Shown one piece after another: positions 1 through 64,000 of a stretch of DNA of 64,000 bases. The translations under genes and the position numbers were made by a program. The notes below the pieces were generated by a model that worked only from the letters and a program-made list of their open reading frames with translations, was not told where the DNA came from and did not search any database. The first letter of the stretch is position 1, and every line of letters begins with the position of its first letter. The DNA comes from Microbacterium sp. SA39 (GTDB lineage Bacteria > Actinomycetota > Actinomycetes > Actinomycetales > Microbacteriaceae): NCBI RefSeq assembly GCF_000967865.1, contig NZ_JXRU01000027.1, positions 1 through 64,000 of the forward strand. The letters run 5' to 3'.

Positions 1-52
1 CCCCACGAGACGTGGAGACGAGGATAATTTGGCATTTGACAAGTGCACGCTG

Positions 53-66
53 TTGAGTTCTCAAGG
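53..66 (-). promoter_or_regulatory. rRNA-operon leader boxA-like antitermination site
   Basis: Read on the minus strand this is TTGAGAACTCAA followed by CAGCGTGC, the boxA core found in actinobacterial 16S rRNA leaders. The 50 nt that follow towards base 1 also resemble the usual sequence just before 16S rRNA. I infer that a 16S gene begins just outside the left edge on the minus strand; it is not visible here. Confidence 0.7.
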
Positions 67-121
67 ATCGGATGCTCCCACGACCCAGCCATCACAGCCA
101 GGCCCGAAGGGCAACTTCTCT

Positions 122-149
122 ATCTTACTGATCTCGTTCCCGCTGTCAA
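122..149 (-). promoter_or_regulatory. Strong sigma-70 promoter of the leftward rRNA operon
   Basis: On the minus strand a perfect TTGACA (149-144) and TAAGAT (127-122) are separated by 16 nt. Transcription would start near 115 and run through the boxA at 66-53 towards the left edge. Near-consensus hexamers are typical of stable-RNA promoters. No protein-coding gene fits downstream within the window. Confidence 0.65.
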
Positions 150-634
150 ATCGCCTTCCGGCGACCTGCTCCAGGGTTCGAGGCAGTTCCTTCATCTGGA
201 ACACTCAATGAGTGGTTCTGGATTCGGGGGGGTGTCCGTTACTTGACGGGAGCCGGTCCGAGGACCTCCGCTCAACCGTTTGGGGCGAACAAGTAATAAG
301 TTACGCGGATCCCGGGGATCCGGCAAATCCGGGCTGACCGCCGGGCGTGTCGCCGGGTGTCGGCCGACGAGCAACTCCTGCAGCGCTGAAGCTCGGCGCG
401 ATCTCGGGCGTCGCCCGGCATCACCTGATCAGCGAGGACTGGTCGCTTCGACCCAGTTCGGAGATGAGTTGTCCGCCCCCACATCCGGCCTTGCGCTTCG
501 GTAAGGTGTGCACCATCCTTGCTCATAGCCAGTTGTGCCATTAGATGACATTCGAGTTTTACTTGATGGAATCATTTGAGCCGCTCGGCGGAAGTAGCCG
601 GGTCATGACGAGTGACTCGACAGGAGAGGAATCG
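150..634. other. Non-coding spacer between the rRNA promoter and the IclR gene
   Basis: No convincing gene is seen here. Short open frames on both strands have no recognisable family, no good ribosome-binding site and mutually overlapping frames. It presumably carries further rRNA promoter or upstream elements (minus) and the promoter of the IclR gene (plus), but I cannot place them. Confidence 0.5.
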
Positions 635-1354
635 GTGGCTGAATCGTCGACTCGGACCGTGGAGCGTGCGCTCTCGCTCCTCGCCGTTGTGTGCGACCGC
701 GGACGCACAACCCTTGCCGAGAGCTCCCGCCTCGTGGACCTCTCGCCCAGCACTGCCCTTCGACTCCTCCGCACCCTCGAGTCGACGGGTTTCGTCCGGA
801 AGGATGCCGACGGAAGTTACCGGCCCGGAAGCCGCGTGGTGCAGCTCGGCACGCAGGCACTCAACCACGAATCACTCGTCGGGTTCTGCCATACGGAAAT
901 GCTCGATCTCGTCGAACGCACCGGCGAGTCCGCCTACCTGAGCGTGGCGGGCCACGCAGACACAGCCCTCTACCTGGCGATCACAGAGGGCACGCACTCC
1001 GTACGGCACGCCAGCTGGGTCGGGCGCACGATTCCCCTCGACGGCTCGGCTGCGGGCGCCGCACTCACCGGCCTGACCCCGGCGATCGGCTATGTCACGG
1101 TGGAGCAGGGTGTCGAGTCCGACGTCACGGCGATCGCCGCCCCCATCCACTCGGGAGCCCGAGTCGTGGCGGCCCTCAGCCTCGTGATCCCGAGCTATCG
1201 GATGACCAAGGATCTCGCCACCTCCTACGGCGATCTCCTCGTCGAGGCCACGGAGCGCCTCTCCGGCGGTCTCGCCTCATACACCGGGCATACCGACGAC
1301 ACGTCGGCGCCCGTCCCCGACGACGCTTCGGATCTCCTGGAGGGACGCGCATGA
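635..1354 (+). CDS. IclR-family transcriptional regulator, probable hut regulator
   Basis: The product is 239 aa from the GTG at 635. This start was chosen because AGGAGAGG lies 5 nt upstream; in-frame ATGs at 545 and 605 lack such a site. An N-terminal winged helix ([12 protein letters not shown], then a helix around [15 protein letters not shown]) is followed by the IclR effector-binding domain ([16 protein letters not shown], then [19 protein letters not shown]). IclR proteins are homodimers that sense small metabolites. Position directly upstream of and co-directional with hutU, and the known IclR-type HutR of Corynebacterium, suggest control of histidine degradation by a pathway intermediate. 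The effector is inferred, not seen. Confidence 0.85.
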
Positions 1355-1491
1355 TTCGCTCCACGAACGTCGAGAGCGCCTACCCGGACGGGTCGCTCGC
1401 CGTCGATCAACGCCGTCTCGCCAGCCCACGGCTGACGGCCCTCTCCGCAGTCATTCACCCGCGTTCGCACGACACAACGAAGGAACAGCGC

Positions 1492-3153
1492 ATGCCGACC
1501 CCCGCCCGGACCATCCGCGCCGCCCGCGGCACCACCCTCACAGCCAGGAGTTGGCAGACCGAGGGACCGCTCCGGATGCTCATGAACAACCTCGATCCCG
1601 AGGTGGCCGAACACCCCGAAGACCTCGTCGTCTACGGCGGCACCGGCAAAGCGGCACGCAACTGGGAGGCCTACGACGCGATCGTCCGCACGCTGGAGGG
1701 GCTGGAGGCCGACGAGACCCTGCTCGTGCAGTCCGGCAAGCCCGTCGGCGTTTTCCGCACGCACGAGTGGGCGCCTCGCGTGCTCATCGCGAACTCGAAC
1801 CTCGTCGGCGACTGGGCGACCTGGCCTGAGTTCCGAAAGCTCGAAGCCGAGGGACTCACCATGTACGGGCAGATGACTGCCGGATCATGGATCTACATCG
1901 GCACCCAGGGCATCCTCCAGGGCACCTACGAGACCTTCGCCGCGATCGCCGACAAGCGTTTCGGCGGGACACTCGCCGGGACGCTGACCCTGACAGGTGG
2001 CGCCGGTGGCATGGGCGGAGCGCAACCGCTCGCCGTGACGCTCAACGAGGGCGTCGTCCTCATCGTCGACGTCGACCCCACCCGCCTGGAACGCCGCGTC
2101 GAGCACCACTACCTCGACGAGATGACCGACGACCTCGAGGACGCGGTCAAGCGGGTGCTCACCGCCAAGGCCGAGCGGCGCGCCTTGTCAGTCGGCCTTG
2201 TCGGCAATGCCGCGACTGTCTTCCCGGAGCTGCTGCGTCGGGGCGTCGCCATCGACATCGTCACCGACCAGACGAGCGCGCACGACCCGCTGGCCTACCT
2301 GCCGGAAGACACCGCGCTCGCCGACTGGCAGACGGAGGCGACCGCCGACCCGGTCGACTTCACGCGCCGCTCACGTCTCTCCATGGCGAAGCAGGTGCAG
2401 GCGATGGTCGACTTCCAGGATGCCGGCGCAGAGGTGTTCGACTACGGCAACTCCATCCGCGCCGAAGCGAAGCTCGGTGGCTGCGAGCGAGCGTTCGACT
2501 TCCCCGGCTTCGTCCCGGCGTACATCCGGCCACTCTTCGCCGAAGGCAAGGGTCCGTTCCGCTGGGCGGCGCTCTCCGGCGACCCGGCGGACATCGCTGC
2601 CACCGACCGCGCGATTCTCGAGCTCTTCCCCGAGGACGAGAAGCTGCGCCGCTGGATCACCTCGGCCGGCGAGAAGATCGCATTCGAGGGTCTGCCCGCA
2701 CGCATCTGCTGGCTGGGCTATCAGGAGCGGCACCTGGCCGGTCTGAAGTTCAACGAGATGGTCGCCTCAGGCGAGCTGAGCGCACCCGTCGTCATCGGCC
2801 GCGACCACCTCGATTCCGGCTCCGTGGCCTCGCCCTACCGCGAGACCGAGGCCATGGCCGACGGTTCTGATGCGATCGCCGACTGGCCGCTCCTCAACGC
2901 CCTCCTCAACACCGCGTCAGGCGCGACGTGGGTCTCGATCCACCATGGCGGTGGGGTCGGGATCGGCCGCTCCATCCACGCCGGGCAGGTGATCGTGGCC
3001 GACGGCACCGATCTCGCAGCCGAGAAGATCTCCCGCGTCCTCGTGAACGACCCGGGCACCGGCGTGATGCGCCACGTCGACGCCGGTTACGAACGTGCGG
3101 CTGAGGTTGCCCGCGAGCGCGGCCTGCGCGTACCGATGTGGGAGGGCCAGTGA
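1492..3153 (+). CDS. hutU: Urocanate hydratase HutU
   Basis: The 553 aa cytosolic enzyme adds water to urocanate to give 4-imidazolone-5-propanoate, the second step of histidine degradation, using tightly bound NAD+. Length matches the family. Seen motifs include the N-terminal [14 protein letters not shown], the NAD-binding [14 protein letters not shown] near residue 170, and the C-terminal [18 protein letters not shown]. The ATG at 1492 follows AAGGAA at a suitable distance; the open frame continues upstream through 1351 but that part is proline/arginine-rich and unlike HutU. The next gene starts inside its stop (GTGA at 3150). No histidine ammonia-lyase gene, which would supply urocanate, lies in the window. 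Confidence 0.96.
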
Positions 3154-4367
3154 CCGGCGGCCTGCTCGCCCACGGCCGACTTGCCGGGCTCGACGAGATC
3201 TCGGGAGTCGGCGTCGACGCAGCGCGCGGCGGATTCTCACGGCACGTCTGGACGACGGCGGAGTTCGAGCTGCGAGAGTGGTTCACCGCCCGCGCTGCCC
3301 GCCTCGGACTCGATGTCGAGACGGATCGAAACGGCAACCTCTGGGCATGGTGGGGCGCGCCGGGCCCCGACGCAGTCGTCACCGGCAGCCATCTCGACTC
3401 CGTGCCCGGTGGTGGGGCCTTCGATGGGCCTCTCGGGGTGGTGGCCGCGCTCGACGCCGTCGCCCGCCTGCAGGCCAGTGGATTCCGTCCCCGTCGCCCC
3501 CTTGCCGTCGTGGTGTTCGCCGAGGAGGAGGGCTCCCGATTCGGCGTGGCCTGCCTAGGGTCACGGCTTCTGTCGGGTGCCATCTCCGGGGACGCCGCCC
3601 GCGCGCTGACCGACGCAGACGGCGTCACTGTGGCCGAGGCCGCATCCGCCGCCGGCCTCGCTCCCGAGCACCTGGGCCGCGACGACGAGGCACTCGCTCG
3701 TATCGGACTTTTCATCGAGCTGCACGTCGAGCAAGGACGCGGACTCATCGACCTCGGCTCGCCTGTTGCGATCGCTTCGTCGATCCTCGCCCACGGCCGG
3801 TGGCGCCTCCGGGTGAACGGCCAGGGCAACCACGCCGGGGCGACCGGCATGCGCGAGCGTCGCGACCCGGTGGTCGCCGCCGCACGCGCCGTACTCGCGG
3901 TCGAACAGGCCGCACTGGCCACGGAAGACGCACGCGCCACCGTCGGGCGCATGCGCATCGTCCCCGGTGGCACCAACGTCATCGCATCCGCCGTCGACGC
4001 ATGGGTGGATGCCCGGGCGTCGAGCGACGCGCAGACGAGAGCGCTTGTCGCCGACATGGAGGCGCGGGTGCAGGAGGTGGTCGCTGGTTCCGGTTGCACG
4101 GTCGAGCTGATCGAGGAGTCGTGGTCCGGCCTCGTCGAGTTCGACAGTGCCCTCGCCGCGCAACTCGTCGGCACGCTTGGAGGAGTACCGCTGCTGCCGA
4201 CCGGCGCCGGTCACGATGCCGGGGTGCTGTCCGGCCGTGTTCCGACGGCGATGGTCTTCGTGCGGAACCCGACGGGGGTGTCTCACTCCCCCGAGGAGTT
4301 CGCCGAGGCGGAGGACTGCATCGCGGGTGTCGAAGCACTCGAGTCGCTGCTCCGGAGCGTGCTGTGA
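3150..4367 (+). CDS. M20-family amidohydrolase of the allantoate/N-carbamoyl amino acid type, in the hut cluster
   Basis: The product is 405 aa from a GTG overlapping the hutU stop; GGGAGGG precedes it. Two-metal M20 motifs are clear: [20 protein letters not shown] (metal His and bridging Asp), [10 protein letters not shown] (catalytic and metal Glu), ELHVEQG (metal His), and SHSPEEF near the end (metal His). Annotation pipelines usually name such proteins allantoate amidohydrolase. No ureide genes are present; the neighbours are hutU and hutF. I infer that it removes the formyl group from N-formyl-L-glutamate made by HutF, taking the place of HutG. It could still be a true carbamoyl-amino-acid hydrolase. 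Confidence 0.85.
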
Positions 4368-5770
4368 CGGGCGAGCTCGGCGGCAGCAGCCCGGCCGCGC
4401 CGGAGGCCCGCCGCCCCCTCTGGGCCTCGACCGCGATCATCAACGGTCGTGCGATCGCTCGTGTTCGGTTCACGTCTGACGACGGCGGTCGCATCGCGTC
4501 CGTGGAACACGACGTCGACGCGCGAGCGGACGACCGGGTCCTCGGCACCGTCGTCCCCGGCATGGCGAACGCGCATTCACACGCCTTCCACCGGCTCCTT
4601 CGCGGTCGCACGCATGCCGACGGAGGAGACTTCTGGCAGTGGCGCGAAGCCATGTACGCGGCGGCGGCCAGTCTGGACCCCGTGCTCTACCGCCGTGTGG
4701 CCCGCGCTGTCTTCGGCGAGATGCTCGTCTCCGGATGGACGGCCGTGGGCGAGTTCCACTATGTGCACCACCAAGCCGACGGCATCCCCTATCCGACCAG
4801 GCATGCCATGGAGCTCGCGGTGTCGGATGCAGCGGTGGACGTGGGCATCCGGCTCACGCTGCTCGACACGGCATACCTCGCGAGTGGAATCGGACCTGCC
4901 GGTGGGCCTGCGACACCGCTGCTGCCCGAGCAGGTTGCCTTCGGCGACGGCAACGCCGAGGGCTGGTTGGCGCGCTGGCATGCACTCCGCGACACTCTGG
5001 CCGCCACCCACGGTTCGACCGGGCTCGTCACGCTCGGCGCGGCGCTGCACTCCGTGCGAGCGGTGCCGATCGACGCCATGCGTACAATCCTCGCTTCCCT
5101 GCCCGCCGATGTCCCGTTGCACCTGCACCTGTCCGAACAACCTCAGGAGAACGTCGACACCCTCGCCGCCACCGGCAACACGCCGACGGCACTGATCGCC
5201 GCGCTCGGTGCCCTCGAAGAGCGCCTCAGCCTCGTCCACGCCACCCACCTCACCGACGCCGACATCGAGGCGATCGGGCGCGCCAGGGCGACGATCGTGA
5301 TGTGTCCCACGACCGAAGCCGACCTCGGCGACGGCATCGGTCCGGCCCGCCGCCTGGCCGACGCAGGCGCGCGCATCGCCGTCGGCTCCGACCAGAACGC
5401 CGTCATCGACCCCTTCCTCGAACTGCGCGGCCTCGAAGCCGGTGAGCGCTTGGCCTCGGGACGGCGGGGTCGTTTCACACCGACCGAACTCCTCACCGCC
5501 GGTACCGCAGCCGGGTACGAATCGCTCGGCCTCGGGCGGCACACGCTCGCGGTCGGCGACCCGCTCGACCTGGTGGAGGTCAACACCACGAGTCTTCGCA
5601 CGACGGGGAGCGACCCGGCCCAGCTCGCGTTGACTGCGACGTCATCGGATGTCGAACGCGTCGTCGTCGGTGGCCGCGTCGTCGCCGAACGTGGGCGTCT
5701 CACGGGGCGGAGCGCCCGACCGGAGACCCTGCTCGCGGAAGCCATCGTTGCACTCGGGTCATCGACGTGA
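4364..5770 (+). CDS. hutF: Formimidoylglutamate deiminase HutF
   Basis: The product is 468 aa from a GTG overlapping the previous stop. It belongs to the amidohydrolase superfamily: metal-binding NAHSHAFHR (His71 and His73), a barrel His in LHLHLSEQ, another in LVHATHLT, and the catalytic Asp in AVGSDQNAVIDP. HutF deiminates N-formimidoyl-L-glutamate to N-formyl-L-glutamate and ammonia, which identifies the five-step hut route rather than direct HutG formimidase. Start overlaps on both sides (GTGA at 4364 and again at 5767) indicate one translationally coupled operon. The length fits the family (about 450 aa). Confidence 0.93.
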   Translation: MTGELGGSSPAAPEARRPLWASTAIINGRAIARVRFTSDDGGRIASVEHDVDARADDRVLGTVVPGMANAHSHAFHRLLRGRTHADGGDFWQWREAMYAAAASLDPVLYRRVARAVFGEMLVSGWTAVGEFHYVHHQADGIPYPTRHAMELAVSDAAVDVGIRLTLLDTAYLASGIGPAGGPATPLLPEQVAFGDGNAEGWLARWHALRDTLAATHGSTGLVTLGAALHSVRAVPIDAMRTILASLPADVPLHLHLSEQPQENVDTLAATGNTPTALIAALGALEERLSLVHATHLTDADIEAIGRARATIVMCPTTEADLGDGIGPARRLADAGARIAVGSDQNAVIDPFLELRGLEAGERLASGRRGRFTPTELLTAGTAAGYESLGLGRHTLAVGDPLDLVEVNTTSLRTTGSDPAQLALTATSSDVERVVVGGRVVAERGRLTGRSARPETLLAEAIVALGSST

Positions 5771-5922
5771 CGCCCGGCGCCGGACCCCACGACACGCACG
5801 GGAACCGCCTCAGCGATGCCGCCATCGTCATCGCAAACGGACGAATCCCCTGGCTGGGCGCCGCCGCGGACGCGGTCCGGGCGGCAACACGCGGAGCAGC
5901 CGTAGCGGTGGCAATCTCATGA
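5767..5922 (+). pseudogene. hutI: Remnant of hutI (imidazolonepropionase N-terminus)
   Basis: A GTG overlapping the hutF stop opens a 51-codon frame whose residues 17-38 (DAAIVIANGRIPWLGAAADA) match the start of imidazolonepropionases, which normally exceed 380 aa. After about residue 40 the similarity stops and a TGA at 5920 overlaps the hutD ATG. The metal-binding and catalytic parts are absent, so the remnant cannot open the imidazolone ring. Start and stop couplings remain intact, as if most of hutI was deleted cleanly between hutF and hutD. The HutI identification rests on recall of the family N-terminus. Confidence 0.6.
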
Positions 5923-6545
5923 GCGAGGAATCGGGCAGCGCCGGAGGAGGCGCCGGCTTCACGGTCCTCCCGGCTGCCGGACGCCGACGCTATCGGTGGC
6001 GGAATGGCCTCGGCGTCGCCGAGGAGATCGCCGTCGAATCGTCGGAAACCCGGGCCGACAGTCTCCCGGCGTGGACTCTCAGCATCGCCACGGTCGAGGC
6101 CGACGTCACCTTCTCGGAGTTTCCTGGCGTCGACCGTTGGCTGATGGCTCTGTCCGCCGATGGCATCGGTCTCATGATCGACGGCACCACTCAGCTGCTC
6201 GAGCACTGGCAGGTCGCCGCGTTCGCCGGCGAGGCATCAGCGGCGTCGACAGGGGTGGATCGACCCACGCTGGACCTGAACCTCATGGTCGAGCGCGGGC
6301 TCCACCACGGGTCGCTGAGCGCACACCGTGTCGAGGGAGCGGAAACCATCGACCTCGCAAACGAGCACACGACGATTCTCGTGTTGCTGGACGGACGGCT
6401 ATCCGTCCAGGATGTCGCCCTCAGTAAGTACGACGCACTTCTCCTCCACACCGGCGGAACACGCGTCACCGGTCATGGCATCATCGCTCTCGCCTCGATC
6501 TCGCCTGTTCGTCAGGATTCGGCCTACATGCCACGAGCACTGTGA
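5919..6545 (+). CDS. hutD: HutD-family protein
   Basis: The product is 208 aa from an ATG overlapping the truncated hutI stop. Features typical of the HutD cupin-like family are seen: FTVLPAAGRRRYRWRNGLGV at the N-terminus (family pattern: trimmed W.NGGG.T.EI), ISIATVEADVTFSEFPGVDR-like region (here LSIATVEADVTFSEFPGVDR), and FNLMV replaced by LDLNLMVERG. HutD has no demonstrated enzyme activity; in Pseudomonas it is proposed to limit hut expression by binding an intermediate. It is the last gene of the cluster. Confidence 0.85.
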   Translation: MSEESGSAGGGAGFTVLPAAGRRRYRWRNGLGVAEEIAVESSETRADSLPAWTLSIATVEADVTFSEFPGVDRWLMALSADGIGLMIDGTTQLLEHWQVAAFAGEASAASTGVDRPTLDLNLMVERGLHHGSLSAHRVEGAETIDLANEHTTILVLLDGRLSVQDVALSKYDALLLHTGGTRVTGHGIIALASISPVRQDSAYMPRAL

Positions 6546-6626
6546 AGTCTCGGCGCCGACCTTTGCCGTGCGCGAATCGCGACGGTGCTACGGATAACCT
6601 GCGATGGTCACGTGCCCGACTCCTGT

Positions 6627-7025
6627 TCAAAGGGTGACGATGACCCCGTAGCCGAGGTCGACAGTGATCGGATCCCCGGGAGAGACGGGCGCGGGCACTC
6701 TGTAAATGGCCGGACCGACGTCCGCGGTGCAGAACCACCCGCCTGCGCTCTCCAAGGTGACTTCGAAGGCTCGCTCACCGGTTTCATGGAGGCCTCGCGG
6801 CTCATTCGGACACGACGAGCTCCCGAATGTGAGGAACAGCCACGATTCGCCGTCGTCAGACCACACGACTGTCGGCTCCATCTCCGGGCTGGCGACGCCG
6901 TCGAGCTCCGGAGGCGCTTCGTCCAGACGTTCCGCACCGATACCGGAGCAACCCGCAAGCCCAAATACGAGCGCCGGCACGAGGATCGGTGCTGCACGCT
7001 TCATCCGCTGGATCTTCCTGCTCAT
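6627..7025 (-). CDS. Small secreted lipoprotein of unknown function
   Basis: The product is 132 aa. A basic N-terminus and hydrophobic stretch end in a lipobox LAGC with the lipidated cysteine at residue 26, so it should be membrane-anchored outside the cell. A second in-frame ATG (residue 8, MKRAAP) is also possible. The mature part is a single small domain with a CPNE and a WFCTAD segment, so one disulfide is possible. The start overlaps the stop of the upstream sigma/anti-sigma-like ORF (ATGA at 7022-7025), which suggests it is the third gene of a signalling operon. I do not recognise a family. Confidence 0.7.
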   Translation of the reverse strand: MSRKIQRMKRAAPILVPALVFGLAGCSGIGAERLDEAPPELDGVASPEMEPTVVWSDDGESWLFLTFGSSSCPNEPRGLHETGERAFEVTLESAGGWFCTADVGPAIYRVPAPVSPGDPITVDLGYGVIVTL

Positions 7026-7345
7026 GGCATCACGTTCGCAGTCAGGTCAGCCCGGAGCTTCGCGCGTGCACGTGAGTACCTACTGCGCACGGTCGCCGGC
7101 TTCTTGCCGAGGATCTTCGCTGCCTCTGCCAACGAGAACCCGTCCCACGCGGTTGCGAGAACCCCGACGCTCAGAAGTGCGCCCACAGTGGCGGCGATGC
7201 GGGCGCCCCGCCGACGACGCGGGGGGCGTGCGTGCTGCTCAGCAGCGTTCGTGGCGACACGTTCGAGCATCGCGTCCAAAAGTTCCGGCGACTCAGCCCA
7301 CTTGTCACGTGGAGTGAGCAGCCGGTTGAGCTGTGTGTCGTCCAT
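7022..7345 (-). pseudogene. Apparent chimera of an anti-sigma-like membrane protein and an ECF sigma factor region 4
   Basis: The 107 aa frame joins two unrelated parts. Residues 1-66 look like a small regulator with a basic stretch (RPPRRRRGAR) and one membrane helix (48-66). Residues 67-102 (WDGFSLAEAAKILGKKPATV, then RSRYSRARAKLRADL) are a textbook sigma region 4.2 helix-turn-helix, the C-terminal end of an ECF sigma factor. A membrane helix directly abutting a DNA-binding helix makes no structural sense, so I infer an in-frame deletion near base 7147 that removed the end of one gene and the front of the other. The frame is still open and coupled to the lipoprotein gene. It could yet be a deliberate fusion. 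Confidence 0.6.
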
Positions 7346-7469
7346 GGGTTTCCTCCGATGATCCGTTCACTACTGCTCATGTCCGATCATCCCCGAAGTG
7401 TTGCATCGATGGTGAGAATCGTGTGGAGGACCAGAAAGCCCCCCGGTTCAGACACGCAAGAGTGCAGAA

Positions 7470-7509
7470 ACGGCCGATCAGTCATGATCTCTCATGTCTG
7501 ATCGGCCGT
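7470..7509 (-). terminator. Inverted repeat after tRNA-Ala
   Basis: ACGGCCGATCAG (7470-7481) and its exact complement (7498-7509) flank a 16 nt loop. It lies just beyond the 3' end of the tRNA-Ala gene on the minus strand. The U-run is weak, so termination is likely but not certain. Confidence 0.5.
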
Positions 7510-7517
7510 CTTCTCGG

Positions 7518-7590
7518 TGGACCTAAGGGGATTCGAACCCCTGACCTCCTCGATGCGAACGAGGCGCGCTACCAACTGCGCCATAGGCCC
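7518..7590 (-). tRNA. tRNA-Ala (anticodon CGC)
   Basis: The minus strand folds into a complete 73 nt cloverleaf: acceptor GGGCCTA/TAGGTCC with discriminator A, D-arm GCGCAGTTGGTAGCGC, anticodon stem CCTCG/CGAGG with loop TTCGCAT (anticodon CGC, reading GCG alanine codons), and T-arm AGGGGTTCGAATCCCCT. CCA is not encoded. Confidence 0.95.
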
Positions 7591-7643
7591 GTGAACGGCT
7601 TCTACGCTATCACGCCGCGGGAGCCGCTCGCATCGCGCACGGG

Positions 7644-8489
7644 TCAGCCCGCCGCCCGTCGGGAGAGCAGTTCTCGGACGTGCGCCTCGATCTCGGCATC
7701 GTCGACGAAACCCATCTTCGCGTAGGGCGAGGAAGCCGCCGGCATGGCGACCGGCGCCGGGGGCGCGATCTGCTCCGCCCGCTCCCGCAGAGCGGCGACG
7801 CGGGCCGCCGTGCGACGCTCCTCCTGAGCCTCGATCTCGGCCCGGGCAGCCTGAGCGCGCGAACCGGCGACGGTCATGAGGGGCTCGGGCAGCGGGCGGG
7901 GCGTCCACGTGGCGCGTCCCTGATCGTGCAACTCGGGTGCGACACGCTCACGGGCCGGCTCGGCGGAGACCTGCGGGCGACGTGCCGCCCGCTGCGCCAC
8001 CGATGCCATCCGCTGCAGGACCACCGCGGCGATCGCCACGACCGATCCCCCGACCCACGCCAGCGTCTGGATTCCAGTGGCCAGAATCTGCCACACTCCG
8101 AGACCTGCCACGCCCAACCCGATCAGTACGGCACTCGTGGCGAAGATCCGCACCCGACGTCGTGCCCGCGCCTGCCGGATCACCGGGTCGGCGCGTGTCG
8201 CCGCCAGCTCCTGTCGCAGAGCCTCGAGCTCGGCCGACTCACGTTCCGACTGCACCCGCTTGGCGAGCTTCTGCTGCGCGAGGACCGTTCGCGCATTCAG
8301 CTCGATGTGCACTTCGCCGGGCGTCTCGCTCGTCTCCGCGAGTACGCGCAGCGCCTGATTCAGTCTGACGGCATTCCGCTCCGCGGCGTTGTACTGGTAA
8401 CGGCCGCGCCAGGAAGGCAGCAGATAGAGCATCCACAGGAGCACAGCGACGAGCACGATCACTCCCCCGCTCAGCACCGGCCCATCCAT
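7644..8489 (-). CDS. Membrane protein of unknown function
   Basis: The 281 aa protein starts with a membrane helix (about residues 7-24), followed by a cytosolic charged region rich in Glu, Arg and Ala, then two further hydrophobic helices (about 110-130 and 137-157) and a long polar tail with probable coiled-coil (AQAARAEIEAQEERRTAARV). The C-terminus (MGFVDDAEIEAHVRELLSRR) is compact and charged. I recognise the pattern as a conserved Microbacteriaceae hypothetical protein next to tRNA-Ala and the RimJ-like gene, but know of no function. Confidence 0.75.
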   Translation of the reverse strand: MDGPVLSGGVIVLVAVLLWMLYLLPSWRGRYQYNAAERNAVRLNQALRVLAETSETPGEVHIELNARTVLAQQKLAKRVQSERESAELEALRQELAATRADPVIRQARARRRVRIFATSAVLIGLGVAGLGVWQILATGIQTLAWVGGSVVAIAAVVLQRMASVAQRAARRPQVSAEPARERVAPELHDQGRATWTPRPLPEPLMTVAGSRAQAARAEIEAQEERRTAARVAALRERAEQIAPPAPVAMPAASSPYAKMGFVDDAEIEAHVRELLSRRAAG

Positions 8490-8579
8490 AGGGACAACGG
8501 TAAGCGCTGAGGGGCGCCGCGCCGTGCAGGCGGAGCGTGTCGCGACGACTCCGTTTCCGAACGTCCCCTGAACCGACCC

Positions 8580-9209
8580 TCAGAGTGCGATGCGATCCGA
8601 CGGCGGCACCGTAGCGGCATCCGGTGGCACCTGCCCGTTGAGCCAGCGCGCGAGCACACCCTGCGGAACATCCTCCCGCGTCAGCGAGAACGCGTAGTGA
8701 TCGCGCCAGTCGCCGTCGATGTGGATGTATCGCCTTCGCAGCCCCTCGTACCGGAATCCGAGCTTCTGCACGATCCGAAGGCTCGCCGCGTTCTCCGGCC
8801 GGATGCAGATCTCCATCCGGTGCAAGCCGTACTCGGTGAAGCACGCGTCGGTGGCGAGAGCGACGGCCGTCGGGGTGATTCCCCGTCCGGCGAATCGTTC
8901 GCTCACCCAGTATCCGATGGTCGCCGAACACAACGAACCGCGGGCGACACCCCACACATTGAGCTGACCCGCGATCTCACCGTCGTATTCCATGACGAAG
9001 GGATAACCCGCGCCGTCCCGATACTGCTGCAGCAGCCGGCGGATGCTGAGACGCATGTCGAACGACACCGATCCATAAGGAACGGTCGCCTCCCACGGCT
9101 GCAGCCACGAGCGATTGGCGAGCAGCTCGTGCTGCAGCGGACGGGCATCCTTCGTGCGTACGAGCCGCAGCTCGATCTGTCCGTGCCGCATTCCCGTCGC
9201 CAGATCCAT
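8580..9209 (-). CDS. GNAT-family N-acetyltransferase, RimJ/RimL type
   Basis: The product is 209 aa with one GNAT domain. The acetyl-CoA loop is GYWVSERFAGRGITPTAVAL, and HRMEICIRPENAASLRIVQK and LGFRYEGLRRRYIHIDGDWRDHY are typical of the RimJ/RimL subgroup, which acetylates protein N-termini such as ribosomal proteins S5, S18 or L12. The substrate cannot be told from sequence. A second start (residue 7, MRHGQ) is possible. It lies downstream of galU on the same strand with a 27 nt gap. Confidence 0.85.
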   Translation of the reverse strand: MDLATGMRHGQIELRLVRTKDARPLQHELLANRSWLQPWEATVPYGSVSFDMRLSIRRLLQQYRDGAGYPFVMEYDGEIAGQLNVWGVARGSLCSATIGYWVSERFAGRGITPTAVALATDACFTEYGLHRMEICIRPENAASLRIVQKLGFRYEGLRRRYIHIDGDWRDHYAFSLTREDVPQGVLARWLNGQVPPDAATVPPSDRIAL

Positions 9210-9236
9210 GAGTCGTCCCGACGCCCGCAGAGTCGC

Positions 9237-10130
9237 CTAGAGGCGTTCCGCGAACTCCTTCAGCCACGGGCGCAGTTCCGGACCGAGGTCCTCCCGGTCG
9301 GATGCGAGCTGCACGATGGCCTTGATGTAGTCCACGCGGTCGCCCGTGTCGTAGCGGCGTCCGCGGAAGACGACTCCGACGACGCCGGGGCCGTGGGTGT
9401 CGGCGGCCATCTCCTGCAGAGCATCGGTGAGCTGGATCTCGCCGCCCTTGCCGGGCTCCGTGCGCTCGAGAATCTCGAAGACGGATGCCGGCAGCACGTA
9501 ACGGCCGATGATGGCGAGATTCGACGGTGCGTCCTCCTGCGCCGGCTTCTCGACCAGCCCTGTGACGCGGACGTTCTCGGATCCCTCGATCGATTCGACG
9601 GCGGCGGCGCCGTACATGTGGATGCTGGCCGGGTCGACCTCCATGAGCGCGATCACCGCCGCTCCGGAGCGTTCGTGCTCCGCGATCATGTCCGTCAGCA
9701 GCGGGTCCCGCTCATCGATCAGATCGTCGCCGAGGAGCACGGCGAAGGAGCTGTCGCCGACATGTGTGCGTGCACGCAGGACGGCATGCCCGAGCCCCTT
9801 CGGCTCTCCCTGGCGCACGAAGTGGATGTCGGCGAGATCGCTCGACTTCACCACGCTCGCCAGTCGACCGTCGTCGCCCTTCTCCAGCAGCTTCACCTCG
9901 AGCTCGGGGACCGAGTCGAAGTGGTTCGAGATCGCGTTCTTGTTGCGTCCGATGATGACGAGGATGTCATCGATCCCTGCGTCGGCCGCCTCTTCCACCA
10001 CGTACTGGATGGCCGGCTTGTCGACGACAGGGAGCATCTCCTTCGGCATCGCCTTCGTCGCAGGCAGGAACCGCGTCCCCAGTCCTGCCGCGGGAATGAC
10101 GGCCTTGATCTTGTGCTCACCCATCCTCAC
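9237..10130 (-). CDS. galU: UTP-glucose-1-phosphate uridylyltransferase GalU
   Basis: The 297 aa enzyme makes UDP-glucose from UTP and glucose-1-phosphate for cell-wall and exopolysaccharide precursors. The nucleotide-binding signature AAGLGTRFLPATKAMPKEML is at the N-terminus; FVRQGEPKGLGHAV, LLGDDLID and the closing RRYDTGDRVDYIKAIV are also diagnostic of bacterial GalU. Two ATGs two codons apart (MRMGEHK) could start it. It diverges from the cyclo-ligase gene with only 35 nt between starts. Confidence 0.95.
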   Translation of the reverse strand: MRMGEHKIKAVIPAAGLGTRFLPATKAMPKEMLPVVDKPAIQYVVEEAADAGIDDILVIIGRNKNAISNHFDSVPELEVKLLEKGDDGRLASVVKSSDLADIHFVRQGEPKGLGHAVLRARTHVGDSSFAVLLGDDLIDERDPLLTDMIAEHERSGAAVIALMEVDPASIHMYGAAAVESIEGSENVRVTGLVEKPAQEDAPSNLAIIGRYVLPASVFEILERTEPGKGGEIQLTDALQEMAADTHGPGVVGVVFRGRRYDTGDRVDYIKAIVQLASDREDLGPELRPWLKEFAERL

Positions 10131-10152
10131 AGCCTAGCGGTCGGCGCCGCCG

Positions 10153-10158
10153 TAGACT
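10153..10158 (+). promoter_or_regulatory. -10 element of a leaderless promoter
   Basis: TAGACT ends 7 nt before the ATG at 10166, the expected distance from -10 to +1. The cyclo-ligase mRNA therefore probably begins at or next to its start codon, and no Shine-Dalgarno sequence is present. Confidence 0.5.
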
Positions 10159-10165
10159 CGGAGCC

Positions 10166-10762
10166 ATGTCCAACGACGTCGAACACGAGAAGCGCGCGCT
10201 CCGCGCGGAACTCCGTGAGCGTCGTCAGCTCCTGTCCGATTCGCAGCGCGACTCCGCGGCATCCGCCATCGCTGAGCGCCTCGACGCGCTGATCGAAGGA
10301 CTCGGGGCACGGTCGATCTCCTGCTACCTCTCCTCCACCACCGAACCGGGCACACGGCAGTTCGTGGCGAGCGCCGTGCGCCGCGGCATCCGGGTCCTGC
10401 TCCCGATCACCCGCGCGGACGGTCTGCTCGACTGGGCGGTCGCGACCGACGACGATGAGGTCGCCGAGGGTCTGTTCGGGCTCCCGGAGCCGACGGGCGA
10501 GGTGCTGGGTCCGATCGCCGTCGATGATGTGGACCTGATGATCATCCCGGCCGCAGCCGTCGACCGGGACGGCATGCGCATGGGCTGGGGCCGCGGCTAC
10601 TTCGACAAGACCATCGGCTCGATGGAGAAGTGCCCGCCGGTGTACGCGGTCATCTATGATTCCGAGATACTCGACTTCCTGCCGCGGGAGGTGCACGACC
10701 AGCCGGTGAACGGCGTCGTGACCCCGACGCAGACCCTCGAACTGTCGCCCACGCGACGCTGA
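10166..10762 (+). CDS. 5-formyltetrahydrofolate cyclo-ligase
   Basis: The 198 aa enzyme converts 5-formyl-THF to 5,10-methenyl-THF with ATP in cytosolic one-carbon metabolism. The N-terminal basic helix (EKRALRAELRERRQLLSD) and the ATP/folate loop GMRMGWGRGYFDKTI are diagnostic, as is the terminal HDQPVNGVVTPT. Length is standard. The next gene, an FmdB-type zinc ribbon protein, follows 16 nt later, an arrangement frequent in actinobacteria. Confidence 0.94.
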   Translation: MSNDVEHEKRALRAELRERRQLLSDSQRDSAASAIAERLDALIEGLGARSISCYLSSTTEPGTRQFVASAVRRGIRVLLPITRADGLLDWAVATDDDEVAEGLFGLPEPTGEVLGPIAVDDVDLMIIPAAAVDRDGMRMGWGRGYFDKTIGSMEKCPPVYAVIYDSEILDFLPREVHDQPVNGVVTPTQTLELSPTRR

Positions 10763-10778
10763 CCCGCAAGGACCTTCA

Positions 10779-11051
10779 ATGCCAACCTATGCCTATGCCT
10801 GCACGTCGTGCGGCCACAAGTTCGACGCCGTCCAGAGCTTCTCCGACAACGCGCTCACCGAATGCCCCGAGTGCGGCGGCACCCTGCGCAAGCAGTACGG
10901 CTCCATCGGCGTCACCTTCAACGGCTCCGGCTTCTACCGCACGGACTCGCGCGCCAAATCAGACGGAACGAAGGACGGTTCGGCATCATCGAAGACGGAG
11001 TCGACGACGAGCGCCGCACCGGCAGCTGCATCGACTCCGGCCTCTTCCTGA
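10779..11051 (+). CDS. FmdB-family zinc ribbon protein
   Basis: The 90 aa protein has an N-terminal zinc ribbon (CTSCGHKFD, then CPECGGTLRKQYG) giving four cysteine ligands, and a disordered Ser/Thr/Ala tail (SSKTESTTSAAPAAASTPAS). FmdB-family proteins were named after a formamidase-operon regulator, but their role is generally unknown. It sits between the cyclo-ligase gene and mscL on the same strand. Confidence 0.88.
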   Translation: MPTYAYACTSCGHKFDAVQSFSDNALTECPECGGTLRKQYGSIGVTFNGSGFYRTDSRAKSDGTKDGSASSKTESTTSAAPAAASTPASS

Positions 11052-11075
11052 GGTCTCGACTCGTTGGGAGTGCCC

Positions 11076-11501
11076 ATGCTCAAGGGTTTCAAGGACTTCA
11101 TCCTCCGCGGCAACGTCATCGACCTCGCGGTCGCTGTCGTCATCGGCTCGGCGTTCACGGCGATCGTCAACTCGGTCGTCGCGAGCATCATCACGCCGCT
11201 GGTCTCGCTGTTCTTCGAGGCAGATGCGGCCGGAGAATTCGGCCCGAAGCTGACGAACATCTACGGCAACGAGGTGACCTTCCCGCTCGGCGACCTCATC
11301 TCGGCGATCATCAGCTTCCTCGCCGTCGCCGTGGTGGTCTACTTCGTCTTCGTCCTGCCGATGAACACCTTCAAGGCTCACGTCGAGGCGCGTAAAGGCA
11401 CCGGGGCCGAAGAGCCGCAGGACGAGCCCGCCGCCGCCACCGAGGCAGAGCTGCTCGTCGAGATCCGCGACCTGCTGAAGGCTCAGCGCAGCGCTCAGTA
11501 G
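11076..11501 (+). CDS. mscL: Large-conductance mechanosensitive channel MscL
   Basis: The 141 aa inner-membrane channel opens under high membrane tension to release solutes after hypo-osmotic shock. The amphipathic N-terminus and pore helix (MLKGFKDFILRGNVIDLAVA, VVIGSAFTAIVNSVV) are characteristic, with a second membrane helix (LISAIISFLAVAVVVYFVFV) and a C-terminal helical bundle (TEAELLVEIRDLLKAQR). The ATG at 11076 is preceded by GGGAG; an upstream TTG at 11064 is in frame but less likely. Confidence 0.95.
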   Translation: MLKGFKDFILRGNVIDLAVAVVIGSAFTAIVNSVVASIITPLVSLFFEADAAGEFGPKLTNIYGNEVTFPLGDLISAIISFLAVAVVVYFVFVLPMNTFKAHVEARKGTGAEEPQDEPAAATEAELLVEIRDLLKAQRSAQ

Positions 11502-11515
11502 GTTCAGCGCAGCAG

Positions 11516-11734
11516 TCAGTAGTGCGGCGGCACGTCCTGGATCAGCCGGTCGTCGTTCGGACCTTTCGGTCCGCGCGGCCGGCGATCTTCGGCCGACCCC
11601 TCTGCCCCGACCGCCTCGGGACCGGACTCCGGCTCCGGATCGCTGCCGGCAACCGGCGTGAGCCGCGCCCGTCGGGCCCCCGCCACCCGTACTACGCGCT
11701 GACGCTTCGCACGGTCGTCGGGCTGCTCAGTCAT
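11516..11734 (-). CDS. Small conserved actinobacterial protein of unknown function
   Basis: The 72 aa product starts at the ATG that overlaps the end of the large helicase-like gene (ATGACTGA at 11734-11727); a start six codons earlier is also open. The body is disordered and charged (RAKRQRVVRVAGARRARL), ending in RPRGPKGPNDDRLIQDVPPH plus Y. This NDDRL..DVPPHY-like ending is one I recall from many Micrococcales small proteins. Translational coupling suggests joint expression with the large gene. Confidence 0.6.
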   Translation of the reverse strand: MTEQPDDRAKRQRVVRVAGARRARLTPVAGSDPEPESGPEAVGAEGSAEDRRPRGPKGPNDDRLIQDVPPHY

Positions 11735-14700
11735 TCTCGGTGTCGACGACATCGATGGGCTGCGTGTCGTTCTCGGCCCGCGGCGCGGATTCGGAGATGC
11801 CGAGCACCCCGGCGATCCTCATCGCGGCGGTCGCAGGGTCGCTGTACAGATCGAACGCGTGCACCCGAACGTAGTGCCAGCCCAAGCGCCGGAGCACGTG
11901 CGGCCGCAAGCGCAGCGTCTCCCGCAGCGACTCGCCCCGCGACTCCGGATCCGACTCGATGACCACCGCCTTTCCGTCGTGCTGAGCGACGAGCGGCAGG
12001 AGACCGCGGTAGTCGACATCGACGGATGCTCCCAGGCGCCGCAGCTCGCGTGCCAGCGCGAGCGTGAGCGGATCGGCCAGATCCTCCAGGCGCGCATCCC
12101 TGCTGCGCCCGGCGAGACCGCCGAGGATCGACATCAACGTGGCCGCGCCATGCTCGAGACGCCCATCGTCGAAGGACGAGGGGCGGATGGACGAGACGAT
12201 CACCATCGAGCGCCGCGCGCGGGTCATGCCCACGGTGAGCAGCCGCTCGCCGTCCGGCGTCGAGAGATCTCCGAAGTCGCTGAGCACACGACCGTGCTTG
12301 GTGAGTCCGAAGCCGAGGGAGAAGATCACTCGGTCCCGGCTCTCGGCGACGGACTCCTCGAGGGTGAGAACAGCGAACGGCTCGGCGGTGTCACGCCCGA
12401 CGAAGTCGGCGACATCGGATCGACCTGCGAACGCCGACGTCACCGCTGCACGCACGCGCTCGGCGTGACGCGTACTCGCCGTGACGACCATGAGAGATTC
12501 CGTCGGCCGGTGCACGGCATGCTCCACGACGAGTGTCACGACCCTGGCGACCTCGGCATCCGGGCTCTCGACCGCACCGGACACCGGATCCGGTGTCCCG
12601 GTCCCGCCCTCGACGTAGTCGACCGTCAGGCTGCCGCGGCCGAGGTACGACCCCGCCCACGGCAGGGACACGATCTCGCCGCCGTAGAAGGCGTCGTTGA
12701 TGAGTTCGGCGAGATCCTCGCCGCCTGCGCGGTAGCTGCGCGTGAGGGTCATGACCGGAAGCAGTTCCGACAGGCGCTCGAACACGGAGGTGTCGTCGAA
12801 CGGCACTTCCGCCTCCCAGGAGTCCACAGGGTCGACCGCGATGTGGAACGGCGTCGGACGCTGAGTGATGGGATCCCCGAAAGCGACGACCTGGCGCGCG
12901 CGCCGGATGGCCGGCGTCGCCTCCGCGAGATTGATGGCCGCGGCGTCGACCAGGAGCACGGTGTCGAACTCGACCGAGTCGGGGATCTCCGGCACGAGAT
13001 ACGGCGAGGAGATCCAGACCGGTGCGAGCACCTCGACGAGTGCGGGAGCGGCGCTCACGACCTCCGCGGTCGTGGTGGTCGGCTGGGTCAGCGCCCGCCG
13101 GAGATGCTGCGACTGCTGCGGCTCATCGACGATGGCGATCCGCCACTGGTTCGCGAGCTGCCAGGCGAGCAGAGGCCCTGCCATCGCGGCATGTGCCTCG
13201 TCGACGAGTCGGAAGTCGCGCTCGAGCCGGTCGACGACGGCAGTGTTCGCGCCGAGGAGCGCACGATTCTCCTGCAGCGCGCATTCCAGCAGCGACTGCC
13301 ACCACGCGAACTCCAGCTCGTCCCCGACCCGGGACTCCGACACATGGCGGACGGAGAGCTCGGCGAGCAGCGGCTCCAAGCCGAGCAGGGCGAGACGATC
13401 GCGCAGTTGCGCGCGCTCGACCAGGTTGTCGAACACGTCGGACTTCTCGGCGAGGCCCGCCAGGGTGCGGACGAGTCGGGCGACCGGAAGCGTGGCGAGC
13501 GGCTCGCGGCGGCGGAGAGCGGTGTCGAGCTCGGCGAGCTCCGCCTCGACCCGCTGCCACGATGAAGCCACATCGGCGAGTCCGAGCGGAACCTCCGGGG
13601 CGACGCCGGCGTCGACGCAGCGCTGCCAGTGCGTGCGCTGCGCCTGGATGCGCAGCAGCGCTTCGTGCATCTCGGTGACGTGGACGCCGGGCCGGACATA
13701 CTCCTTGGCGAGACGGCGCAGACGTCGACGATTGGCGGCGGAAAGTCCCGGAGAGTCCCGGCGCGAGCCGTGCGCCTGGATGAGCTCGCCGAGGGGTCGC
13801 TCGAAGACCGTGGGACTGAACCGGTCGAGGGAGTCGCGGATGCCCTCCAGCAGACGCAGGTACTCGCCGAGCTCGTCGATCGTCGCGAACGGTCGCATGT
13901 GCGTCTGCGCGATCAGCTCGTAGCCGCGTTCGAGGAGCGTCGGGACGCTGCGGGAATGCAGTCGGCCGGCGAGTTCATGGGCTGCTCTGGCGGCCTCGGT
14001 GCTCGAGAATGAGACGCCGTACCAGGGCGAGTCGCCGGGGCCGAACCGGAATTCGCCGAGGCGTGCTGCGTGGGCGAGAGCTTCTGCGGCTTCCGTCCGG
14101 TCGGCGGCCAGGCGACGAAGAGCATCCGGACCGAGCCGTGCCGTCGTCGACGGCGGCTCCGGGAGTGAGGCGAGCCGGGTGAGGTGGCGGGTCGCGTCGA
14201 ACACGGTTGCCTCGGTGCCGGCGATGGGCGCCGTCAGCGCCTGCCGGTAGTCGCGGAGCACGGTTCGCAGGCGCACGAGCGCGTCGTCCACCTCGCTGAC
14301 CTTCGGGGATGCGGCCTTCTCGTTGCGGCCGATGGCGCGGACGAGGTCGCGACGCACACTGGCCGGTGAGATCGCGAGGCTGTCGAGACCGATGCCGGCG
14401 AGCCGGTGGCGTACGCCGTCGAGCGTGGAACGGCGAGCCGACACCACGAGCACGCGCTTGCCGCCGCGCACGAGCTCGCCCAGCGCATTGATGACGGTCT
14501 GCGTTCCCCCGGTCCCCGGAAGAGTCGCGACGGTGAGCGAGTGTCCGGCGGCGATCCGCGCGAGCACCGCTTCCTGCTCGGCATCCGCGTCGAGGAGGAG
14601 ATTGTCGGATGCCGGCGCGCGGTCGTCCGGAGAGGTGTGGTGCGGCGTCGCACGCGGTGCCATGACGCGCTCTCGGTCGTCGACATGACCGTTGAGCGCG

Positions 14701-15446
14701 TTCAGCACCACGTGGTCGAGGCTGCCGCCGTCGCGGGACATGACACCGGCGACGTCGGCGAACGTGGACACGACGAGACGCGGCTCCACCGAGAAGGTGT
14801 CGATCGACCGGGTCGTCGCCCTGAGCGCGTCGATCACGGGCTGCGGCTTGAATATCCCGCCTTCGTAGGCCAGCGCCGCGAGGGATGCGGCATCGATCGA
14901 GATCCCGAAGTGCTCCCGGGCGATCCGCACGAGTTCGGGATTCACCTCGAACGCCCCCTGGAGCTTGAGCTCGAAGTCGGAGTGGTGGCGGCGGATGGCG
15001 AGCGGTCGAAGAAGGACGGGTGCGGCGAACCCCGCTCCCCCGATACGCCAGCGCGCGACGCCGACGGCGAGGTGGACGGCCTCGATCCCACGCACGGTGC
15101 GCAGCTCGGTGTTCTTGGCTGTGATCCGCTCCGCGGCGAGCCGGGCGGTACGCAGACCCACTTCGTCTCGGAAAAGGTTGGACAGCAGCGTGGACTTTCC
15201 CGTGATGAACTGCGGAAGGCTGCCGGGGTGCGCCTTGGAGATATCGATGCCGGACTCGGGCCCGTCGCGGAAACTGACGAGAGGCGAGGGCCCGCCGAGA
15301 TCGGCGGCCTCCGCGCGCAGCCGCGTGCGCTCGGCCTCGGCCGCGTGCGCGATGACGACGCCGGTGCTGGTCTCCTGCAGATCGCCGAGGGTCACGGAGG
15401 CGGCCGCCACTGCGTCATCCGCAGACCTGTCTTCACGTCGCCACAC
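11727..15446 (-). CDS. Large SF1-helicase-like protein with degenerate ATPase motifs
   Basis: The product is 1239 aa from a GTG. The layout resembles AAA/UvrD-like proteins: an N-terminal domain (about 1-290), a P-loop region (LPGTGGTQTV, residues 309-318), a long helical middle part, a second ATPase half with LLVDAAAIN (Walker B, D834), VVAFGDPITQRP, LTRSYRAGG and MTRARRSMVIV, and a C-terminal nuclease-like part (DGKAVVIESDPESRG, then LGWHYVRVHAFDLYSD). The P-loop lysine is Gly314 and the Walker B glutamate is Ala835, so ATP hydrolysis looks impaired or lost. Role unknown; helicase-nuclease relatives act on DNA. The full-length frame argues against a decaying gene. Confidence 0.75.
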   Translation of the reverse strand: MWRREDRSADDAVAAASVTLGDLQETSTGVVIAHAAEAERTRLRAEAADLGGPSPLVSFRDGPESGIDISKAHPGSLPQFITGKSTLLSNLFRDEVGLRTARLAAERITAKNTELRTVRGIEAVHLAVGVARWRIGGAGFAAPVLLRPLAIRRHHSDFELKLQGAFEVNPELVRIAREHFGISIDAASLAALAYEGGIFKPQPVIDALRATTRSIDTFSVEPRLVVSTFADVAGVMSRDGGSLDHVVLNALNGHVDDRERVMAPRATPHHTSPDDRAPASDNLLLDADAEQEAVLARIAAGHSLTVATLPGTGGTQTVINALGELVRGGKRVLVVSARRSTLDGVRHRLAGIGLDSLAISPASVRRDLVRAIGRNEKAASPKVSEVDDALVRLRTVLRDYRQALTAPIAGTEATVFDATRHLTRLASLPEPPSTTARLGPDALRRLAADRTEAAEALAHAARLGEFRFGPGDSPWYGVSFSSTEAARAAHELAGRLHSRSVPTLLERGYELIAQTHMRPFATIDELGEYLRLLEGIRDSLDRFSPTVFERPLGELIQAHGSRRDSPGLSAANRRRLRRLAKEYVRPGVHVTEMHEALLRIQAQRTHWQRCVDAGVAPEVPLGLADVASSWQRVEAELAELDTALRRREPLATLPVARLVRTLAGLAEKSDVFDNLVERAQLRDRLALLGLEPLLAELSVRHVSESRVGDELEFAWWQSLLECALQENRALLGANTAVVDRLERDFRLVDEAHAAMAGPLLAWQLANQWRIAIVDEPQQSQHLRRALTQPTTTTAEVVSAAPALVEVLAPVWISSPYLVPEIPDSVEFDTVLLVDAAAINLAEATPAIRRARQVVAFGDPITQRPTPFHIAVDPVDSWEAEVPFDDTSVFERLSELLPVMTLTRSYRAGGEDLAELINDAFYGGEIVSLPWAGSYLGRGSLTVDYVEGGTGTPDPVSGAVESPDAEVARVVTLVVEHAVHRPTESLMVVTASTRHAERVRAAVTSAFAGRSDVADFVGRDTAEPFAVLTLEESVAESRDRVIFSLGFGLTKHGRVLSDFGDLSTPDGERLLTVGMTRARRSMVIVSSIRPSSFDDGRLEHGAATLMSILGGLAGRSRDARLEDLADPLTLALARELRRLGASVDVDYRGLLPLVAQHDGKAVVIESDPESRGESLRETLRLRPHVLRRLGWHYVRVHAFDLYSDPATAAMRIAGVLGISESAPRAENDTQPIDVVDTEND

Positions 15447-15623
15447 ACTGACACCCTAGGCGGGCGAACACGGGAGCTCGGGTATCCCAGGCGGGTTTCA
15501 CCGGAATTCTGGCCTGCTCCGGGGTCGGCACTCCTCCTGCAAGCCGACTGATGCGCGACATGTTCTCCACCGAGGGCGTGCGAACGGGGCCTGGGAGCGA
15601 TCGCCTCCGGTCAGTATGGGGGC

Positions 15624-16151
15624 ATGACCTTCCGCTACGACTTCGCACCGACGCCGTTCGGCGACGCCCTCGCGGTGTTCTCCGACGAGGGCATCGTGCG
15701 CTTCGATCTCTCCGAATCCGAGGACCCCTCTGTTCCCTGGCTCCTCGAGGGCGCCGCACGCCAGCTGCGTGCGGTTCCCGAACCAGACCCCGGCGCGGCC
15801 GATGAGCTCGCTCATCTGCTCGCCGCTTATTTCGAGGGCGAGCCCGTCCGCTTCGACGAGCACCTCCGCCTCGATTGGCGGGTCGTCGAAGGCTTCCCCC
15901 GAGTCGCCTTGCAGACGATCTGCCGCATCGAATGGGGAGAGACGCTCAGCTATGGCGAGGTGGCCGTGCTCGCAGGTCACCCCGGCGCGGCTCGCGCCGT
16001 GGGCACCGCCTGCCGTCTGACACCGTTCTCGATCATCGTCCCCGTGCATCGCGTCGTGCGCTCCGACGGCTCCGTGGGGCAATACGGAGCGCATCCCGAT
16101 CGAAAGCGCTTCCTCCTCGACCTCGAGTCGACTGATCGGTCGATCCGCTGA
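15624..16151 (+). CDS. Ogt/MGMT-like protein lacking the acceptor cysteine
   Basis: The 175 aa protein has the two-domain layout of O6-alkylguanine-DNA alkyltransferases: a ribonuclease-like N-terminal domain and the DNA-binding C-terminal domain (TICRIEWGETLSYGEVAVLA, RAVGTACRLTPFSI). In active enzymes the loop reads PCHRV; here it is PVHRV, with Val141 replacing the alkyl-accepting cysteine, and the Asn hinge (usually NP) is TP. It therefore cannot work as a suicide methyltransferase. Alkyltransferase-like (ATL) proteins with Trp or Ala at this site flag damage for nucleotide-excision repair, and that is the likeliest role. Confidence 0.85.
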   Translation: MTFRYDFAPTPFGDALAVFSDEGIVRFDLSESEDPSVPWLLEGAARQLRAVPEPDPGAADELAHLLAAYFEGEPVRFDEHLRLDWRVVEGFPRVALQTICRIEWGETLSYGEVAVLAGHPGAARAVGTACRLTPFSIIVPVHRVVRSDGSVGQYGAHPDRKRFLLDLESTDRSIR

Positions 16152-16167
16152 TTCGCCCCCTGAGACG

Positions 16168-16202
16168 ACGTGGACCCGGCGAGTAGGCCGCCGGGTCCAC
16201 GT
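16168..16202. terminator. Bidirectional terminator between convergent genes
   Basis: A 14 bp perfect stem (ACGTGGACCCGGCG with its complement) and a 7 nt loop lie between the ends of the convergent Ogt-like and acetate symporter genes. There is no U-run, as is common in high-GC actinobacteria. Confidence 0.65.
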
Positions 16203-16217
16203 GCTCGGATGATGCGG

Positions 16218-17855
16218 TCAGTGCTCGGTAGCCTTTTCCGCCCCGAAGCCGGTGAGCGAGCGCACCTCCATCTCGGCCGCCAACTGCGGGGACTCCTTCC
16301 GGCTGCTCGTGATCGTCCCCAGCCACCCGAGCAGGAACCCGAGCGGGATCGAGACGATGCCCGGGTTGTTGAGCGGCCAGATCGCGATGTCGATACCCGG
16401 GATCATCGACGTCGGAGTTCCCGAGAACACCGGAGACAAAACGATCAACAGGATCGCCGACCCGAGGCCCCCGTACATGCTCCACACCGCACCTCGGGTC
16501 GAGAAACGTCGCCAGAAGAGCGAGTACAGGATCGTCGGCAGGTTCGCGGATGCCGCGACGGCGAAGGCCAGCGCGACGAGGAAGGCGATGTTCTGACCCT
16601 GTGCCCCGATCCCGCCGATGATCGCGAGGATGCCGATCACGATCACCGTGCGCCGGGCGACACGCACCTCGGCGTTCGGATCAGCCTCGACGGGGTTGCC
16701 CTCGGCATCCTTCTTCCCCTTCTGGATCACGTTCGCGTAGATGTCGTGCGCGAACGAGGCGGCCGCCGTGATCGTCAGTCCGGCCACCACCGCGAGGATC
16801 GTGGCGAACGCCACCGCGGAGATGAAGCCGAGGAGCACCGGCCCGCCGAGTTCGAGTGCGAGCAGAGGTGCCGCCGAGTTCACGCCGCCAGGCGCCGCGG
16901 CGATGACGTCGGCTCCGACCAGCGCACCGGCACCGTAGCCGAGCACGAGCGTGAGCAGGTAGAAACCGCCGATCAGCCAGATCGCCCAGACGACGGAACG
17001 CCGAGCCTCCTTCGCAGTGGGCACGGTGTAGAACCGCATGAGCACGTGCGGCAGCCCCGCCGTTCCCAGCACGAGCGCCATGCCGAGGGAGAGGAAGTCC
17101 CACGGATTCGCTCCGTACTGCAGGCCCGGAGCCAAGATCGCGTCGCCCTTGTCGGAGTTCGCCACCGCCGCTTCGAGGAGCGTGTTCAGGTTGAATCCGT
17201 TGATGGCGAGCACCCAGATCGTCATCGCGAGGGCGCCCCCGATCAGCAGGAAAGCCTTCACGATCTGCACCCAGGTCGTGCCCTTCATCCCGCCGATCAG
17301 CACGTACACGATCATCAGCAGGCCGACCACGGCGATCACGATCGACTGACCGAGCCTGCCGTCGATGCCGAGCAGGAGGGACACCAGGCCGCCCGCGCCC
17401 GCCATCTGAGCGAGCAGGTAGAAGAAGCACACGGCCAGGGTGGTGATCGCCGCCGCCATCCGCACCGGGCGTTGCTTGAGCCGGAACGAGAGCACATCGG
17501 CCATCGTGTACTTACCCGTGTTGCGCATCAGCTCCGCCACGAGGAGCAGTGCCACGAGCCAGGCCACCAGGAAGCCGATGGAGTAGAGGAAGCCGTCGTA
17601 GCCGTTGATCGCGATCGCTCCGCAGATGCCGAGGAAGGATGCCGCGGACAGATAGTCGCCCGCGATCGCGAACCCGTTCTGGGGTCCGGTGAACGAACGG
17701 CCGGCGGCGTAGTAGTCAGCGGCCGTCTTGTTGTTGCGACTGGCGCGGATGACGATGAACAATGTCACCGCCACGAATGCGAGGAAGATCGAGATGTTGA
17801 GGATCGGATTGCTCTCGACGGCGACCGTCTCGGTCGCGAACGGGACGATGTTCAT
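16218..17855 (-). CDS. Sodium:solute symporter, acetate/pyruvate permease type (ActP/MctC-like)
   Basis: The 545 aa polytopic membrane protein belongs to the SSS family. It has about 13 membrane helices; typical segments include RSFTGPQNGFAIAGDYLSAA, SFLGICGAIAINGYDGFLYS and GLPHVLMRFYTVPTAKEARR, which mark the ActP/MctC monocarboxylate subgroup. The start at 17855 overlaps the stop of the DUF485 gene (ATGA), and that gene pair is the usual context of acetate symporters. A longer open frame upstream to 18317 only overlaps the DUF485 gene. Substrate assignment to acetate, pyruvate or propionate is by family. Confidence 0.9.
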   Translation of the reverse strand: MNIVPFATETVAVESNPILNISIFLAFVAVTLFIVIRASRNNKTAADYYAAGRSFTGPQNGFAIAGDYLSAASFLGICGAIAINGYDGFLYSIGFLVAWLVALLLVAELMRNTGKYTMADVLSFRLKQRPVRMAAAITTLAVCFFYLLAQMAGAGGLVSLLLGIDGRLGQSIVIAVVGLLMIVYVLIGGMKGTTWVQIVKAFLLIGGALAMTIWVLAINGFNLNTLLEAAVANSDKGDAILAPGLQYGANPWDFLSLGMALVLGTAGLPHVLMRFYTVPTAKEARRSVVWAIWLIGGFYLLTLVLGYGAGALVGADVIAAAPGGVNSAAPLLALELGGPVLLGFISAVAFATILAVVAGLTITAAASFAHDIYANVIQKGKKDAEGNPVEADPNAEVRVARRTVIVIGILAIIGGIGAQGQNIAFLVALAFAVAASANLPTILYSLFWRRFSTRGAVWSMYGGLGSAILLIVLSPVFSGTPTSMIPGIDIAIWPLNNPGIVSIPLGFLLGWLGTITSSRKESPQLAAEMEVRSLTGFGAEKATEH

Positions 17856-18199
17856 GCCTGACCCTGCGCCTTCTCGAGCTCTTCGCGGATCTCCGTGGCG
17901 AGCGGATCGATCTTCCTGTTCGCGAACGACACATACGCCATGGTGATGGCGAACGTCGTGACGAACTGCCCGAGGCCGAGCAGCAATCCGACCGTTATAT
18001 CGCCCCACACCCTCTGGGCCATGAAGTCGGTCGCGAATGCCGCGAGCAACACGTAGGCGAAATACCAGATGAGGAAGAACGCGGCGAGAGGGAAGATGAA
18101 TGACCTCTGCGTTCTCTTCAATCTTCGGAATCTCGGTGATTCCTCGATCGCGATGTAGTCGATCGTGCTGTTCGAACCCGCGGGGATCTGGTCGCTCAT
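17852..18199 (-). CDS. DUF485 membrane protein, partner of the acetate symporter
   Basis: The 115 aa protein has a cytosolic N-terminus (SPRFRRLKRTQRSFIFP), two membrane helices (about 40-60 and 75-100) and a charged C-terminus. The RRLKR..RSFIFP start and GLGQFVTTF helix are typical of DUF485/YjcH proteins, which sit directly before actP-type genes. Its job is not established. The ATG at 18199 follows AAGGAGG, a strong ribosome-binding site. Confidence 0.88.
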   Translation of the reverse strand: MSDQIPAGSNSTIDYIAIEESPRFRRLKRTQRSFIFPLAAFFLIWYFAYVLLAAFATDFMAQRVWGDITVGLLLGLGQFVTTFAITMAYVSFANRKIDPLATEIREELEKAQGQA

Positions 18200-18307
18200 G
18201 GGGCCTCCTTGCCACATGTCCGGTGCACGCGCGACGGGGTCGCGCGAGTGATAGGGTCGACGCTACGAAACGGGGAACGGTGCCGTCACCCCCGAAAGTA
18301 GGTAGTC

Positions 18308-19165
18308 GTGAGTTCATCGGTCGCCCTCGAGTCCGAGGACGAACTCGTAGCCAACGCGGTGCGCGAGCTCGCCCGGCGCACGCGCTTCCCCGTCGCCTTC
18401 GGCGGCCTCATCGCCGAGGGCGTCGTCAGTGTCACGAGCATCGTCGGAAATCGCACCAGAGCACTCGACGGCCTCCGCGTCCGCCCCGAGCGAGGACTCG
18501 GAGGGCGGGCCATGATGGAACTCCGCCCTCGGATGACGAGCGATTACGGCTCCTCTCGGCAGATCACCCACGACTATGACGTGTTCGTGCTGGGAGAGGG
18601 CCTGCGGACCCTCCTGGCGCTGCCCATCGTGGTACAGGGGCGACCGCGCGGAGTCCTCTACGCCGGTGCCTGGGACGAGGAGCAGGTGGGCGGCGTGACG
18701 ACGGCCCCGGCGATGCAGGTCGCGCAGTCGGTGGCCGACGAGCTGCGCATCCGAGACGAGGTCGAGCGACGGCTTCGCTCTTCGACCCCTGGGGCGGACG
18801 CCGTACCGGCACCGCAGCGCGAGGAGCTGCGTGAGAGCTTCGCCGAACTGCGCAGCATCGCCGCGGACATCGACGATGCCGCACTGCGGGCCCGGATCGC
18901 TCAGGTCGAGCGCCGCCTCGTCGGTCTCGCCGGCGACGCTGTCCCCGCGGCGACCGGACCCGTGCCCACCATTCACCTGTCACCGCGCGAGACGGACGTG
19001 CTCGCGTGCGCTGCTCTCGGGTCCACCAACGCGGAGATCGCCGCGCAACTGGGGCTCCGCGAGGGCACGGTCAAGGCGTACCTCGGCACCGCGATGTCCA
19101 AGCTGGATGCCTCCACACGTCATTCCGCCGTCACCCGCGCCCGCCGGGCGGGCCTGCTGCCCTGA
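18308..19165 (+). CDS. GAF-LuxR transcriptional regulator, RamA-like
   Basis: The 285 aa protein (GTG start after GTAGGTAG) has a GAF-like sensor domain in its first half and a LuxR helix-turn-helix at the C-terminus (LSPRETDVLACAALGSTNAE, IAAQLGLREGTVKAYLGTAM). Size and architecture match RamA of Corynebacterium glutamicum, a LuxR-type activator of acetate-metabolism genes. It is transcribed divergently from the DUF485-symporter operon with 108 nt between starts, so control of acetate uptake is a reasonable inference. No receiver domain is present. Confidence 0.82.
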   Translation: MSSSVALESEDELVANAVRELARRTRFPVAFGGLIAEGVVSVTSIVGNRTRALDGLRVRPERGLGGRAMMELRPRMTSDYGSSRQITHDYDVFVLGEGLRTLLALPIVVQGRPRGVLYAGAWDEEQVGGVTTAPAMQVAQSVADELRIRDEVERRLRSSTPGADAVPAPQREELRESFAELRSIAADIDDAALRARIAQVERRLVGLAGDAVPAATGPVPTIHLSPRETDVLACAALGSTNAEIAAQLGLREGTVKAYLGTAMSKLDASTRHSAVTRARRAGLLP

Positions 19166-19225
19166 GTGCCCAGGCCGTGCCCAGCGGCATCGACTACCAT
19201 CGGAGGCGGTCGGCGAACTCCGACC

Positions 19226-19269
19226 CCGGACGAGGTAGACCAGTACCCGGTGAGCGAAAAGACTGGTCC
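19226..19269 (+). promoter_or_regulatory. Guanidine-III (ykkC-III) riboswitch
   Basis: CCGGACGAGG, then a 7 nt arm GACCAGT, TACCCGGTGAG, then AAAAG and ACTGGTC reproduce the guanidine-III aptamer: the arm pairs with its complement while CCGG and CCGG-containing segments form the pseudoknot. The ribosome-binding site follows at once: GGTCC-GGAA-GGACC (19265-19278) can form a hairpin that hides it. The GGTC half of that hairpin is the same strand used in the aptamer helix, so guanidine binding should free the site and turn on translation of the exporter. Confidence 0.85.
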
Positions 19270-19282
19270 GGAAGGACCGATC

Positions 19283-19609
19283 ATGTCGTGGATCGTGCTC
19301 ATCATCTCCGGAGTCCTCGAAGCCATCTGGGCCACGGCGCTCGGAAAGTCCGAAGGGCTCACCAAGCTCTGGCCGAGTGTGATCTTCTTCGTCGGTCTTG
19401 GGCTGTCGATGTTCGGCCTTGCCTTCGCGATGCGCGATATCGCCACGGGAACGGCTTATGCGGTCTGGGTCGGGATCGGGGCATCTCTCACAGTCATCTG
19501 GGCCATGATCACCGGTGACACCGAGGTGTCATGGCTGCGAATCCTGCTGCTGATGGGCCTGGTCGGATGCATCGTCGGCCTCAAACTCATCGACACGGGA
19601 CACGAATAG
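19283..19609 (+). CDS. gdx: SMR-family guanidinium exporter Gdx (SugE type)
   Basis: The 108 aa protein has four membrane helices and the small-multidrug-resistance fold. The first helix carries the key glutamate (SGVLEAIWATALGKSEGLTK), and the A.G.A.W.G...ALK-like pattern ATGTAYAVWVGIGAS is in helix 3. The LEAIWA..LGKS signature favours the Gdx/SugE branch, which exports guanidinium in exchange for protons, over the broad-spectrum EmrE branch. The upstream guanidine-III riboswitch supports this. The ATG at 19283 follows GGAAGGA. No partner SMR subunit is present. Confidence 0.9.
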   Translation: MSWIVLIISGVLEAIWATALGKSEGLTKLWPSVIFFVGLGLSMFGLAFAMRDIATGTAYAVWVGIGASLTVIWAMITGDTEVSWLRILLLMGLVGCIVGLKLIDTGHE

Positions 19610-19667
19610 ACGACATGTTCCGCATTTCTTCTTGCCCACGATATGCGCCGAGGGTAATGTCCGTCCC

Positions 19668-20030
19668 ATGGCTAGAAGAATTGTTCATCAACTCGTAGAC
19701 GATATCGATGGCAGCGTGCTGGAGGTCGGCGAGGGAGAGACTGTGCATTTCTCTCTCAACGGCACGTCGTATGAGATCGATCTGAATGCGGCGCACGTGG
19801 ACGAATTGCGGCAGGCGTTCGAGCCCTACATCGCGGCGGGGCGCCGTGCCGGGTCGTCGACCTCTTCCCGTTCGTCGGGCTCGGCACGCTCGTCCGCTCA
19901 GCGGAAGCGCCCGGCGCGGAACCCCGAGGTCGCGTCCATCCGCACGTGGGCGAACGAGAACGGCTATTCGCTCTCGGAGCGCGGCCGCATTCCCGGCCCC
20001 GTGGTCGAGGCGTACAACGCCGCACATTGA
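19668..20030 (+). CDS. lsr2: Lsr2-family nucleoid-associated protein
   Basis: The 120 aa protein starts with the Lsr2 dimerisation domain (MARRIVHQLVDDIDGSVLEV, then VHFSLNGTSYEIDLN) and ends with the DNA-binding domain (IRTWANENGYSLSERGRIPG) containing the RGRIP AT-hook-like loop. A Ser/Arg-rich linker joins them. Lsr2 coats AT-rich DNA and silences foreign genes, and is restricted to actinobacteria. The upstream GGGTAAT lies close to the ATG, which suggests a short leader. Confidence 0.95.
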   Translation: MARRIVHQLVDDIDGSVLEVGEGETVHFSLNGTSYEIDLNAAHVDELRQAFEPYIAAGRRAGSSTSSRSSGSARSSAQRKRPARNPEVASIRTWANENGYSLSERGRIPGPVVEAYNAAH

Positions 20031-20070
20031 CCGGCGGCAGCGGGCTGGGGCGTTCCTTCACAGGAGCGCT

Positions 20071-20670
20071 CTAGTCCACTGTCTTCTTCAACCAGGGCTC
20101 GTCTCGAAGCGTGATCTCCTGCGTCATGTCGGCGAGGAAGCGGATCACGAGGTCTCGCTCCTCCCGATTCAGACGGGCCGCGGCATAGAACCGCTTGGCC
20201 TGTTGACGCCCTACCGTCTCCATCGCCGCATGCCGCGTCTCCGGCGTGATCGTGATCGCGAGAGCGCGTCGGTCGGTCGGGTGAGGCGCTCGATGCGTGT
20301 GTCCGCCCGCTTCGAGCCGGTCCAGAAGCTTCGTGGTGGCCGCGGTGGAGACGCCCAGATGGTGCGCGATGCCGCTCGGCGTCGCGACCAGGCCTTTGTT
20401 CGCACACACGATCAGATAGTGCAGGGCCCGCATGTCGGTCTCGTTGAGCCGCATGTATCGTCGAGACGCTTGAGAGAGCCGCTGCTCGGCGTCGCGGAGC
20501 CCGGCGAGCGCCTCCATGACGGCAGCGATCTGGCGGAGGTCCTCGGGCGGCACACCCGACCGGTCGATCAGGGTGCTGCGCGGATCACTCGCTTCGACGT
20601 CGTAGATCGCCGCATGACTGAGACCGTCGGGCGTCTCTGCCCGCGGGGTGGTGCCGGCCTCCGTGTCCAT
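20071..20670 (-). CDS. MarR-family regulator, CrtR-like
   Basis: The 199 aa protein has a MarR winged helix: TDMRALHYLIVCANKGLVAT, recognition helix STAATTKLLDRLEAGGHTHR and wing with APHPTDRRALAITIT. An extra 45-residue N-terminal stretch is acidic. It is transcribed divergently from the carotenoid operon with an 86 nt shared promoter region. In Corynebacterium glutamicum the MarR protein CrtR occupies the same place, represses crtE and its own gene, and is relieved by geranylgeranyl pyrophosphate. The same function is inferred here. Confidence 0.82.
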   Translation of the reverse strand: MDTEAGTTPRAETPDGLSHAAIYDVEASDPRSTLIDRSGVPPEDLRQIAAVMEALAGLRDAEQRLSQASRRYMRLNETDMRALHYLIVCANKGLVATPSGIAHHLGVSTAATTKLLDRLEAGGHTHRAPHPTDRRALAITITPETRHAAMETVGRQQAKRFYAAARLNREERDLVIRFLADMTQEITLRDEPWLKKTVD

Positions 20671-20699
20671 GCGATCATGTTACACACGAAGAGTTTCAT

Positions 20700-20729
20700 G
20701 CTAATTTGATTACTTACCAAGTTAGCTAA
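20700..20729. promoter_or_regulatory. Probable CrtR operator and crt promoter region
   Basis: This AT-rich island in GC-rich DNA holds the inverted repeat GCTAA-N17-TTAGC (20700-20704 and 20722-20726) and the palindrome TTAGCTAA (20722-20729), with a TTGATT hexamer between them. Placement between crtR-like and idi starts fits an operator for the MarR protein. Binding is inferred. Confidence 0.45.
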
Positions 20730-20756
20730 AAGACACGAGCGCGACGAGGAGCTGCC

Positions 20757-21278
20757 ATGGACCATGTGACACTCCTCGCTGAAGACGGAACGGCCATCGG
20801 CATCCGTCTCAAGAGCGAGGTGCACACCGGCGACACGCCTCTGCACCTCGCCTTCTCCTGTTACGTGTTCGACATTCGCGGTCGCCTGCTGGTGACCAGG
20901 CGAGCCCTCGGCAAACGCACGTGGCCCGGCGTCTGGACGAACAGCTTCTGCGGGCACCCGCGTCCCGACGAGGAGATCACTGCGGCGGTGCGACGCCACG
21001 GTGCCGCCGAACTCGGCCTGCAACTCGACGGCCTCCGCCTGGTCCTTCCTGACTATCGCTATCGCGCGATCGACGCGAGCGGCATCGTCGAGAACGAGAT
21101 CTGCCCCGTTCACGTCGCCGTCGTCGACGGAGATCCCTCGGCAGACCCGGATGAGGTCGCGGAGTGGGCCTGGATCGAGGTCGATGATCTCGTGGATGTG
21201 GTCGCGCGAGCCCCGTTCGCCTTCAGCCCGTGGATGAGCGAGCAGATCCCGCTCCTCCGCGCGATCGGCGAGGTCTGA
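20757..21278 (+). CDS. idi: Isopentenyl-diphosphate delta-isomerase, type I
   Basis: The 173 aa Nudix enzyme interconverts IPP and DMAPP, supplying the primer for carotenoid synthesis. Catalytic Cys lies in NSFCGHPRPDEE and the catalytic Glu region is VAEWAWIEVDDL; RRALGKRTWPGVWTN is also diagnostic. GAGGAG lies before the ATG. It heads the carotenoid operon; the next gene follows after 3 nt. Confidence 0.95.
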   Translation: MDHVTLLAEDGTAIGIRLKSEVHTGDTPLHLAFSCYVFDIRGRLLVTRRALGKRTWPGVWTNSFCGHPRPDEEITAAVRRHGAAELGLQLDGLRLVLPDYRYRAIDASGIVENEICPVHVAVVDGDPSADPDEVAEWAWIEVDDLVDVVARAPFAFSPWMSEQIPLLRAIGEV

Positions 21279-21281
21279 TCC

Positions 21282-22364
21282 ATGACGACCACGGCGACCG
21301 AAGAGGACCTCGGCATCCGGATCGAAGAAGCGTTGCGACGCCGTTTCTCGGAGCGCAGCTCGGCCGCTGAGCACTACGGAACGGAATTCGTCGCGCTGTG
21401 GCAGGCCGCTGCAGAGCACGCACTCGGCGGCAAGCTCATCCGGCCCCGGCTGCTGATCGACCTGCTCCGTTCTCTCACGCCCTCCGGCCTGACCGACACC
21501 GAGGTGGAGCGCGCGATCGATGTCGCCGTCCACGTCGAGCTGCTCCATTTCGCCTTCCTGCTGCATGACGACGTGATCGACGGCGACCTGATCCGGCGAC
21601 GTCGCCCGAACCTGATCGGATCGCTCGTCGAGCGCCGCGTGTCCGAACCCGCCGAGCCCGCGCTGCACTGGGCCCGCTCCAGCGCGATCCTCATGGGCGA
21701 CCTGCTCCTGGCATCCGCGGTCCTGGGTTTCGCACGGGCAGAGGTGTCGAGCAAGGCACGTGTCCGACTCCTCGCTCTGCTCGAGCAGACGATCTTCGAG
21801 ACGGTGGCCGGCGAGCACACCGACATCGGTCTGAGCGACGGGATCATCGCGCCCGACCTCCGCACGATCCTCTCGACGAGCGCCTACAAGACCGCCACGT
21901 ACTCGTTCGTCCTACCGCTCCGAGCGGCGGCCGTGCTCGCGGGCTCGCCCCCAGCCGCCGAGGAGCAGCTCACGGCGATCGGTCGGCACCTCGGGCTCGC
22001 GTACCAGCTCCAGGACGACCTGCTGTCGGTCTTCGGCGATCCCGAGGCGCACGGCAAGGACGCCTTCTCCGATCTGCGCGAGGGCAAGGAGACGGCGATC
22101 ATCGCGTACGCCCGGATGACCGGTCACTGGCCCAGCATCGAACTGCGCTTCGGATCCATGGATCTCAGCACGGCGGAGGCGACCGACATCCGCGACCGAC
22201 TCCGCGAATGCGGTGCCGAGAAGTTCGTCCGCAGTCTCGTACAGGAGCAGTTCGGGGCTGTGTCGACCGTTCTCGCCGAGGCCGAGGCCGCCGGTACCAT
22301 CTCTCCCTCCGCTGGTCGGACGATCCTCCGACTCACCTCCCGCATCGAGGGCCGCTCGGTATGA
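21282..22364 (+). CDS. crtE: Geranylgeranyl diphosphate synthase CrtE
   Basis: The 360 aa isoprenyl diphosphate synthase carries both aspartate-rich regions: FAFLLHDDVIDGDLIRRRRP (first DDxxD) and YQLQDDLLSVFGDPEAHGKD (second). It condenses IPP onto allylic diphosphates to give GGPP, the substrate of CrtB. It is coupled to the genes on both sides: 3 nt gap upstream and an ATGA overlap with crtB downstream. Confidence 0.93.
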   Translation: MTTTATEEDLGIRIEEALRRRFSERSSAAEHYGTEFVALWQAAAEHALGGKLIRPRLLIDLLRSLTPSGLTDTEVERAIDVAVHVELLHFAFLLHDDVIDGDLIRRRRPNLIGSLVERRVSEPAEPALHWARSSAILMGDLLLASAVLGFARAEVSSKARVRLLALLEQTIFETVAGEHTDIGLSDGIIAPDLRTILSTSAYKTATYSFVLPLRAAAVLAGSPPAAEEQLTAIGRHLGLAYQLQDDLLSVFGDPEAHGKDAFSDLREGKETAIIAYARMTGHWPSIELRFGSMDLSTAEATDIRDRLRECGAEKFVRSLVQEQFGAVSTVLAEAEAAGTISPSAGRTILRLTSRIEGRSV

Positions 22365-23269
22365 GCGGCACGTCCGCCGGCCGTCAGGAAGACGGCGCTC
22401 TCCGTCGCTTCACCCGCACCTCCGAGATCGCCACGACGGGTGTGATCCGCGCGTACTCCACCTCGTTCGGGCTCGCCACCCGCCTGCTCGGCCGTCGTCA
22501 CCGACAGCACGTGCGCAACATCTACGCCATGGTGCGCATCGCCGACGAGATCGTCGACGGCGTCGCGGCCGAGGCCGGGCTCGATGCGCCCGCTCAGACC
22601 GCGGCGCTGGCGTCCTACATCGCCGAGACGCACCGTGCGATGCGCAGCGGCTACAGCAGCGACCTCATCCTGCATGCCTTCGCGCATACGGCACGGGAGT
22701 GCGGGATCGGCGAAGATCTGACGCAGCCCTTCTTCGATTCGATGACGGCCGACATCGCTGCCGACGCGGGCTTCGCGGCCTTCGACGCCGATGCCCACGC
22801 GAGCTACGTGTACGGATCGGCGGAGGTCGTCGGCCTCATGTGCCTGCAGGTCTTCCTCCGCGAGGCAGATAGAACGGATGCCGAGCGCGAGAACCTCGTG
22901 CGCGGCGCACGGCAGCTCGGCGCGGCCTTCCAGAACGTGAACTTCCTCCGGGATCTGGCCGACGACACCGACCGGCTCCAGCGCGGGTACTTGGGCGGCA
23001 CCGCCCGGCTCACCGACGCGGATCGTGACGCCTGGGTGGCCACCGTGCACGCGCAGCTCGACGACGCCCGGCTGGCGATCCCCCTCCTCCCGAAGGACGC
23101 ACGCGCGGCCGTGCGCAGCGCCCTCGCACTGTTCGCGGCCCTCACCCGGCGCGTCGAGCAGACGCCTGCCGAGGTGCTCTACCTCCGACGGGTGCGGGTT
23201 CCCGATCCGGTCAAGGCCGTGCTGGCGGTTCGTGCGCTCCTCACCACCGCCGTGGAGCGGGAGCGATGA
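22361..23269 (+). CDS. crtB: Phytoene synthase CrtB
   Basis: The 302 aa enzyme joins two GGPP molecules to phytoene. Squalene/phytoene synthase motifs are clear: YSTSFGLATRLL, the first Asp-rich motif RIADEIVDG, and the second NVNFLRDLADDTDRLQRGYL. The start overlaps the crtE stop and the stop overlaps the crtI ATG, so translation is coupled through the operon. Confidence 0.95.
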   Translation: MSGTSAGRQEDGALRRFTRTSEIATTGVIRAYSTSFGLATRLLGRRHRQHVRNIYAMVRIADEIVDGVAAEAGLDAPAQTAALASYIAETHRAMRSGYSSDLILHAFAHTARECGIGEDLTQPFFDSMTADIAADAGFAAFDADAHASYVYGSAEVVGLMCLQVFLREADRTDAERENLVRGARQLGAAFQNVNFLRDLADDTDRLQRGYLGGTARLTDADRDAWVATVHAQLDDARLAIPLLPKDARAAVRSALALFAALTRRVEQTPAEVLYLRRVRVPDPVKAVLAVRALLTTAVERER

Positions 23270-24867
23270 GCCGCGTCGTGGTGATCGGTGCCGGCGTCGG
23301 AGGGCTCGCCGTTGCCGGCCTGCTCTCCCGCGACGGGCACGAGGTCGTCGTGCTCGAGAAGAACGATCGGATCGGCGGCCGCGCGGGAACCCTGGAGCGC
23401 GACGGGTTCCGGTTCGACTCAGGCCCGTCCTGGTATCTCATGCCGGAGGTGTTCGACCACTTCTTCGCGATGATGGGCACGACCACCGCCGAGCAGCTCG
23501 ACCTCACGCTCCTCGATCCCGGTTACCGCGTCTTCCGCTCGCCGGACTCCTCGGACGGCGCGGAGCCTGCCGTGACCGTCCCGGCAGGGCGCGCGGCGGT
23601 GTCCCGGCTGTTCGAGTCGATGGAACCCGGGTCCGCCCCGGCTCTCGAGGACTATCTCGACTCGGCGCACCAGGCGAGCTCGATGGCGGAGAAGTACTTC
23701 CTGTACAACCCGTTCACCCGACTCCGCACCCTCATGGCACCCGAGGTCCTCGGCGCCCTCCCCCGGCTGTTCTCGCTGCTCGGCACACGGCTGCAGGCGT
23801 TCGCCGCCCGCCGCTTCACCCACCCGGTGATCCGACAGATCCTCGGTTATCCGGCCGTCTTCCTCGGCACGGACCCGCGCAGCGCGCCGGCGATGTACCA
23901 CCTGATGAGCGCGCTCGACCTCGACCAGGGGGTGAGCTATCCGCAGGGCGGTTTCTGGCGGGTGATCGAGCGGATCGGTGACCTCGCGCGCGACTCCGGC
24001 GTGCGCATCGTCACCGGCGCGGACGTCACCGGCATCCGCACTCGCACGGGACCCGGCGGCCCCGAGACCACCGGCGTCAGCTGGATCGACGCCGACGGGG
24101 TCGAGCACGTCGAGACCGCCGACATCGTGGTGTCGGCCGCGGATCTGCACCACACCGAGACGGTCCTGCTCCCCCGCGAGCTGCAGTCGTACCCCGAATC
24201 GTGGTGGCAGCGCCGCACGAGCGGTCCCGGCGGCGTGCTCGTGATGCTCGGCATCCGCGGTTCCCTGCCGGAGCTTCCGCACCACTCCCTGTTCTTCACC
24301 GACGACTGGGACGAGAATTTCGACGCGATCTTCGGCGACGAGCCGTCGGTCCCCTCCCCCGCATCGACCTATGTGTGCCGTCCGAGCGCGACCGACCCCG
24401 ACGTCGCGCCGGCAGGGCACGAGAACCTGTTCGTGCTGATCCCGGTCCCGGCCGATGTCAACCTCGGTCACGGCGGCGCCGACGGCACCGGCTCGCCGCA
24501 AGTCGAACGCGCCGCCGATGCCGCCATCGACATGATCTCGGACTGGGCGGGCGTCCCCGACCTCCGCGAGCGGATCGTGATTCGCGAGACGACCGGACCG
24601 GCCGACTTCCGAGACGACTACAACTCCTGGCATGGCGGGATGCTGGGACCGGCGCACATCCTCAGTCAGAGTGCGATGTTCCGCGCGCAGAACGCCTCTC
24701 GCCGAGTGCGCGGTCTCTACTACGCCGGCGGAACGACCGCTCCGGGCGTGGGTGTCCCGATGTGCCTCATCAGCGCCGAGATCGTGCTGAAGCGCGTGCG
24801 CGGCGATCACAGTGCGGGGCCGCTGCCCGAGCCAGCTCAGGTGCCTCGCAACGGGGGGACGCCGTGA
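23266..24867 (+). CDS. crtI: Phytoene desaturase CrtI
   Basis: The 533 aa FAD-dependent enzyme introduces four double bases' worth of desaturation to turn phytoene into lycopene. The dinucleotide-binding motif VVVIGAGVGGLAVAGLLSRD opens the protein; GRAGTLERDGFRFDSGPSWY and the C-terminal LYYAGGTTAPGVGVPMCLIS are diagnostic of bacterial CrtI. It overlaps crtB at its start and crtYe at its end (TGATG). Confidence 0.95.
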   Translation: MSRVVVIGAGVGGLAVAGLLSRDGHEVVVLEKNDRIGGRAGTLERDGFRFDSGPSWYLMPEVFDHFFAMMGTTTAEQLDLTLLDPGYRVFRSPDSSDGAEPAVTVPAGRAAVSRLFESMEPGSAPALEDYLDSAHQASSMAEKYFLYNPFTRLRTLMAPEVLGALPRLFSLLGTRLQAFAARRFTHPVIRQILGYPAVFLGTDPRSAPAMYHLMSALDLDQGVSYPQGGFWRVIERIGDLARDSGVRIVTGADVTGIRTRTGPGGPETTGVSWIDADGVEHVETADIVVSAADLHHTETVLLPRELQSYPESWWQRRTSGPGGVLVMLGIRGSLPELPHHSLFFTDDWDENFDAIFGDEPSVPSPASTYVCRPSATDPDVAPAGHENLFVLIPVPADVNLGHGGADGTGSPQVERAADAAIDMISDWAGVPDLRERIVIRETTGPADFRDDYNSWHGGMLGPAHILSQSAMFRAQNASRRVRGLYYAGGTTAPGVGVPMCLISAEIVLKRVRGDHSAGPLPEPAQVPRNGGTP

Positions 24868-25214
24868 TGGGTGCTGTCTACCTGGGCGCCCTGATCCTGT
24901 TCTCCGGGTGCATGCTGCTGCTCGACCGGCGGTTCCGCCTGTTCTTCTGGCGTGACGCCGTCTCCGCCGCCATCGTGACGGTCGTCGGGTTCGCGTTCTT
25001 CCTCGCCTGGGATGCGGCCGGCATCGCCGGCGGCATCTTCTTCCGTGGAGAAGCCGCGATCGCGACCGGAATCGTGCTGGCGCCGGAGCTGCCGATCGAG
25101 GAGCCCGTCTTCCTGCTGTTCCTGGTGCTGTGCACGATGGTGATCTACACCGGAGCCATCCGGGTGCTCTCCCACCGCCGCGCCCTTCGCACCTCGGGGA
25201 AGGACCGGCGATGA
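24867..25214 (+). CDS. crtYe: Lycopene cyclase subunit CrtYe-like
   Basis: The 115 aa membrane protein has three hydrophobic helices and the cyclase motif APELPIEEPVFLLFL, which provides the acidic residues of heterodimeric lycopene cyclases. Together with the next gene it forms the split cyclase that closes the C50 ends of flavuxanthin. Whether the rings are epsilon (decaprenoxanthin) or gamma (sarcinaxanthin) cannot be read from these short proteins. Confidence 0.88.
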   Translation: MGAVYLGALILFSGCMLLLDRRFRLFFWRDAVSAAIVTVVGFAFFLAWDAAGIAGGIFFRGEAAIATGIVLAPELPIEEPVFLLFLVLCTMVIYTGAIRVLSHRRALRTSGKDRR

Positions 25215-25555
25215 CCTACCTCCAGCTCGCCGCGTGCTTCCTCGCCGCCGCCGCGCTGGCCGGCATCGCGCTGTCGCTGGTGTCTCGTCGGCGAGGGCCC
25301 CGCCCCGCCGCCATCGCCCTGACCGTCGTCGTCCTCTTCATCCTCACAGCCGTCTTCGACACCGTGATGATCGCGACGGGGCTGTTCCGCTATTCGCCCG
25401 ACCACCTGCTGGGTCTGTACATCGGGCTCGCTCCCGTCGAGGACTTCGCCTACCCGCTCGCGGGGGCACTGCTGCTGCCCGCCGTCTGGGCCGCGCTGCG
25501 CGCGCGGAGGCACGCGCGCGAACGCCGGGACGACGCCGTCGAGGAGGCGTCGTGA
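25211..25555 (+). CDS. crtYf: Lycopene cyclase subunit CrtYf-like
   Basis: The 114 aa protein has three membrane helices and the companion cyclase motif LYIGLAPVEDFAYPLAGALL (PVEDF). Start overlaps crtYe (ATGA at 25211) and the stop overlaps the GTG of crtEb, so subunits should be made in equal amounts. Order crtYe-crtYf-crtEb is that of Corynebacterium glutamicum. Confidence 0.88.
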   Translation: MTYLQLAACFLAAAALAGIALSLVSRRRGPRPAAIALTVVVLFILTAVFDTVMIATGLFRYSPDHLLGLYIGLAPVEDFAYPLAGALLLPAVWAALRARRHARERRDDAVEEAS

Positions 25556-26421
25556 CGGTGGGGCGCGATCTCGCCCAGATCGTGCTGTCGTCCCGCCCGA
25601 TCAGCTGGATCAACACCGCTTTCCCGTTCGCGGCCGCCTATCTGCTGAGCACCCGCGAGCTCGACCTCACGCTCGTCATCGGCACGCTGTACTTCCTCAT
25701 CCCGTACAACCTCGCGATGTACGGGATCAACGACGTCTTCGACTACGCGTCCGACCTGGCCAACCCCCGCAAGGGCGGCATGGAGGGTGCCCTGCTCGCG
25801 CCCCGCATCCATCGCGCGACGCTGTGGGCTGCGGTCCTGACGAACCTTCCCTTCCTCGCGTACCTGGTGATCGTGGGCAACCCCGCGTCGTGGCTCTGGC
25901 TGGCAGTGAGCGTGTTCGCGGTGATCGCCTACTCGGCCCCGGTGCTGCGGTTCAAAGAGCGGCCGTTCCTGGATTCGGTCACCTCGAGCACGCATTTCGT
26001 CAGTCCCGCGATCGTCGGTCTGGCCCTCGCCGGGGCAGAGGTCACGTCTGGAACCGCTCTCACACTCGCCGCCTTCTTCCTCTGGGGGATGGCCGCGCAC
26101 GCGTTCGGCGCGGTGCAGGACATCGGTCCGGATCGCGAAGGTGGGATCTCCTCCATCGCGACCGTCATCGGCGCACGCGCCACCGTGCGGCTGTCGCTCG
26201 CTCTCTGGGCGGTCGCCGGGGTGTCGATGCTCCTCACGCCGTGGCCCGGCCCGTTGGCCGCCCTCCTCGCGTTGCCGTATCTGCTCAATGCAGCGCCGTG
26301 GTGGACAGTCACCGACGCGACGTCGGGATCGACGAACCGCGCATGGCGGCGTTTCATCGCCCTGAACTACTTCGCCGGTTTCCTCGCGACGATGATCCTC
26401 ATCCTCGCGTGGGTCTCCTGA
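25552..26421 (+). CDS. crtEb: Lycopene elongase CrtEb (UbiA prenyltransferase)
   Basis: The 289 aa integral membrane prenyltransferase adds two C5 units to lycopene, giving a C50 carotenoid. UbiA motifs NLAMYGINDVFDYASDLANP (first Asp-rich) and GAVQDIGPDREGGISSIATV (second) are clear, among about eight helices. A GTG overlapping the crtYf stop starts it. Presence of this gene is what makes the product C50 rather than a C40 carotene. Confidence 0.92.
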   Translation: MTVGRDLAQIVLSSRPISWINTAFPFAAAYLLSTRELDLTLVIGTLYFLIPYNLAMYGINDVFDYASDLANPRKGGMEGALLAPRIHRATLWAAVLTNLPFLAYLVIVGNPASWLWLAVSVFAVIAYSAPVLRFKERPFLDSVTSSTHFVSPAIVGLALAGAEVTSGTALTLAAFFLWGMAAHAFGAVQDIGPDREGGISSIATVIGARATVRLSLALWAVAGVSMLLTPWPGPLAALLALPYLLNAAPWWTVTDATSGSTNRAWRRFIALNYFAGFLATMILILAWVS

Positions 26422-26450
26422 ACTCTGATCGTCCTTCCGGAAGGAACCCG

Positions 26451-28637
26451 ATGTCCCATCCCGATCGCGCGCCCGCGCCCCCTTCGCGAGAGCGCACCCG
26501 TCGACCCTCCTGGGTGCGCGTACTCATCCCGGTGGCACTGATCCTGGTCTGGCTCGTCGGCGCCTCGCTCGGTGGACCGCTGTTCGGCAAGATCGACGAG
26601 GTGTCGTCCAACGACCAGACGACCTACCTTCCCGAGTCAGCCGACGCCACGCAGGTGCAGAAGCTGCTCGGCGAGTTCAGCGACAGCGACTCGATCCCGG
26701 CTATCGCCGTGTTCACGTCCGAGCAGGAGCTCACCGCGACACAACTCGATGCGATCTCGGATGCCGTCGCCGACGCGCCTTCCATCGAGGGGGTCGGCGA
26801 TGATGTCTCCCCCGCACTTCCCTCCGAGGACGGGCTCGCCGTGCAGGCGTTCATCCCCATCGAGAGCGACGCCGAACTCGCCGACGCGACCGCCGCCCTC
26901 GGCGAGGAGTTGCGCGCAGCGATTCCCGATGACGTTACGGTCTACATCACCGGACCTGCCGGCTTCAGCGCCGACCTCGTCGCGGGTTTCGCCGGCATCG
27001 ACGGCCTGCTCCTCGGCGTCGCGCTGCTCGCCGTGCTGGTGATCCTCGTCCTCGTATACCGCTCGTTCCTGCTGCCGCTCGTCGTGCTCTCCACGAGCCT
27101 CTTCGCACTCTGCGTTGCGCTGCTCGTCGTCTGGTGGCTCGCGAAACTCGAGCTCCTGCTGCTCAGCGGTCAGACCCAGGGCATCCTCTTCATCCTCGTG
27201 ATCGGCGCGGCCACCGACTACGCCCTGCTGCTCGTCGCGCGATTCCGCGAGGAACTGCGGGTCGTCCAGGACAAGGGCGCAGCCGTCATGGCTGCCTGGA
27301 AGGGCTCGTTCGAGCCGATCGTGGCCTCGGGCGGCACCGTGATCGCCGGCCTCCTGTGCCTGCTGCTCAGCGATCTGAAATCGAACAGCACCCTCGGGCC
27401 CGTGGCCGCGATCGGCATCGTGTTCGCGATGCTCGCCTCCCTCACCCTGCTTCCGGCTCTGCTCCTGCTGTGCGGTCGCGCGGTCTTCTGGCCGCGGCGC
27501 CCGAAGTTCGAGCCGGAGGTCGTGGAGGCCGAGCACGGCATGCGCACGACCGGGCTGTGGGCGCGTCTGGCGAATCTGATCCGACGACGTCCGCGCGTGA
27601 TCTGGGTGCTGACGACTCTCGTACTCCTCGTGGGAGCCGCCGGGGTGACGCAGCTCGATGCGGTCGGCATCCCGCAGTCCGACCTCGTCCTCGGGGCCTC
27701 CGAGGCGCGCGACGGCCAGGCGGCGCTCGGCGAGCACTTCCCCGGGGGCTCTGGCAGTCCGGCATACGTCGTGGTCGCAGAGGACAGCCTGCAGGACGCG
27801 GCCGACATCCTCCTCGCCAGCGACGGCATCGAGGGTGTCGCGGTCACCGCCGCGGACTCCCCCTCCGGCACCGCCCCCGTGACGGAAGACGGTCTGACGG
27901 CCGTGGGCCCGCCCGGGACGCCCGTCCCCGCGCCGACGACCGTCGACGGTGATGTTCTCCTGCAGGCCACGCTGAAGGATGCCGCGGACTCGGATGCCGC
28001 GGCCGCCACGGTGCGCGAACTCCGCACGGAGCTGGACGACCTCGATGCTCTCGTAGGTGGCGTCACGGCGACCTCGATCGACACGAACGACGCGTCGATC
28101 CACGACCGGAACCTCATCATCCCCGTCATCCTCGCGGTGATCATGTTCATCCTGATGCTGCTGCTGCGGTCGATCGTCGCGCCGGTGCTGCTGATCCTCA
28201 CGACCGTGCTGTCGTTCGGCACGGCGATGGGAGTCTCGGCGCTCGTGTTCAACGGGGTCTTCCAGTTCCCCGGTGCTGACCCTGCCGTCCCGCTCTTCGG
28301 CTTCGTCTTCCTCGTCGCGCTCGGAATCGACTACAACATCTTCCTGATGACCCGGGTGCGCGAGGAGTCGCGCGCACACGGCACCAGCGAAGGAGTGCTG
28401 CGCGGGCTCTCGATCACGGGTGGGGTGATCACCTCCGCCGGACTCGTGCTGGCCGCGACGTTCGCCGCGCTCTCGGTGATTCCGATCCTGTTCCTCGTGC
28501 AGCTCGCGTTCATCGTGGCGTTCGGCGTGCTGCTCGACACCTTCGTGGTGCGTTCGCTCCTGGTTCCTGCGCTCGCGTACGACCTCGGGAAGGTCATCTG
28601 GTGGCCGTCGAAGCTGTGGCGGCACGGCAGGCACTAG
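26451..28637 (+). CDS. MMPL-family RND transporter
   Basis: The 728 aa membrane protein has the two-fold MMPL layout: helix 1 (LIPVALILVWLVGASLGGPL), an external domain, five helices, a cytosolic linker, helix 7 (IWVLTTLVLLVGAAGV), a second external domain and five helices. GAATDYALLLVARFREELR and VALGIDYNIFLMTRVREESR are the typical proton-relay segments. GGAAGGA precedes the ATG. It follows crtEb after 29 nt and may be in the same operon. The cargo is unknown; lipid or carotenoid export is only a guess. Confidence 0.88.
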   Translation: MSHPDRAPAPPSRERTRRPSWVRVLIPVALILVWLVGASLGGPLFGKIDEVSSNDQTTYLPESADATQVQKLLGEFSDSDSIPAIAVFTSEQELTATQLDAISDAVADAPSIEGVGDDVSPALPSEDGLAVQAFIPIESDAELADATAALGEELRAAIPDDVTVYITGPAGFSADLVAGFAGIDGLLLGVALLAVLVILVLVYRSFLLPLVVLSTSLFALCVALLVVWWLAKLELLLLSGQTQGILFILVIGAATDYALLLVARFREELRVVQDKGAAVMAAWKGSFEPIVASGGTVIAGLLCLLLSDLKSNSTLGPVAAIGIVFAMLASLTLLPALLLLCGRAVFWPRRPKFEPEVVEAEHGMRTTGLWARLANLIRRRPRVIWVLTTLVLLVGAAGVTQLDAVGIPQSDLVLGASEARDGQAALGEHFPGGSGSPAYVVVAEDSLQDAADILLASDGIEGVAVTAADSPSGTAPVTEDGLTAVGPPGTPVPAPTTVDGDVLLQATLKDAADSDAAAATVRELRTELDDLDALVGGVTATSIDTNDASIHDRNLIIPVILAVIMFILMLLLRSIVAPVLLILTTVLSFGTAMGVSALVFNGVFQFPGADPAVPLFGFVFLVALGIDYNIFLMTRVREESRAHGTSEGVLRGLSITGGVITSAGLVLAATFAALSVIPILFLVQLAFIVAFGVLLDTFVVRSLLVPALAYDLGKVIWWPSKLWRHGRH

Positions 28638-28675
28638 CGCGGGGTGCCGTGCACGGTCGCTTAGACTTGGAGCGC

Positions 28676-28748
28676 GCCCTCGTAGCTCAGGGGATAGAGC
28701 AGCCCTCTCCTAAAGGGCAGGTCGCAGGTTCGAATCCTGTCGCGGGCA
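28676..28748 (+). tRNA. tRNA-Arg (anticodon CCT)
   Basis: A 73 nt cloverleaf: acceptor GCCCTCG/CGCGGGC with discriminator A, anticodon stem GCCCT/AGGGC with loop CTCCTAA (anticodon CCT, reading AGG) and T-arm CAGGTTCGAATCCTG. One acceptor pair is U5-C68, a mismatch. A TAGACT -10 element at 28662-28667 lies 8 nt before the 5' end. Confidence 0.93.
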
Positions 28749-28754
28749 CGACGT

Positions 28755-28790
28755 GCGAAGAGGGCCGCCCGAACGGGCGGCCCTCTTCGC
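28755..28790 (+). terminator. Terminator after tRNA-Arg
   Basis: GCGAAGAGGGCCGCCC and its perfect complement flank a GAAC loop right after the tRNA. It also lies at the end of the convergent HNH gene, so it may act on both strands. Confidence 0.75.
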
Positions 28791-28814
28791 ATATCCACGC
28801 CACCCGCTCGGCGA

Positions 28815-29312
28815 TCACGCGGCGAGTGCGAGGTACGGCTCCCACCGGGGGTCGCTGCGCTCGGTCCCGCGGACGGTCCACGCGGTGCCGTGCGGCGGGC
28901 GTGGCGTGAACCGCAACTGCCAGCGCATCTCCTGGGGTGTCCGGTCGCTCTTGACGTTGTTGCAGCGCAGGCAGCACGCGACGAGGTTCTCCCAGGAGTC
29001 GGCGCCGCCGCGCGACCGCGGGAGAACGTGATCGATGGTGGATGCCGCCTTCCCGCAGTATCCGCAGCGATGATCGTCGCGGCGGAGCACACCGCGCCTG
29101 GTCACCGGCACCCGTCTGCTGTTCGGTATCCGCACGTAGCGCGACAGGATGATCACCGCCGGGCGTTCGTACACGCCATGGCTCCCCCAGACAGGGTCGC
29201 CCTCCACGCGTTCGATCACGGTCGCTTTGTCGTTCATCACCAGCACGAGTGCTCGCTTGAACGACACGATCGCCAACGGCTCGTAGCCGGCATTCAGGAC
29301 CAGTGTGCGCAT
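28815..29312 (-). CDS. HNH endonuclease family protein
   Basis: The 165 aa protein has an HNH domain: RCGYCGKAASTIDHVLPRSR, GGADSWENLVACCLRCNNVK. The two CxxC pairs bind the structural zinc and DHVLPRSRGG carries the catalytic His. The N-terminal half (MRTLVLNAGYEPLAIVSFKR) is the conserved front of a widespread bacterial HNH group, which is encoded singly and whose role is unknown. There is no methylase neighbour, so restriction is unlikely. Confidence 0.9.
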   Translation of the reverse strand: MRTLVLNAGYEPLAIVSFKRALVLVMNDKATVIERVEGDPVWGSHGVYERPAVIILSRYVRIPNSRRVPVTRRGVLRRDDHRCGYCGKAASTIDHVLPRSRGGADSWENLVACCLRCNNVKSDRTPQEMRWQLRFTPRPPHGTAWTVRGTERSDPRWEPYLALAA

Positions 29313-29400
29313 TCGTCATCCTCTCGATCCGCCGGGACGGCTTCCCGGCACTCTCGACTCACACGAGGTCGCGCAGGCGGCAGAGCGATCGCAGGGACGA

Positions 29401-29431
29401 AAAAAGGCGCTGTCTAAAGACAGCGCCTTTC
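29401..29431 (-). terminator. Intrinsic terminator on the minus strand
   Basis: On the minus strand the stem AAGGCGCTGTCT and its complement are followed by TTTTTT (29406-29401). This is the only classical GC stem with U-run in the window. It ends transcription coming from the M23 peptidase gene or from a small RNA between 29432 and 29621. Confidence 0.85.
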
Positions 29432-29621
29432 GCGCACGGCAACGCCGTGGCATCCCTGCGGGCTATGCAGGAGGACGTGACGACCGAGGGCATCCATGGT
29501 TCGGATGCTCGATATTCGCTCCATCTGCCTCTCCCGCCAGTACGACAACGGGTTCAGGCTAACCCATACGACTGAGGGTGGGGCGAAACGGGAGATGAAC
29601 GGACAGGTGCGTGTCCTGCGC
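29432..29621. other. Unassigned spacer upstream of the terminator
   Basis: No gene is supported in this stretch. It has a small perfect hairpin CACGGC-AAC-GCCGTG next to the terminator and is less GC-rich than its surroundings. It is either the 3' untranslated region of the M23 peptidase gene or a small RNA on the minus strand. Confidence 0.4.
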
Positions 29622-30443
29622 TCAGCCGGCGTTGGCGGCGAGCCATGAGTACGGCTCGACCATTCCGCCGTTGATCCACACCTCGAAGTGGAGGTGGTTG
29701 GCGGTGGAGCGTCCGGTGCTGCCCACGTAGCCGATCAGCTGTCCGGCGGCGACGGTCTGGCCGGCCGCGACCTGACGGGAACCGTAGGTCATATGCCCGT
29801 AGGTGGATTGCACCCGCTGGCCGCCCACGACGCTGTCGATCATGACGCAGACGCCGTACCCGCCGATGCTCTCGGCAGAGGCGCGGACGACACCGGCGGC
29901 CGTCGCATAGATGGGGGTGAGGGCCGGGGCGAGCATGTCGGCACCGTTGTGGCCGCCGCCGATCGTACGACCCTCCCTGTAGGAACCGCCCGGCAGCGGA
30001 TAGCGCACCTCACCGGATCCGGGAGAGACCAGAGCATATCCGGCGGTGTTGAAGTTTCTCGGGCCCGATGTCGACGCCGTCGCGGCGGCAGCGGCGGCCC
30101 GTGCTGCGGCGGCCTCCTCGGCCTTCTTCTTCTCGATCTCCTCGGGAGTCGTGGCGGTGAAGGTGCCACGGTTGAGTGGGGCGGCGGTCGCCTGCGAGGC
30201 GACCACGAGCGACTGCGCGTCGACGGCGGCGAGTTGCTGCACAGTGGTCGGGGCGGCTTCGGAAGGCTTCGACGACGCGAAGGCGGGAAGCGCGATACCG
30301 GCGACGAGTGCACCGACGGCCGCAAAGATGGCGACGGATCGGAGTGGCTTGACGGCCTTTCGAGCAGTCGCCCGCGCAGTGGTGCGGCGGGCGGGTACTC
30401 GGTCTTCAGATGTCTTCGCGGTCGATTCGATGTCTACGGCCAA
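29622..30443 (-). CDS. M23-family peptidoglycan endopeptidase
   Basis: The 273 aa product is called from a TTG at 30443 preceded by AGGAGGACC; the frame is open up to a GTG at 30617, which would add 58 residues. A membrane helix or signal (SVAIFAAVGALVAGIALPAF) at about 36-58 is followed by an Ala-rich coiled region (EKKKAEEAAAARAAAAAA) and a C-terminal LytM domain. Zinc ligands are in GGHNGADM and HLHFEVWING. It should cleave peptide cross-links outside the cell. A strong terminator follows. Confidence 0.88.
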   Translation of the reverse strand: MAVDIESTAKTSEDRVPARRTTARATARKAVKPLRSVAIFAAVGALVAGIALPAFASSKPSEAAPTTVQQLAAVDAQSLVVASQATAAPLNRGTFTATTPEEIEKKKAEEAAAARAAAAAATASTSGPRNFNTAGYALVSPGSGEVRYPLPGGSYREGRTIGGGHNGADMLAPALTPIYATAAGVVRASAESIGGYGVCVMIDSVVGGQRVQSTYGHMTYGSRQVAAGQTVAAGQLIGYVGSTGRSTANHLHFEVWINGGMVEPYSWLAANAG

Positions 30444-30695
30444 AACTTGGTCCTCCTGGGCCCTCACGCCTTCGGGTGGCGCTGGCTCGTCGGCACTCTG
30501 CTCTCGTGGCACGAATGTAGCTCGGGTACTTTGTGCGTTCCTGCCGTGAAGACGACGAGCCTGGAAAGGCGATCTTCGCGGGTATCCGCCAGCGGGCTTC
30601 TTCGCTGACGACTTCACCGAGGTTACCGGAAGATAACGATCATGTCACCCCGAGAACCCTGGCAATCGACGCAGAGCGCGGATTCTCGCGGACGA

Positions 30696-31397
30696 TCAGG
30701 CCGGTTCGCCGACGAGGAAGATGTGCGAGGCGAGCTCCACGGGGAGTTCGAGCCCGTCTTCCTTGCCCTCCATCTGAATGAGCACGTACCCCTCGCTGAA
30801 CCGGAAGTCGCCGCGGGCGCCCGGCATCACACCGGCATCGCGCAGCTGCTCCAGCAGCTCGGGGTCGACCTGCGCGGGCTCTGCGAGCCGCCGGACGGTC
30901 CCGTCGACCGGCTCGCCGGCCGCGTTGAGCTTCTGGACGAGACCGATGACGCCTTCGTCGAAGGTGCGCGCCGGAAGATCTCCGAGCTGGTCGAGACCCG
31001 GGATCGGGTTGCCGTATGGAGATTCGGTGGGGTGCCCCAGCAGCTCGACGAGGCGACGCTCCACCTGCTCGCTCATGACGTGCTCCCAGCGGCAGGCCTC
31101 TTCATGCACGAACGCCCAGTCCAGCCCGATCACGTCGGACAACAGGCGCTCGGCGAGGCGGTGCTTGCGCATCACGTTGACCGCCTTGCGGCGTCCGGCG
31201 TCGGTCAGTTCGAGGGTGCGGTCCTCGGAGACGACGACGAGACCGTCGCGCTCCATCCGCCCGACGGTCTGCGAGACCGTGGGACCCGAGTGGCCGAGCC
31301 GCTCCGAGATGCGCGCGCGCAACGGAACGATGTTCTCCTCCTCGAGTTCGAGGATCGTGCGGAGATACATCTCCGTGGTGTCGATCAGATCGGTCAT
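30696..31397 (-). CDS. DtxR/IdeR-family metal-dependent repressor
   Basis: The 233 aa protein starts with the DtxR helix-turn-helix (MTDLIDTTEMYLRTILELEE, RISERLGHSGPTVSQTVGRM), then the metal-binding and dimer domain (HRLAERLLSDVIGLDWAFVH, EEACRWEHVMSEQVERRL) and an SH3-like C-terminal domain. C102-, E105- and H106-type ligands of DtxR correspond to the CRWEHVM segment. It represses genes when Fe(II) or Mn(II) is bound. A DtxR-type box lies 22 nt upstream of its start, implying autoregulation. Confidence 0.92.
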   Translation of the reverse strand: MTDLIDTTEMYLRTILELEEENIVPLRARISERLGHSGPTVSQTVGRMERDGLVVVSEDRTLELTDAGRRKAVNVMRKHRLAERLLSDVIGLDWAFVHEEACRWEHVMSEQVERRLVELLGHPTESPYGNPIPGLDQLGDLPARTFDEGVIGLVQKLNAAGEPVDGTVRRLAEPAQVDPELLEQLRDAGVMPGARGDFRFSEGYVLIQMEGKEDGLELPVELASHIFLVGEPA

Positions 31398-31416
31398 GTG
31401 CAGGCCCTCCGAGTGT

Positions 31417-31432
31417 CTTAGGCAAGCCTACA
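31417..31432. promoter_or_regulatory. DtxR/IdeR-type operator
   Basis: CTTAGGCAAGCCTACA contains the palindrome TAGGC-AA-GCCTA, matching the core of the iron box TTAGGTTAGGCTAACCTAA. It lies between the divergent DtxR-family gene and serC, 20 nt from the former, so it likely serves autoregulation. Confidence 0.6.
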
Positions 31433-31486
31433 TTCCTGGGCGGACATCGGATCGTCCGCCGGTGAGGAGCGCTGACGCGCGCCCCC

Positions 31487-32611
<1,125 letters not shown>

Positions 32612-32620
32612 GCGCCCGAG

Positions 32621-33256
32621 TCACTCCTCGTCGTCGGAGTCGACCGCGTCGTCGTCTGACTCGTCGTGCTCTGACTCGTCGTCGTCCTCATCGGTATCGT
32701 CGTCCACGGCATCCTCGTGGGACACGCTCGGGTCGAGTTCGTCGATGTCGACGCCGTCGACGTCGCCCGCGTGCAGGACCGTTCCGAGTTCGGCATCGTC
32801 GTCGTCGTCGTCGAGCTCATCGTCGTCGAGATCGTCGTCTTCGAGCTCATCGTCGTCGAGATCGGCGTCGTCCTCATCGGCGTCAGCGCCCTCGACGGAC
32901 TCCACCCCCTCGGCGGCGGCCCGCTCCGCGAGCTCTGCCTGGTGCGAGCGGTACTCCGCGAGACGTTCGGCCCAGGGCACCCACTCCGGTGCGAGCAGCG
33001 CACCGTCACCGGGAATCAGCTCGACCTCGAGAACGGTCGGCTCCTCATCCTCGACACGGGCGACCGTCGCGGTCCAGAACCACCCGGGGTAACCGGGGAG
33101 CCTGTTCTCGAATCGCAGCGACACCGAGCCGTCGTCCTCGAGGAGGTAACCTGCGGCCGGCCCGATGGACGTCGCCGGCGTGATCTCGCGAAGGGCATCC
33201 AGCGCGAGATCGTGAGCGTCGACGAGACGCGCGTCGGCGTCAGGCTTCGAGGTCAT
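32621..33256 (-). CDS. DUF3027 protein with an extremely acidic tail
   Basis: The 211 aa protein has an N-terminal DUF3027 domain (about 1-110; GYLLEDDGSVSLRFENRLPG, YPGWFWTATVARV, APEWVPWAERL) and a C-terminal tail of about 75 residues made almost only of Asp and Glu, with a short repeat (LDDDELEDDDLDDDELDDDD). Such tails can mimic nucleic acid. Function is unknown. The start overlaps the end of the cold-shock gene by 17 nt, so both come from one mRNA. Confidence 0.85.
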   Translation of the reverse strand: MTSKPDADARLVDAHDLALDALREITPATSIGPAAGYLLEDDGSVSLRFENRLPGYPGWFWTATVARVEDEEPTVLEVELIPGDGALLAPEWVPWAERLAEYRSHQAELAERAAAEGVESVEGADADEDDADLDDDELEDDDLDDDELDDDDDDAELGTVLHAGDVDGVDIDELDPSVSHEDAVDDDTDEDDDESEHDESDDDAVDSDDEE

Positions 33257-33620
33257 CGGCGACCTTGCGGAGAACGGCTGCGATCTTGCGGCCGTGGCCG
33301 GATGACGGGTAGCGCCCGCGGCGCAGGTCTCCGCCCATCTCGTCGAGCAGCTTGACGAGGTCCTCGACGATCACCGCCATGTCGTCGGCGGGCTTGCGCT
33401 TCGCCTTCGCCAGGCTCGGGGGCGCTTCGAGCACCCGCACCGAGAGCGCCTGCAGGCCGCGCTTGCCGTCGGCCACGCCGAACTCCACGCGCGCACCGGC
33501 CTTCACCGCGGTGCCCGCGGGCATCGCTGAGGCGTGCAGGAAGACGTCCTGGCCGTCATCGCTGGCGATGAAGCCGAAGCCCTTGTCTTCGTCGTAGAAC
33601 CTGACCTTGCCGGTGGGCAT
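33240..33620 (-). CDS. Cold-shock domain protein
   Basis: The 126 aa protein begins with a cold-shock domain (MPTGKVRFYDEDKGFGFIAS, DDGQDVFLHASAMP) holding RNP1 (KGFGFI) and RNP2 (VFLHA). Unlike 67 aa CspA proteins it has a C-terminal extension (KRKPADDMAVIVEDLVKLLD, then SSGHGRKIAAVLRKVADDLE) seen in actinobacterial versions. It binds single-stranded RNA or DNA. It is coupled to DUF3027. Confidence 0.93.
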   Translation of the reverse strand: MPTGKVRFYDEDKGFGFIASDDGQDVFLHASAMPAGTAVKAGARVEFGVADGKRGLQALSVRVLEAPPSLAKAKRKPADDMAVIVEDLVKLLDEMGGDLRRGRYPSSGHGRKIAAVLRKVADDLEA

Positions 33621-33740
33621 GGGCGAACCTCGCTGAAATCGGTGTGCGGAACAGTGCACGCCCTGATGCGCGCACCCTCCCAGCCTACCGGTCGCGCGGC
33701 CTGCCGATTCGAAGGCTCCGGTGCGAGTAGGCTGAGGCGG

Positions 33741-34016
33741 ATGAGCACGCAGAACACCGAACCGGAGGTTCCCGTCCGCCCGCTGGATCGTATCCTCGCG
33801 TTCTCCGCGCTCGGAATCGCCGCGGCATCCGTCGTCTGCTTCTTCGCGATCATCATCGGCACTGCCGTCGGCATGGATCAGTCGGCTTTCGGCGAAGGCG
33901 CGTGGCCACTGATCGCGGCCATTCCGTTCTGGGGTCTTCCGGTCGCCTTCGTCATGATCATCACGCTGCTCGTGATGAGCTTCATCCGAAAGGGTCGCGC
34001 AGCGTCGCGCTCCTGA
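33741..34016 (+). CDS. Small two-helix membrane protein
   Basis: The 91 aa protein has a polar N-terminus, helix 1 (ILAFSALGIAAASVVCFFAI) and helix 2 (PFWGLPVAFVMIITLLVMSF) and a basic end (IRKGRAASRS). No family recognised; similar small proteins are common in Microbacterium. TAGGCT at 33728-33733 ends 7 nt before the ATG, so the mRNA is probably leaderless. The next gene starts 10 nt after its stop. Confidence 0.7.
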   Translation: MSTQNTEPEVPVRPLDRILAFSALGIAAASVVCFFAIIIGTAVGMDQSAFGEGAWPLIAAIPFWGLPVAFVMIITLLVMSFIRKGRAASRS

Positions 34017-34026
34017 GGCATCGCCC

Positions 34027-35736
34027 ATGAGCACTCACGCACGACCGCTGGCGGATTGGCTGGCCGCGGCGAGCGACGACGCGCTCACCCACCTCCTGGC
34101 ATCGCGCGGGGTCCGACCCGACGTGCCCTGGCAGGACTTCTTCGATGCCGCGGAGGCGCTGCTGGACGCATCCGCGCTGACGAAGGTTCTCCCGCTTCTG
34201 ACGGCCGCTGAGGCGACGGCCCTGCTTCGCGCAGCCACGGGAGAGGATCCGGGCCGCGAGCGCGAAGCGCTGACGGCGCTCGCCCTGCTGCGACCGGACG
34301 GCACCCCCTACGCCCCGGTGATCCCCCTGCTCGCCGGTCGCCGGGCCCTCGAAAGCGGTGAGGCCGCCGCGCCCGGACCGGCGTCGGAGGCGACCTCGGC
34401 GCACGCTGCCGAACGCGCGTTCACCTCGGTCGCTGTCCTGGCCGACGTGCTGCTCGTCGCCAGGGAGTCACCTTTCGCGCTGCTCGCAGGGGGAGGCATC
34501 AGCGCCGGAGAGAAGCGCCAGCTCACCGACTCCGGCATCACCGCCGACGTCGTCGACACTCTGCTCGCCATCGCGATCGACGCCGGTCTCGCGGTCGCCG
34601 CCGATCGTCGGCTGCGCACCACCGCTGCGACGGAGGGCTGGCTGCGATCATCGGTCGCGGAGCGTTGGACCCTGCTCGTCGCCGCGTTCCGCAAGTCGCT
34701 CCCCCGCGGCGTGCGCACCCAGAGCGGCGGATGGATCCCCCCGGAGGCCTGGCCGCACGCGCATCCGTGGGACGCGACATGGCCGGATCGCTCTCGCACG
34801 CTCCGCGAGGCCGCGCGCCTCCTCGGGCTGATCACCGAAGACGGCACGGAACCCGAATGGGCCGCCGCCGTCCGCCGGGGCGAGGACCCCGAACCCGAGG
34901 CCCTCGTGCACCTGCTCCCCGCCGAGGTCGACCGCATCTTCCTGCAGAACGATCTCACCGCGATCGCCCCCGGACCCTTGGAGCCGGCACTGGATGTCCG
35001 GCTTCGCGCCATCGCCGCCCGCGAATCCGCAGCACAGGCCTCGTCGTACCGCTTCACCGCGGAGTCGATGGCGCACGCGTTCGTCGCTGGGGAAACGGAG
35101 GAGTCGATCCTCGAATTCCTCGAGGGGATCTCCCTCACCGGCATCCCGCAACCGCTGAGCTACCTGGTCGCTCGGACGGCACAGCGGCACGGGCTGGTCA
35201 GGGTCTCGACCGAAGAGGAGAGCGGTCGGACGCGCATCGAGAGCACCGACCTGCACCTGATCCAGGCCATGGCCGTGGATCAGTCGCTGCGGCCCCTCGC
35301 CCTCGCCGCGCACGCCGATGCTCTGACCACGCGCGTCGGACGCGAGACGGTCTACTGGGCGCTCACCGATGCGCGCTACCCGGCGACGCTCGTCGGTCCG
35401 GATGGGGTGATCCCGGTGCGGGAACGGCACCCCGCTGCTCCGCCTGCACCGCCGGCGACGGCGCCGGTCGATCTGCACGCGCTGATCTCCCGCCTGCGCG
35501 CCCACCAGGGACCGGATGCCGACGCCGCCTGGCTCGACCGCGAGCTGGAGGCGGCGGTCCGCGCCAAGGCTGTCCTGCAGGTCACGGTGGGAATGCCGGA
35601 CGGATCGACGAGAGAGCTGCTGCTCGAGGCGACCGGGATCGGCGGCGGCCGGCTTCGCGGACGGGATCGCGCGGCGGATGTCGAGCGCACGCTGCCGGTG
35701 TCCAGCATCCGGGCCGCGACGATCGTCGCGCCGTAG
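34027..35736 (+). CDS. Helicase-associated protein (XPB/Ssl2-like helical domain)
   Basis: The 569 aa protein is the conserved actinobacterial neighbour of XPB: an N-terminal helical region (ADWLAAASDDALTHLLASRG), a winged-helix middle part, and the C-terminal helicase-associated domain with VDRIFLQNDLTAIAPGPLEP and YRFTAESMAHAFVAGETEES. It has no ATPase motifs. It ends 37 nt before the XPB gene, so it likely assists it in DNA repair or recombination; direct evidence is lacking. Confidence 0.85.
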   Translation: MSTHARPLADWLAAASDDALTHLLASRGVRPDVPWQDFFDAAEALLDASALTKVLPLLTAAEATALLRAATGEDPGREREALTALALLRPDGTPYAPVIPLLAGRRALESGEAAAPGPASEATSAHAAERAFTSVAVLADVLLVARESPFALLAGGGISAGEKRQLTDSGITADVVDTLLAIAIDAGLAVAADRRLRTTAATEGWLRSSVAERWTLLVAAFRKSLPRGVRTQSGGWIPPEAWPHAHPWDATWPDRSRTLREAARLLGLITEDGTEPEWAAAVRRGEDPEPEALVHLLPAEVDRIFLQNDLTAIAPGPLEPALDVRLRAIAARESAAQASSYRFTAESMAHAFVAGETEESILEFLEGISLTGIPQPLSYLVARTAQRHGLVRVSTEEESGRTRIESTDLHLIQAMAVDQSLRPLALAAHADALTTRVGRETVYWALTDARYPATLVGPDGVIPVRERHPAAPPAPPATAPVDLHALISRLRAHQGPDADAAWLDRELEAAVRAKAVLQVTVGMPDGSTRELLLEATGIGGGRLRGRDRAADVERTLPVSSIRAATIVAP

Positions 35737-35759
35737 TGCCCGCGCCGTCTCCCGCCCGG

Positions 35760-35765
35760 TAAACT
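35760..35765 (+). promoter_or_regulatory. -10 element of a leaderless XPB promoter
   Basis: TAAACT ends 8 nt before the ATG of the XPB helicase, with no Shine-Dalgarno sequence. The helicase may thus have its own start site in addition to read-through from the gene before it. Confidence 0.45.
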
Positions 35766-35773
35766 GGACAGCT

Positions 35774-37414
35774 ATGTCTGATGGCCCCCTGATCGTCCAG
35801 AGCGATCGCACCGTGCTGCTCGAAGTAGCCCACGCCGACGCGGAGAGCGCACGGCACGAACTCGCGATCTTCGCCGAGCTCGAGCGTGCCCCCGAGCACA
35901 TCCACACCTACCGGATCACCCGTCTCGGGCTGTGGAACGCGCGCGCTGCAGGCCACACCGCGGAAGACATGCTGGATACGCTCGATCGCTGGTCGCGCTT
36001 CCCCGTGCCGCCCTCCGTCGCGGTGGATCTGCGCGAGACGGTGAACCGCTACGGGCGCCTGGTCATCGAGCGCGACGACGAGGGAACGCTGATCCTGCGC
36101 TCGTCCGACCCTGCGGTGCTCACCCAGGTCGCGAACAACAAACGCATCCAGCCCCTGCTGATCGGTCACCCGAACCCCGAGACCTTCGTCGTCGACGCCT
36201 GGGCGCGGGGACAGATCAAGCAGGAGCTGCTGAAGATCGGCTGGCCGGCAGAGGACCTCGCCGGCTACACGCCGGGGACCCCGCATGACATCGACCTGGC
36301 CGAGGACGGATGGCACATCCGTCCGTACCAGCAGGATGCCGTCGACGCCTTCTCGAAGGACGGCTCCGGCGTCGTGGTGCTCCCCTGCGGCGCAGGAAAG
36401 ACGATCGTGGGCGCTGGCGCCATGGCGGCGACCAAGACCACGACCCTGATCCTCGTGACGAACACGGTGTCCGCCCGACAGTGGCGCGACGAGCTGCTCA
36501 AGCGCACGAGCCTCACGGCCGAGGAGATCGGCGAGTACTCCGGCCAGGCCAAGGAGGTCAAGCCGGTCACGATCGCGACGTACCAGATCCTCACCGCGAA
36601 GCGAAAGGGCGAGTACGCGCACCTGGCGCTTCTCGACGCCCTCGACTGGGGCCTCATCGTGTACGACGAGGTGCATCTGCTCCCGGCTCCGGTGTTCAAG
36701 CTCACCGCCGACCTGCAAGCCCGGCGACGGATCGGGCTCACCGCGACTCTCGTGCGCGAGGACGGACGCGAGGGCGACGTCTTCAGCCTGATCGGCCCGA
36801 AGAGGTTCGACGCGCCGTGGAAGCAGATCGAGGCGCAGGGCTTCATCTCCCCCGCCGCCTGCTACGAGGTGCGGGTCGATCTGCCACCGAGCGACCGACT
36901 GGAGTATGCGGCCGCGACCGACGACGAGCGGTATCGTCTCGCGGCATCCGCGCCGGCCAAGGTGCAGGCGGTCCGCGAGCTGATAGCGAAGCACCCCGGT
37001 GAGCGCATCCTCGTGATCGGGCAGTATCTCGATCAGCTCGAGTCTCTCTCTGCCGCGCTCGACGCTCCGCAGATCACCGGCGCGACCCCCGTGGACGAAC
37101 GGGAGGAGTTGTACCGGCAGTTCCGCGAGGGCGAGATCTCGCTGCTCGTCGTCTCGAAGGTGGCGAACTTCTCGATCGACCTGCCCGAGGCGTCCGTCGC
37201 CATTCAGGTGTCCGGCTCGTTCGGCTCCCGCCAGGAGGAGGCGCAGCGCCTCGGTCGCCTGCTGCGACCCAAGCAGTCCGGGCACACGGCGAGCTTCTAC
37301 ACGCTCGTGGCCCGCGACACGATCGATCAGGACTACGCACAGAATCGTCAGCGCTTCCTCGCCGAGCAGGGATACAGCTACACGATCATGGACGCCGACG
37401 CGATCGCAGCCTGA
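35774..37414 (+). CDS. XPB-type SF2 DNA helicase
   Basis: The 546 aa helicase has the N-terminal XPB domain (GPLIVQSDRTVLLEVAHADA), then SF2 motifs: Q-like IRPYQQDAV, Walker A LPCGAGKTIVGAG, VTNTVSARQWRDEL, YDEVHLLPAPVF (DEVH box), LTATLVREDGREGD, and motif VI QEEAQRLGRLLRP. RED motif (VREDG) and the thumb-like insertion are typical of XPB. Archaeal and actinobacterial XPB unwind or remodel DNA in repair. Confidence 0.95.
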   Translation: MSDGPLIVQSDRTVLLEVAHADAESARHELAIFAELERAPEHIHTYRITRLGLWNARAAGHTAEDMLDTLDRWSRFPVPPSVAVDLRETVNRYGRLVIERDDEGTLILRSSDPAVLTQVANNKRIQPLLIGHPNPETFVVDAWARGQIKQELLKIGWPAEDLAGYTPGTPHDIDLAEDGWHIRPYQQDAVDAFSKDGSGVVVLPCGAGKTIVGAGAMAATKTTTLILVTNTVSARQWRDELLKRTSLTAEEIGEYSGQAKEVKPVTIATYQILTAKRKGEYAHLALLDALDWGLIVYDEVHLLPAPVFKLTADLQARRRIGLTATLVREDGREGDVFSLIGPKRFDAPWKQIEAQGFISPAACYEVRVDLPPSDRLEYAAATDDERYRLAASAPAKVQAVRELIAKHPGERILVIGQYLDQLESLSAALDAPQITGATPVDEREELYRQFREGEISLLVVSKVANFSIDLPEASVAIQVSGSFGSRQEEAQRLGRLLRPKQSGHTASFYTLVARDTIDQDYAQNRQRFLAEQGYSYTIMDADAIAA

Positions 37415-37431
37415 CCTGCGCGGCGCACGCC

Positions 37432-38388
37432 TCAGCCGTGGAGCACCGGCTCCAGGTGATGTGTGCCGTCCGCTCCGCGGGAGACCGTGGCGGGCGGCGC
37501 GATGGCCGTTCGCGCGACTCCCAGTCCGCCGGCCCAGCGGTCGGCCAAGAACGCGAAGACGACCATCGCAGCCGTGGAGGCCAGGAGATCGACGGGCGTT
37601 CCGGTGGTGGCGTTCGCGTCGACCATGCCGACCGAGCCGAACAGGAAGATCAGCACGTTGTTGACGAGGTGCAGCGCGATGGCCGCCTCGAGGCCGCCCG
37701 TGCGCCAGGTCAGCCAGGCGGCGACGACCGCGAAGACGCCCACGCTCGCAGCGCCCCAGACGTCGTATCCGTGACCGAGCACGAAGAGCGGGACCGGCAG
37801 CAGGATCGCGAACGCCGGATGCCGCAGCCAGCCGCCGACGAGCTGCATGAGGTAGCCGCGGAAGACGTACTCCTCGGCTGCGGCCTGGAACGGGATCAGC
37901 AGCAGCACGAGCAGCACCATGGTCCACAGGCCCGGGTGCGAGAAGTCCGGCGTCACATCGGTCCCCGTCGCCGCCGATACCGCCAGAGACACGGCGAAGT
38001 ACACCGCGAAGACCCCGAGGGCGAGCAACAGGCTCCTGCCGAGCCAGCCGAGGCGCAGACGGCCGGTGACCGATGACAACAGCCCCACGCCGCGACCTTC
38101 GACGATGCGCGAGGCGAGCAGCAGCGGTGGGATCATCAGGATGAGCGGCAGAACCAGCGCCACGAGGAGCCAGGGCCGGTCGAGGTCGAAGAACGCCATC
38201 GTGCCCAGCAGGGACTGCACCTCGGCGCCCCATTCCGGCACCAGCGCGGAGACGATGCCGACGGGCACGAGCACCATGAGCAGGATCACCACGTAGAACA
38301 CGAGGGCAAGAAGCGCGGTCAGCAGCATCCGCCACCAGCGATATCGGGGTCGCAGATGTGCCAGGCGGTGGAATGCGATCCAACTCAT
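37432..38388 (-). CDS. CPBP-family intramembrane metalloprotease
   Basis: The 318 aa polytopic membrane protein carries the CPBP (CAAX protease/bacteriocin-processing, Abi) motifs: AAAEEYVFRGYLMQLVGG (EExxxR), LFVLGHGYDVWG (F..xH) and IALHLVNNVLIF (HxxxN). These residues bind the catalytic metal in the membrane. The substrate is unknown. The C-terminal tail (REGADGTHHLEPVLHG-like) is polar. The start faces the two-component gene pair with 93 nt between starts. Confidence 0.88.
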   Translation of the reverse strand: MSWIAFHRLAHLRPRYRWWRMLLTALLALVFYVVILLMVLVPVGIVSALVPEWGAEVQSLLGTMAFFDLDRPWLLVALVLPLILMIPPLLLASRIVEGRGVGLLSSVTGRLRLGWLGRSLLLALGVFAVYFAVSLAVSAATGTDVTPDFSHPGLWTMVLLVLLLIPFQAAAEEYVFRGYLMQLVGGWLRHPAFAILLPVPLFVLGHGYDVWGAASVGVFAVVAAWLTWRTGGLEAAIALHLVNNVLIFLFGSVGMVDANATTGTPVDLLASTAAMVVFAFLADRWAGGLGVARTAIAPPATVSRGADGTHHLEPVLHG

Positions 38389-38481
38389 CCCTCGATCCTT
38401 CCGGGTGCACCTGTGCATCGCATCTGCGCCGTTCCGGACAATAGTCAGCATCCCCATGGCCGAAGTCACCATAATGGGGAC

Positions 38482-39174
38482 ATGACTGATGCGCGCATCC
38501 TGGTCGTCGATGACGAGCCCAACATCCGCGACCTGCTCTCCACAGGTCTCAGCTTCGCCGGGTTCCAGGTGAAGACGGTGGCCAACGGCGCCGCCACCAT
38601 CTCGGCCGTCCTCGAGGAGGAGCCGGACCTCATCATCCTCGACGTCATGCTCCCCGACATGAACGGGTTCAGTGTGACGAAGCGGCTCCGCGGTGCCGGT
38701 TTCACCGCGCCCATCCTGTTCCTCACGGCGAAGGACGGCACCGAAGACAAGATCGAGGGACTCAACGCCGGTGGCGACGACTACGTCACCAAGCCCTTCA
38801 GCCTCGACGAGATCGTCGCCAGGGCGCAGGCCATCCTCCGCCGCACGATGCAGGCAGACGAGGAGTCGGTCATCCGCGCCGGGGAACTGTCGATGGATCA
38901 GGACACGCACGACGTCCATGTCGGCAAGGAGGCCATCGAGCTCAGCCCCACCGAGTTCAAGCTGCTGCGCTACCTGATGCTCAACCCGAACCGCGTGCTG
39001 TCCAAGGCGCAGATCCTCGATCACGTGTGGGAATACGACTTCAACGGCGATGCCGGCATCGTCGAGAGCTACATCTCCTATCTCCGCCGCAAGATCGATC
39101 CGCACACCGAGGAATCGCTGATCCAGACCAAGCGCGGTTTCGGCTACATGCTCAAGGTCGGCAAGACGGCCTGA
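38482..39174 (+). CDS. OmpR-family response regulator
   Basis: The 230 aa protein has a receiver domain (ILVVDDEPNIRDLLS, phospho-Asp in LIILDVMLPDMNG, Lys in DYVTKPFSLDE) and an OmpR winged helix (ELSPTEFKLLRYLMLNPNRV, IVESYISYLRRKID). CATAAT at 38470-38475 ends 6 nt before the ATG, so it may be leaderless. The cognate kinase gene follows after 58 nt. It resembles TrcR/MprA-type regulators but I would not name it. Confidence 0.92.
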   Translation: MTDARILVVDDEPNIRDLLSTGLSFAGFQVKTVANGAATISAVLEEEPDLIILDVMLPDMNGFSVTKRLRGAGFTAPILFLTAKDGTEDKIEGLNAGGDDYVTKPFSLDEIVARAQAILRRTMQADEESVIRAGELSMDQDTHDVHVGKEAIELSPTEFKLLRYLMLNPNRVLSKAQILDHVWEYDFNGDAGIVESYISYLRRKIDPHTEESLIQTKRGFGYMLKVGKTA

Positions 39175-39232
39175 CCACCGCACCACACTCGATGCCGCTC
39201 GACGGCGAAGACGCCGCACACGGGAGGACCGC

Positions 39233-40933
39233 ATGGCGCACAGGCCCGATGCGGTCACCGGATGGTGGCGTCGCACGAGCCTGAGGGCGAAGGTCACCGG
39301 CGTCACCGTCGCCGTTCTCGCACTCGGGTTGCTCGTCGCCGGAATCGGCACGGTACCGATTCTGCGATCCGCACTCGTTCAGAACATCGACGCGCAGCTT
39401 CCCGCGCTCGTGTCGAGCGATCTGGTCGAGCGATACTTCGATCCCACCGTGGTCGACGGCTCGACGATCTACACGGCGAAGGACGAGCGGCCGCGCGACT
39501 TCGCCTTCGCCGTCTACGACGCCGAGGGCATACGGCAGGCGTCCACCGGGGGGTCGAGCGAGGAGGCTCCGCTCTTCCCCGAGACCTACTCGCTGCAGAA
39601 GGCGCAATCCGAGGCCGATACGGTCTTCGATCTCCCGGGGCAGGGCAAAGCGATGTACCGCGCCGCGGTGGCGACGCAGAACTCCGAGGGCGGAGGTCTG
39701 CGGGTTCAGATGGTCGCGATGCCGCTCTCGGAAGTCGACAGCATCATCAGCAAGTACTTCGGCATTTACATCACGATCGCGTTGATCACCATCCTCATCG
39801 CGGCGCTCCTCACCCGCGGGCTGGTCACGCTCACCTTCCGCCGACTCGGCCAGGTCGAGGCGACTGCCATGTCGATCGCAGCGGGCGATTTCCGGCAGCG
39901 CCTCACCGACCTCGAGCCGACCACCGAGGTAGGACGGCTGAACAGTGCCATCAACACGATGCTCGACCGCGTCGACGGCTCCCTCGCGCAGCGCGATCGG
40001 ACGGTGCAGCACATGCGCCGGTTCATCGGTGACGCCAGCCATGAACTGCGCACTCCCCTCGTGAGCGTTCGCGGCTACGCGGAGCTGTACCGGATGGGGG
40101 CGATCCAGGGCGAGGAGGACACGGCGCGCGCCATGGAACGCATCGAGAAGGAGGCGATCCGGATGGGCGTCCTCGTCGAGGATCTGCTCGCGCTCGCCCG
40201 CCTCGACGAAGAACGCGAGCCCGCGATCGAACCACTGGATCTGCGTCCGATCGCTCGTGATGCGGCGCTCGACGTGCGGGCAGCGGCGCCGGGCCGCACC
40301 GTGACGGTCATCGACCGCACCGTCGCGGTCTCACTGCCCGTGATCACACTCAGCACCCCGGTTCCGGAACCGCAGACGGCGTCGACGGCCACTCATGGTC
40401 CCCGCGGTCTCTCACGGGCTGCTCTCGCGCGGCTGCGGCGCCGGCCGCGTCAACCGGAGCAGCCGCCCGCCATCGACTTCACGGAGGTCCCCGACCTCCC
40501 CGTGCGCACTCCGCCCATCGTTCTCGGCGAGGAGAACAAGGTGCGCCAGGTGGTCACGAACCTGCTCGGCAATGCGCGGAGATTCTCGCCGGAGGACGGT
40601 CCGATCGAGATCGTCGTCGACTCCGACCGGGTTCGAGGCACGGGGAGCATCGCGGTCGTGGACCACGGCGAGGGCATTCCCCCGCAGATCCGCGAACAGA
40701 TCTTCGAGCGGTTCTGGCGCGCCGACACCTCGCGCGCCAGAGAGACCGGCGGGTCGGGACTCGGGCTCGCGATCGTGGCGTCGATCGTGAAGGCCCTTCA
40801 CGGCGCGGTCACGGTCTCGGAGACACCGGGCGGTGGCGCGACGTTCACGGTCACCTTCCCCCTCGCTCCGTCGCGCGCCACACCCGCGCACCTGCTCGAA
40901 GACACGCAGCCTCTCGATCGCCTCGAGCTGTAG
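39233..40933 (+). CDS. HAMP-containing sensor histidine kinase
   Basis: The 566 aa membrane kinase has helix 1 (GVTVAVLALGLLVAGIGTV), an external sensor of about 130 residues, helix 2 (YITIALITILIAALLTRGL), HAMP, the phospho-acceptor box FIGDASHELRTPLVSVRGYA, and the ATPase domain (NLLGNARRFSPED, DHGEGIPPQIREQIF, ETGGSGLGLAIV). A proline/arginine-rich insertion of about 60 residues (RAALARLRRRPRQPEQPP) separates acceptor and ATPase domains, which is unusual. It pairs with the preceding response regulator. Confidence 0.92.
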   Translation: MAHRPDAVTGWWRRTSLRAKVTGVTVAVLALGLLVAGIGTVPILRSALVQNIDAQLPALVSSDLVERYFDPTVVDGSTIYTAKDERPRDFAFAVYDAEGIRQASTGGSSEEAPLFPETYSLQKAQSEADTVFDLPGQGKAMYRAAVATQNSEGGGLRVQMVAMPLSEVDSIISKYFGIYITIALITILIAALLTRGLVTLTFRRLGQVEATAMSIAAGDFRQRLTDLEPTTEVGRLNSAINTMLDRVDGSLAQRDRTVQHMRRFIGDASHELRTPLVSVRGYAELYRMGAIQGEEDTARAMERIEKEAIRMGVLVEDLLALARLDEEREPAIEPLDLRPIARDAALDVRAAAPGRTVTVIDRTVAVSLPVITLSTPVPEPQTASTATHGPRGLSRAALARLRRRPRQPEQPPAIDFTEVPDLPVRTPPIVLGEENKVRQVVTNLLGNARRFSPEDGPIEIVVDSDRVRGTGSIAVVDHGEGIPPQIREQIFERFWRADTSRARETGGSGLGLAIVASIVKALHGAVTVSETPGGGATFTVTFPLAPSRATPAHLLEDTQPLDRLEL

Positions 40934-41056
40934 GGACTCCCTGCACCGGCACCGCCCGATGTCGGTTCTGCACAGCTGCCGACGAATCGCACGCCGACGA
41001 CGGATGCCGTCACCCGCCGCCGCATAACGTCGGAGCTCCAACGAGAAGGAGTTCCC

Positions 41057-41344
41057 ATGTCTGTCTTCACCGTCGACACCGACGCCGTCGAATCCGCACA
41101 CGCGGCCACCAGAGCCACGATGGAACGGCTGCGCGGCGAATCGACCACCCTAATGGCGCAGCTTCGACAGCTGCAGTCGTCGTGGATGGGAAACGCATCC
41201 AATGCGTTCCAGAGCTGCGCCGAGCAGTGGCAGGGCGCGCAGCTGCACGTCGAGCAGGTGCTCGACTCGATCGGCACCTCGCTCGGCTCGGCTGCCGTGC
41301 AGTACGCGGATGCCGATCAGTACTCGGCGAGCCTCTTCCGCTGA
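41057..41344 (+). CDS. WXG100-family protein (ESAT-6-like)
   Basis: The 95 aa helical hairpin carries WMGNASNAF, the WxG turn, and the usual length of about 100 aa. Such proteins are exported as dimers by type VII secretion. The C-terminus (YADADQYSASLFR) lacks an obvious YxxxD/E signal in the standard place, although YADAD is close. No ESX machinery is in the window. GAAGGAG precedes the ATG. Confidence 0.88.
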   Translation: MSVFTVDTDAVESAHAATRATMERLRGESTTLMAQLRQLQSSWMGNASNAFQSCAEQWQGAQLHVEQVLDSIGTSLGSAAVQYADADQYSASLFR

Positions 41345-41371
41345 GAGTCGGGCGCACAGCCCTTCGAAACG

Positions 41372-41405
41372 CAGAACGCCCCCGGCCGGAGCCGGGGGCG
41401 TTCTG
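41372..41405. terminator. Bidirectional terminator between WXG100 and groEL genes
   Basis: CAGAACGCCCCCGGC and its perfect complement flank a CGGA loop between the convergent genes. The stem is 15 bp and very GC-rich. Confidence 0.8.
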
Positions 41406-41419
41406 TCAAGCGGGGTGGA

Positions 41420-43075
<1,656 letters not shown>

Positions 43076-43076
43076 T

Positions 43077-43103
43077 TAGCACTCAGAGTGTGCGAGTGCT
43101 AAC
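43077..43103 (-). promoter_or_regulatory. CIRCE element, proximal, perfect
   Basis: TTAGCACTC-N9-GAGTGCTAA is an exact match to the HrcA operator, 38 nt upstream of the groEL start. HrcA binding represses groEL until heat or unfolded protein inactivates it. Confidence 0.95.
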
Positions 43104-43111
43104 GCCATTCT

Positions 43112-43137
43112 GGCACTCGACCCCTTCGAGTGCAAGC
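43112..43137 (-). promoter_or_regulatory. CIRCE-like element, distal, imperfect
   Basis: TGGCACTC-N9-GAGTGCAAG keeps the central GCACTC/GAGTGC arms and 9 nt spacer, but the outer bases deviate. It lies 8 nt beyond the first CIRCE, giving a tandem operator. Confidence 0.7.
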
Positions 43138-43163
43138 CGCCGGACGAGGGGCGTCTGCCGAGG

Positions 43164-43742
43164 TCAGGGGGCGGGTGTCTCGGCGGGCGTCTCGGGCACG
43201 GTGGTCGCTCGATCGAGGCCGATCACGACCGTGAGCTGCTTGGCGCCGGTGTCGTTGAGCGCTGCGTAGAAGTCACTCTGCTGCACCTCCGCACCCCCGA
43301 TCACACCGGCCAGGCCGATCGCCGCGAGCTCGTCCTCCTCAGCCACGTAATAGACGGTGGTGGTGGCGAAGTCCTGGCTCGCGCTGTCGCTCGCGAAGAC
43401 GCTGTCTGCGGCCCAGCCTCCGTTGATCAGGACATCCCGCATCTGCGTGTCCAGGCCCTCTTCGGGGGTCGCGTTGAGGATCATCACCGAGATGGTGGTG
43501 TCGACGACACCGGTCTCCTCGGGGGTCGGCACCGCGCTCGGCACCGCCTCGGGGAACAGTGAGATGCGCCCCATGACCACGAGGGAGCCGAAGATGCCGG
43601 CGATGATGAGCACGAGGGCCGCGACGAACGACCACAGCAGCACGACCCAGCCGTTCATTCCGGGGACCTCGGCGCGGTGCGCCCCTACACGTCCGGAAGA
43701 ACGGGGGACGTCATCGAAGCGATCGCTGCTGGGCTTGGACAC
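43164..43742 (-). CDS. LytR C-terminal domain membrane protein
   Basis: The 192 aa protein (GTG start) has a short cytosolic part, one membrane helix (VVLLWSFVAALVLIIAGIFG) and an external LytR_C domain of about 90 residues (ISVMILNATPEEGLDTQMRD, then TTVYYVAEEDELAAIGLAGV). The LCP phosphotransferase domain normally found before LytR_C is absent. Function unknown, probably at the cell envelope. It ends in a Pro/Thr/Glu-rich tail. Confidence 0.85.
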   Translation of the reverse strand: MSKPSSDRFDDVPRSSGRVGAHRAEVPGMNGWVVLLWSFVAALVLIIAGIFGSLVVMGRISLFPEAVPSAVPTPEETGVVDTTISVMILNATPEEGLDTQMRDVLINGGWAADSVFASDSASQDFATTTVYYVAEEDELAAIGLAGVIGGAEVQQSDFYAALNDTGAKQLTVVIGLDRATTVPETPAETPAP

Positions 43743-43812
43743 CCCTCGATGCTAGCGGCACGTTCCTGTCATTCCCTTCGGCGGCGCGGAGCGGGATCGC
43801 GAGCGTCCGGGA

Positions 43813-44070
43813 TCAGCCGACGAATCTCGGGGTGCGGGCGGTACGTCCGGCGGCACGCGTGTCGCGGATGCGCCGGAGCCGCCGCACCAGCATCGGGTCG
43901 TATTCGAGGGCGGTGTCGGACTCGATCAGGCGCCCGAGCAGCTGGTAGTAGCGAGCCGCGCTCATGCCGAGCTGGGCGCGGATGATCTCTTCCTTCGCCC
44001 CGCCGTGACGCGGCCAGGACGCCTCGAGGGCGAGGATCGCGCGATCACGTTCCGTGAGGTCTCCGAGCAT
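43813..44070 (-). CDS. DUF3263 protein
   Basis: The 85 aa protein matches the small actinobacterial DUF3263 family: LTERDRAILALEASWPRHGG, KEEIIRAQLGMSAARYYQLL and LRRIRDTRAAGR. A helix-turn-helix-like shape (AKEEIIRAQLGMSAARYYQL) suggests DNA binding, which has not been shown to my knowledge. It lies 9 nt upstream of nothing on the same strand other than LytR_C, with which it may be co-transcribed. Confidence 0.88.
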   Translation of the reverse strand: MLGDLTERDRAILALEASWPRHGGAKEEIIRAQLGMSAARYYQLLGRLIESDTALEYDPMLVRRLRRIRDTRAAGRTARTPRFVG

Positions 44071-44079
44071 GGCTCCAGG

Positions 44080-45072
44080 TTAGGACGCAGCCGTCGAATC
44101 GGACGCGCGCCACTCCCACCATCGCCCGAGCGGATCCGCGGCAGCGCGGACGCGCCCGTCGAGCGCGACCACGAACCCCGGCCAGTCCGCAGCCTCGACC
44201 CGAGGCTCCCACACGTCCAGCAGACCGGGTGGGTCGATGGTGACCCACCGTGCGCGCAGACGGAAGATGCGTTCGACCAGTTCTTCGCGAGCTGCTCGCG
44301 GAATGTGCACGAGCACTCCGGGCGTCGTGATGACGAGCGTCGCCCCCGGAGGAGCCTCCGCGGCGAGCGCTTCGAGCCCTGCCAGAGCGTCTCCGGCGAC
44401 GAGATGCGGAGGATCGGATGCCACGACGTCGAGCGCCGCCCCGATGCGCTCCTCCCGTCCGGTCTCCCCCGGCCACACGAGGGCTGTCAGCCACCGGCGG
44501 TCCCGTTCGTCCGCGGCATCGAGCGGCGCGAGGTCGATACCCGCTCGCCAGACGACCTCCGGCAGGCGCAGCGGAGGGATCTCTCCCGTCACGCGGCTCT
44601 CGAGGACCACGCTCGAGACCCCGTCCGCCGGGTCGAGGGCTACCCGAAGCCGACCGTCCTCCCCCTCGAACCGATAGGAGTATCGGTCGGGATAAAGGCA
44701 GAGTCCGGCGGAGGCACCGATCTCGAGCAGGGCTACCGGCCCGTCGATCTCCGCCAACACCGGCAGCAGGGCGGCCAGCCGCAGCGGTTCGTTGGTCTGA
44801 AGCTGCCGCGCCGTGCATTCCGCCACGAGGTCATCGGCGTGCCGAACCACGAACCGCCGCCATGCCGGGTATCCCTCGAGCCCGGCGCCGAGCATCCGCG
44901 ACACCGCGAACACGAGAGGCGGCTGCCGCCGGTTCTCCGGGATCCGGGCGATGAGCCGCTGCACCTCGGGGTCGGAGGCAACGCCGGCCGCCCACTCTTC
45001 GTACAGCGCACTGCGGCCGGGAGCCTCCTCCTTGGCGAAGCGCGCGTAGCGCTGCTGGACAGCATCCGTCAT
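44080..45072 (-). CDS. DUF2332 protein
   Basis: The 330 aa protein matches DUF2332: QQRYARFAKEEAPGRSALYE, ALLPVLAEIDGPVALLEIGA, SAGLCLYPDRYSYRFEG and WRAGIDLAPLDAADERDRRW. The LLEIGASAGLCL segment looks like a Rossmann methyltransferase motif I, but no methyl-transfer function is established. It is followed after 9 nt by the DUF3263 gene on the same strand and diverges from msrB. Confidence 0.85.
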   Translation of the reverse strand: MTDAVQQRYARFAKEEAPGRSALYEEWAAGVASDPEVQRLIARIPENRRQPPLVFAVSRMLGAGLEGYPAWRRFVVRHADDLVAECTARQLQTNEPLRLAALLPVLAEIDGPVALLEIGASAGLCLYPDRYSYRFEGEDGRLRVALDPADGVSSVVLESRVTGEIPPLRLPEVVWRAGIDLAPLDAADERDRRWLTALVWPGETGREERIGAALDVVASDPPHLVAGDALAGLEALAAEAPPGATLVITTPGVLVHIPRAAREELVERIFRLRARWVTIDPPGLLDVWEPRVEAADWPGFVVALDGRVRAAADPLGRWWEWRASDSTAAS

Positions 45073-45143
45073 CCGTCCATTGTGACGCGGCGCACCCGAA
45101 GGTCCGCGCGACGGGAGAGAATGGAGGGGACTCAGGAGGACAT

Positions 45144-45548
45144 ATGTCGTACAGCGTGGACAAGACCGAAGACGAATGGCGCGAAGAGCTCGGCGACGAG
45201 CAGTACGCCGTGCTGCGCCAGGCCGCGACGGAGCGCGCCTGGACGGGCGAGCTGCTCGACGAATCACGTTCCGGGCTCTACACCTGCGGAGCCTGCGATG
45301 CCGAGCTCTTCAAGAGCGGCACGAAGTTCGATTCCGGGTGCGGCTGGCCCAGCTTCTACGAGTCGATCCGCCCGGAAGCGGTCCAGCTCATCGAGGACTC
45401 GAGCCTGGGCATGGTGCGCACGGAGGTGCGCTGCGCCAACTGCGGCTCGCACCTCGGTCACGTCTTCCCGGACGGATTCGGAACGCCCACGGGTGATCGC
45501 TACTGCATGAACTCGATCGCGATGAACTTCACCCCCGACGAGTCGTGA
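45144..45548 (+). CDS. msrB: Peptide-methionine (R)-S-oxide reductase MsrB
   Basis: The 134 aa enzyme reduces methionine-R-sulfoxide in oxidised proteins. Zinc pairs CGACDAE and CANCGSHLGHVF, the substrate loop CGWPSFYESI and the catalytic cysteine in RYCMNSIAMNF are all present. AGGAGGACAT directly precedes the ATG. The next gene starts within its stop (GTGA). Confidence 0.96.
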   Translation: MSYSVDKTEDEWREELGDEQYAVLRQAATERAWTGELLDESRSGLYTCGACDAELFKSGTKFDSGCGWPSFYESIRPEAVQLIEDSSLGMVRTEVRCANCGSHLGHVFPDGFGTPTGDRYCMNSIAMNFTPDES

Positions 45549-46105
45549 GCGCACTCGACGCCGTCCGGGCGCGTCAGTCCTGGTCGAAGGTCGAAGACAC
45601 CGCCCCGTCGCGGGAAGAGCTGCTCACGTTCGTCGCGGCCGCGGGCCGAGTCGCTGATCACTCCTCGCTCCGCCCCTGGCGACTGATCGAGTTGCGCGGA
45701 GCAGACCGCGAAGTGCTCGGCGCTGCCATCGCCAAGGCGGAGGGCGACAAGTCTCCGTCCACCAAGCCGCTGCGCGCGCCTCTGCTCATCGCCGTCGTCG
45801 CCAGCTATCGCAAGAGCGAGAAGGTCCCGCGCTGGGAGCAGGAGGCGGTCGCCTCGGGCGTGGCCCACGTGCTGAGTCTGCTGCTCGATGAGGCCGGGTG
45901 GGGCGTGCTCTGGCGCACCGGGCACTACACCCGGTCGAAGGCCGTCGCGAAGGCCCACGGGCTCGGCAAGAACGAAGAGCTCCTCGGCTGGCTGTATGTC
46001 GGCCGCAAGCCGTCCGGACGCAGGCCCGGTCGACGGAAGGCCGTCGATGCGCGGAAGCTGGTCACCCGGATGCCGAAGAAGTCCAAGAAGCCGAAGAGCA
46101 AGTAG
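45545..46105 (+). CDS. Nitroreductase-family oxidoreductase
   Basis: The 186 aa protein has the FMN-binding nitroreductase fold in short form: AVRARQSWSKVEDTAPSREE, HSSLRPWRLIELRG (FMN site), then DEAGWGVLWRTGHYTRSKAV and GLGKNEELLGWLYVG. The C-terminus is lysine/arginine-rich (MPKKSKKPKSK). It is translationally coupled to msrB, so a role in redox defence is plausible. The substrate is unknown. Confidence 0.85.
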   Translation: MSALDAVRARQSWSKVEDTAPSREELLTFVAAAGRVADHSSLRPWRLIELRGADREVLGAAIAKAEGDKSPSTKPLRAPLLIAVVASYRKSEKVPRWEQEAVASGVAHVLSLLLDEAGWGVLWRTGHYTRSKAVAKAHGLGKNEELLGWLYVGRKPSGRRPGRRKAVDARKLVTRMPKKSKKPKSK

Positions 46106-46108
46106 ATC

Positions 46109-47047
46109 TCAGCGCCGCGGACGGATCCGCGCGGCGACGACGGATGCCACGGCGATGGCGGTCATCGCGATGATCTGCCACAGAGCGGGACCGGCGGCGG
46201 TCGGCCAGATCAGATCGATGACGACCGACGTCAGGAGTTGGCCGAGCACCGAGCCCAGCCCCATCAGGAGCACTCCCGTGTGCGCGACGATGACGGCGCC
46301 GAGCAGGATGTACGCGGCGCCCAGGAAGCCGCCGAAGTAGAGCCACGGCTCGGCAGGCGGCGCCTCGGGGAGGCCCCGGACGGCGATGCTCAGCCCGGCC
46401 GCGATGAGCAGCACCACCGTCCCGGCGATGAAGCTCATCAGGGTCGCGGCGATGGGCGACCCGACCTGCTGCGCGAGCCGTCCGTTGGTCGCCCCCTGCC
46501 AGGCGATGCCCACACCGGTCGCGAACGGCATCAGCAGCATCCACAGCGGAACAGAGGCGAGGACGTCGCCGGCGAGCGAGACGGCCACCGCGGCGAGCGC
46601 GAGCAATCCCCCCGCGATCCTCCCCGGGGTGACGGCGACCACCCCGGCAGGACCGAAGCCGATCCGATCGAGCACGAGACCGTGCAGAGTCTGCCCCGCG
46701 ACGACGCCCACTGTGAAGAGAGAGACGCCCAGCACCCCGGCGGTGAGCCCCTGCGTGGAGACCGTGAGGGCGCCGCAGGCGCCGCCGAGCAGCATCCAGA
46801 ACGGGATCCGCCGGTGTCGGATGCCCTGACCGAGTCGCACGACGCCGCGCCGGGCGGACGGGATGCAGGCGATGACGAGGATCAGCGCGACGAGGCCGAC
46901 GGCGAACGAGATGAGCCCGGCGACGACGCCGTCGTCGACCTTGACTCCGAGCACCCCGTTGATGCGCGCCTGGACGGCTGTCATCACGCCGATCGCGACG
47001 GCTCCGCCGAGCGCCAGCGGCACGGGGACGCGGCGGGTTTCGGGCAC
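46109..47047 (-). CDS. DMT-family transporter, YdcZ (DUF606) type, tandem
   Basis: The 312 aa protein has about ten membrane helices in two repeats of the five-helix DUF606 unit: GVMTAVQARINGVLGVKVDD opens the first and GVGIAWQGATNGRLAQQVGS the second. The QARIN and QGATN segments are the repeat signature. Function in the drug/metabolite transporter superfamily is export of unknown small molecules. It converges with the nitroreductase gene with 3 nt between stops. Confidence 0.85.
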   Translation of the reverse strand: MPETRRVPVPLALGGAVAIGVMTAVQARINGVLGVKVDDGVVAGLISFAVGLVALILVIACIPSARRGVVRLGQGIRHRRIPFWMLLGGACGALTVSTQGLTAGVLGVSLFTVGVVAGQTLHGLVLDRIGFGPAGVVAVTPGRIAGGLLALAAVAVSLAGDVLASVPLWMLLMPFATGVGIAWQGATNGRLAQQVGSPIAATLMSFIAGTVVLLIAAGLSIAVRGLPEAPPAEPWLYFGGFLGAAYILLGAVIVAHTGVLLMGLGSVLGQLLTSVVIDLIWPTAAGPALWQIIAMTAIAVASVVAARIRPRR

Positions 47048-47119
47048 CCGTCGACCCTACCCGAGCGCACCATCCGGGATCGCGCACCGGATGTCGGCGG
47101 CCACGGCTACGCTGGCGAC

Positions 47120-47746
47120 ATGTGCGCGAGCTATGGCCTCGATCCCCGCTTCACCGACGCGGAGCTCCTCGCCGCGGCAGACGACGCCGTCCTGGAAGGG
47201 CTGCGGGTCTGGGCGGAAGAGAACGCCGGTGAGACCGTGCGTCCGACCGGCAAGAACCTTCGCAATCTCAATCCGATCGTCGTGCAGCCCGAGACCGCTC
47301 CGACGCTGGAGCCCGCGTGGTGGGGTTTCCTCGTGAACGGCGAGCCCGCGAAGTTCCCCTCCATCAACACGCGCTCCGAGCGTCTGCAGGATCGCCCCGG
47401 TGGCGCGAAGACCCGGGCCATCGTGCCCGCGACGAGCTGGTACGAGATGCAGAAGCCATCCCGGCAGTGGAACGAGTTCATCGTCGACGACGGAGCTCTG
47501 TTCGGGATGGCCGCCGTGACCCAGCGCGGGCGCACGACAGACGGGGCCTGGTTCACCTGCTACTCGATCGTGATGCGCCCGGCGCCCGCCCACCTCGTCG
47601 AACTCCACGATCGCATGCCGCTGCTCATCCCTCCCTCGCTGAGCCGCGATTGGCTCACCGCCCCCGCCACCAGGGAGATCATCGACGAGGCCGTCATCGC
47701 CTCCGACGAGATGGCCGCCCGCGTGCAGGCTCGTCCGCGCCCCTGA
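47120..47746 (+). CDS. SRAP-family protein (YedK/HMCES)
   Basis: The 208 aa protein has the SRAP catalytic pattern: Cys2 directly after Met (MCASYGLDP), INTRSERLQD (Asn, Arg and Glu near the active site), VPATSWYEM (Glu) and HDRMPLLI (His). SRAP proteins form a thiazolidine crosslink with abasic sites in single-stranded DNA and protect them. TACGCT ends 6 nt before the ATG, so it may be leaderless, which would leave Cys2 exposed after Met removal. Confidence 0.93.
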   Translation: MCASYGLDPRFTDAELLAAADDAVLEGLRVWAEENAGETVRPTGKNLRNLNPIVVQPETAPTLEPAWWGFLVNGEPAKFPSINTRSERLQDRPGGAKTRAIVPATSWYEMQKPSRQWNEFIVDDGALFGMAAVTQRGRTTDGAWFTCYSIVMRPAPAHLVELHDRMPLLIPPSLSRDWLTAPATREIIDEAVIASDEMAARVQARPRP

Positions 47747-47853
47747 TCGACGGCTCCCACCGCTCGCGTCCTCCGCCGGGAGGACCCCCGTGCGCGGAGG
47801 AAGGTACCTGGGGAGGACGCGGCACCCCCGCCCCGGTCCGTAGCGTGGACCAC

Positions 47854-48765
47854 ATGATCACAGCAGAAGGCCTCACGAAGAGGTTCGGAGACAAGACGGC
47901 CGTCGATGACGTATCGTTCACCGTTCAGCCGGGCAGCGTCACCGGCTTCCTCGGCCCCAACGGCGCAGGAAAGTCGACGACGATGCGGATGATCGTCGGA
48001 CTCGACCGTCCGACGTCGGGCCGGGCCGCCGTCGCCGGCCGCGAGTACCGCCAGCTCCGCGCGCCGCTCACCGAGGTCGGCGTGCTGCTCGACGCGAAGG
48101 CGGTGCACACGGGCAGGACCGCCCGCGATCACCTCCGCGCGATGGCCGCGACCCACGGCATCCCCGCCACACGCGTCGACGAGGTCATCGATCTCGCCGG
48201 CATCGGCAGCGTCGCGCGGAAGCGTGCCGGCAAGTTCTCGCTCGGCATGGGGCAACGCCTCGGCATCGCCTCGGCACTCCTCGGCGACCCGCACACGCTG
48301 ATCCTCGATGAGCCGGTCAACGGCCTCGACCCCGAAGGCGTGCGGTGGGTGCGTCAGTTCGTGCGGCACGCGGCATCCGAGGGTCGCACGGTCCTGCTGT
48401 CGAGCCACCTGATGAGCGAGATGGCGCAGACCGCCGACCACGTCATCGTCATGGGACGCGGAAAGGTACTGGCGGATGCTCCCCTCGCAGAGCTCGTCCG
48501 CGCCTGGACGACCAACACGGTGCGAGTGCGTACACCCCGCGCAGCTGATCTCGTCGCCGCCGTCGGGGGCCCCGACGTCGAGGTCGTGAGCTCCGCGCCC
48601 GACCTTCTCGACATCGTGGGCCTGCCGGCCGCACGGATCGGCGACCTGGCCGCCGAGCGGGGCATCCCGCTGCACGAACTCACCCCTACCACCGGATCGC
48701 TGGAGGACGCGTACCTCGCCCTCACCGGCGACGCCGTCGAGTACCGGACCAAGGAGATCTCATGA
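47854..48765 (+). CDS. ABC transporter ATP-binding protein
   Basis: The 303 aa ATPase has Walker A GPNGAGKSTTMRMIVGL, signature FSLGMGQRLGIASALL and Walker B LILDEPVNGLDPEGVR, and a C-terminal extension typical of DrrA/BcrA-type exporters. TAGCGT ends 7 nt before the ATG. It overlaps the permease gene (ATGA). The transported compound is unknown; antibiotic-peptide or drug export is usual for this subgroup. Confidence 0.92.
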   Translation: MITAEGLTKRFGDKTAVDDVSFTVQPGSVTGFLGPNGAGKSTTMRMIVGLDRPTSGRAAVAGREYRQLRAPLTEVGVLLDAKAVHTGRTARDHLRAMAATHGIPATRVDEVIDLAGIGSVARKRAGKFSLGMGQRLGIASALLGDPHTLILDEPVNGLDPEGVRWVRQFVRHAASEGRTVLLSSHLMSEMAQTADHVIVMGRGKVLADAPLAELVRAWTTNTVRVRTPRAADLVAAVGGPDVEVVSSAPDLLDIVGLPAARIGDLAAERGIPLHELTPTTGSLEDAYLALTGDAVEYRTKEIS

Positions 48766-49571
48766 CCGTCCAGGCTCCCACCGTCGCTCCGCACCGCGTG
48801 GACACCCGTCACCGGCTCACCTTCGTGCGCGCCCTGCACGGCGAATGGATCAAGCTCGCGACCTTGCGTTCGACCTGGTGGTCGATCGGCGTCACGGGGC
48901 TGCTCACCGTCGGCATCGCCATCCTCATAGCGCAGAACGTCGTCGATCCCGCCTTCGCGCCCATCCAGGCCGTCGTCTCGCCGATCCAGTTCACGATGCT
49001 GCTGGCCGGCATCCTCGGCGCGATCTCCGTCACCGGAGAGTATTCGACCGGGATGATCCGCTCGACGCTCACGGCCAACCCGGCGCGCGGCTCGGTCCTC
49101 GCCGCGAAGGCACTGGTCACGGCGGCGGTGATGTTCATCTCCTCGCTGATCATCTTCGTGATCGCCGCGCTGGCGGTCGCACTGATCGTGTCATCGCGAG
49201 ATCAGAGCATCGATTGGTCCGACCCTGCCGCGTCGTACCTGCCGATCCTCATGGCGTCGCTGTCGATGGCCGTGTTCGCCCTCATCGGCGTCGCCTTCGG
49301 CTTCATACTCCGATCCGGCGCGGGTGCCATCGCCGCGACGGTCGGACTGCTGTTCGTGCTCCCGATCGTGCTCAGCCTGTTCGCCTTCTCCGGGGAATCG
49401 AGCCTGTGGCTCGCAGAGGCAGCGGCGTACCTCCCCTCCTCGGCGGCGCAGAGCGCGATCATGCCGGGCAGCTCCGGCCTCGACGTTCCGGTCGCCTACC
49501 TGACGCTGGCCGGATGGGTCGCAGCCGGCATGCTCTCCGCGTGGGCAGTGCTCCGCACCCGTGACGCGTAA
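48762..49571 (+). CDS. ABC-2-type permease
   Basis: The 269 aa membrane protein has six helices, starting with HGEWIKLATLRSTWWSIGVT and continuing with the SVTGEYSTGMIRSTLTANPA segment, which is typical of permeases paired with BcrA-like ATPases. Its gene is coupled to the ATPase before it and to the kinase after it, so the transporter and two-component system form one operon. Confidence 0.9.
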   Translation: MTVQAPTVAPHRVDTRHRLTFVRALHGEWIKLATLRSTWWSIGVTGLLTVGIAILIAQNVVDPAFAPIQAVVSPIQFTMLLAGILGAISVTGEYSTGMIRSTLTANPARGSVLAAKALVTAAVMFISSLIIFVIAALAVALIVSSRDQSIDWSDPAASYLPILMASLSMAVFALIGVAFGFILRSGAGAIAATVGLLFVLPIVLSLFAFSGESSLWLAEAAAYLPSSAAQSAIMPGSSGLDVPVAYLTLAGWVAAGMLSAWAVLRTRDA

Positions 49572-49581
49572 AGTCAGCCCT

Positions 49582-50847
49582 GTGAAGAGAACGCGAAGCC
49601 GCAGCGACTCGATCCGCGAGGACGAGGAGCTGCGGCTTCCGCGTGCGCCCGGCCTGTTCCGGCGGTTCTGGGCACGCCATCCGGTCTTCGCCGATGTGGT
49701 GATCGTGGGCATCTGTCTGCTCTTGTCCTCCACCACGGTCGGAATCACCGAGATCCCGCAGGAGCTTCCGGCAAGCGACGTGCCGCCCTTCATCTTCCCG
49801 GTCCTCATGGTCGCCGCCTCTCTGACCCTGCTCGTGCGGCGACGTCATCCACTCGTGCCGTTCGTGGCAGGGTGCATGCTCGCGATGGTGCTGATGCTGC
49901 TCCCGAGCCCGGGCGGACCCCCTCTTCCGCTCTTCGCCTGCTACGCACTGGCGGTCTATGGTTCGACACGCGCCGCCTGGACGGCGTTCGCGATCGGGAC
50001 CACGACGGTGACAGCGACGGCCCTCCTTCTCATGGGCCTCAACCTGATCACTCTCCAGGGCGGCATCGACTCGATGCTGAGCATCGTCGTCTTCGGTCTC
50101 ATCGGCACGCTGATCGGCGTCAACGTCGGCGAGCGGAAGCGCTATCTCACCGCGCTCATCGACAGGTCGCGCCAGCTCCTGGTCGAACGCGACCAGCAGG
50201 CGCGACTGGCGGCAGCGGCAGAGCGTGCCCGCATCGCCCGCGAGATGCACGACATCGTCTCGCATTCGCTCACCGTGATCGTCGCCCTGTCCGAAGGGGC
50301 GGTGTCGACTCCCGATCACACGCAGGCGCGGATGGCAGCGGCCTCGGCGGCGCAGACGGCACGAGGCGCGCTGACCGAGATGCGTTCGATGCTCGGCGTG
50401 CTCCGCGACGTCGACTCACCCGCACCTCTCGCTCCGCTGGAACCGACGCCGCCGCATGACACGGTCGCGGCGGCCCAGCGAGCGGGCTTCCCCGCGACGC
50501 TCACGGTCATCGGAAGCGCAGAGGTGTGCCCTGCGGTCGCCCACGCGGTCGGACGGATCGTCCAGGAGGGTGTCACGAACGCCATGCGCCATGCGCCGAC
50601 CGCGACGGCGATCGCCGTTCGCGTCGACTACACACCCGAGACGGTGACCATCGAGATCGCGAACGACGGCGTCAGCGGTCCTGTCGGCAACGACGGTTTC
50701 GGCGCACGCGGTCTCGCGGAACGCGCCGCGCACGTCGGCGGGCATGTACGTTCGGAAGCGGACGGTGGGGGGCGCTGGCTGCTCCGCGCCGAATTGCCGA
50801 CGGGTGACATCGCCCGACAGCCAGATGCGACGGAGGAGAGCGGATGA
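49582..50847 (+). CDS. NarL-type sensor histidine kinase (HisKA_3)
   Basis: The 421 aa protein has five or six membrane helices in the first 180 residues, the HisKA_3 box ERARIAREMHDIVSHSLTVI (phospho-His) and an ATPase domain (GRIVQEGVTNAMRHAPTATA, GFGARGLAERAAHVG). GTG 49582 is chosen because it lies just after the permease stop; a GTG at 49561 is also open. There is no large external sensor, a DesK-like form that often senses membrane state or the adjacent transporter. Confidence 0.9.
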   Translation: MKRTRSRSDSIREDEELRLPRAPGLFRRFWARHPVFADVVIVGICLLLSSTTVGITEIPQELPASDVPPFIFPVLMVAASLTLLVRRRHPLVPFVAGCMLAMVLMLLPSPGGPPLPLFACYALAVYGSTRAAWTAFAIGTTTVTATALLLMGLNLITLQGGIDSMLSIVVFGLIGTLIGVNVGERKRYLTALIDRSRQLLVERDQQARLAAAAERARIAREMHDIVSHSLTVIVALSEGAVSTPDHTQARMAAASAAQTARGALTEMRSMLGVLRDVDSPAPLAPLEPTPPHDTVAAAQRAGFPATLTVIGSAEVCPAVAHAVGRIVQEGVTNAMRHAPTATAIAVRVDYTPETVTIEIANDGVSGPVGNDGFGARGLAERAAHVGGHVRSEADGGGRWLLRAELPTGDIARQPDATEESG

Positions 50848-51521
50848 CGCAGCCGATCAGAGTTCTTCTGGTTGACGACCAGGAACTCATCCGCGTCGGA
50901 TTCCGGATGGTCCTCGAGGCCGAGCCCGACATCACCGTGGTGGCAGAGGCAGCCGACGGACGCGCTGCCATCGCCCAGACCGCCACCCTCGATCCGGACC
51001 TCGTGCTGATGGACATCCGGATGCCGGGTCTGGACGGTATCGCCGCCACTCAGGCCATCGTGCGCGATCACCCGCGGACGCGCGTCCTCGTGCTGACGAC
51101 GTTCGACCTCGACGAGTACGCCTTCGGAGCGATCCGCGCGGGGGCGAGCGGCTTCCTGCTCAAGGATGCGCAACGCCACGAGATGATCGCGGCCGTCCGA
51201 GCAGTCCACCGCGGCGACGCGGCGCTTGCACCGCGGATCACCCGGATGCTGCTGGAGCACGTCACTCCGCAGCTCGGGGCCGGGCGACCCCCGGTGGATC
51301 CGGCGGAGACGTCGCGGCTCGCGGACCTGACCGAGCGCGAGCGCGACGTCTTCCTGGCGATCGGCCGAGGCCTGACGAACGCCGAGATCGCTCAGACCCT
51401 CTATGTCGGCGAGTCCACCGTCAAGACGCACGTCGGCCGAGTGTTGGCCAAGCTCGAGGCGCGGGATCGCATTCACGCCGTGATCCTCGCGCACCGGCTG
51501 GGGCTGGTCGGAGACGCCTGA
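50844..51521 (+). CDS. NarL/LuxR-family response regulator
   Basis: The 225 aa protein has a receiver domain (IRVLLVDDQELIRVGFRMVL, phospho-Asp in DLVLMDIRMPGLDG) and a LuxR helix-turn-helix (LTERERDVFLAIGRGLTNAE, IAQTLYVGESTVKTHVGRVL). Its ATG overlaps the kinase stop. It probably activates the operon that begins with the ABC ATPase gene. Confidence 0.94.
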   Translation: MTQPIRVLLVDDQELIRVGFRMVLEAEPDITVVAEAADGRAAIAQTATLDPDLVLMDIRMPGLDGIAATQAIVRDHPRTRVLVLTTFDLDEYAFGAIRAGASGFLLKDAQRHEMIAAVRAVHRGDAALAPRITRMLLEHVTPQLGAGRPPVDPAETSRLADLTERERDVFLAIGRGLTNAEIAQTLYVGESTVKTHVGRVLAKLEARDRIHAVILAHRLGLVGDA

Positions 51522-51549
51522 CCGGAGCAGCCGGGGCGCTCTTCGTCTG

Positions 51550-52503
51550 TCAGGCCCCTGCGGGTGTCCAATCGGAGACGCGGTTCAGCCGCTGCACCTC
51601 GTCGTCGGTGACTTCCAGTCGCCCGCCCGCCAGCAGGTCCGGCACCTGCTCCACGGAGCTCGCGCTCGCGATCGGCGCGGCGACCGTGGGCTGTGCGCGC
51701 AGCCAGGCGAGCGACGTCGCAGCGATGGATGCGTCGTGGGCCCGCCCGATCTCCTCGAGCGAGTCGATGATCCGCAGCCCTGCGTCCGTCGCGTACTTCG
51801 CCGCCCCCTGCGCCCGCGGTGAGGCCTGGCCGCCGGCATCCGTCGAGCGGTACTTGCCGGTCAGGAAGCCGCTGGCCAGCGAGTAGTACGGAATCAAGCC
51901 GAGCCCGAACTCCTCCGCCACCGGGATGATCGTCTCCTCGACGACGTTCCGGTGCACGAGGTTGTAGTGCGGCTGCACGGCGACCGGCCGCGCTACGCCG
52001 AGCCTGTCGGCGATGCCGATCCATTCACCGATCCGCTCGGCGGTGTAGTTCGAGACCGCGACATGACGGATGAGTCCGTCGGTCTCGAGCTGCCCGAAGG
52101 CTGCGACCGTCTCTTCGAGCGGCACGGTCTCGTCATCGAAGTGCGCGTAGTAGAGATCGATCGCGTCGACGCCGAGGCGGGAGAGCGACGCCTCTGCGGC
52201 CTTGCGCACGTTCGCCCCGGAGAGCCCGAGGAACTCCGGGTGCTGACTGACCTTGGTCGCCACGACCACGTTCTGGGGCTTCCTCGACGCCAGCCACTCG
52301 CCGACGAGCGTCTCGCTCTCCCCACCGGAGTTGCCCGGAACCCACGAACTGTAGGAGTCCGCGGTGTCGACGAAGTCGCCACCTCCTGCGACGAACGCGT
52401 CGAGCACGGCGAAGGATGTGTCGCGGTCGGCCGTCCAGCCGAAGACGTTGCCGCCGAGGGACAGCGGGAAGACGTTGAGGTCACTGGTTCCGATACGAGT
52501 CAT
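51550..52503 (-). CDS. Aldo/keto reductase
   Basis: The 317 aa NADPH-dependent reductase has a TIM-barrel. Catalytic residues are in DTADSYSSW (Asp, Tyr), VVATKVSQHP (Lys) and YYAHFDDE (His), with the C-terminal cofactor loop PIASASSVEQVPDLLAGG. It resembles the YajO/AKR11-12 subgroup. Substrate unknown. ATG 52503 lies 7 nt after no obvious Shine-Dalgarno site. Confidence 0.92.
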   Translation of the reverse strand: MTRIGTSDLNVFPLSLGGNVFGWTADRDTSFAVLDAFVAGGGDFVDTADSYSSWVPGNSGGESETLVGEWLASRKPQNVVVATKVSQHPEFLGLSGANVRKAAEASLSRLGVDAIDLYYAHFDDETVPLEETVAAFGQLETDGLIRHVAVSNYTAERIGEWIGIADRLGVARPVAVQPHYNLVHRNVVEETIIPVAEEFGLGLIPYYSLASGFLTGKYRSTDAGGQASPRAQGAAKYATDAGLRIIDSLEEIGRAHDASIAATSLAWLRAQPTVAAPIASASSVEQVPDLLAGGRLEVTDDEVQRLNRVSDWTPAGA

Positions 52504-52741
52504 GCTCGGGACAACGGCGCTCGATCCCGAGGTATTTCCGTGTGACCGCGTGTTGCAGCCCTCAGCGGGCAGACGGGTCCTCGTGCGGGCCGCGTCGGCG
52601 CGCCCCCGGTCGTAGGCGCGGGAGCGCCCTACTCCCTTCGACCGCGTTGAGGCAAGCCCATGCCCCCACATCGCTCCGGGGTTTTCAGTGGACCGCAGAG
52701 CGTCGCGACGATCAGCCGATCACATCCGGGGCGACGCGGAG

Positions 52742-53263
52742 ATGCTGCCACCGGTCTATGGAACGGCCCAGCCACTCCACGGCATCTCCGGACGTATCCG
52801 GCGCTTCGCGTACGACCATCTCAGCGAGACGAAGAACGTTCGGTGGATGATCCTCGTGCTCGGCGACCGTGTGGAATCGATCGGCGCTCACGCCCGGTCG
52901 TTTCTCACCTGTCGGCCTGACCAGCCCATGACGCAGACGGGGGTGCTGGCCGAGTTCCGTCACCACCCGGTGGCTTCGCGCTTCGGACGTGGGAGGTTGA
53001 ACCTCCGGCACGCGTGGCTCGATCCGATCATGGTCGCCGGACCGTGGGTCGCGGTGCTCGTACTGGCTGTCTCGGGGTTCCGCGCGTGTCGAGAAACTGG
53101 TCACCGTGACACGATCGGGCGGATGATTGTGCCGACTACAGGACTCGAACCTGCAACCCCCGTATTACAAGTACGGTGCGCTACCAATTGCGCCAAGTCG
53201 GCGGATCGCGTGATTCCGCGCGCCTCATCGATTCTACGGCGTCAGAACGTCAGCGCGAGCTGA
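52742..53263 (+). CDS. Small conserved protein whose frame runs antisense through tRNA-Thr
   Basis: The 173 aa frame begins MLPPVYGTAQPLHGISGRIR and continues with RRFAYDHLSETKNVRWMILV, HAWLDPIMVAGPWVAVLVLA. I recall small Micrococcales proteins with YGTAQP..G.SG..RR and a C-terminal membrane helix, so the first 113 residues look genuine. From residue 130 on the frame is the antisense of the tRNA-Thr gene (residues such as VPTTGLEPATPVLQVR are the usual antisense-tRNA peptide). The native stop seems lost or frameshifted. Weak ribosome-binding site. Confidence 0.5.
   Translation: MLPPVYGTAQPLHGISGRIRRFAYDHLSETKNVRWMILVLGDRVESIGAHARSFLTCRPDQPMTQTGVLAEFRHHPVASRFGRGRLNLRHAWLDPIMVAGPWVAVLVLAVSGFRACRETGHRDTIGRMIVPTTGLEPATPVLQVRCATNCAKSADRVIPRASSILRRQNVSAS
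53130..53202 (-). tRNA. tRNA-Thr (anticodon TGT)
   Basis: The minus strand folds into a 73 nt cloverleaf: acceptor GCCGACT/AGTCGGC with discriminator A, D-arm GCGCAATTGGTAGCGC, anticodon stem CCGTA/TACGG with loop CTTGTAA (anticodon TGT, reading ACA) and T-arm CAGGTTCGAGTCCTG. Confidence 0.95.
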
Positions 53264-53281
53264 CCCGCTGAGCCCGCGAGA

Positions 53282-54241
53282 CTACGGAGTGGGGGTTGCG
53301 GTCGGAGTGGGGGTCGGCGTCGGCGTCTCGTTCGACTGCTGGGAAGCATCGTTGTCGATCGTGAGCATGAAGTTCGAGAATTCCGCCGGATCGTCGAGTG
53401 CTCCGACGTACGCCTCACCGTTCGCGACGATCATGGGAGCGGAAGAGAGCACGAGGTCATCGGAGCCGGCCAGAGGCCCGTCGAGGGCGCGGGTCGTCGC
53501 TTCCTTCGCCCAGGTCACGAAGTCGCCGTCTTCGATGCAGGACCGGACGGCCTTGGCGTCGTCGACTCCGACCGCGGCAGCAGCGTTGGCCAGCTGAGCG
53601 TCCGAGAAGCCGTCAGTGCCCACCTTCGGCTGGTTGCTGAGCAGGTCGCGGTTGAACGCATAGAACTTGTCCGGCGAGTGCGTCGCGACGCACGCAGCCG
53701 CCGCCGCCGCGCGGAGCGAGTACTTGGTGCCGTTCGAGCTGGCGGTCAGAAGAGCGACGGGATGGTAGCTGACCGTCACCGCACCCTCACTGATCCAACT
53801 CGCGAGCTGGCGCGCGTTCGCGCGCTCGAACTCGCCCGCATCCGGTGCGAGGTAGTCGACATAGACGTGGATCTCGACGCGCTCCGGCGCGGTCGGCTCC
53901 GGAGCCGGAGTCGGAGTGGCGGTCGCAGCCGCTTCGGTCGGCTCCGGCACGGGCGTCCCGAGCGTCTCATCGGACGCCGCGATCGCGTCGATGTCGTTCA
54001 CGATGACGCCGTCAGACTCCATGCCTGTCGGAGTCAGCTGCGGTTTGGAGACCTGCGCCGACACCGCGAGGGTGACGGCGGTGCCCACCGCACCGACGGC
54101 GATGATCGCGACGGCACCGATGATGATTCGTCGCATCAGTCGAGCCCTGGACTGCTGGGCGTGCACCTTCTGGGCCTTCTCCCGCACGGCCTCGCGAGAA
54201 TTGCGAGGCGTGGGGACGTTCGGCGTTTCGTCGCTCGACAT
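53282..54241 (-). CDS. DsbA/thioredoxin-fold membrane protein lacking the CxxC motif
   Basis: The 319 aa protein has a cytosolic basic start (REKAQKVHAQQSRARLMRRI), one membrane helix (IIIGAVAIIAVGAVGTAVTL), a Pro/Thr linker and an external DsbA-like domain: VEIHVYVDYLAPDAGEFERA, then FNRDLLSNQPKVGTDGFSDA and SAPMIVANGEAYVGALDDP. Active homologues read YLCPYCGxF; here Ala132 and Ala135 replace both cysteines. It cannot make disulfides directly and may instead bind a partner. The tail is a Thr-Pro repeat (TPTPTPTPTATPTP). Confidence 0.85.
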   Translation of the reverse strand: MSSDETPNVPTPRNSREAVREKAQKVHAQQSRARLMRRIIIGAVAIIAVGAVGTAVTLAVSAQVSKPQLTPTGMESDGVIVNDIDAIAASDETLGTPVPEPTEAAATATPTPAPEPTAPERVEIHVYVDYLAPDAGEFERANARQLASWISEGAVTVSYHPVALLTASSNGTKYSLRAAAAAACVATHSPDKFYAFNRDLLSNQPKVGTDGFSDAQLANAAAAVGVDDAKAVRSCIEDGDFVTWAKEATTRALDGPLAGSDDLVLSSAPMIVANGEAYVGALDDPAEFSNFMLTIDNDASQQSNETPTPTPTPTATPTP

Positions 54242-54473
54242 CGTTCCTCTTGAAAGTCTGAGGGGGTCCGGGTTGGCCCCGACCATCGCGCGGAGCGACG
54301 ATCGCCGCAATGCGCGGCCAGGTTCGATGTTAACCAGCCAGGCTGAGAAATACCCAGGTGCCACGGTTCATGTCATACTGATCCCGACCCAAAGACGGGT
54401 CATGGCGGTTCATTCCGCCACTTCCATCACTACGGATCGTCCGGCACGTACCTGCCGGTGAGGAGAAACAACA

Positions 54474-55577
<1,104 letters not shown>

Positions 55578-55586
55578 TCCCACCAT

Positions 55587-55632
55587 ACGCGGCGCGGCCG
55601 ACCTCCGGGTCGCCCGCGCCGCGTCTGCTTTT
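55587..55632 (+). terminator. Terminator after the sugar ATPase gene
   Basis: ACGCGGCGCGG and CCGCGCCGCGT close a stem around CCGACCTCCGGGTCG, itself partly paired, followed by CTGCTTTTCC. This is a strong GC hairpin with a short U-run. Confidence 0.7.
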
Positions 55633-55657
55633 CCCTCACTTCCCTCCCAGGAGCGCG

Positions 55658-56962
55658 ATGCAGGACTCGCTGCGGATCACCGCGAGCAAGGTCGACCCGG
55701 GGCTGCTCGCGCTGCCCTGGTCGACGACTCTCGCGAAGTGGCCGTCCGAGCACATCGTGTCGCTGCCCAAGGGCCTCTCCCGCCACCTCGTGCGCTTCGC
55801 CGACCTGTCGGGTCGCGTCATCGCCGTCAAGGAGACGACGGCGGAGATGGCACAGCGGGAGTACGACATGCTCGGCAACCTCGCACGCCTCGACGTGCCG
55901 TGCGTCGATCGCGTGGCCGTGATCGCGGGGCGGACGGATGCCGCGGGCGAGCCGCTGCCGGCCGCACTCGTCACCGCGCATCTGCGGTTCTCGATGCCGT
56001 ATCGCGCCCTGTTCACGAGGGTGCTGCGACCTGACACGGCCACTCGCCTCGTCGACGCCCTCGCGCTGCTGCTCGTGCGCCTGCACAACGTGGGCTTCTA
56101 CTGGGGCGATGTCTCGCTCTCGAACACGCTCTTCCGCCGCGACGCCGGTGCTTTCGCCGCCTACCTGGTCGATGCCGAGACCGGCGAGTTGCACGAGGAG
56201 GGACTGACCGACGGTCAGCGCGTCTATGATCTCGACCTCGCTCGCACGAACATCGCCGGCGAGATCATGGATCTGGCTGCCGGCGGGCGGCTCGAGCACG
56301 GGGTGGATGCGGTCGCGATCGCCGACGGCATCGTGTCGTCCTACCGGTCGCTGTGGGCCGAGCTGACCGCGCAGGAGTCGTTCTCGGCATCCGAGACATG
56401 GCGCATCACCGAACGCGTGGAGCGTCTCAACGCCCTCGGCTTCGACATCGACGAGATGTCGATGTCGACGACGGGTGACGGCACGGTGGTGGAGATCCAG
56501 CCGAAGGTCGTGGACGCGGGGCACCACCAGCGCCGACTGATCCGCCTCACCGGGCTCGACGTGGAGGAGAATCAGGCTCGACGCCTGCTGAACGACCTCG
56601 ACGAGTTCCGCGCCCGGTCGACCAAGCAGTGGGCAGACGAGGAGATGTACGCGCACGAGTGGCTGACGCGTGTGTTCGAGCCGGTGGTGCGTGCCATCCC
56701 CTACGAGCTGCGCACCAAGCTCGAGCCCGCCGAGGTGTTCCACCAGGTGCTCGAGCACCGCTGGTACCTGTCACAGGCGCAGGGACGCTCCGTGCCCCTC
56801 GCCGAGGTGCTGACGAGCTACATCAATGAGGTGCTGCGTCATCGGCGCGACGAGGCCACCATCATGGGACCGCCGACCGAGACCATGAGCCTGCCCGTGA
56901 TCACCGGGAACCTGTCGCTGGCCGCCGACGAGGACGAGGTCGACTGGCGCGACCTGGTCTGA
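55658..56962 (+). CDS. DUF4032 protein (lipopolysaccharide kinase-like)
   Basis: The 434 aa protein has an N-terminal part with kinase-like elements: RVIAVKETTAEMAQREYDML (Lys/Glu pair), LHNVGFYWGDVSLSNTLFRR (catalytic loop-like WGDxSxxN) and LVDAETGELHEEGLTDGQRV, followed by the DUF4032 C-terminal domain. The fold suggests a RIO/LPS-kinase-like phosphotransferase. Known substrates: none to my knowledge. A free-standing gene with terminators before it and a convergent neighbour after it. Confidence 0.85.
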   Translation: MQDSLRITASKVDPGLLALPWSTTLAKWPSEHIVSLPKGLSRHLVRFADLSGRVIAVKETTAEMAQREYDMLGNLARLDVPCVDRVAVIAGRTDAAGEPLPAALVTAHLRFSMPYRALFTRVLRPDTATRLVDALALLLVRLHNVGFYWGDVSLSNTLFRRDAGAFAAYLVDAETGELHEEGLTDGQRVYDLDLARTNIAGEIMDLAAGGRLEHGVDAVAIADGIVSSYRSLWAELTAQESFSASETWRITERVERLNALGFDIDEMSMSTTGDGTVVEIQPKVVDAGHHQRRLIRLTGLDVEENQARRLLNDLDEFRARSTKQWADEEMYAHEWLTRVFEPVVRAIPYELRTKLEPAEVFHQVLEHRWYLSQAQGRSVPLAEVLTSYINEVLRHRRDEATIMGPPTETMSLPVITGNLSLAADEDEVDWRDLV

Positions 56963-56969
56963 CGCCCGC

Positions 56970-57611
56970 TCAGTAGCCGACGGTGAATCGCTCGTGGTGG
57001 TGGTTCCCCTGCTCGATCTCGTCGAGCATGGCGACGGCGAAGTCCGCGCCGGAGATGGACGACTTCCCGTCGGCGTCGCGCACGATCACGTCGCCGCCGT
57101 CGCGGTAGTGGCCGGTGCGCTCGCCCTCGGCCCAGGGCCCGAACTGCTCGGCCGGGTGCACGAAGAACCAGTCGAGTCCGGCATCCGTGCTCGAGAGGAA
57201 GGCGAGCGAGTCGATGCCGACCTGCGCTTCCGCCTCGTACTCCTCCGGAAAGCCCTGATCGAACAGACGGGGACCGCCCGGGGCCACGAGACTGCCGCCC
57301 GCGCCGCCGATCACACCGAGCCGGGTGTCGGTGCCGGTGATCCTCGCGGCGACCTTCTGCAGCGCATCGAGAGCCTTGTCCTCCATGTCGCCGCGCGCGG
57401 AGAGCGCCCAGACGACGGCATCCGCGCCCTCGAAGGTCTCGGCGATCTCATCGAGATCGAGAGCCGAGCGCTGCACGTACGCGGCGCCCGCCACCGGGTC
57501 GGAGGGTTCCGAGCGCGAGACAGCGATCACGGCGTGACCCCGGCTCACCGCCTCCGCGACGATGTGCCGGCCGGCGTAGCCGGTGCCGCCGAGGACGACG
57601 ATGCGAGCCAT
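56970..57611 (-). CDS. NAD(P)-binding protein, NmrA/SDR-like
   Basis: The 213 aa single-domain Rossmann protein opens with IVVLGGTGYAGRHIVAEAVS (GxxGxxG) and contains ADAVVWALSAR and RLGVIGGAGGSLVAPGG, which are typical of YwnB/NmrA-like atypical SDRs. The active-site Tyr/Lys of classical SDRs is not evident. Function unknown. Confidence 0.88.
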   Translation of the reverse strand: MARIVVLGGTGYAGRHIVAEAVSRGHAVIAVSRSEPSDPVAGAAYVQRSALDLDEIAETFEGADAVVWALSARGDMEDKALDALQKVAARITGTDTRLGVIGGAGGSLVAPGGPRLFDQGFPEEYEAEAQVGIDSLAFLSSTDAGLDWFFVHPAEQFGPWAEGERTGHYRDGGDVIVRDADGKSSISGADFAVAMLDEIEQGNHHHERFTVGY

Positions 57612-57620
57612 GCGCTTCTC

Positions 57621-58634
57621 CTAGGACTTCTTCTTCGTACCGCGGACGGTGGCCACTTGGTACAGCGCGACGGAGGTCGCGATTCCGGCGTTCAGCGACT
57701 CGGTGGACGCGGAGATCGGGATCGAGACGATCTGATCGCAGGTCTCGCGCACCAGACGCGAGAGGCCCTTGCCCTCGGAACCCGCGACGATCACGACGGG
57801 GCGATCGGCGAGCTGCAGGTCCGGGAGCGACACATCTCCGTCGCCGGCGAGCCCGAGGATGAAGACGCCCTGCTTCTTGAATTCCTTGAGCTGCGTGGTC
57901 AGGTTCGTCGCCAGTGCGACGGGGGTCCGGGCGACCGCGCCCGCACTGGTCTTCCAGACGGCCGAGTTGACGCCCGCCGAGCGACGCTGCGGCAGGATCA
58001 CGCCGTGGGCGCCGAAGGCCGCCGCCGAGCGGATGACCGCTCCGAGGTTCCGCGGATCCGTGATGCCGTCGAGGGCGACGAACAGCGGCACCTGGCCACG
58101 ATCGATCGCCTGCTCCAGCAGATCCTGAGGGTGCGCGTACTCGTACGGCGGCACCTTGATGGCGACGCCCTGGTGCACGCCGTCGAAGCCGGCCATGCGG
58201 TCGAGCTCCTGGCGCGTTACCTCCATCACCGGGATGCCGCGGTTCGTCGCGATCGACAGCATCTCCTTGACGCGGTCGTCCATCTCGACGCGCTGCGCGA
58301 TGTGGAACGCGGTCGCCGGGATCTTGGCGCGGAGCGCCTCGAGCACCGAGTTGCGCCCGGTGACCGTCTCGGCCTCGGAGGTGTTGTCCTTGGCCCGCGC
58401 GGACCGGTTCGGGTTGCCGCCTGCGGCCTGCCGCTGGTTGGGCTTGCCCTTGCCGCCGGACGCTGCATAGCGCTCGGCAGCAGCCTTGCGCTTGCCCGCC
58501 GGGTGCCAGGCGCGATCCTCGGCCTTCGGGGTCGGCCCGCGGCCCTCGAGCGCCTTGCGTCCGAGTCCGCCGGTGCCCTTGGTCGGGCCCTTCTTGTTTC
58601 CCTTGTTCGCGCCGGGGCGCTGTGGCTTAACCAT
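57621..58634 (-). CDS. rlmB: 23S rRNA (guanosine-2'-O-)-methyltransferase RlmB
   Basis: The 337 aa SpoU/TrmH-type enzyme has a long disordered basic N-terminus (about 1-90), a substrate-binding domain (GRNSVLEALRAKIPATAFHI) and the knotted SAM domain: GITDPRNLGAVIRSAAAFGA (motif 1), VAGSEGKGLSRLV (motif 2), SLNAGIATSVALYQ (motif 3). It methylates the 23S rRNA peptidyl-transferase region. Its ATG lies 8 nt inside the end of cysS, the usual actinobacterial arrangement. Confidence 0.94.
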   Translation of the reverse strand: MVKPQRPGANKGNKKGPTKGTGGLGRKALEGRGPTPKAEDRAWHPAGKRKAAAERYAASGGKGKPNQRQAAGGNPNRSARAKDNTSEAETVTGRNSVLEALRAKIPATAFHIAQRVEMDDRVKEMLSIATNRGIPVMEVTRQELDRMAGFDGVHQGVAIKVPPYEYAHPQDLLEQAIDRGQVPLFVALDGITDPRNLGAVIRSAAAFGAHGVILPQRRSAGVNSAVWKTSAGAVARTPVALATNLTTQLKEFKKQGVFILGLAGDGDVSLPDLQLADRPVVIVAGSEGKGLSRLVRETCDQIVSIPISASTESLNAGIATSVALYQVATVRGTKKKS

Positions 58635-60030
58635 CGATACTCCAATGAGTTCCGGCCGGAGTGTCCTCCAGCGTGATTCCTGCGGCGGCGATCGCGTCAC
58701 GGATGCGATCCGCGGCCGCCCAGTCCTTGTCTGCGCGCGCCTGGGCGCGCTGGGTGATCATCGTCTGGACGAGGGCGTCCAGCGTCCGGTGCTCGGCGAG
58801 GTCTCCGCCGCTGCCCATGAGTTCGTCGAATCCGAGCAGACGCACCATCGCGTCGACCTGGACGAATGCGCGCCATGCTTCCTCGTGATCGTCTGCGTCG
58901 ATCGCCGTGTTGCCGCGTCGCACGGACTCGTGCAGCACGGCGAGCGCCTGAGGAACGCCGAGGTCGTCGTCCATCGCGGCCGCGAAGGCCTCGGGGACCC
59001 CGCCGAACTGCGACTCCTCCGGAGCGCCGGGGAGCGACCGACGGACCCGGGCGATGAAGGTGGCGATGCGTCCGAGCGCAGCATCCGCTTCACTCCACGA
59101 CGATTCGGTGAGGTCGAGGCTCGAGCGGTAGTGCGCGGAGGCGAGCGCGTAGCGCACGACGAGCGGCTCGTACTGCGCGAGGACGTCGGCGGCGAGGGTG
59201 AAGTTGCCGAGCGACTTCGACATCTTCTGCCCGTCGACGGTCACCAGGCCGTTGTGCACCCAGTAACGGGCGAACGCGTCGCCGGCCGCGGTCGACTGGG
59301 CGAGTTCGTTCTCGTGGTGGGGGAAGCGCAGATCGAGACCACCGCCATGGATGTCGAACTCGGCGCCGAGGTAGCGCTTCGACATCGCAGAGCACTCGAT
59401 GTGCCAACCGGGGCGCCCGAGGCCCCAGGGCGAGGTCCAGGTCGCGTCGGCCGGCTCTTCGGGCTTCGTGCCCTTCCAGAGCGCGAAGTCCTGAGGGTTG
59501 CGTTTGCCCCGGGGGTCCGCGTCCTCCGCGGCCTCCATCGCGTCGATCGACTGGTTGGTGAGCTCGCCGTAGGTCGGCCAGGAGCGGACGTCGAAGTACA
59601 CGTCGCCGGAGCCGTCGGGAGCAGGGTAGGCGTGACCACTCTCGATGAGCGTGGTGATCATCTCCTGCATCTGCGGCACGGATGCCGTCGCCCGCGGCTC
59701 GTACGTCGGAGACTGAATGCCGACACCGGCATATGCGGCCGTGAATTCCTGCTCCATCCGGTAGGCGAGCGCCCACCACGGCTCGGCATCCGTCGCGTTG
59801 GCCAGAACCTTGTCGTCGATGTCGGTGACATTCCGCACGAAGGTGACCCGGCCGTACCGGTGTGCGAGCCAGCGCCGCAGCAGATCGAAGCTGAGCGCCG
59901 CACGAACGTGGCCGATGTGGGGGCCGGACTGCACCGTGGGTCCGCAGACGTACATCGTGACGTTCTCGGGATCGAGAGGCACGAAGTCGCGCAGCTGCTG
60001 TGCGCGGGTGTCGTAGAGGCGGAGTGTCAC
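58627..60030 (-). CDS. cysS: Cysteinyl-tRNA synthetase CysS
   Basis: The 467 aa class I synthetase has the zinc/HIGH region MYVCGPTVQSGPHIGHVRAA, RNVTDIDDKVL, and KMSKSLGNFTLAADVLAQ (KMSKS). GTG start at 60030. The mycothiol ligase MshC is a paralogue, but the length, the C-terminal DALR-like region and the rlmB overlap indicate CysS. It lies downstream of ispDF, with 103 nt between. Confidence 0.96.
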   Translation of the reverse strand: MTLRLYDTRAQQLRDFVPLDPENVTMYVCGPTVQSGPHIGHVRAALSFDLLRRWLAHRYGRVTFVRNVTDIDDKVLANATDAEPWWALAYRMEQEFTAAYAGVGIQSPTYEPRATASVPQMQEMITTLIESGHAYPAPDGSGDVYFDVRSWPTYGELTNQSIDAMEAAEDADPRGKRNPQDFALWKGTKPEEPADATWTSPWGLGRPGWHIECSAMSKRYLGAEFDIHGGGLDLRFPHHENELAQSTAAGDAFARYWVHNGLVTVDGQKMSKSLGNFTLAADVLAQYEPLVVRYALASAHYRSSLDLTESSWSEADAALGRIATFIARVRRSLPGAPEESQFGGVPEAFAAAMDDDLGVPQALAVLHESVRRGNTAIDADDHEEAWRAFVQVDAMVRLLGFDELMGSGGDLAEHRTLDALVQTMITQRAQARADKDWAAADRIRDAIAAAGITLEDTPAGTHWSIDG

Positions 60031-60133
60031 CGCTCAAGCCTACTCGGGCGCGGCTGAACGGCCGTCGGGCTCCGACGAATCGCGGATCATGTGACGAATC
60101 GCGGACGGATCGCGCGGACTACTCCGCGAAACG

Positions 60134-61378
60134 TCATACGGTCCGCGAATCGTCAGGTACGACCAAGGCGACCGCAGTCACCGCGATGCCCTCACCCCGA
60201 CCCGGGAACCCGAGGCCGTCGGTCGTCGTAGCCGTGACCGACACAGGCGCCCCGTCGAGAGCCCCAGACAGCACTGCTTCCGCCTCGCCCCGGCGTGCGC
60301 TGAAGCGCGGGCGGTTCCCCTGGAACTGCACCGAGACGTTTCCGATCGAGAATCCGGCTTCCGCCAGCAGTTCACGGGTACGCCCGAGGAAGACCTCGGC
60401 GTGCGCTCCGGCATACTCCGGATGCGCGGTGCCGAAGTGCTCGCCGATGTCACCGAGGCCGGCGGCGCCGAGGAGGGCGTCCACGATCGCATGCGCGACC
60501 GCGTCGCCGTCGGAGTGTCCGGACAGCGCCTGCTCCCCCGGCCATTCGAGGCCGGCGAGCCAGAGGTCACCCTCGCCGCCGAACGCGTGCACGTCGGTTC
60601 CGATGCCGATACGCGGCATCCGGATCGGCGTCACGGGGCGGATGCCGGTCGGCGCCGAGGTGGCGGAGGAGGTCCCGGACGCGCCGAGAAGATGCCGCGC
60701 GCGCTCGAGATCGTCGGGAGTGGTGATCTTGAACGCTCGGGCTGAGCCGTCGACACGGATGACCCGATGGCCGGATGCCGCGAACAGCGCCGCATCGTCG
60801 GTGTATTCGACCCCGGAAGCGAGCGCGGCGGCGTATGCCTCCTCCAGGAGCACCCGCGGGAAGCCCTGCGGGGTCTGCGCGGCGGCCAGTTCCGACCGGT
60901 CGACCGGCCCGACGACCGTGTCGTCGGCGTCCACCCTCTTGAGCGTGTCGACCACGGGGAGCGCGGGGATGACCCCCGTGTCGGCCGTCACCGCCGCCGC
61001 GACCGCGTCGATCTGGGCCGACGGCATGAGCGCTCGTGCGGCGTCGTGCACGAGCACCGTCGTCACGTCGCCCCAGAGGGCAGCGAGTCCCGCGGCGACG
61101 GACTGCTGACGCGTGGCGCCGCCGGCGACGACGCGACCGAGGTCGCGCCTGTCCCCCGCAGCAGCGTCCAGTTCGGCCTCGGCATCGCCCTCGTGTCCCG
61201 CGGGCGCCACGACGATCACCTGGGCGGGCGCAGCAGCGAAGACGCCGTCGAGCGCATGGCGCAGGATCGAGTGCGCATCGATGCCGACCAGCGCCTTCGG
61301 CGCTCCGGCGTCGAGGCGGGTGCCGGAACCTGCGGCGACGACGATGATCGCGGTGTGAGGAACGGGGAGCAGAGTCAC
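60134..61378 (-). CDS. ispDF: Bifunctional IspD-IspF of the MEP pathway
   Basis: The 414 aa fusion has IspD (about 1-232; VVAAGSGTRLDAGAPKALV, VLVHDAARALM, PVVDTLKRVD) and IspF (about 253-414; RIGIGTDVHAF with metal Asp and His, LSGHSDGDAVAHAIVDALLG, ATTTDGLGFPGRGEGIA). It makes CDP-methylerythritol and then methylerythritol cyclodiphosphate, steps of isoprenoid precursor synthesis that feed the carotenoid cluster elsewhere in the window. IspE is not present here. carD lies directly upstream. Confidence 0.95.
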   Translation of the reverse strand: MTLLPVPHTAIIVVAAGSGTRLDAGAPKALVGIDAHSILRHALDGVFAAAPAQVIVVAPAGHEGDAEAELDAAAGDRRDLGRVVAGGATRQQSVAAGLAALWGDVTTVLVHDAARALMPSAQIDAVAAAVTADTGVIPALPVVDTLKRVDADDTVVGPVDRSELAAAQTPQGFPRVLLEEAYAAALASGVEYTDDAALFAASGHRVIRVDGSARAFKITTPDDLERARHLLGASGTSSATSAPTGIRPVTPIRMPRIGIGTDVHAFGGEGDLWLAGLEWPGEQALSGHSDGDAVAHAIVDALLGAAGLGDIGEHFGTAHPEYAGAHAEVFLGRTRELLAEAGFSIGNVSVQFQGNRPRFSARRGEAEAVLSGALDGAPVSVTATTTDGLGFPGRGEGIAVTAVALVVPDDSRTV

Positions 61379-61408
61379 CGTCTCACGCTACCGCGTGGCC
61401 GGGGACGA

Positions 61409-61442
61409 CGAAGGGGCGGATGCCGCAGCATCCGCCCCTTCG
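61409..61442 (-). terminator. Terminator between carD and ispDF
   Basis: CGAAGGGGCGGATGC and its complement flank a CGCA loop in the 89 nt between the genes. It suggests that ispDF can be transcribed apart from carD. Confidence 0.7.
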
Positions 61443-61467
61443 ATCGATTCTCAGATCTGCAGCACGC

Positions 61468-61950
61468 TCAGGAAGCGAGGACCTCGTCGAGCAGAGCGCC
61501 CGCCTTGTCCTCGTCGGTCTTCTCGGCCAGCGCGAGCTCGGAGATGAGGATCTGGCGAGCCTTCGCCAGCATCCGCTTCTCACCCGCGGAGAGCCCGCGG
61601 TCCTGGTCACGACGCCACAGATCGCGCACGACCTCGCTCACCTTGATGACATCGCCGGAGGCGAGCTTCTCGAGGTTCGCCTTGTAACGACGCGACCAGT
61701 TGGTCGGCTCTTCCGTGAACGGCGCACGCAGCACCTCGAACACATGGTCGAGGCCCTCCTTGCCGATCACGTCGCGAACGCCGACCAGGTCGACATTCTC
61801 AGCGGGAACCTCGATGATGAGGTCTCCCTGCGTGACGTTGAGCTTCAGATATTTCTTCGCCTCACCCTTGATGATGCGTTCCTTGACCTCGATGATGGTC
61901 GCGGCGCCATGGTGCGGATAGACGACTGTCTCGCCAACCTCAAAAAGCAT
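61468..61950 (-). CDS. carD: CarD-family transcription regulator
   Basis: The 160 aa protein has the RNA polymerase beta-binding CarD_CdnL domain ([20 protein letters not shown], then [20 protein letters not shown]) and the DNA-binding helical C-terminus ([20 protein letters not shown], with the conserved Trp that stabilises the open complex). ATG 61950 is chosen because AAAGGA precedes it; the frame is open 12 codons further. It stabilises open complexes at rRNA and other promoters. Confidence 0.95.
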
Positions 61951-62085
61951 AAAAACGTGTCCTTTCGGCAACCTCAAGGATACCACAGCGAATATGCGCT
62001 AAGGTTCGCGCCTCGGCGTCCCGAAGGCTCCGGCCGCATACCCGTAGAATGGTTGCGGATATCCCGCCGGACCTCAGGAGGACCC

Positions 62086-62631
62086 GTGAAATCGCGCCTT
62101 GCCGCGTCTGCCGCCATCAGCGCCCTCGTTCTGCTCGGCGCGACGGGGTGCACCTTCATCTCACCCCAGGCCACGACGATCGAGTACTCCGCGTCCGACG
62201 GCGTGAACGTGTCGGACGCTGACGGCCCCCTCGACGTCCGCAACGCCTTCATCGTCGCCACCGAAGACGGCTCGGTCGGCAATTTCGTCGGCGCCATCGT
62301 GAATCCGACCGACGAGAAGGCCACGCTGACGATCGCCCTCGCAGGAATCGACCCGCTCACGATCACCGTCCCCGCCGAGAGCACGAAGAGTCTCGGCGCC
62401 GAAGACGGCGAGGAGCCCTTGCGCATCGTCGATCTCGACACCAAGCCCGGCGCGACCGTCGAGATCCACTTCCAGTCGGGCGACTCCACGGGCGTCAAGA
62501 CCGAGGTGCCCGTCCTCGACGGCACCCTCCCCTACTACGCCGACCTGGTGCCCGACGTGAGCGAGCGCGCGCCGCAGCCGACGCCCACGCCGACGCCGAC
62601 GGACACCGCGGCACCTGCCCCCGAAGACTGA
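62086..62631 (+). CDS. Secreted lipoprotein of unknown function
   Basis: The 181 aa protein (GTG after AGGAGGACCC) has a signal peptide (MKSRLAASAAISALVLLGAT) ending in a lipobox-like ATGC, so Cys is near residue 22. The mature part is an all-beta domain (VRNAFIVATEDGSVGNFVGA) and a Thr-Pro tail (PQPTPTPTPTDTAAPAPED). I do not recognise a characterised family, though such proteins are common beside regX3 in this group. TAGAAT at 62045 is a likely -10. Confidence 0.75.
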   Translation: MKSRLAASAAISALVLLGATGCTFISPQATTIEYSASDGVNVSDADGPLDVRNAFIVATEDGSVGNFVGAIVNPTDEKATLTIALAGIDPLTITVPAESTKSLGAEDGEEPLRIVDLDTKPGATVEIHFQSGDSTGVKTEVPVLDGTLPYYADLVPDVSERAPQPTPTPTPTDTAAPAPED

Positions 62632-62650
62632 TCCGTCACAGACGCGACGA

Positions 62651-62687
62651 GAGAGGCCGGCACCCCACGACGGGGGCCGGCCTCTTC
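62651..62687. terminator. Terminator between convergent lipoprotein and regX3 genes
   Basis: GAGGCCGGC and GCCGGCCTC close a stem around CCCC..GGGG, followed by TTCTC. It serves both convergent genes. Confidence 0.7.
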
Positions 62688-62701
62688 TCATCTGTCTGCG
62701 C

Positions 62702-63385
62702 TCAGCCCTCGAAACGGTATCCGAGGCCCCGCACCGTCACGAGCATCACGGGCTCGCTCGGGTTCTCCTCGATGCGGGACCGGATGCGCTTGATGTGCAC
62801 GTCGAGGGTCTTCGTGTCGCCGAAGTAGTCGCTCCCCCACACCCGGTCGATGAGCTGGCCGCGGGTGAGCACGCGGCCAGAATTGCGCATGAGCACCTCG
62901 AGCAGCTCGAACTCCTTGAGCGGCATGTTGATCTGGGCCCCGGCGACCGAGACGGTGTGGCGATCGATGTCCAGCGAGACACGGCCGCCGTCGAGCACCC
63001 GCTCATCGATCTCGCTGTCGGCCTGAACGACCCGTCGGAGTACGGCCCGCATGCGGGCGAGCAGCTCGCGCGAGGAGTAGGGCTTGGTGATGTAGTCGTC
63101 GGCACCCAGCTCGAGGCCCACCACGATGTCCACCTCGGAGTCCTTGGCCGTGAGCATGATGATCGGCACGGCGGAGGTGGAGCGGATCTGCCGGCAGACC
63201 TCCGTGCCCGGCATCCCCGGCAGCATCAGATCGAGGAGCACGATGTCGGCGCCCCGCTCGCGGAAGGCGGTGAGTGCGCCCGGTCCGTCTTCGGCGATCT
63301 CCACCTCGTATCCTTCGCGGCGCAGCAGGTAGGCGAGCGGGTCGGCGAGGTCGGGCTCGTCTTCGACCAGAAGGATGCGGGTCAT
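62702..63385 (-). CDS. regX3: Response regulator RegX3
   Basis: The 227 aa OmpR-type regulator has a receiver (MTRILLVEDEPDLADPLAYL, phospho-Asp in IVLLDLMLPGMPG, Lys in DYITKPYSSRE) and a winged helix (PLKEFELLEVLMRNSGRVLT, TLDVHIKRIRSRIE). Sequence and neighbour match RegX3, the phosphate-starvation regulator. The ATG overlaps the senX3 stop. Confidence 0.9.
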   Translation of the reverse strand: MTRILLVEDEPDLADPLAYLLRREGYEVEIAEDGPGALTAFRERGADIVLLDLMLPGMPGTEVCRQIRSTSAVPIIMLTAKDSEVDIVVGLELGADDYITKPYSSRELLARMRAVLRRVVQADSEIDERVLDGGRVSLDIDRHTVSVAGAQINMPLKEFELLEVLMRNSGRVLTRGQLIDRVWGSDYFGDTKTLDVHIKRIRSRIEENPSEPVMLVTVRGLGYRFEG

Positions 63386-64000
63386 GCTCTCTCTCCGTTT
63401 CGAACGCGGGCGGATGCAGCGGCTTTGGCCGCCTTGCGCGCGCGCTTCTTCTTGCTCTTCTTGTCCGGGTCGGCGTGCCCGGGGGTGTCGATCCGGGGAA
63501 GCCGGATCGTGAAGGTCGATCCGCGCCCGGGTCGGGACCACAGGCGCACCTCGCCGCCATGGCGCTGGATCGCGTGCTTGACGATCGACAGTCCGAGACC
63601 GGTGCCGCCGGTACGCCGCGAGCGGGCTTCATCGGCGCGGTAGAAGCGTTCGAAGATGCGCTCGCGATCGGCTTCGGCGATGCCGATCCCCTGATCGGAG
63701 ACAGCGATCTCGACCACGTCGCCGTCCGCCTTCACGCCCACACCCACGCGCGACCCGCGAGGCGAATACACGATCGCATTGGCGATCAGGTTGCCGACCG
63801 CCTCGACCAGGATCTGCGAATCACCGCGCACCCAGACCCCGCGGTCGCCGCCCCGGGCGAGTTCCACACCGGCGGAGTCCGCCTGAACGACGTGCGCCTC
63901 GATGGAGGAGGCGACGACCTCGTCGATCGACACCGGGCCGACCTCCGTCAGGCCGTCCTCGGCCTGCAGCCGCGACAGACTCATGATGCGGCCGGTGAGC
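63382..64000 (-). CDS. senX3: Sensor histidine kinase SenX3 (3' part)
   Basis: Only the last 205 residues are in the window; the frame is open at base 64000, so the phospho-acceptor helix lies outside. Visible are LTGRIMSLSRLQAEDGL, the N-box NLIANAIVYSPRGSRV, G1 DQGIGIAEADRERIFERFYR, and TGGTGLGLSIVKHAIQ, with a Lys/Ala-rich tail (DKKSKKKRARKAAKAAASAR). It is the kinase partner of RegX3 in phosphate sensing. Confidence 0.9.
   Translation of the reverse strand, partial: LTGRIMSLSRLQAEDGLTEVGPVSIDEVVASSIEAHVVQADSAGVELARGGDRGVWVRGDSQILVEAVGNLIANAIVYSPRGSRVGVGVKADGDVVEIAVSDQGIGIAEADRERIFERFYRADEARSRRTGGTGLGLSIVKHAIQRHGGEVRLWSRPGRGSTFTIRLPRIDTPGHADPDKKSKKKRARKAAKAAASARVRNGERA

Follow-up and report, generated by a model that had tools for sequence, protein, structure and literature searches.

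The gdx gene of Microbacterium sp. SA39 probably carries, at the 5' end of its mRNA, a guanidine-III riboswitch acting as a translational ON switch, probably under kinetic control, a reading to which we assign a probability of about 0.85. The element lies in the window, by which we mean the whole 64,000-nt stretch of DNA analysed here. During transcription, aptamer stem P2 would form first. Upon binding of guanidinium, P2 and a CCGG/CCGG pseudoknot would hold positions 19262-19268, the Shine-Dalgarno (SD) segment at 19270-19276 would be free, and Gdx would be made. Without guanidinium, once about 19285-19288 has been transcribed, 19261-19269 would switch to pairing with 19274-19282, thereby locking the SD in a GNRA-capped hairpin and keeping translation low. 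We infer the ON direction from the exporter role of the gene product, from folding calculations of which one measure is contrary, and from the prediction published for the class. A translational ON switch had been proposed in the first-pass annotation of this DNA, and is backed by the 30 of 30 hairpins kept in close relatives, by the swap test and by most folding measures, with the direction deduced as above. The features concerned are the following.

18308-19165, + strand: upstream GAF-LuxR regulator gene, RamA-like, outside the switch (PF00196, PF13185)
19166-19184, + strand: tandem CTGNNCAG-like boxes 11 nt apart (GTGCCCAG GCC GTGCCCAG), directly after the stop codon of the upstream gene; candidate operator/promoter element
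19195-19200, + strand: -10-like TANNNT (TACCAT), from positional enrichment in relatives
19204-19271, + strand: guanidine-III aptamer (RF01763 match)
19209-19224, + strand: 5' stem-loop of the Rfam model, GTCGG 19209-19213 with CCGAC 19220-19224 (RF01763 match, pairs checked)
19226-19250, + strand: pseudoknot strands CCGG 19226-19229 and CCGG 19247-19250 (complementarity checked)
19238-19268, + strand: aptamer stem P2, GACCAGT 19238-19244 with ACTGGTC 19262-19268, seven Watson-Crick pairs (sequence, RF01763)
19261-19282, + strand: alternative SD hairpin, GGTCC 19265-19269 with GGACC 19274-19278, GGAA loop 19270-19273, plus outer pairs (sequence, folding)
19270-19276, + strand: SD-like GGAAGGA, 6 nt ahead of the start codon (sequence)
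19283-19609, + strand: gdx/sugE-type SMR gene, 108 aa, ATG at 19283 (PF00893, 71.6 bits; Gdx-Clo 6wk5, E 6.8e-18)

An ordinary guanidine-III aptamer

A profile search with RF01763 (guanidine-III, ykkC-III) matched 19204-19271 on the + strand with 49.4 bits, above the gathering threshold of 36 (E 3.1e-7 in the window), and the alignment covers the complete model (1-67 of 67). It is the only match reported in the 3.86-Mb assembly at E up to 0.001. The first-pass annotation, which had recognized a ykkC-III core and suggested this very search, was right on both the core and the pairing of GACCAGT with ACTGGTC. In the alignment, the CCGGACGAGG and GUACCCGGU core is identical to the Rfam consensus and includes the ACGA that is described as perfectly conserved in the class in the accessible part of PMC2864571. 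The pseudoknot as such is known from guanidine-III RNAs and is named in PMC12186494, as far as its accessible text goes.

All elements named by the first-pass annotation are present on the + strand and in place. Its interval began at the CCGG strand at 19226, omitting the 5' stem (19209-19213/19220-19224), and it overlooked the pseudoknot, the outer pairs of the SD hairpin and the promoter-like elements. Its "only 44 nt of aptamer" is nothing special: the Rfam match spans 68 nt, the stem-and-pseudoknot unit measures 43 nt (19226-19268), and guanidine-III cores commonly run to about 40 nt. Folded alone, the 68-nt aptamer piece has ordinary stability (z -0.83, 38 of 200 dinucleotide shuffles as good) and a non-native minimum-energy fold without P2, which may be expected because pseudoknot and ligand were left out. 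On sequence grounds, 19204-19271 is a guanidine-III riboswitch and an ordinary good member of its class, from which we found no difference in the aptamer, and it is predicted to bind guanidinium. The guanidine-II (mini-ykkC) riboswitch that precedes gdx in E. coli follows a common logic, in which guanidinium frees the gdx SD (PMC13064478, accessible part), whereas its aptamer differs in being made of two small hairpins with ACGA/ACGG loops.

A Gdx-type exporter gene downstream

Eleven nucleotides separate the aptamer match from the start codon (ATG) of an SMR gene, and an emrE/SMR-like target is likewise described for the class in the portion of Weinberg 2010 (PMC2864571) that was available. 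The 108-aa product aligns without gaps to Gdx-Clo across positions 1-102. Like Gdx-Clo, a member of the Gdx/SugE SMR subtype, it carries E13, W16, S42, Y59 and W62, the residues described for that protein in the accessible part of PMC7695847, where W16 is said to separate the Gdx from the Qac subtype. Together with PF00893, this alignment bears out the guanidinium exporter gene announced by the first-pass annotation. Against the SugE equivalog model (NCBIfam NF008512), the protein scores 81.7 bits, below the cut-off of 126, so that it is not filed under that equivalog. Its nearest named relative is found in Microbacterium sp. K24 (95% identity). Just downstream of gdx lies an Lsr2 gene (19671-20030, + strand; PF11774, PF23359).

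An alternative hairpin predicted to sequester the Shine-Dalgarno segment

P2 and the SD hairpin are mutually exclusive helices at this locus. The hairpin core consists of five pairs, and the segment common to both helices is 19265-19268; the hairpin GGTCC-GGAA-GGACC, said at first pass to hide the ribosome-binding site and to share a strand with the aptamer helix, is indeed there. We take GGAAGGA at 19270-19276 to be the anti-SD match. Moving outward, the hairpin is extended by U64-G79, A62-U81 and G61-C82 (last two digits of 192xx) with one mismatch (63x80), and nearly the entire 3' strand of P2 is therefore consumed by it. For the 25-nt piece 19261-19285, the folding energy is -11.5 kcal/mol, against an average of -5.28 (sd 2.31) among dinucleotide shuffles, of which 2 of 200 are as good (z -2.69), and the 97-nt leader has ordinary stability (z -1.16, 24 of 200 dinucleotide shuffles as good).

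Growing transcripts were folded stepwise without pseudoknot. The probability of P2 is 0.98-1.0 from 19267 to 19276, 0.42 at 19285 and 0.05 at 19288; over the stretch from 19276 to 19288, that of the SD hairpin climbs from 0.02 to 0.95. This order of events leaves guanidinium a brief interval in which it could determine what becomes of the RNA. Moreover, the ligand-free fold favours the SD-hairpin state over the aptamer state by 7-13 kcal/mol, a figure obtained with the pseudoknot bases reserved and with pseudoknot and ligand energies excluded; such a preference suggests kinetic rather than equilibrium control.

Conservation and apparent covariation of the SD hairpin

Among the matches listed, the 30 loci that resemble the window most closely (L090-L119, a set in which L090 is the window) all retain a 5-bp stem and a GNRA loop: 24 have TCC-GAAA-GGACC, two TCC-GGAA, two TCC-GAGA, one TCC-GGGA and one TTC-GAAA. 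In L098, a C to T change in the shared strand is matched by a G to A change in the 5' strand of P2, and a U-G pair is kept in the hairpin. Conservation of the hairpin near the window thus appears strong. Compared with the class, the SD hairpin that serves as expression platform at this locus is unusually perfect and GNRA-capped, and this capped form is a clade-level detail.

Distant loci change both sides, as in L208 (GGCTCTC-GAA-GGAGAGCC), and the arrangement is often retained, with GACTGGCTCTC/GGAGAGCC in L208, GACTGGCC/GGTCAGTC in L002, GACTGGCTCC/GGAGC in L189 and GACTGCCATC/GGTGGC in L153. Two loci (L076, L077) from genus g91, which belongs to another family of the same taxonomic class, have GACGACGCACC/GGTGCCGTC with a longer loop.

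The set of leaders compared was drawn from 199 loci (L001-L199). The regular expression lost 14 of them (13 without core, one too far off), 11 more were excluded for want of an SMR start, and five were skipped for tail length (L080, L138, L144, L151, L168), three of these being CBU_0592 loci with a misplaced start. This left 169 loci with 134 distinct tails, of which 131 tails of up to 50 nt entered the pairing count. The 3' strand of P2 makes at least four pairs downstream in 122 of these 131 tails, compared with 113.2 (sd 2.8, max 118) for swapped and 92.3 (sd 4.0, max 99) for shuffled controls (40 runs each). Little or no such hairpin is present in nine of the 131 (L051, L052, L058, L074, L123, L131, L156, L158, L162).

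In the swap test, the tails from the 3' strand of P2 to the start codon of the 134 distinct leaders had their downstream parts exchanged between species. Matched leaders gave a duplex energy of -6.90 against -6.05 (sd 0.14) when swapped, and a hairpin energy of -8.38 against -7.00 (sd 0.16), with 0 of 5000 swaps as good in either case; this full-set signal is inflated because the leaders are related. Inside the window's genus (49 tails), 0 of 5000 swaps were as good on either energy; outside it (85 tails), 65 of 5000 swaps did as well as the matched leaders on duplex energy and 0 of 5000 on hairpin energy. When the set was thinned to a single leader from each of 51 genera (labels assigned by hand from the family and phylum surveys; 300 swaps in each of 200 draws), the median p was 0.06 (worst 0.30) for duplex and 0.003 (worst 0.13) for hairpin energy, and with one leader per distinct P2 8-mer (21) the duplex gave a median p of 0.11 (worst 0.55). 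Duplex energy gives a weak one-per-genus signal, hairpin energy a moderate one. Co-evolution of the SD hairpin across genera thus seems real, on evidence that is moderate. A translational ON riboswitch calls for SD pairing that excludes the aptamer stem and is kept in relatives; both were found, the one-per-genus test being the weaker part.

Distribution

The guanidine-III element is widespread, not rare. Matches to RF01763 (E up to 1e-3) occur in at least 235 of 366 genomes of the window's genus, in 75 of 150 genomes sampled from its family and in 51 of 396 sampled from its phylum; the family and phylum samples are even draws rather than all species, and stricter filters could lose weak matches. 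In 77 of 80 named gdx loci, a regular-expression search located a guanidine-III-like core no more than 150 nt from the start. The loci sampled comprised 30 from each of two match listings and 20 more from the window's genus.

Mode of action and alternative explanations

According to the accessible part of a review (PMC12186494), guanidine-III RNAs are predicted to expose the SD upon ligand binding, so that the mechanism put forward at first pass is the published expectation for the class. The same text reports that guanidine-III protects mRNA from RNase E. The main effect here could accordingly be on mRNA stability, the ligand-bound 5' pseudoknot blocking RNase E scanning and SD exposure being secondary; the -10-like element, which suggests an mRNA start just ahead of the aptamer, would suit such a role as well. 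We consider this unlikely as the principal explanation, since it accounts neither for the better fit of the SD segment to the 3' strand of its own aptamer than to those of swapped leaders, nor for the hairpins kept in all 30 close relatives. RNase E protection and SD release can act together. An intrinsic terminator formed by the alternative hairpin, which is GC-rich, would instead imply transcriptional control. A scan of 19100-19700 detected no terminator on the + strand, where no T run follows the hairpin, and one terminator-like site on the - strand (0.3 expected). We have rejected this reading, the least credible of all, and translational control is the better one given the empty + strand.

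The bound aptamer might also hinder the 30S subunit and turn gdx off, or the SD hairpin might be a constitutive translation or stability hairpin with no switching at all. A single base separates the end of P2 (19268) from the beginning of the SD-like stretch (19270); in one fold (19195-19330), moreover, the mean unpaired probability of 19270-19276 is 0.39 with P2 forced and 0.57 in the free ensemble, contrary to the other measures. Two things produce that difference: bases of the GGAA loop are scored as unpaired, and the freed SD finds other partners downstream. The local cost of opening AAGGA, by comparison, is 1.0 to 4.6 kcal/mol lower in the aptamer state at each of the ten 3' ends tested, induction is what would be expected for an exporter of the ligand, and the class is described, in the part of PMC12186494 referred to above, as freeing the SD on binding. 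An OFF switch, or none, therefore strikes us as very improbable. The translational ON switch would offer, in a compact guanidine-III element, clean and testable exclusive helices together with many natural variants, useful for understanding how this class moves the SD. A literature search (titles and abstract openings) found no paper on this gdx leader.

Promoter-like elements and the upstream regulator gene

A TANNNT is located at -35 to -21 relative to the core in 98 of 134 loci; in ten other 15-nt stretches, all lying farther upstream, it is present in 1.4 loci on average. In the window, the tandem boxes lie 10 nt upstream of this -10-like element, and in relatives about 60 nt before the core. 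Of the 134 loci, 37 (from 16 genera) have a TGNNCA-N5-TGNNCA whose start lies at -70 to -50 relative to the core (mononucleotide shuffles of the stretch, mean 0.0), and in 35 of these 37 the start falls at -62 to -57. At the family level, at least one CTGNNCAG is found in -66 to -36 in 56 of 108 loci, compared with 1 of 108 in a control stretch. From their sequence and position, the tandem CTGNNCAG boxes are possibly an operator or a -35 substitute. A genome-wide regulon was sought and none showed at the stringency of STGNNCAGNNNSTGNNCAG, which has three matches in the window's own genome against four for its reversed control; by eye, the other two STGNNCAGNNNSTGNNCAG matches lack a similar promoter context.

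The upstream GAF-LuxR regulator scores 164.4 bits against NF041673, below the cut-off of 500. Among 202 loci longer than 1.4 kb, 44 were found to have a RamA-like gene: L001, L090-L119, L280 (the window again) and, from the 80 named gdx loci, 12 more. The 202 include some loci retrieved solely through their Gdx protein, as well as two that matched the pattern by chance. The strict GGTCC-GNRA-GGACC hairpin occurs in 38 of the 202 loci, all among the 44 with the RamA-like gene, and the other six of the 44 have variant hairpins. The RamA-like gene as regulator of the tandem boxes is not supported, the boxes being present also in genera in which no such gene turned up next to the switch. Rather tentatively, and with the odds somewhat against it, the gdx leader of Microbacteriaceae could be read as combining a locus-specific transcription factor, acting on the tandem CTGNNCAG boxes (11 bp spacing, just upstream of the -10), with a guanidine-III aptamer below them whose platform would be a deeply conserved helix between the 3' strand and the SD segment, GNRA-capped in one Microbacterium clade.

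Other guanidine-III contexts

Guanidine-III elements also lie directly before genes for CBU_0592-family small membrane proteins (NF047864) at L061, L125, L138, L144, L150, L151 and L161/G502. Among the 27 sampled family genomes with a CBU_0592-family protein, there are seven, from five genera, in which it immediately follows a guanidine-III match (G373, G420, G422, G456, G462, G490, G502; coordinates compared by eye), the match in G502 scoring 29.5 bits, below gathering. A literature search found no paper pairing CBU_0592 with a riboswitch. By its genomic position, the CBU_0592-family protein is a candidate guanidine-related membrane protein, and the tandem promoter box and the guanidine-III elements before this family point to little-explored guanidine biology in actinobacteria.

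Two further contexts were seen: a PF06695 small multidrug export protein (L067 scanned; L084 and L165 alike by eye) and an arginase-family protein (PF00491; L062 scanned, L072 alike by eye). Elsewhere in the window, an msiK RNA motif (RF01747) is found at 54416-54471 on the + strand, with 59.1 bits.
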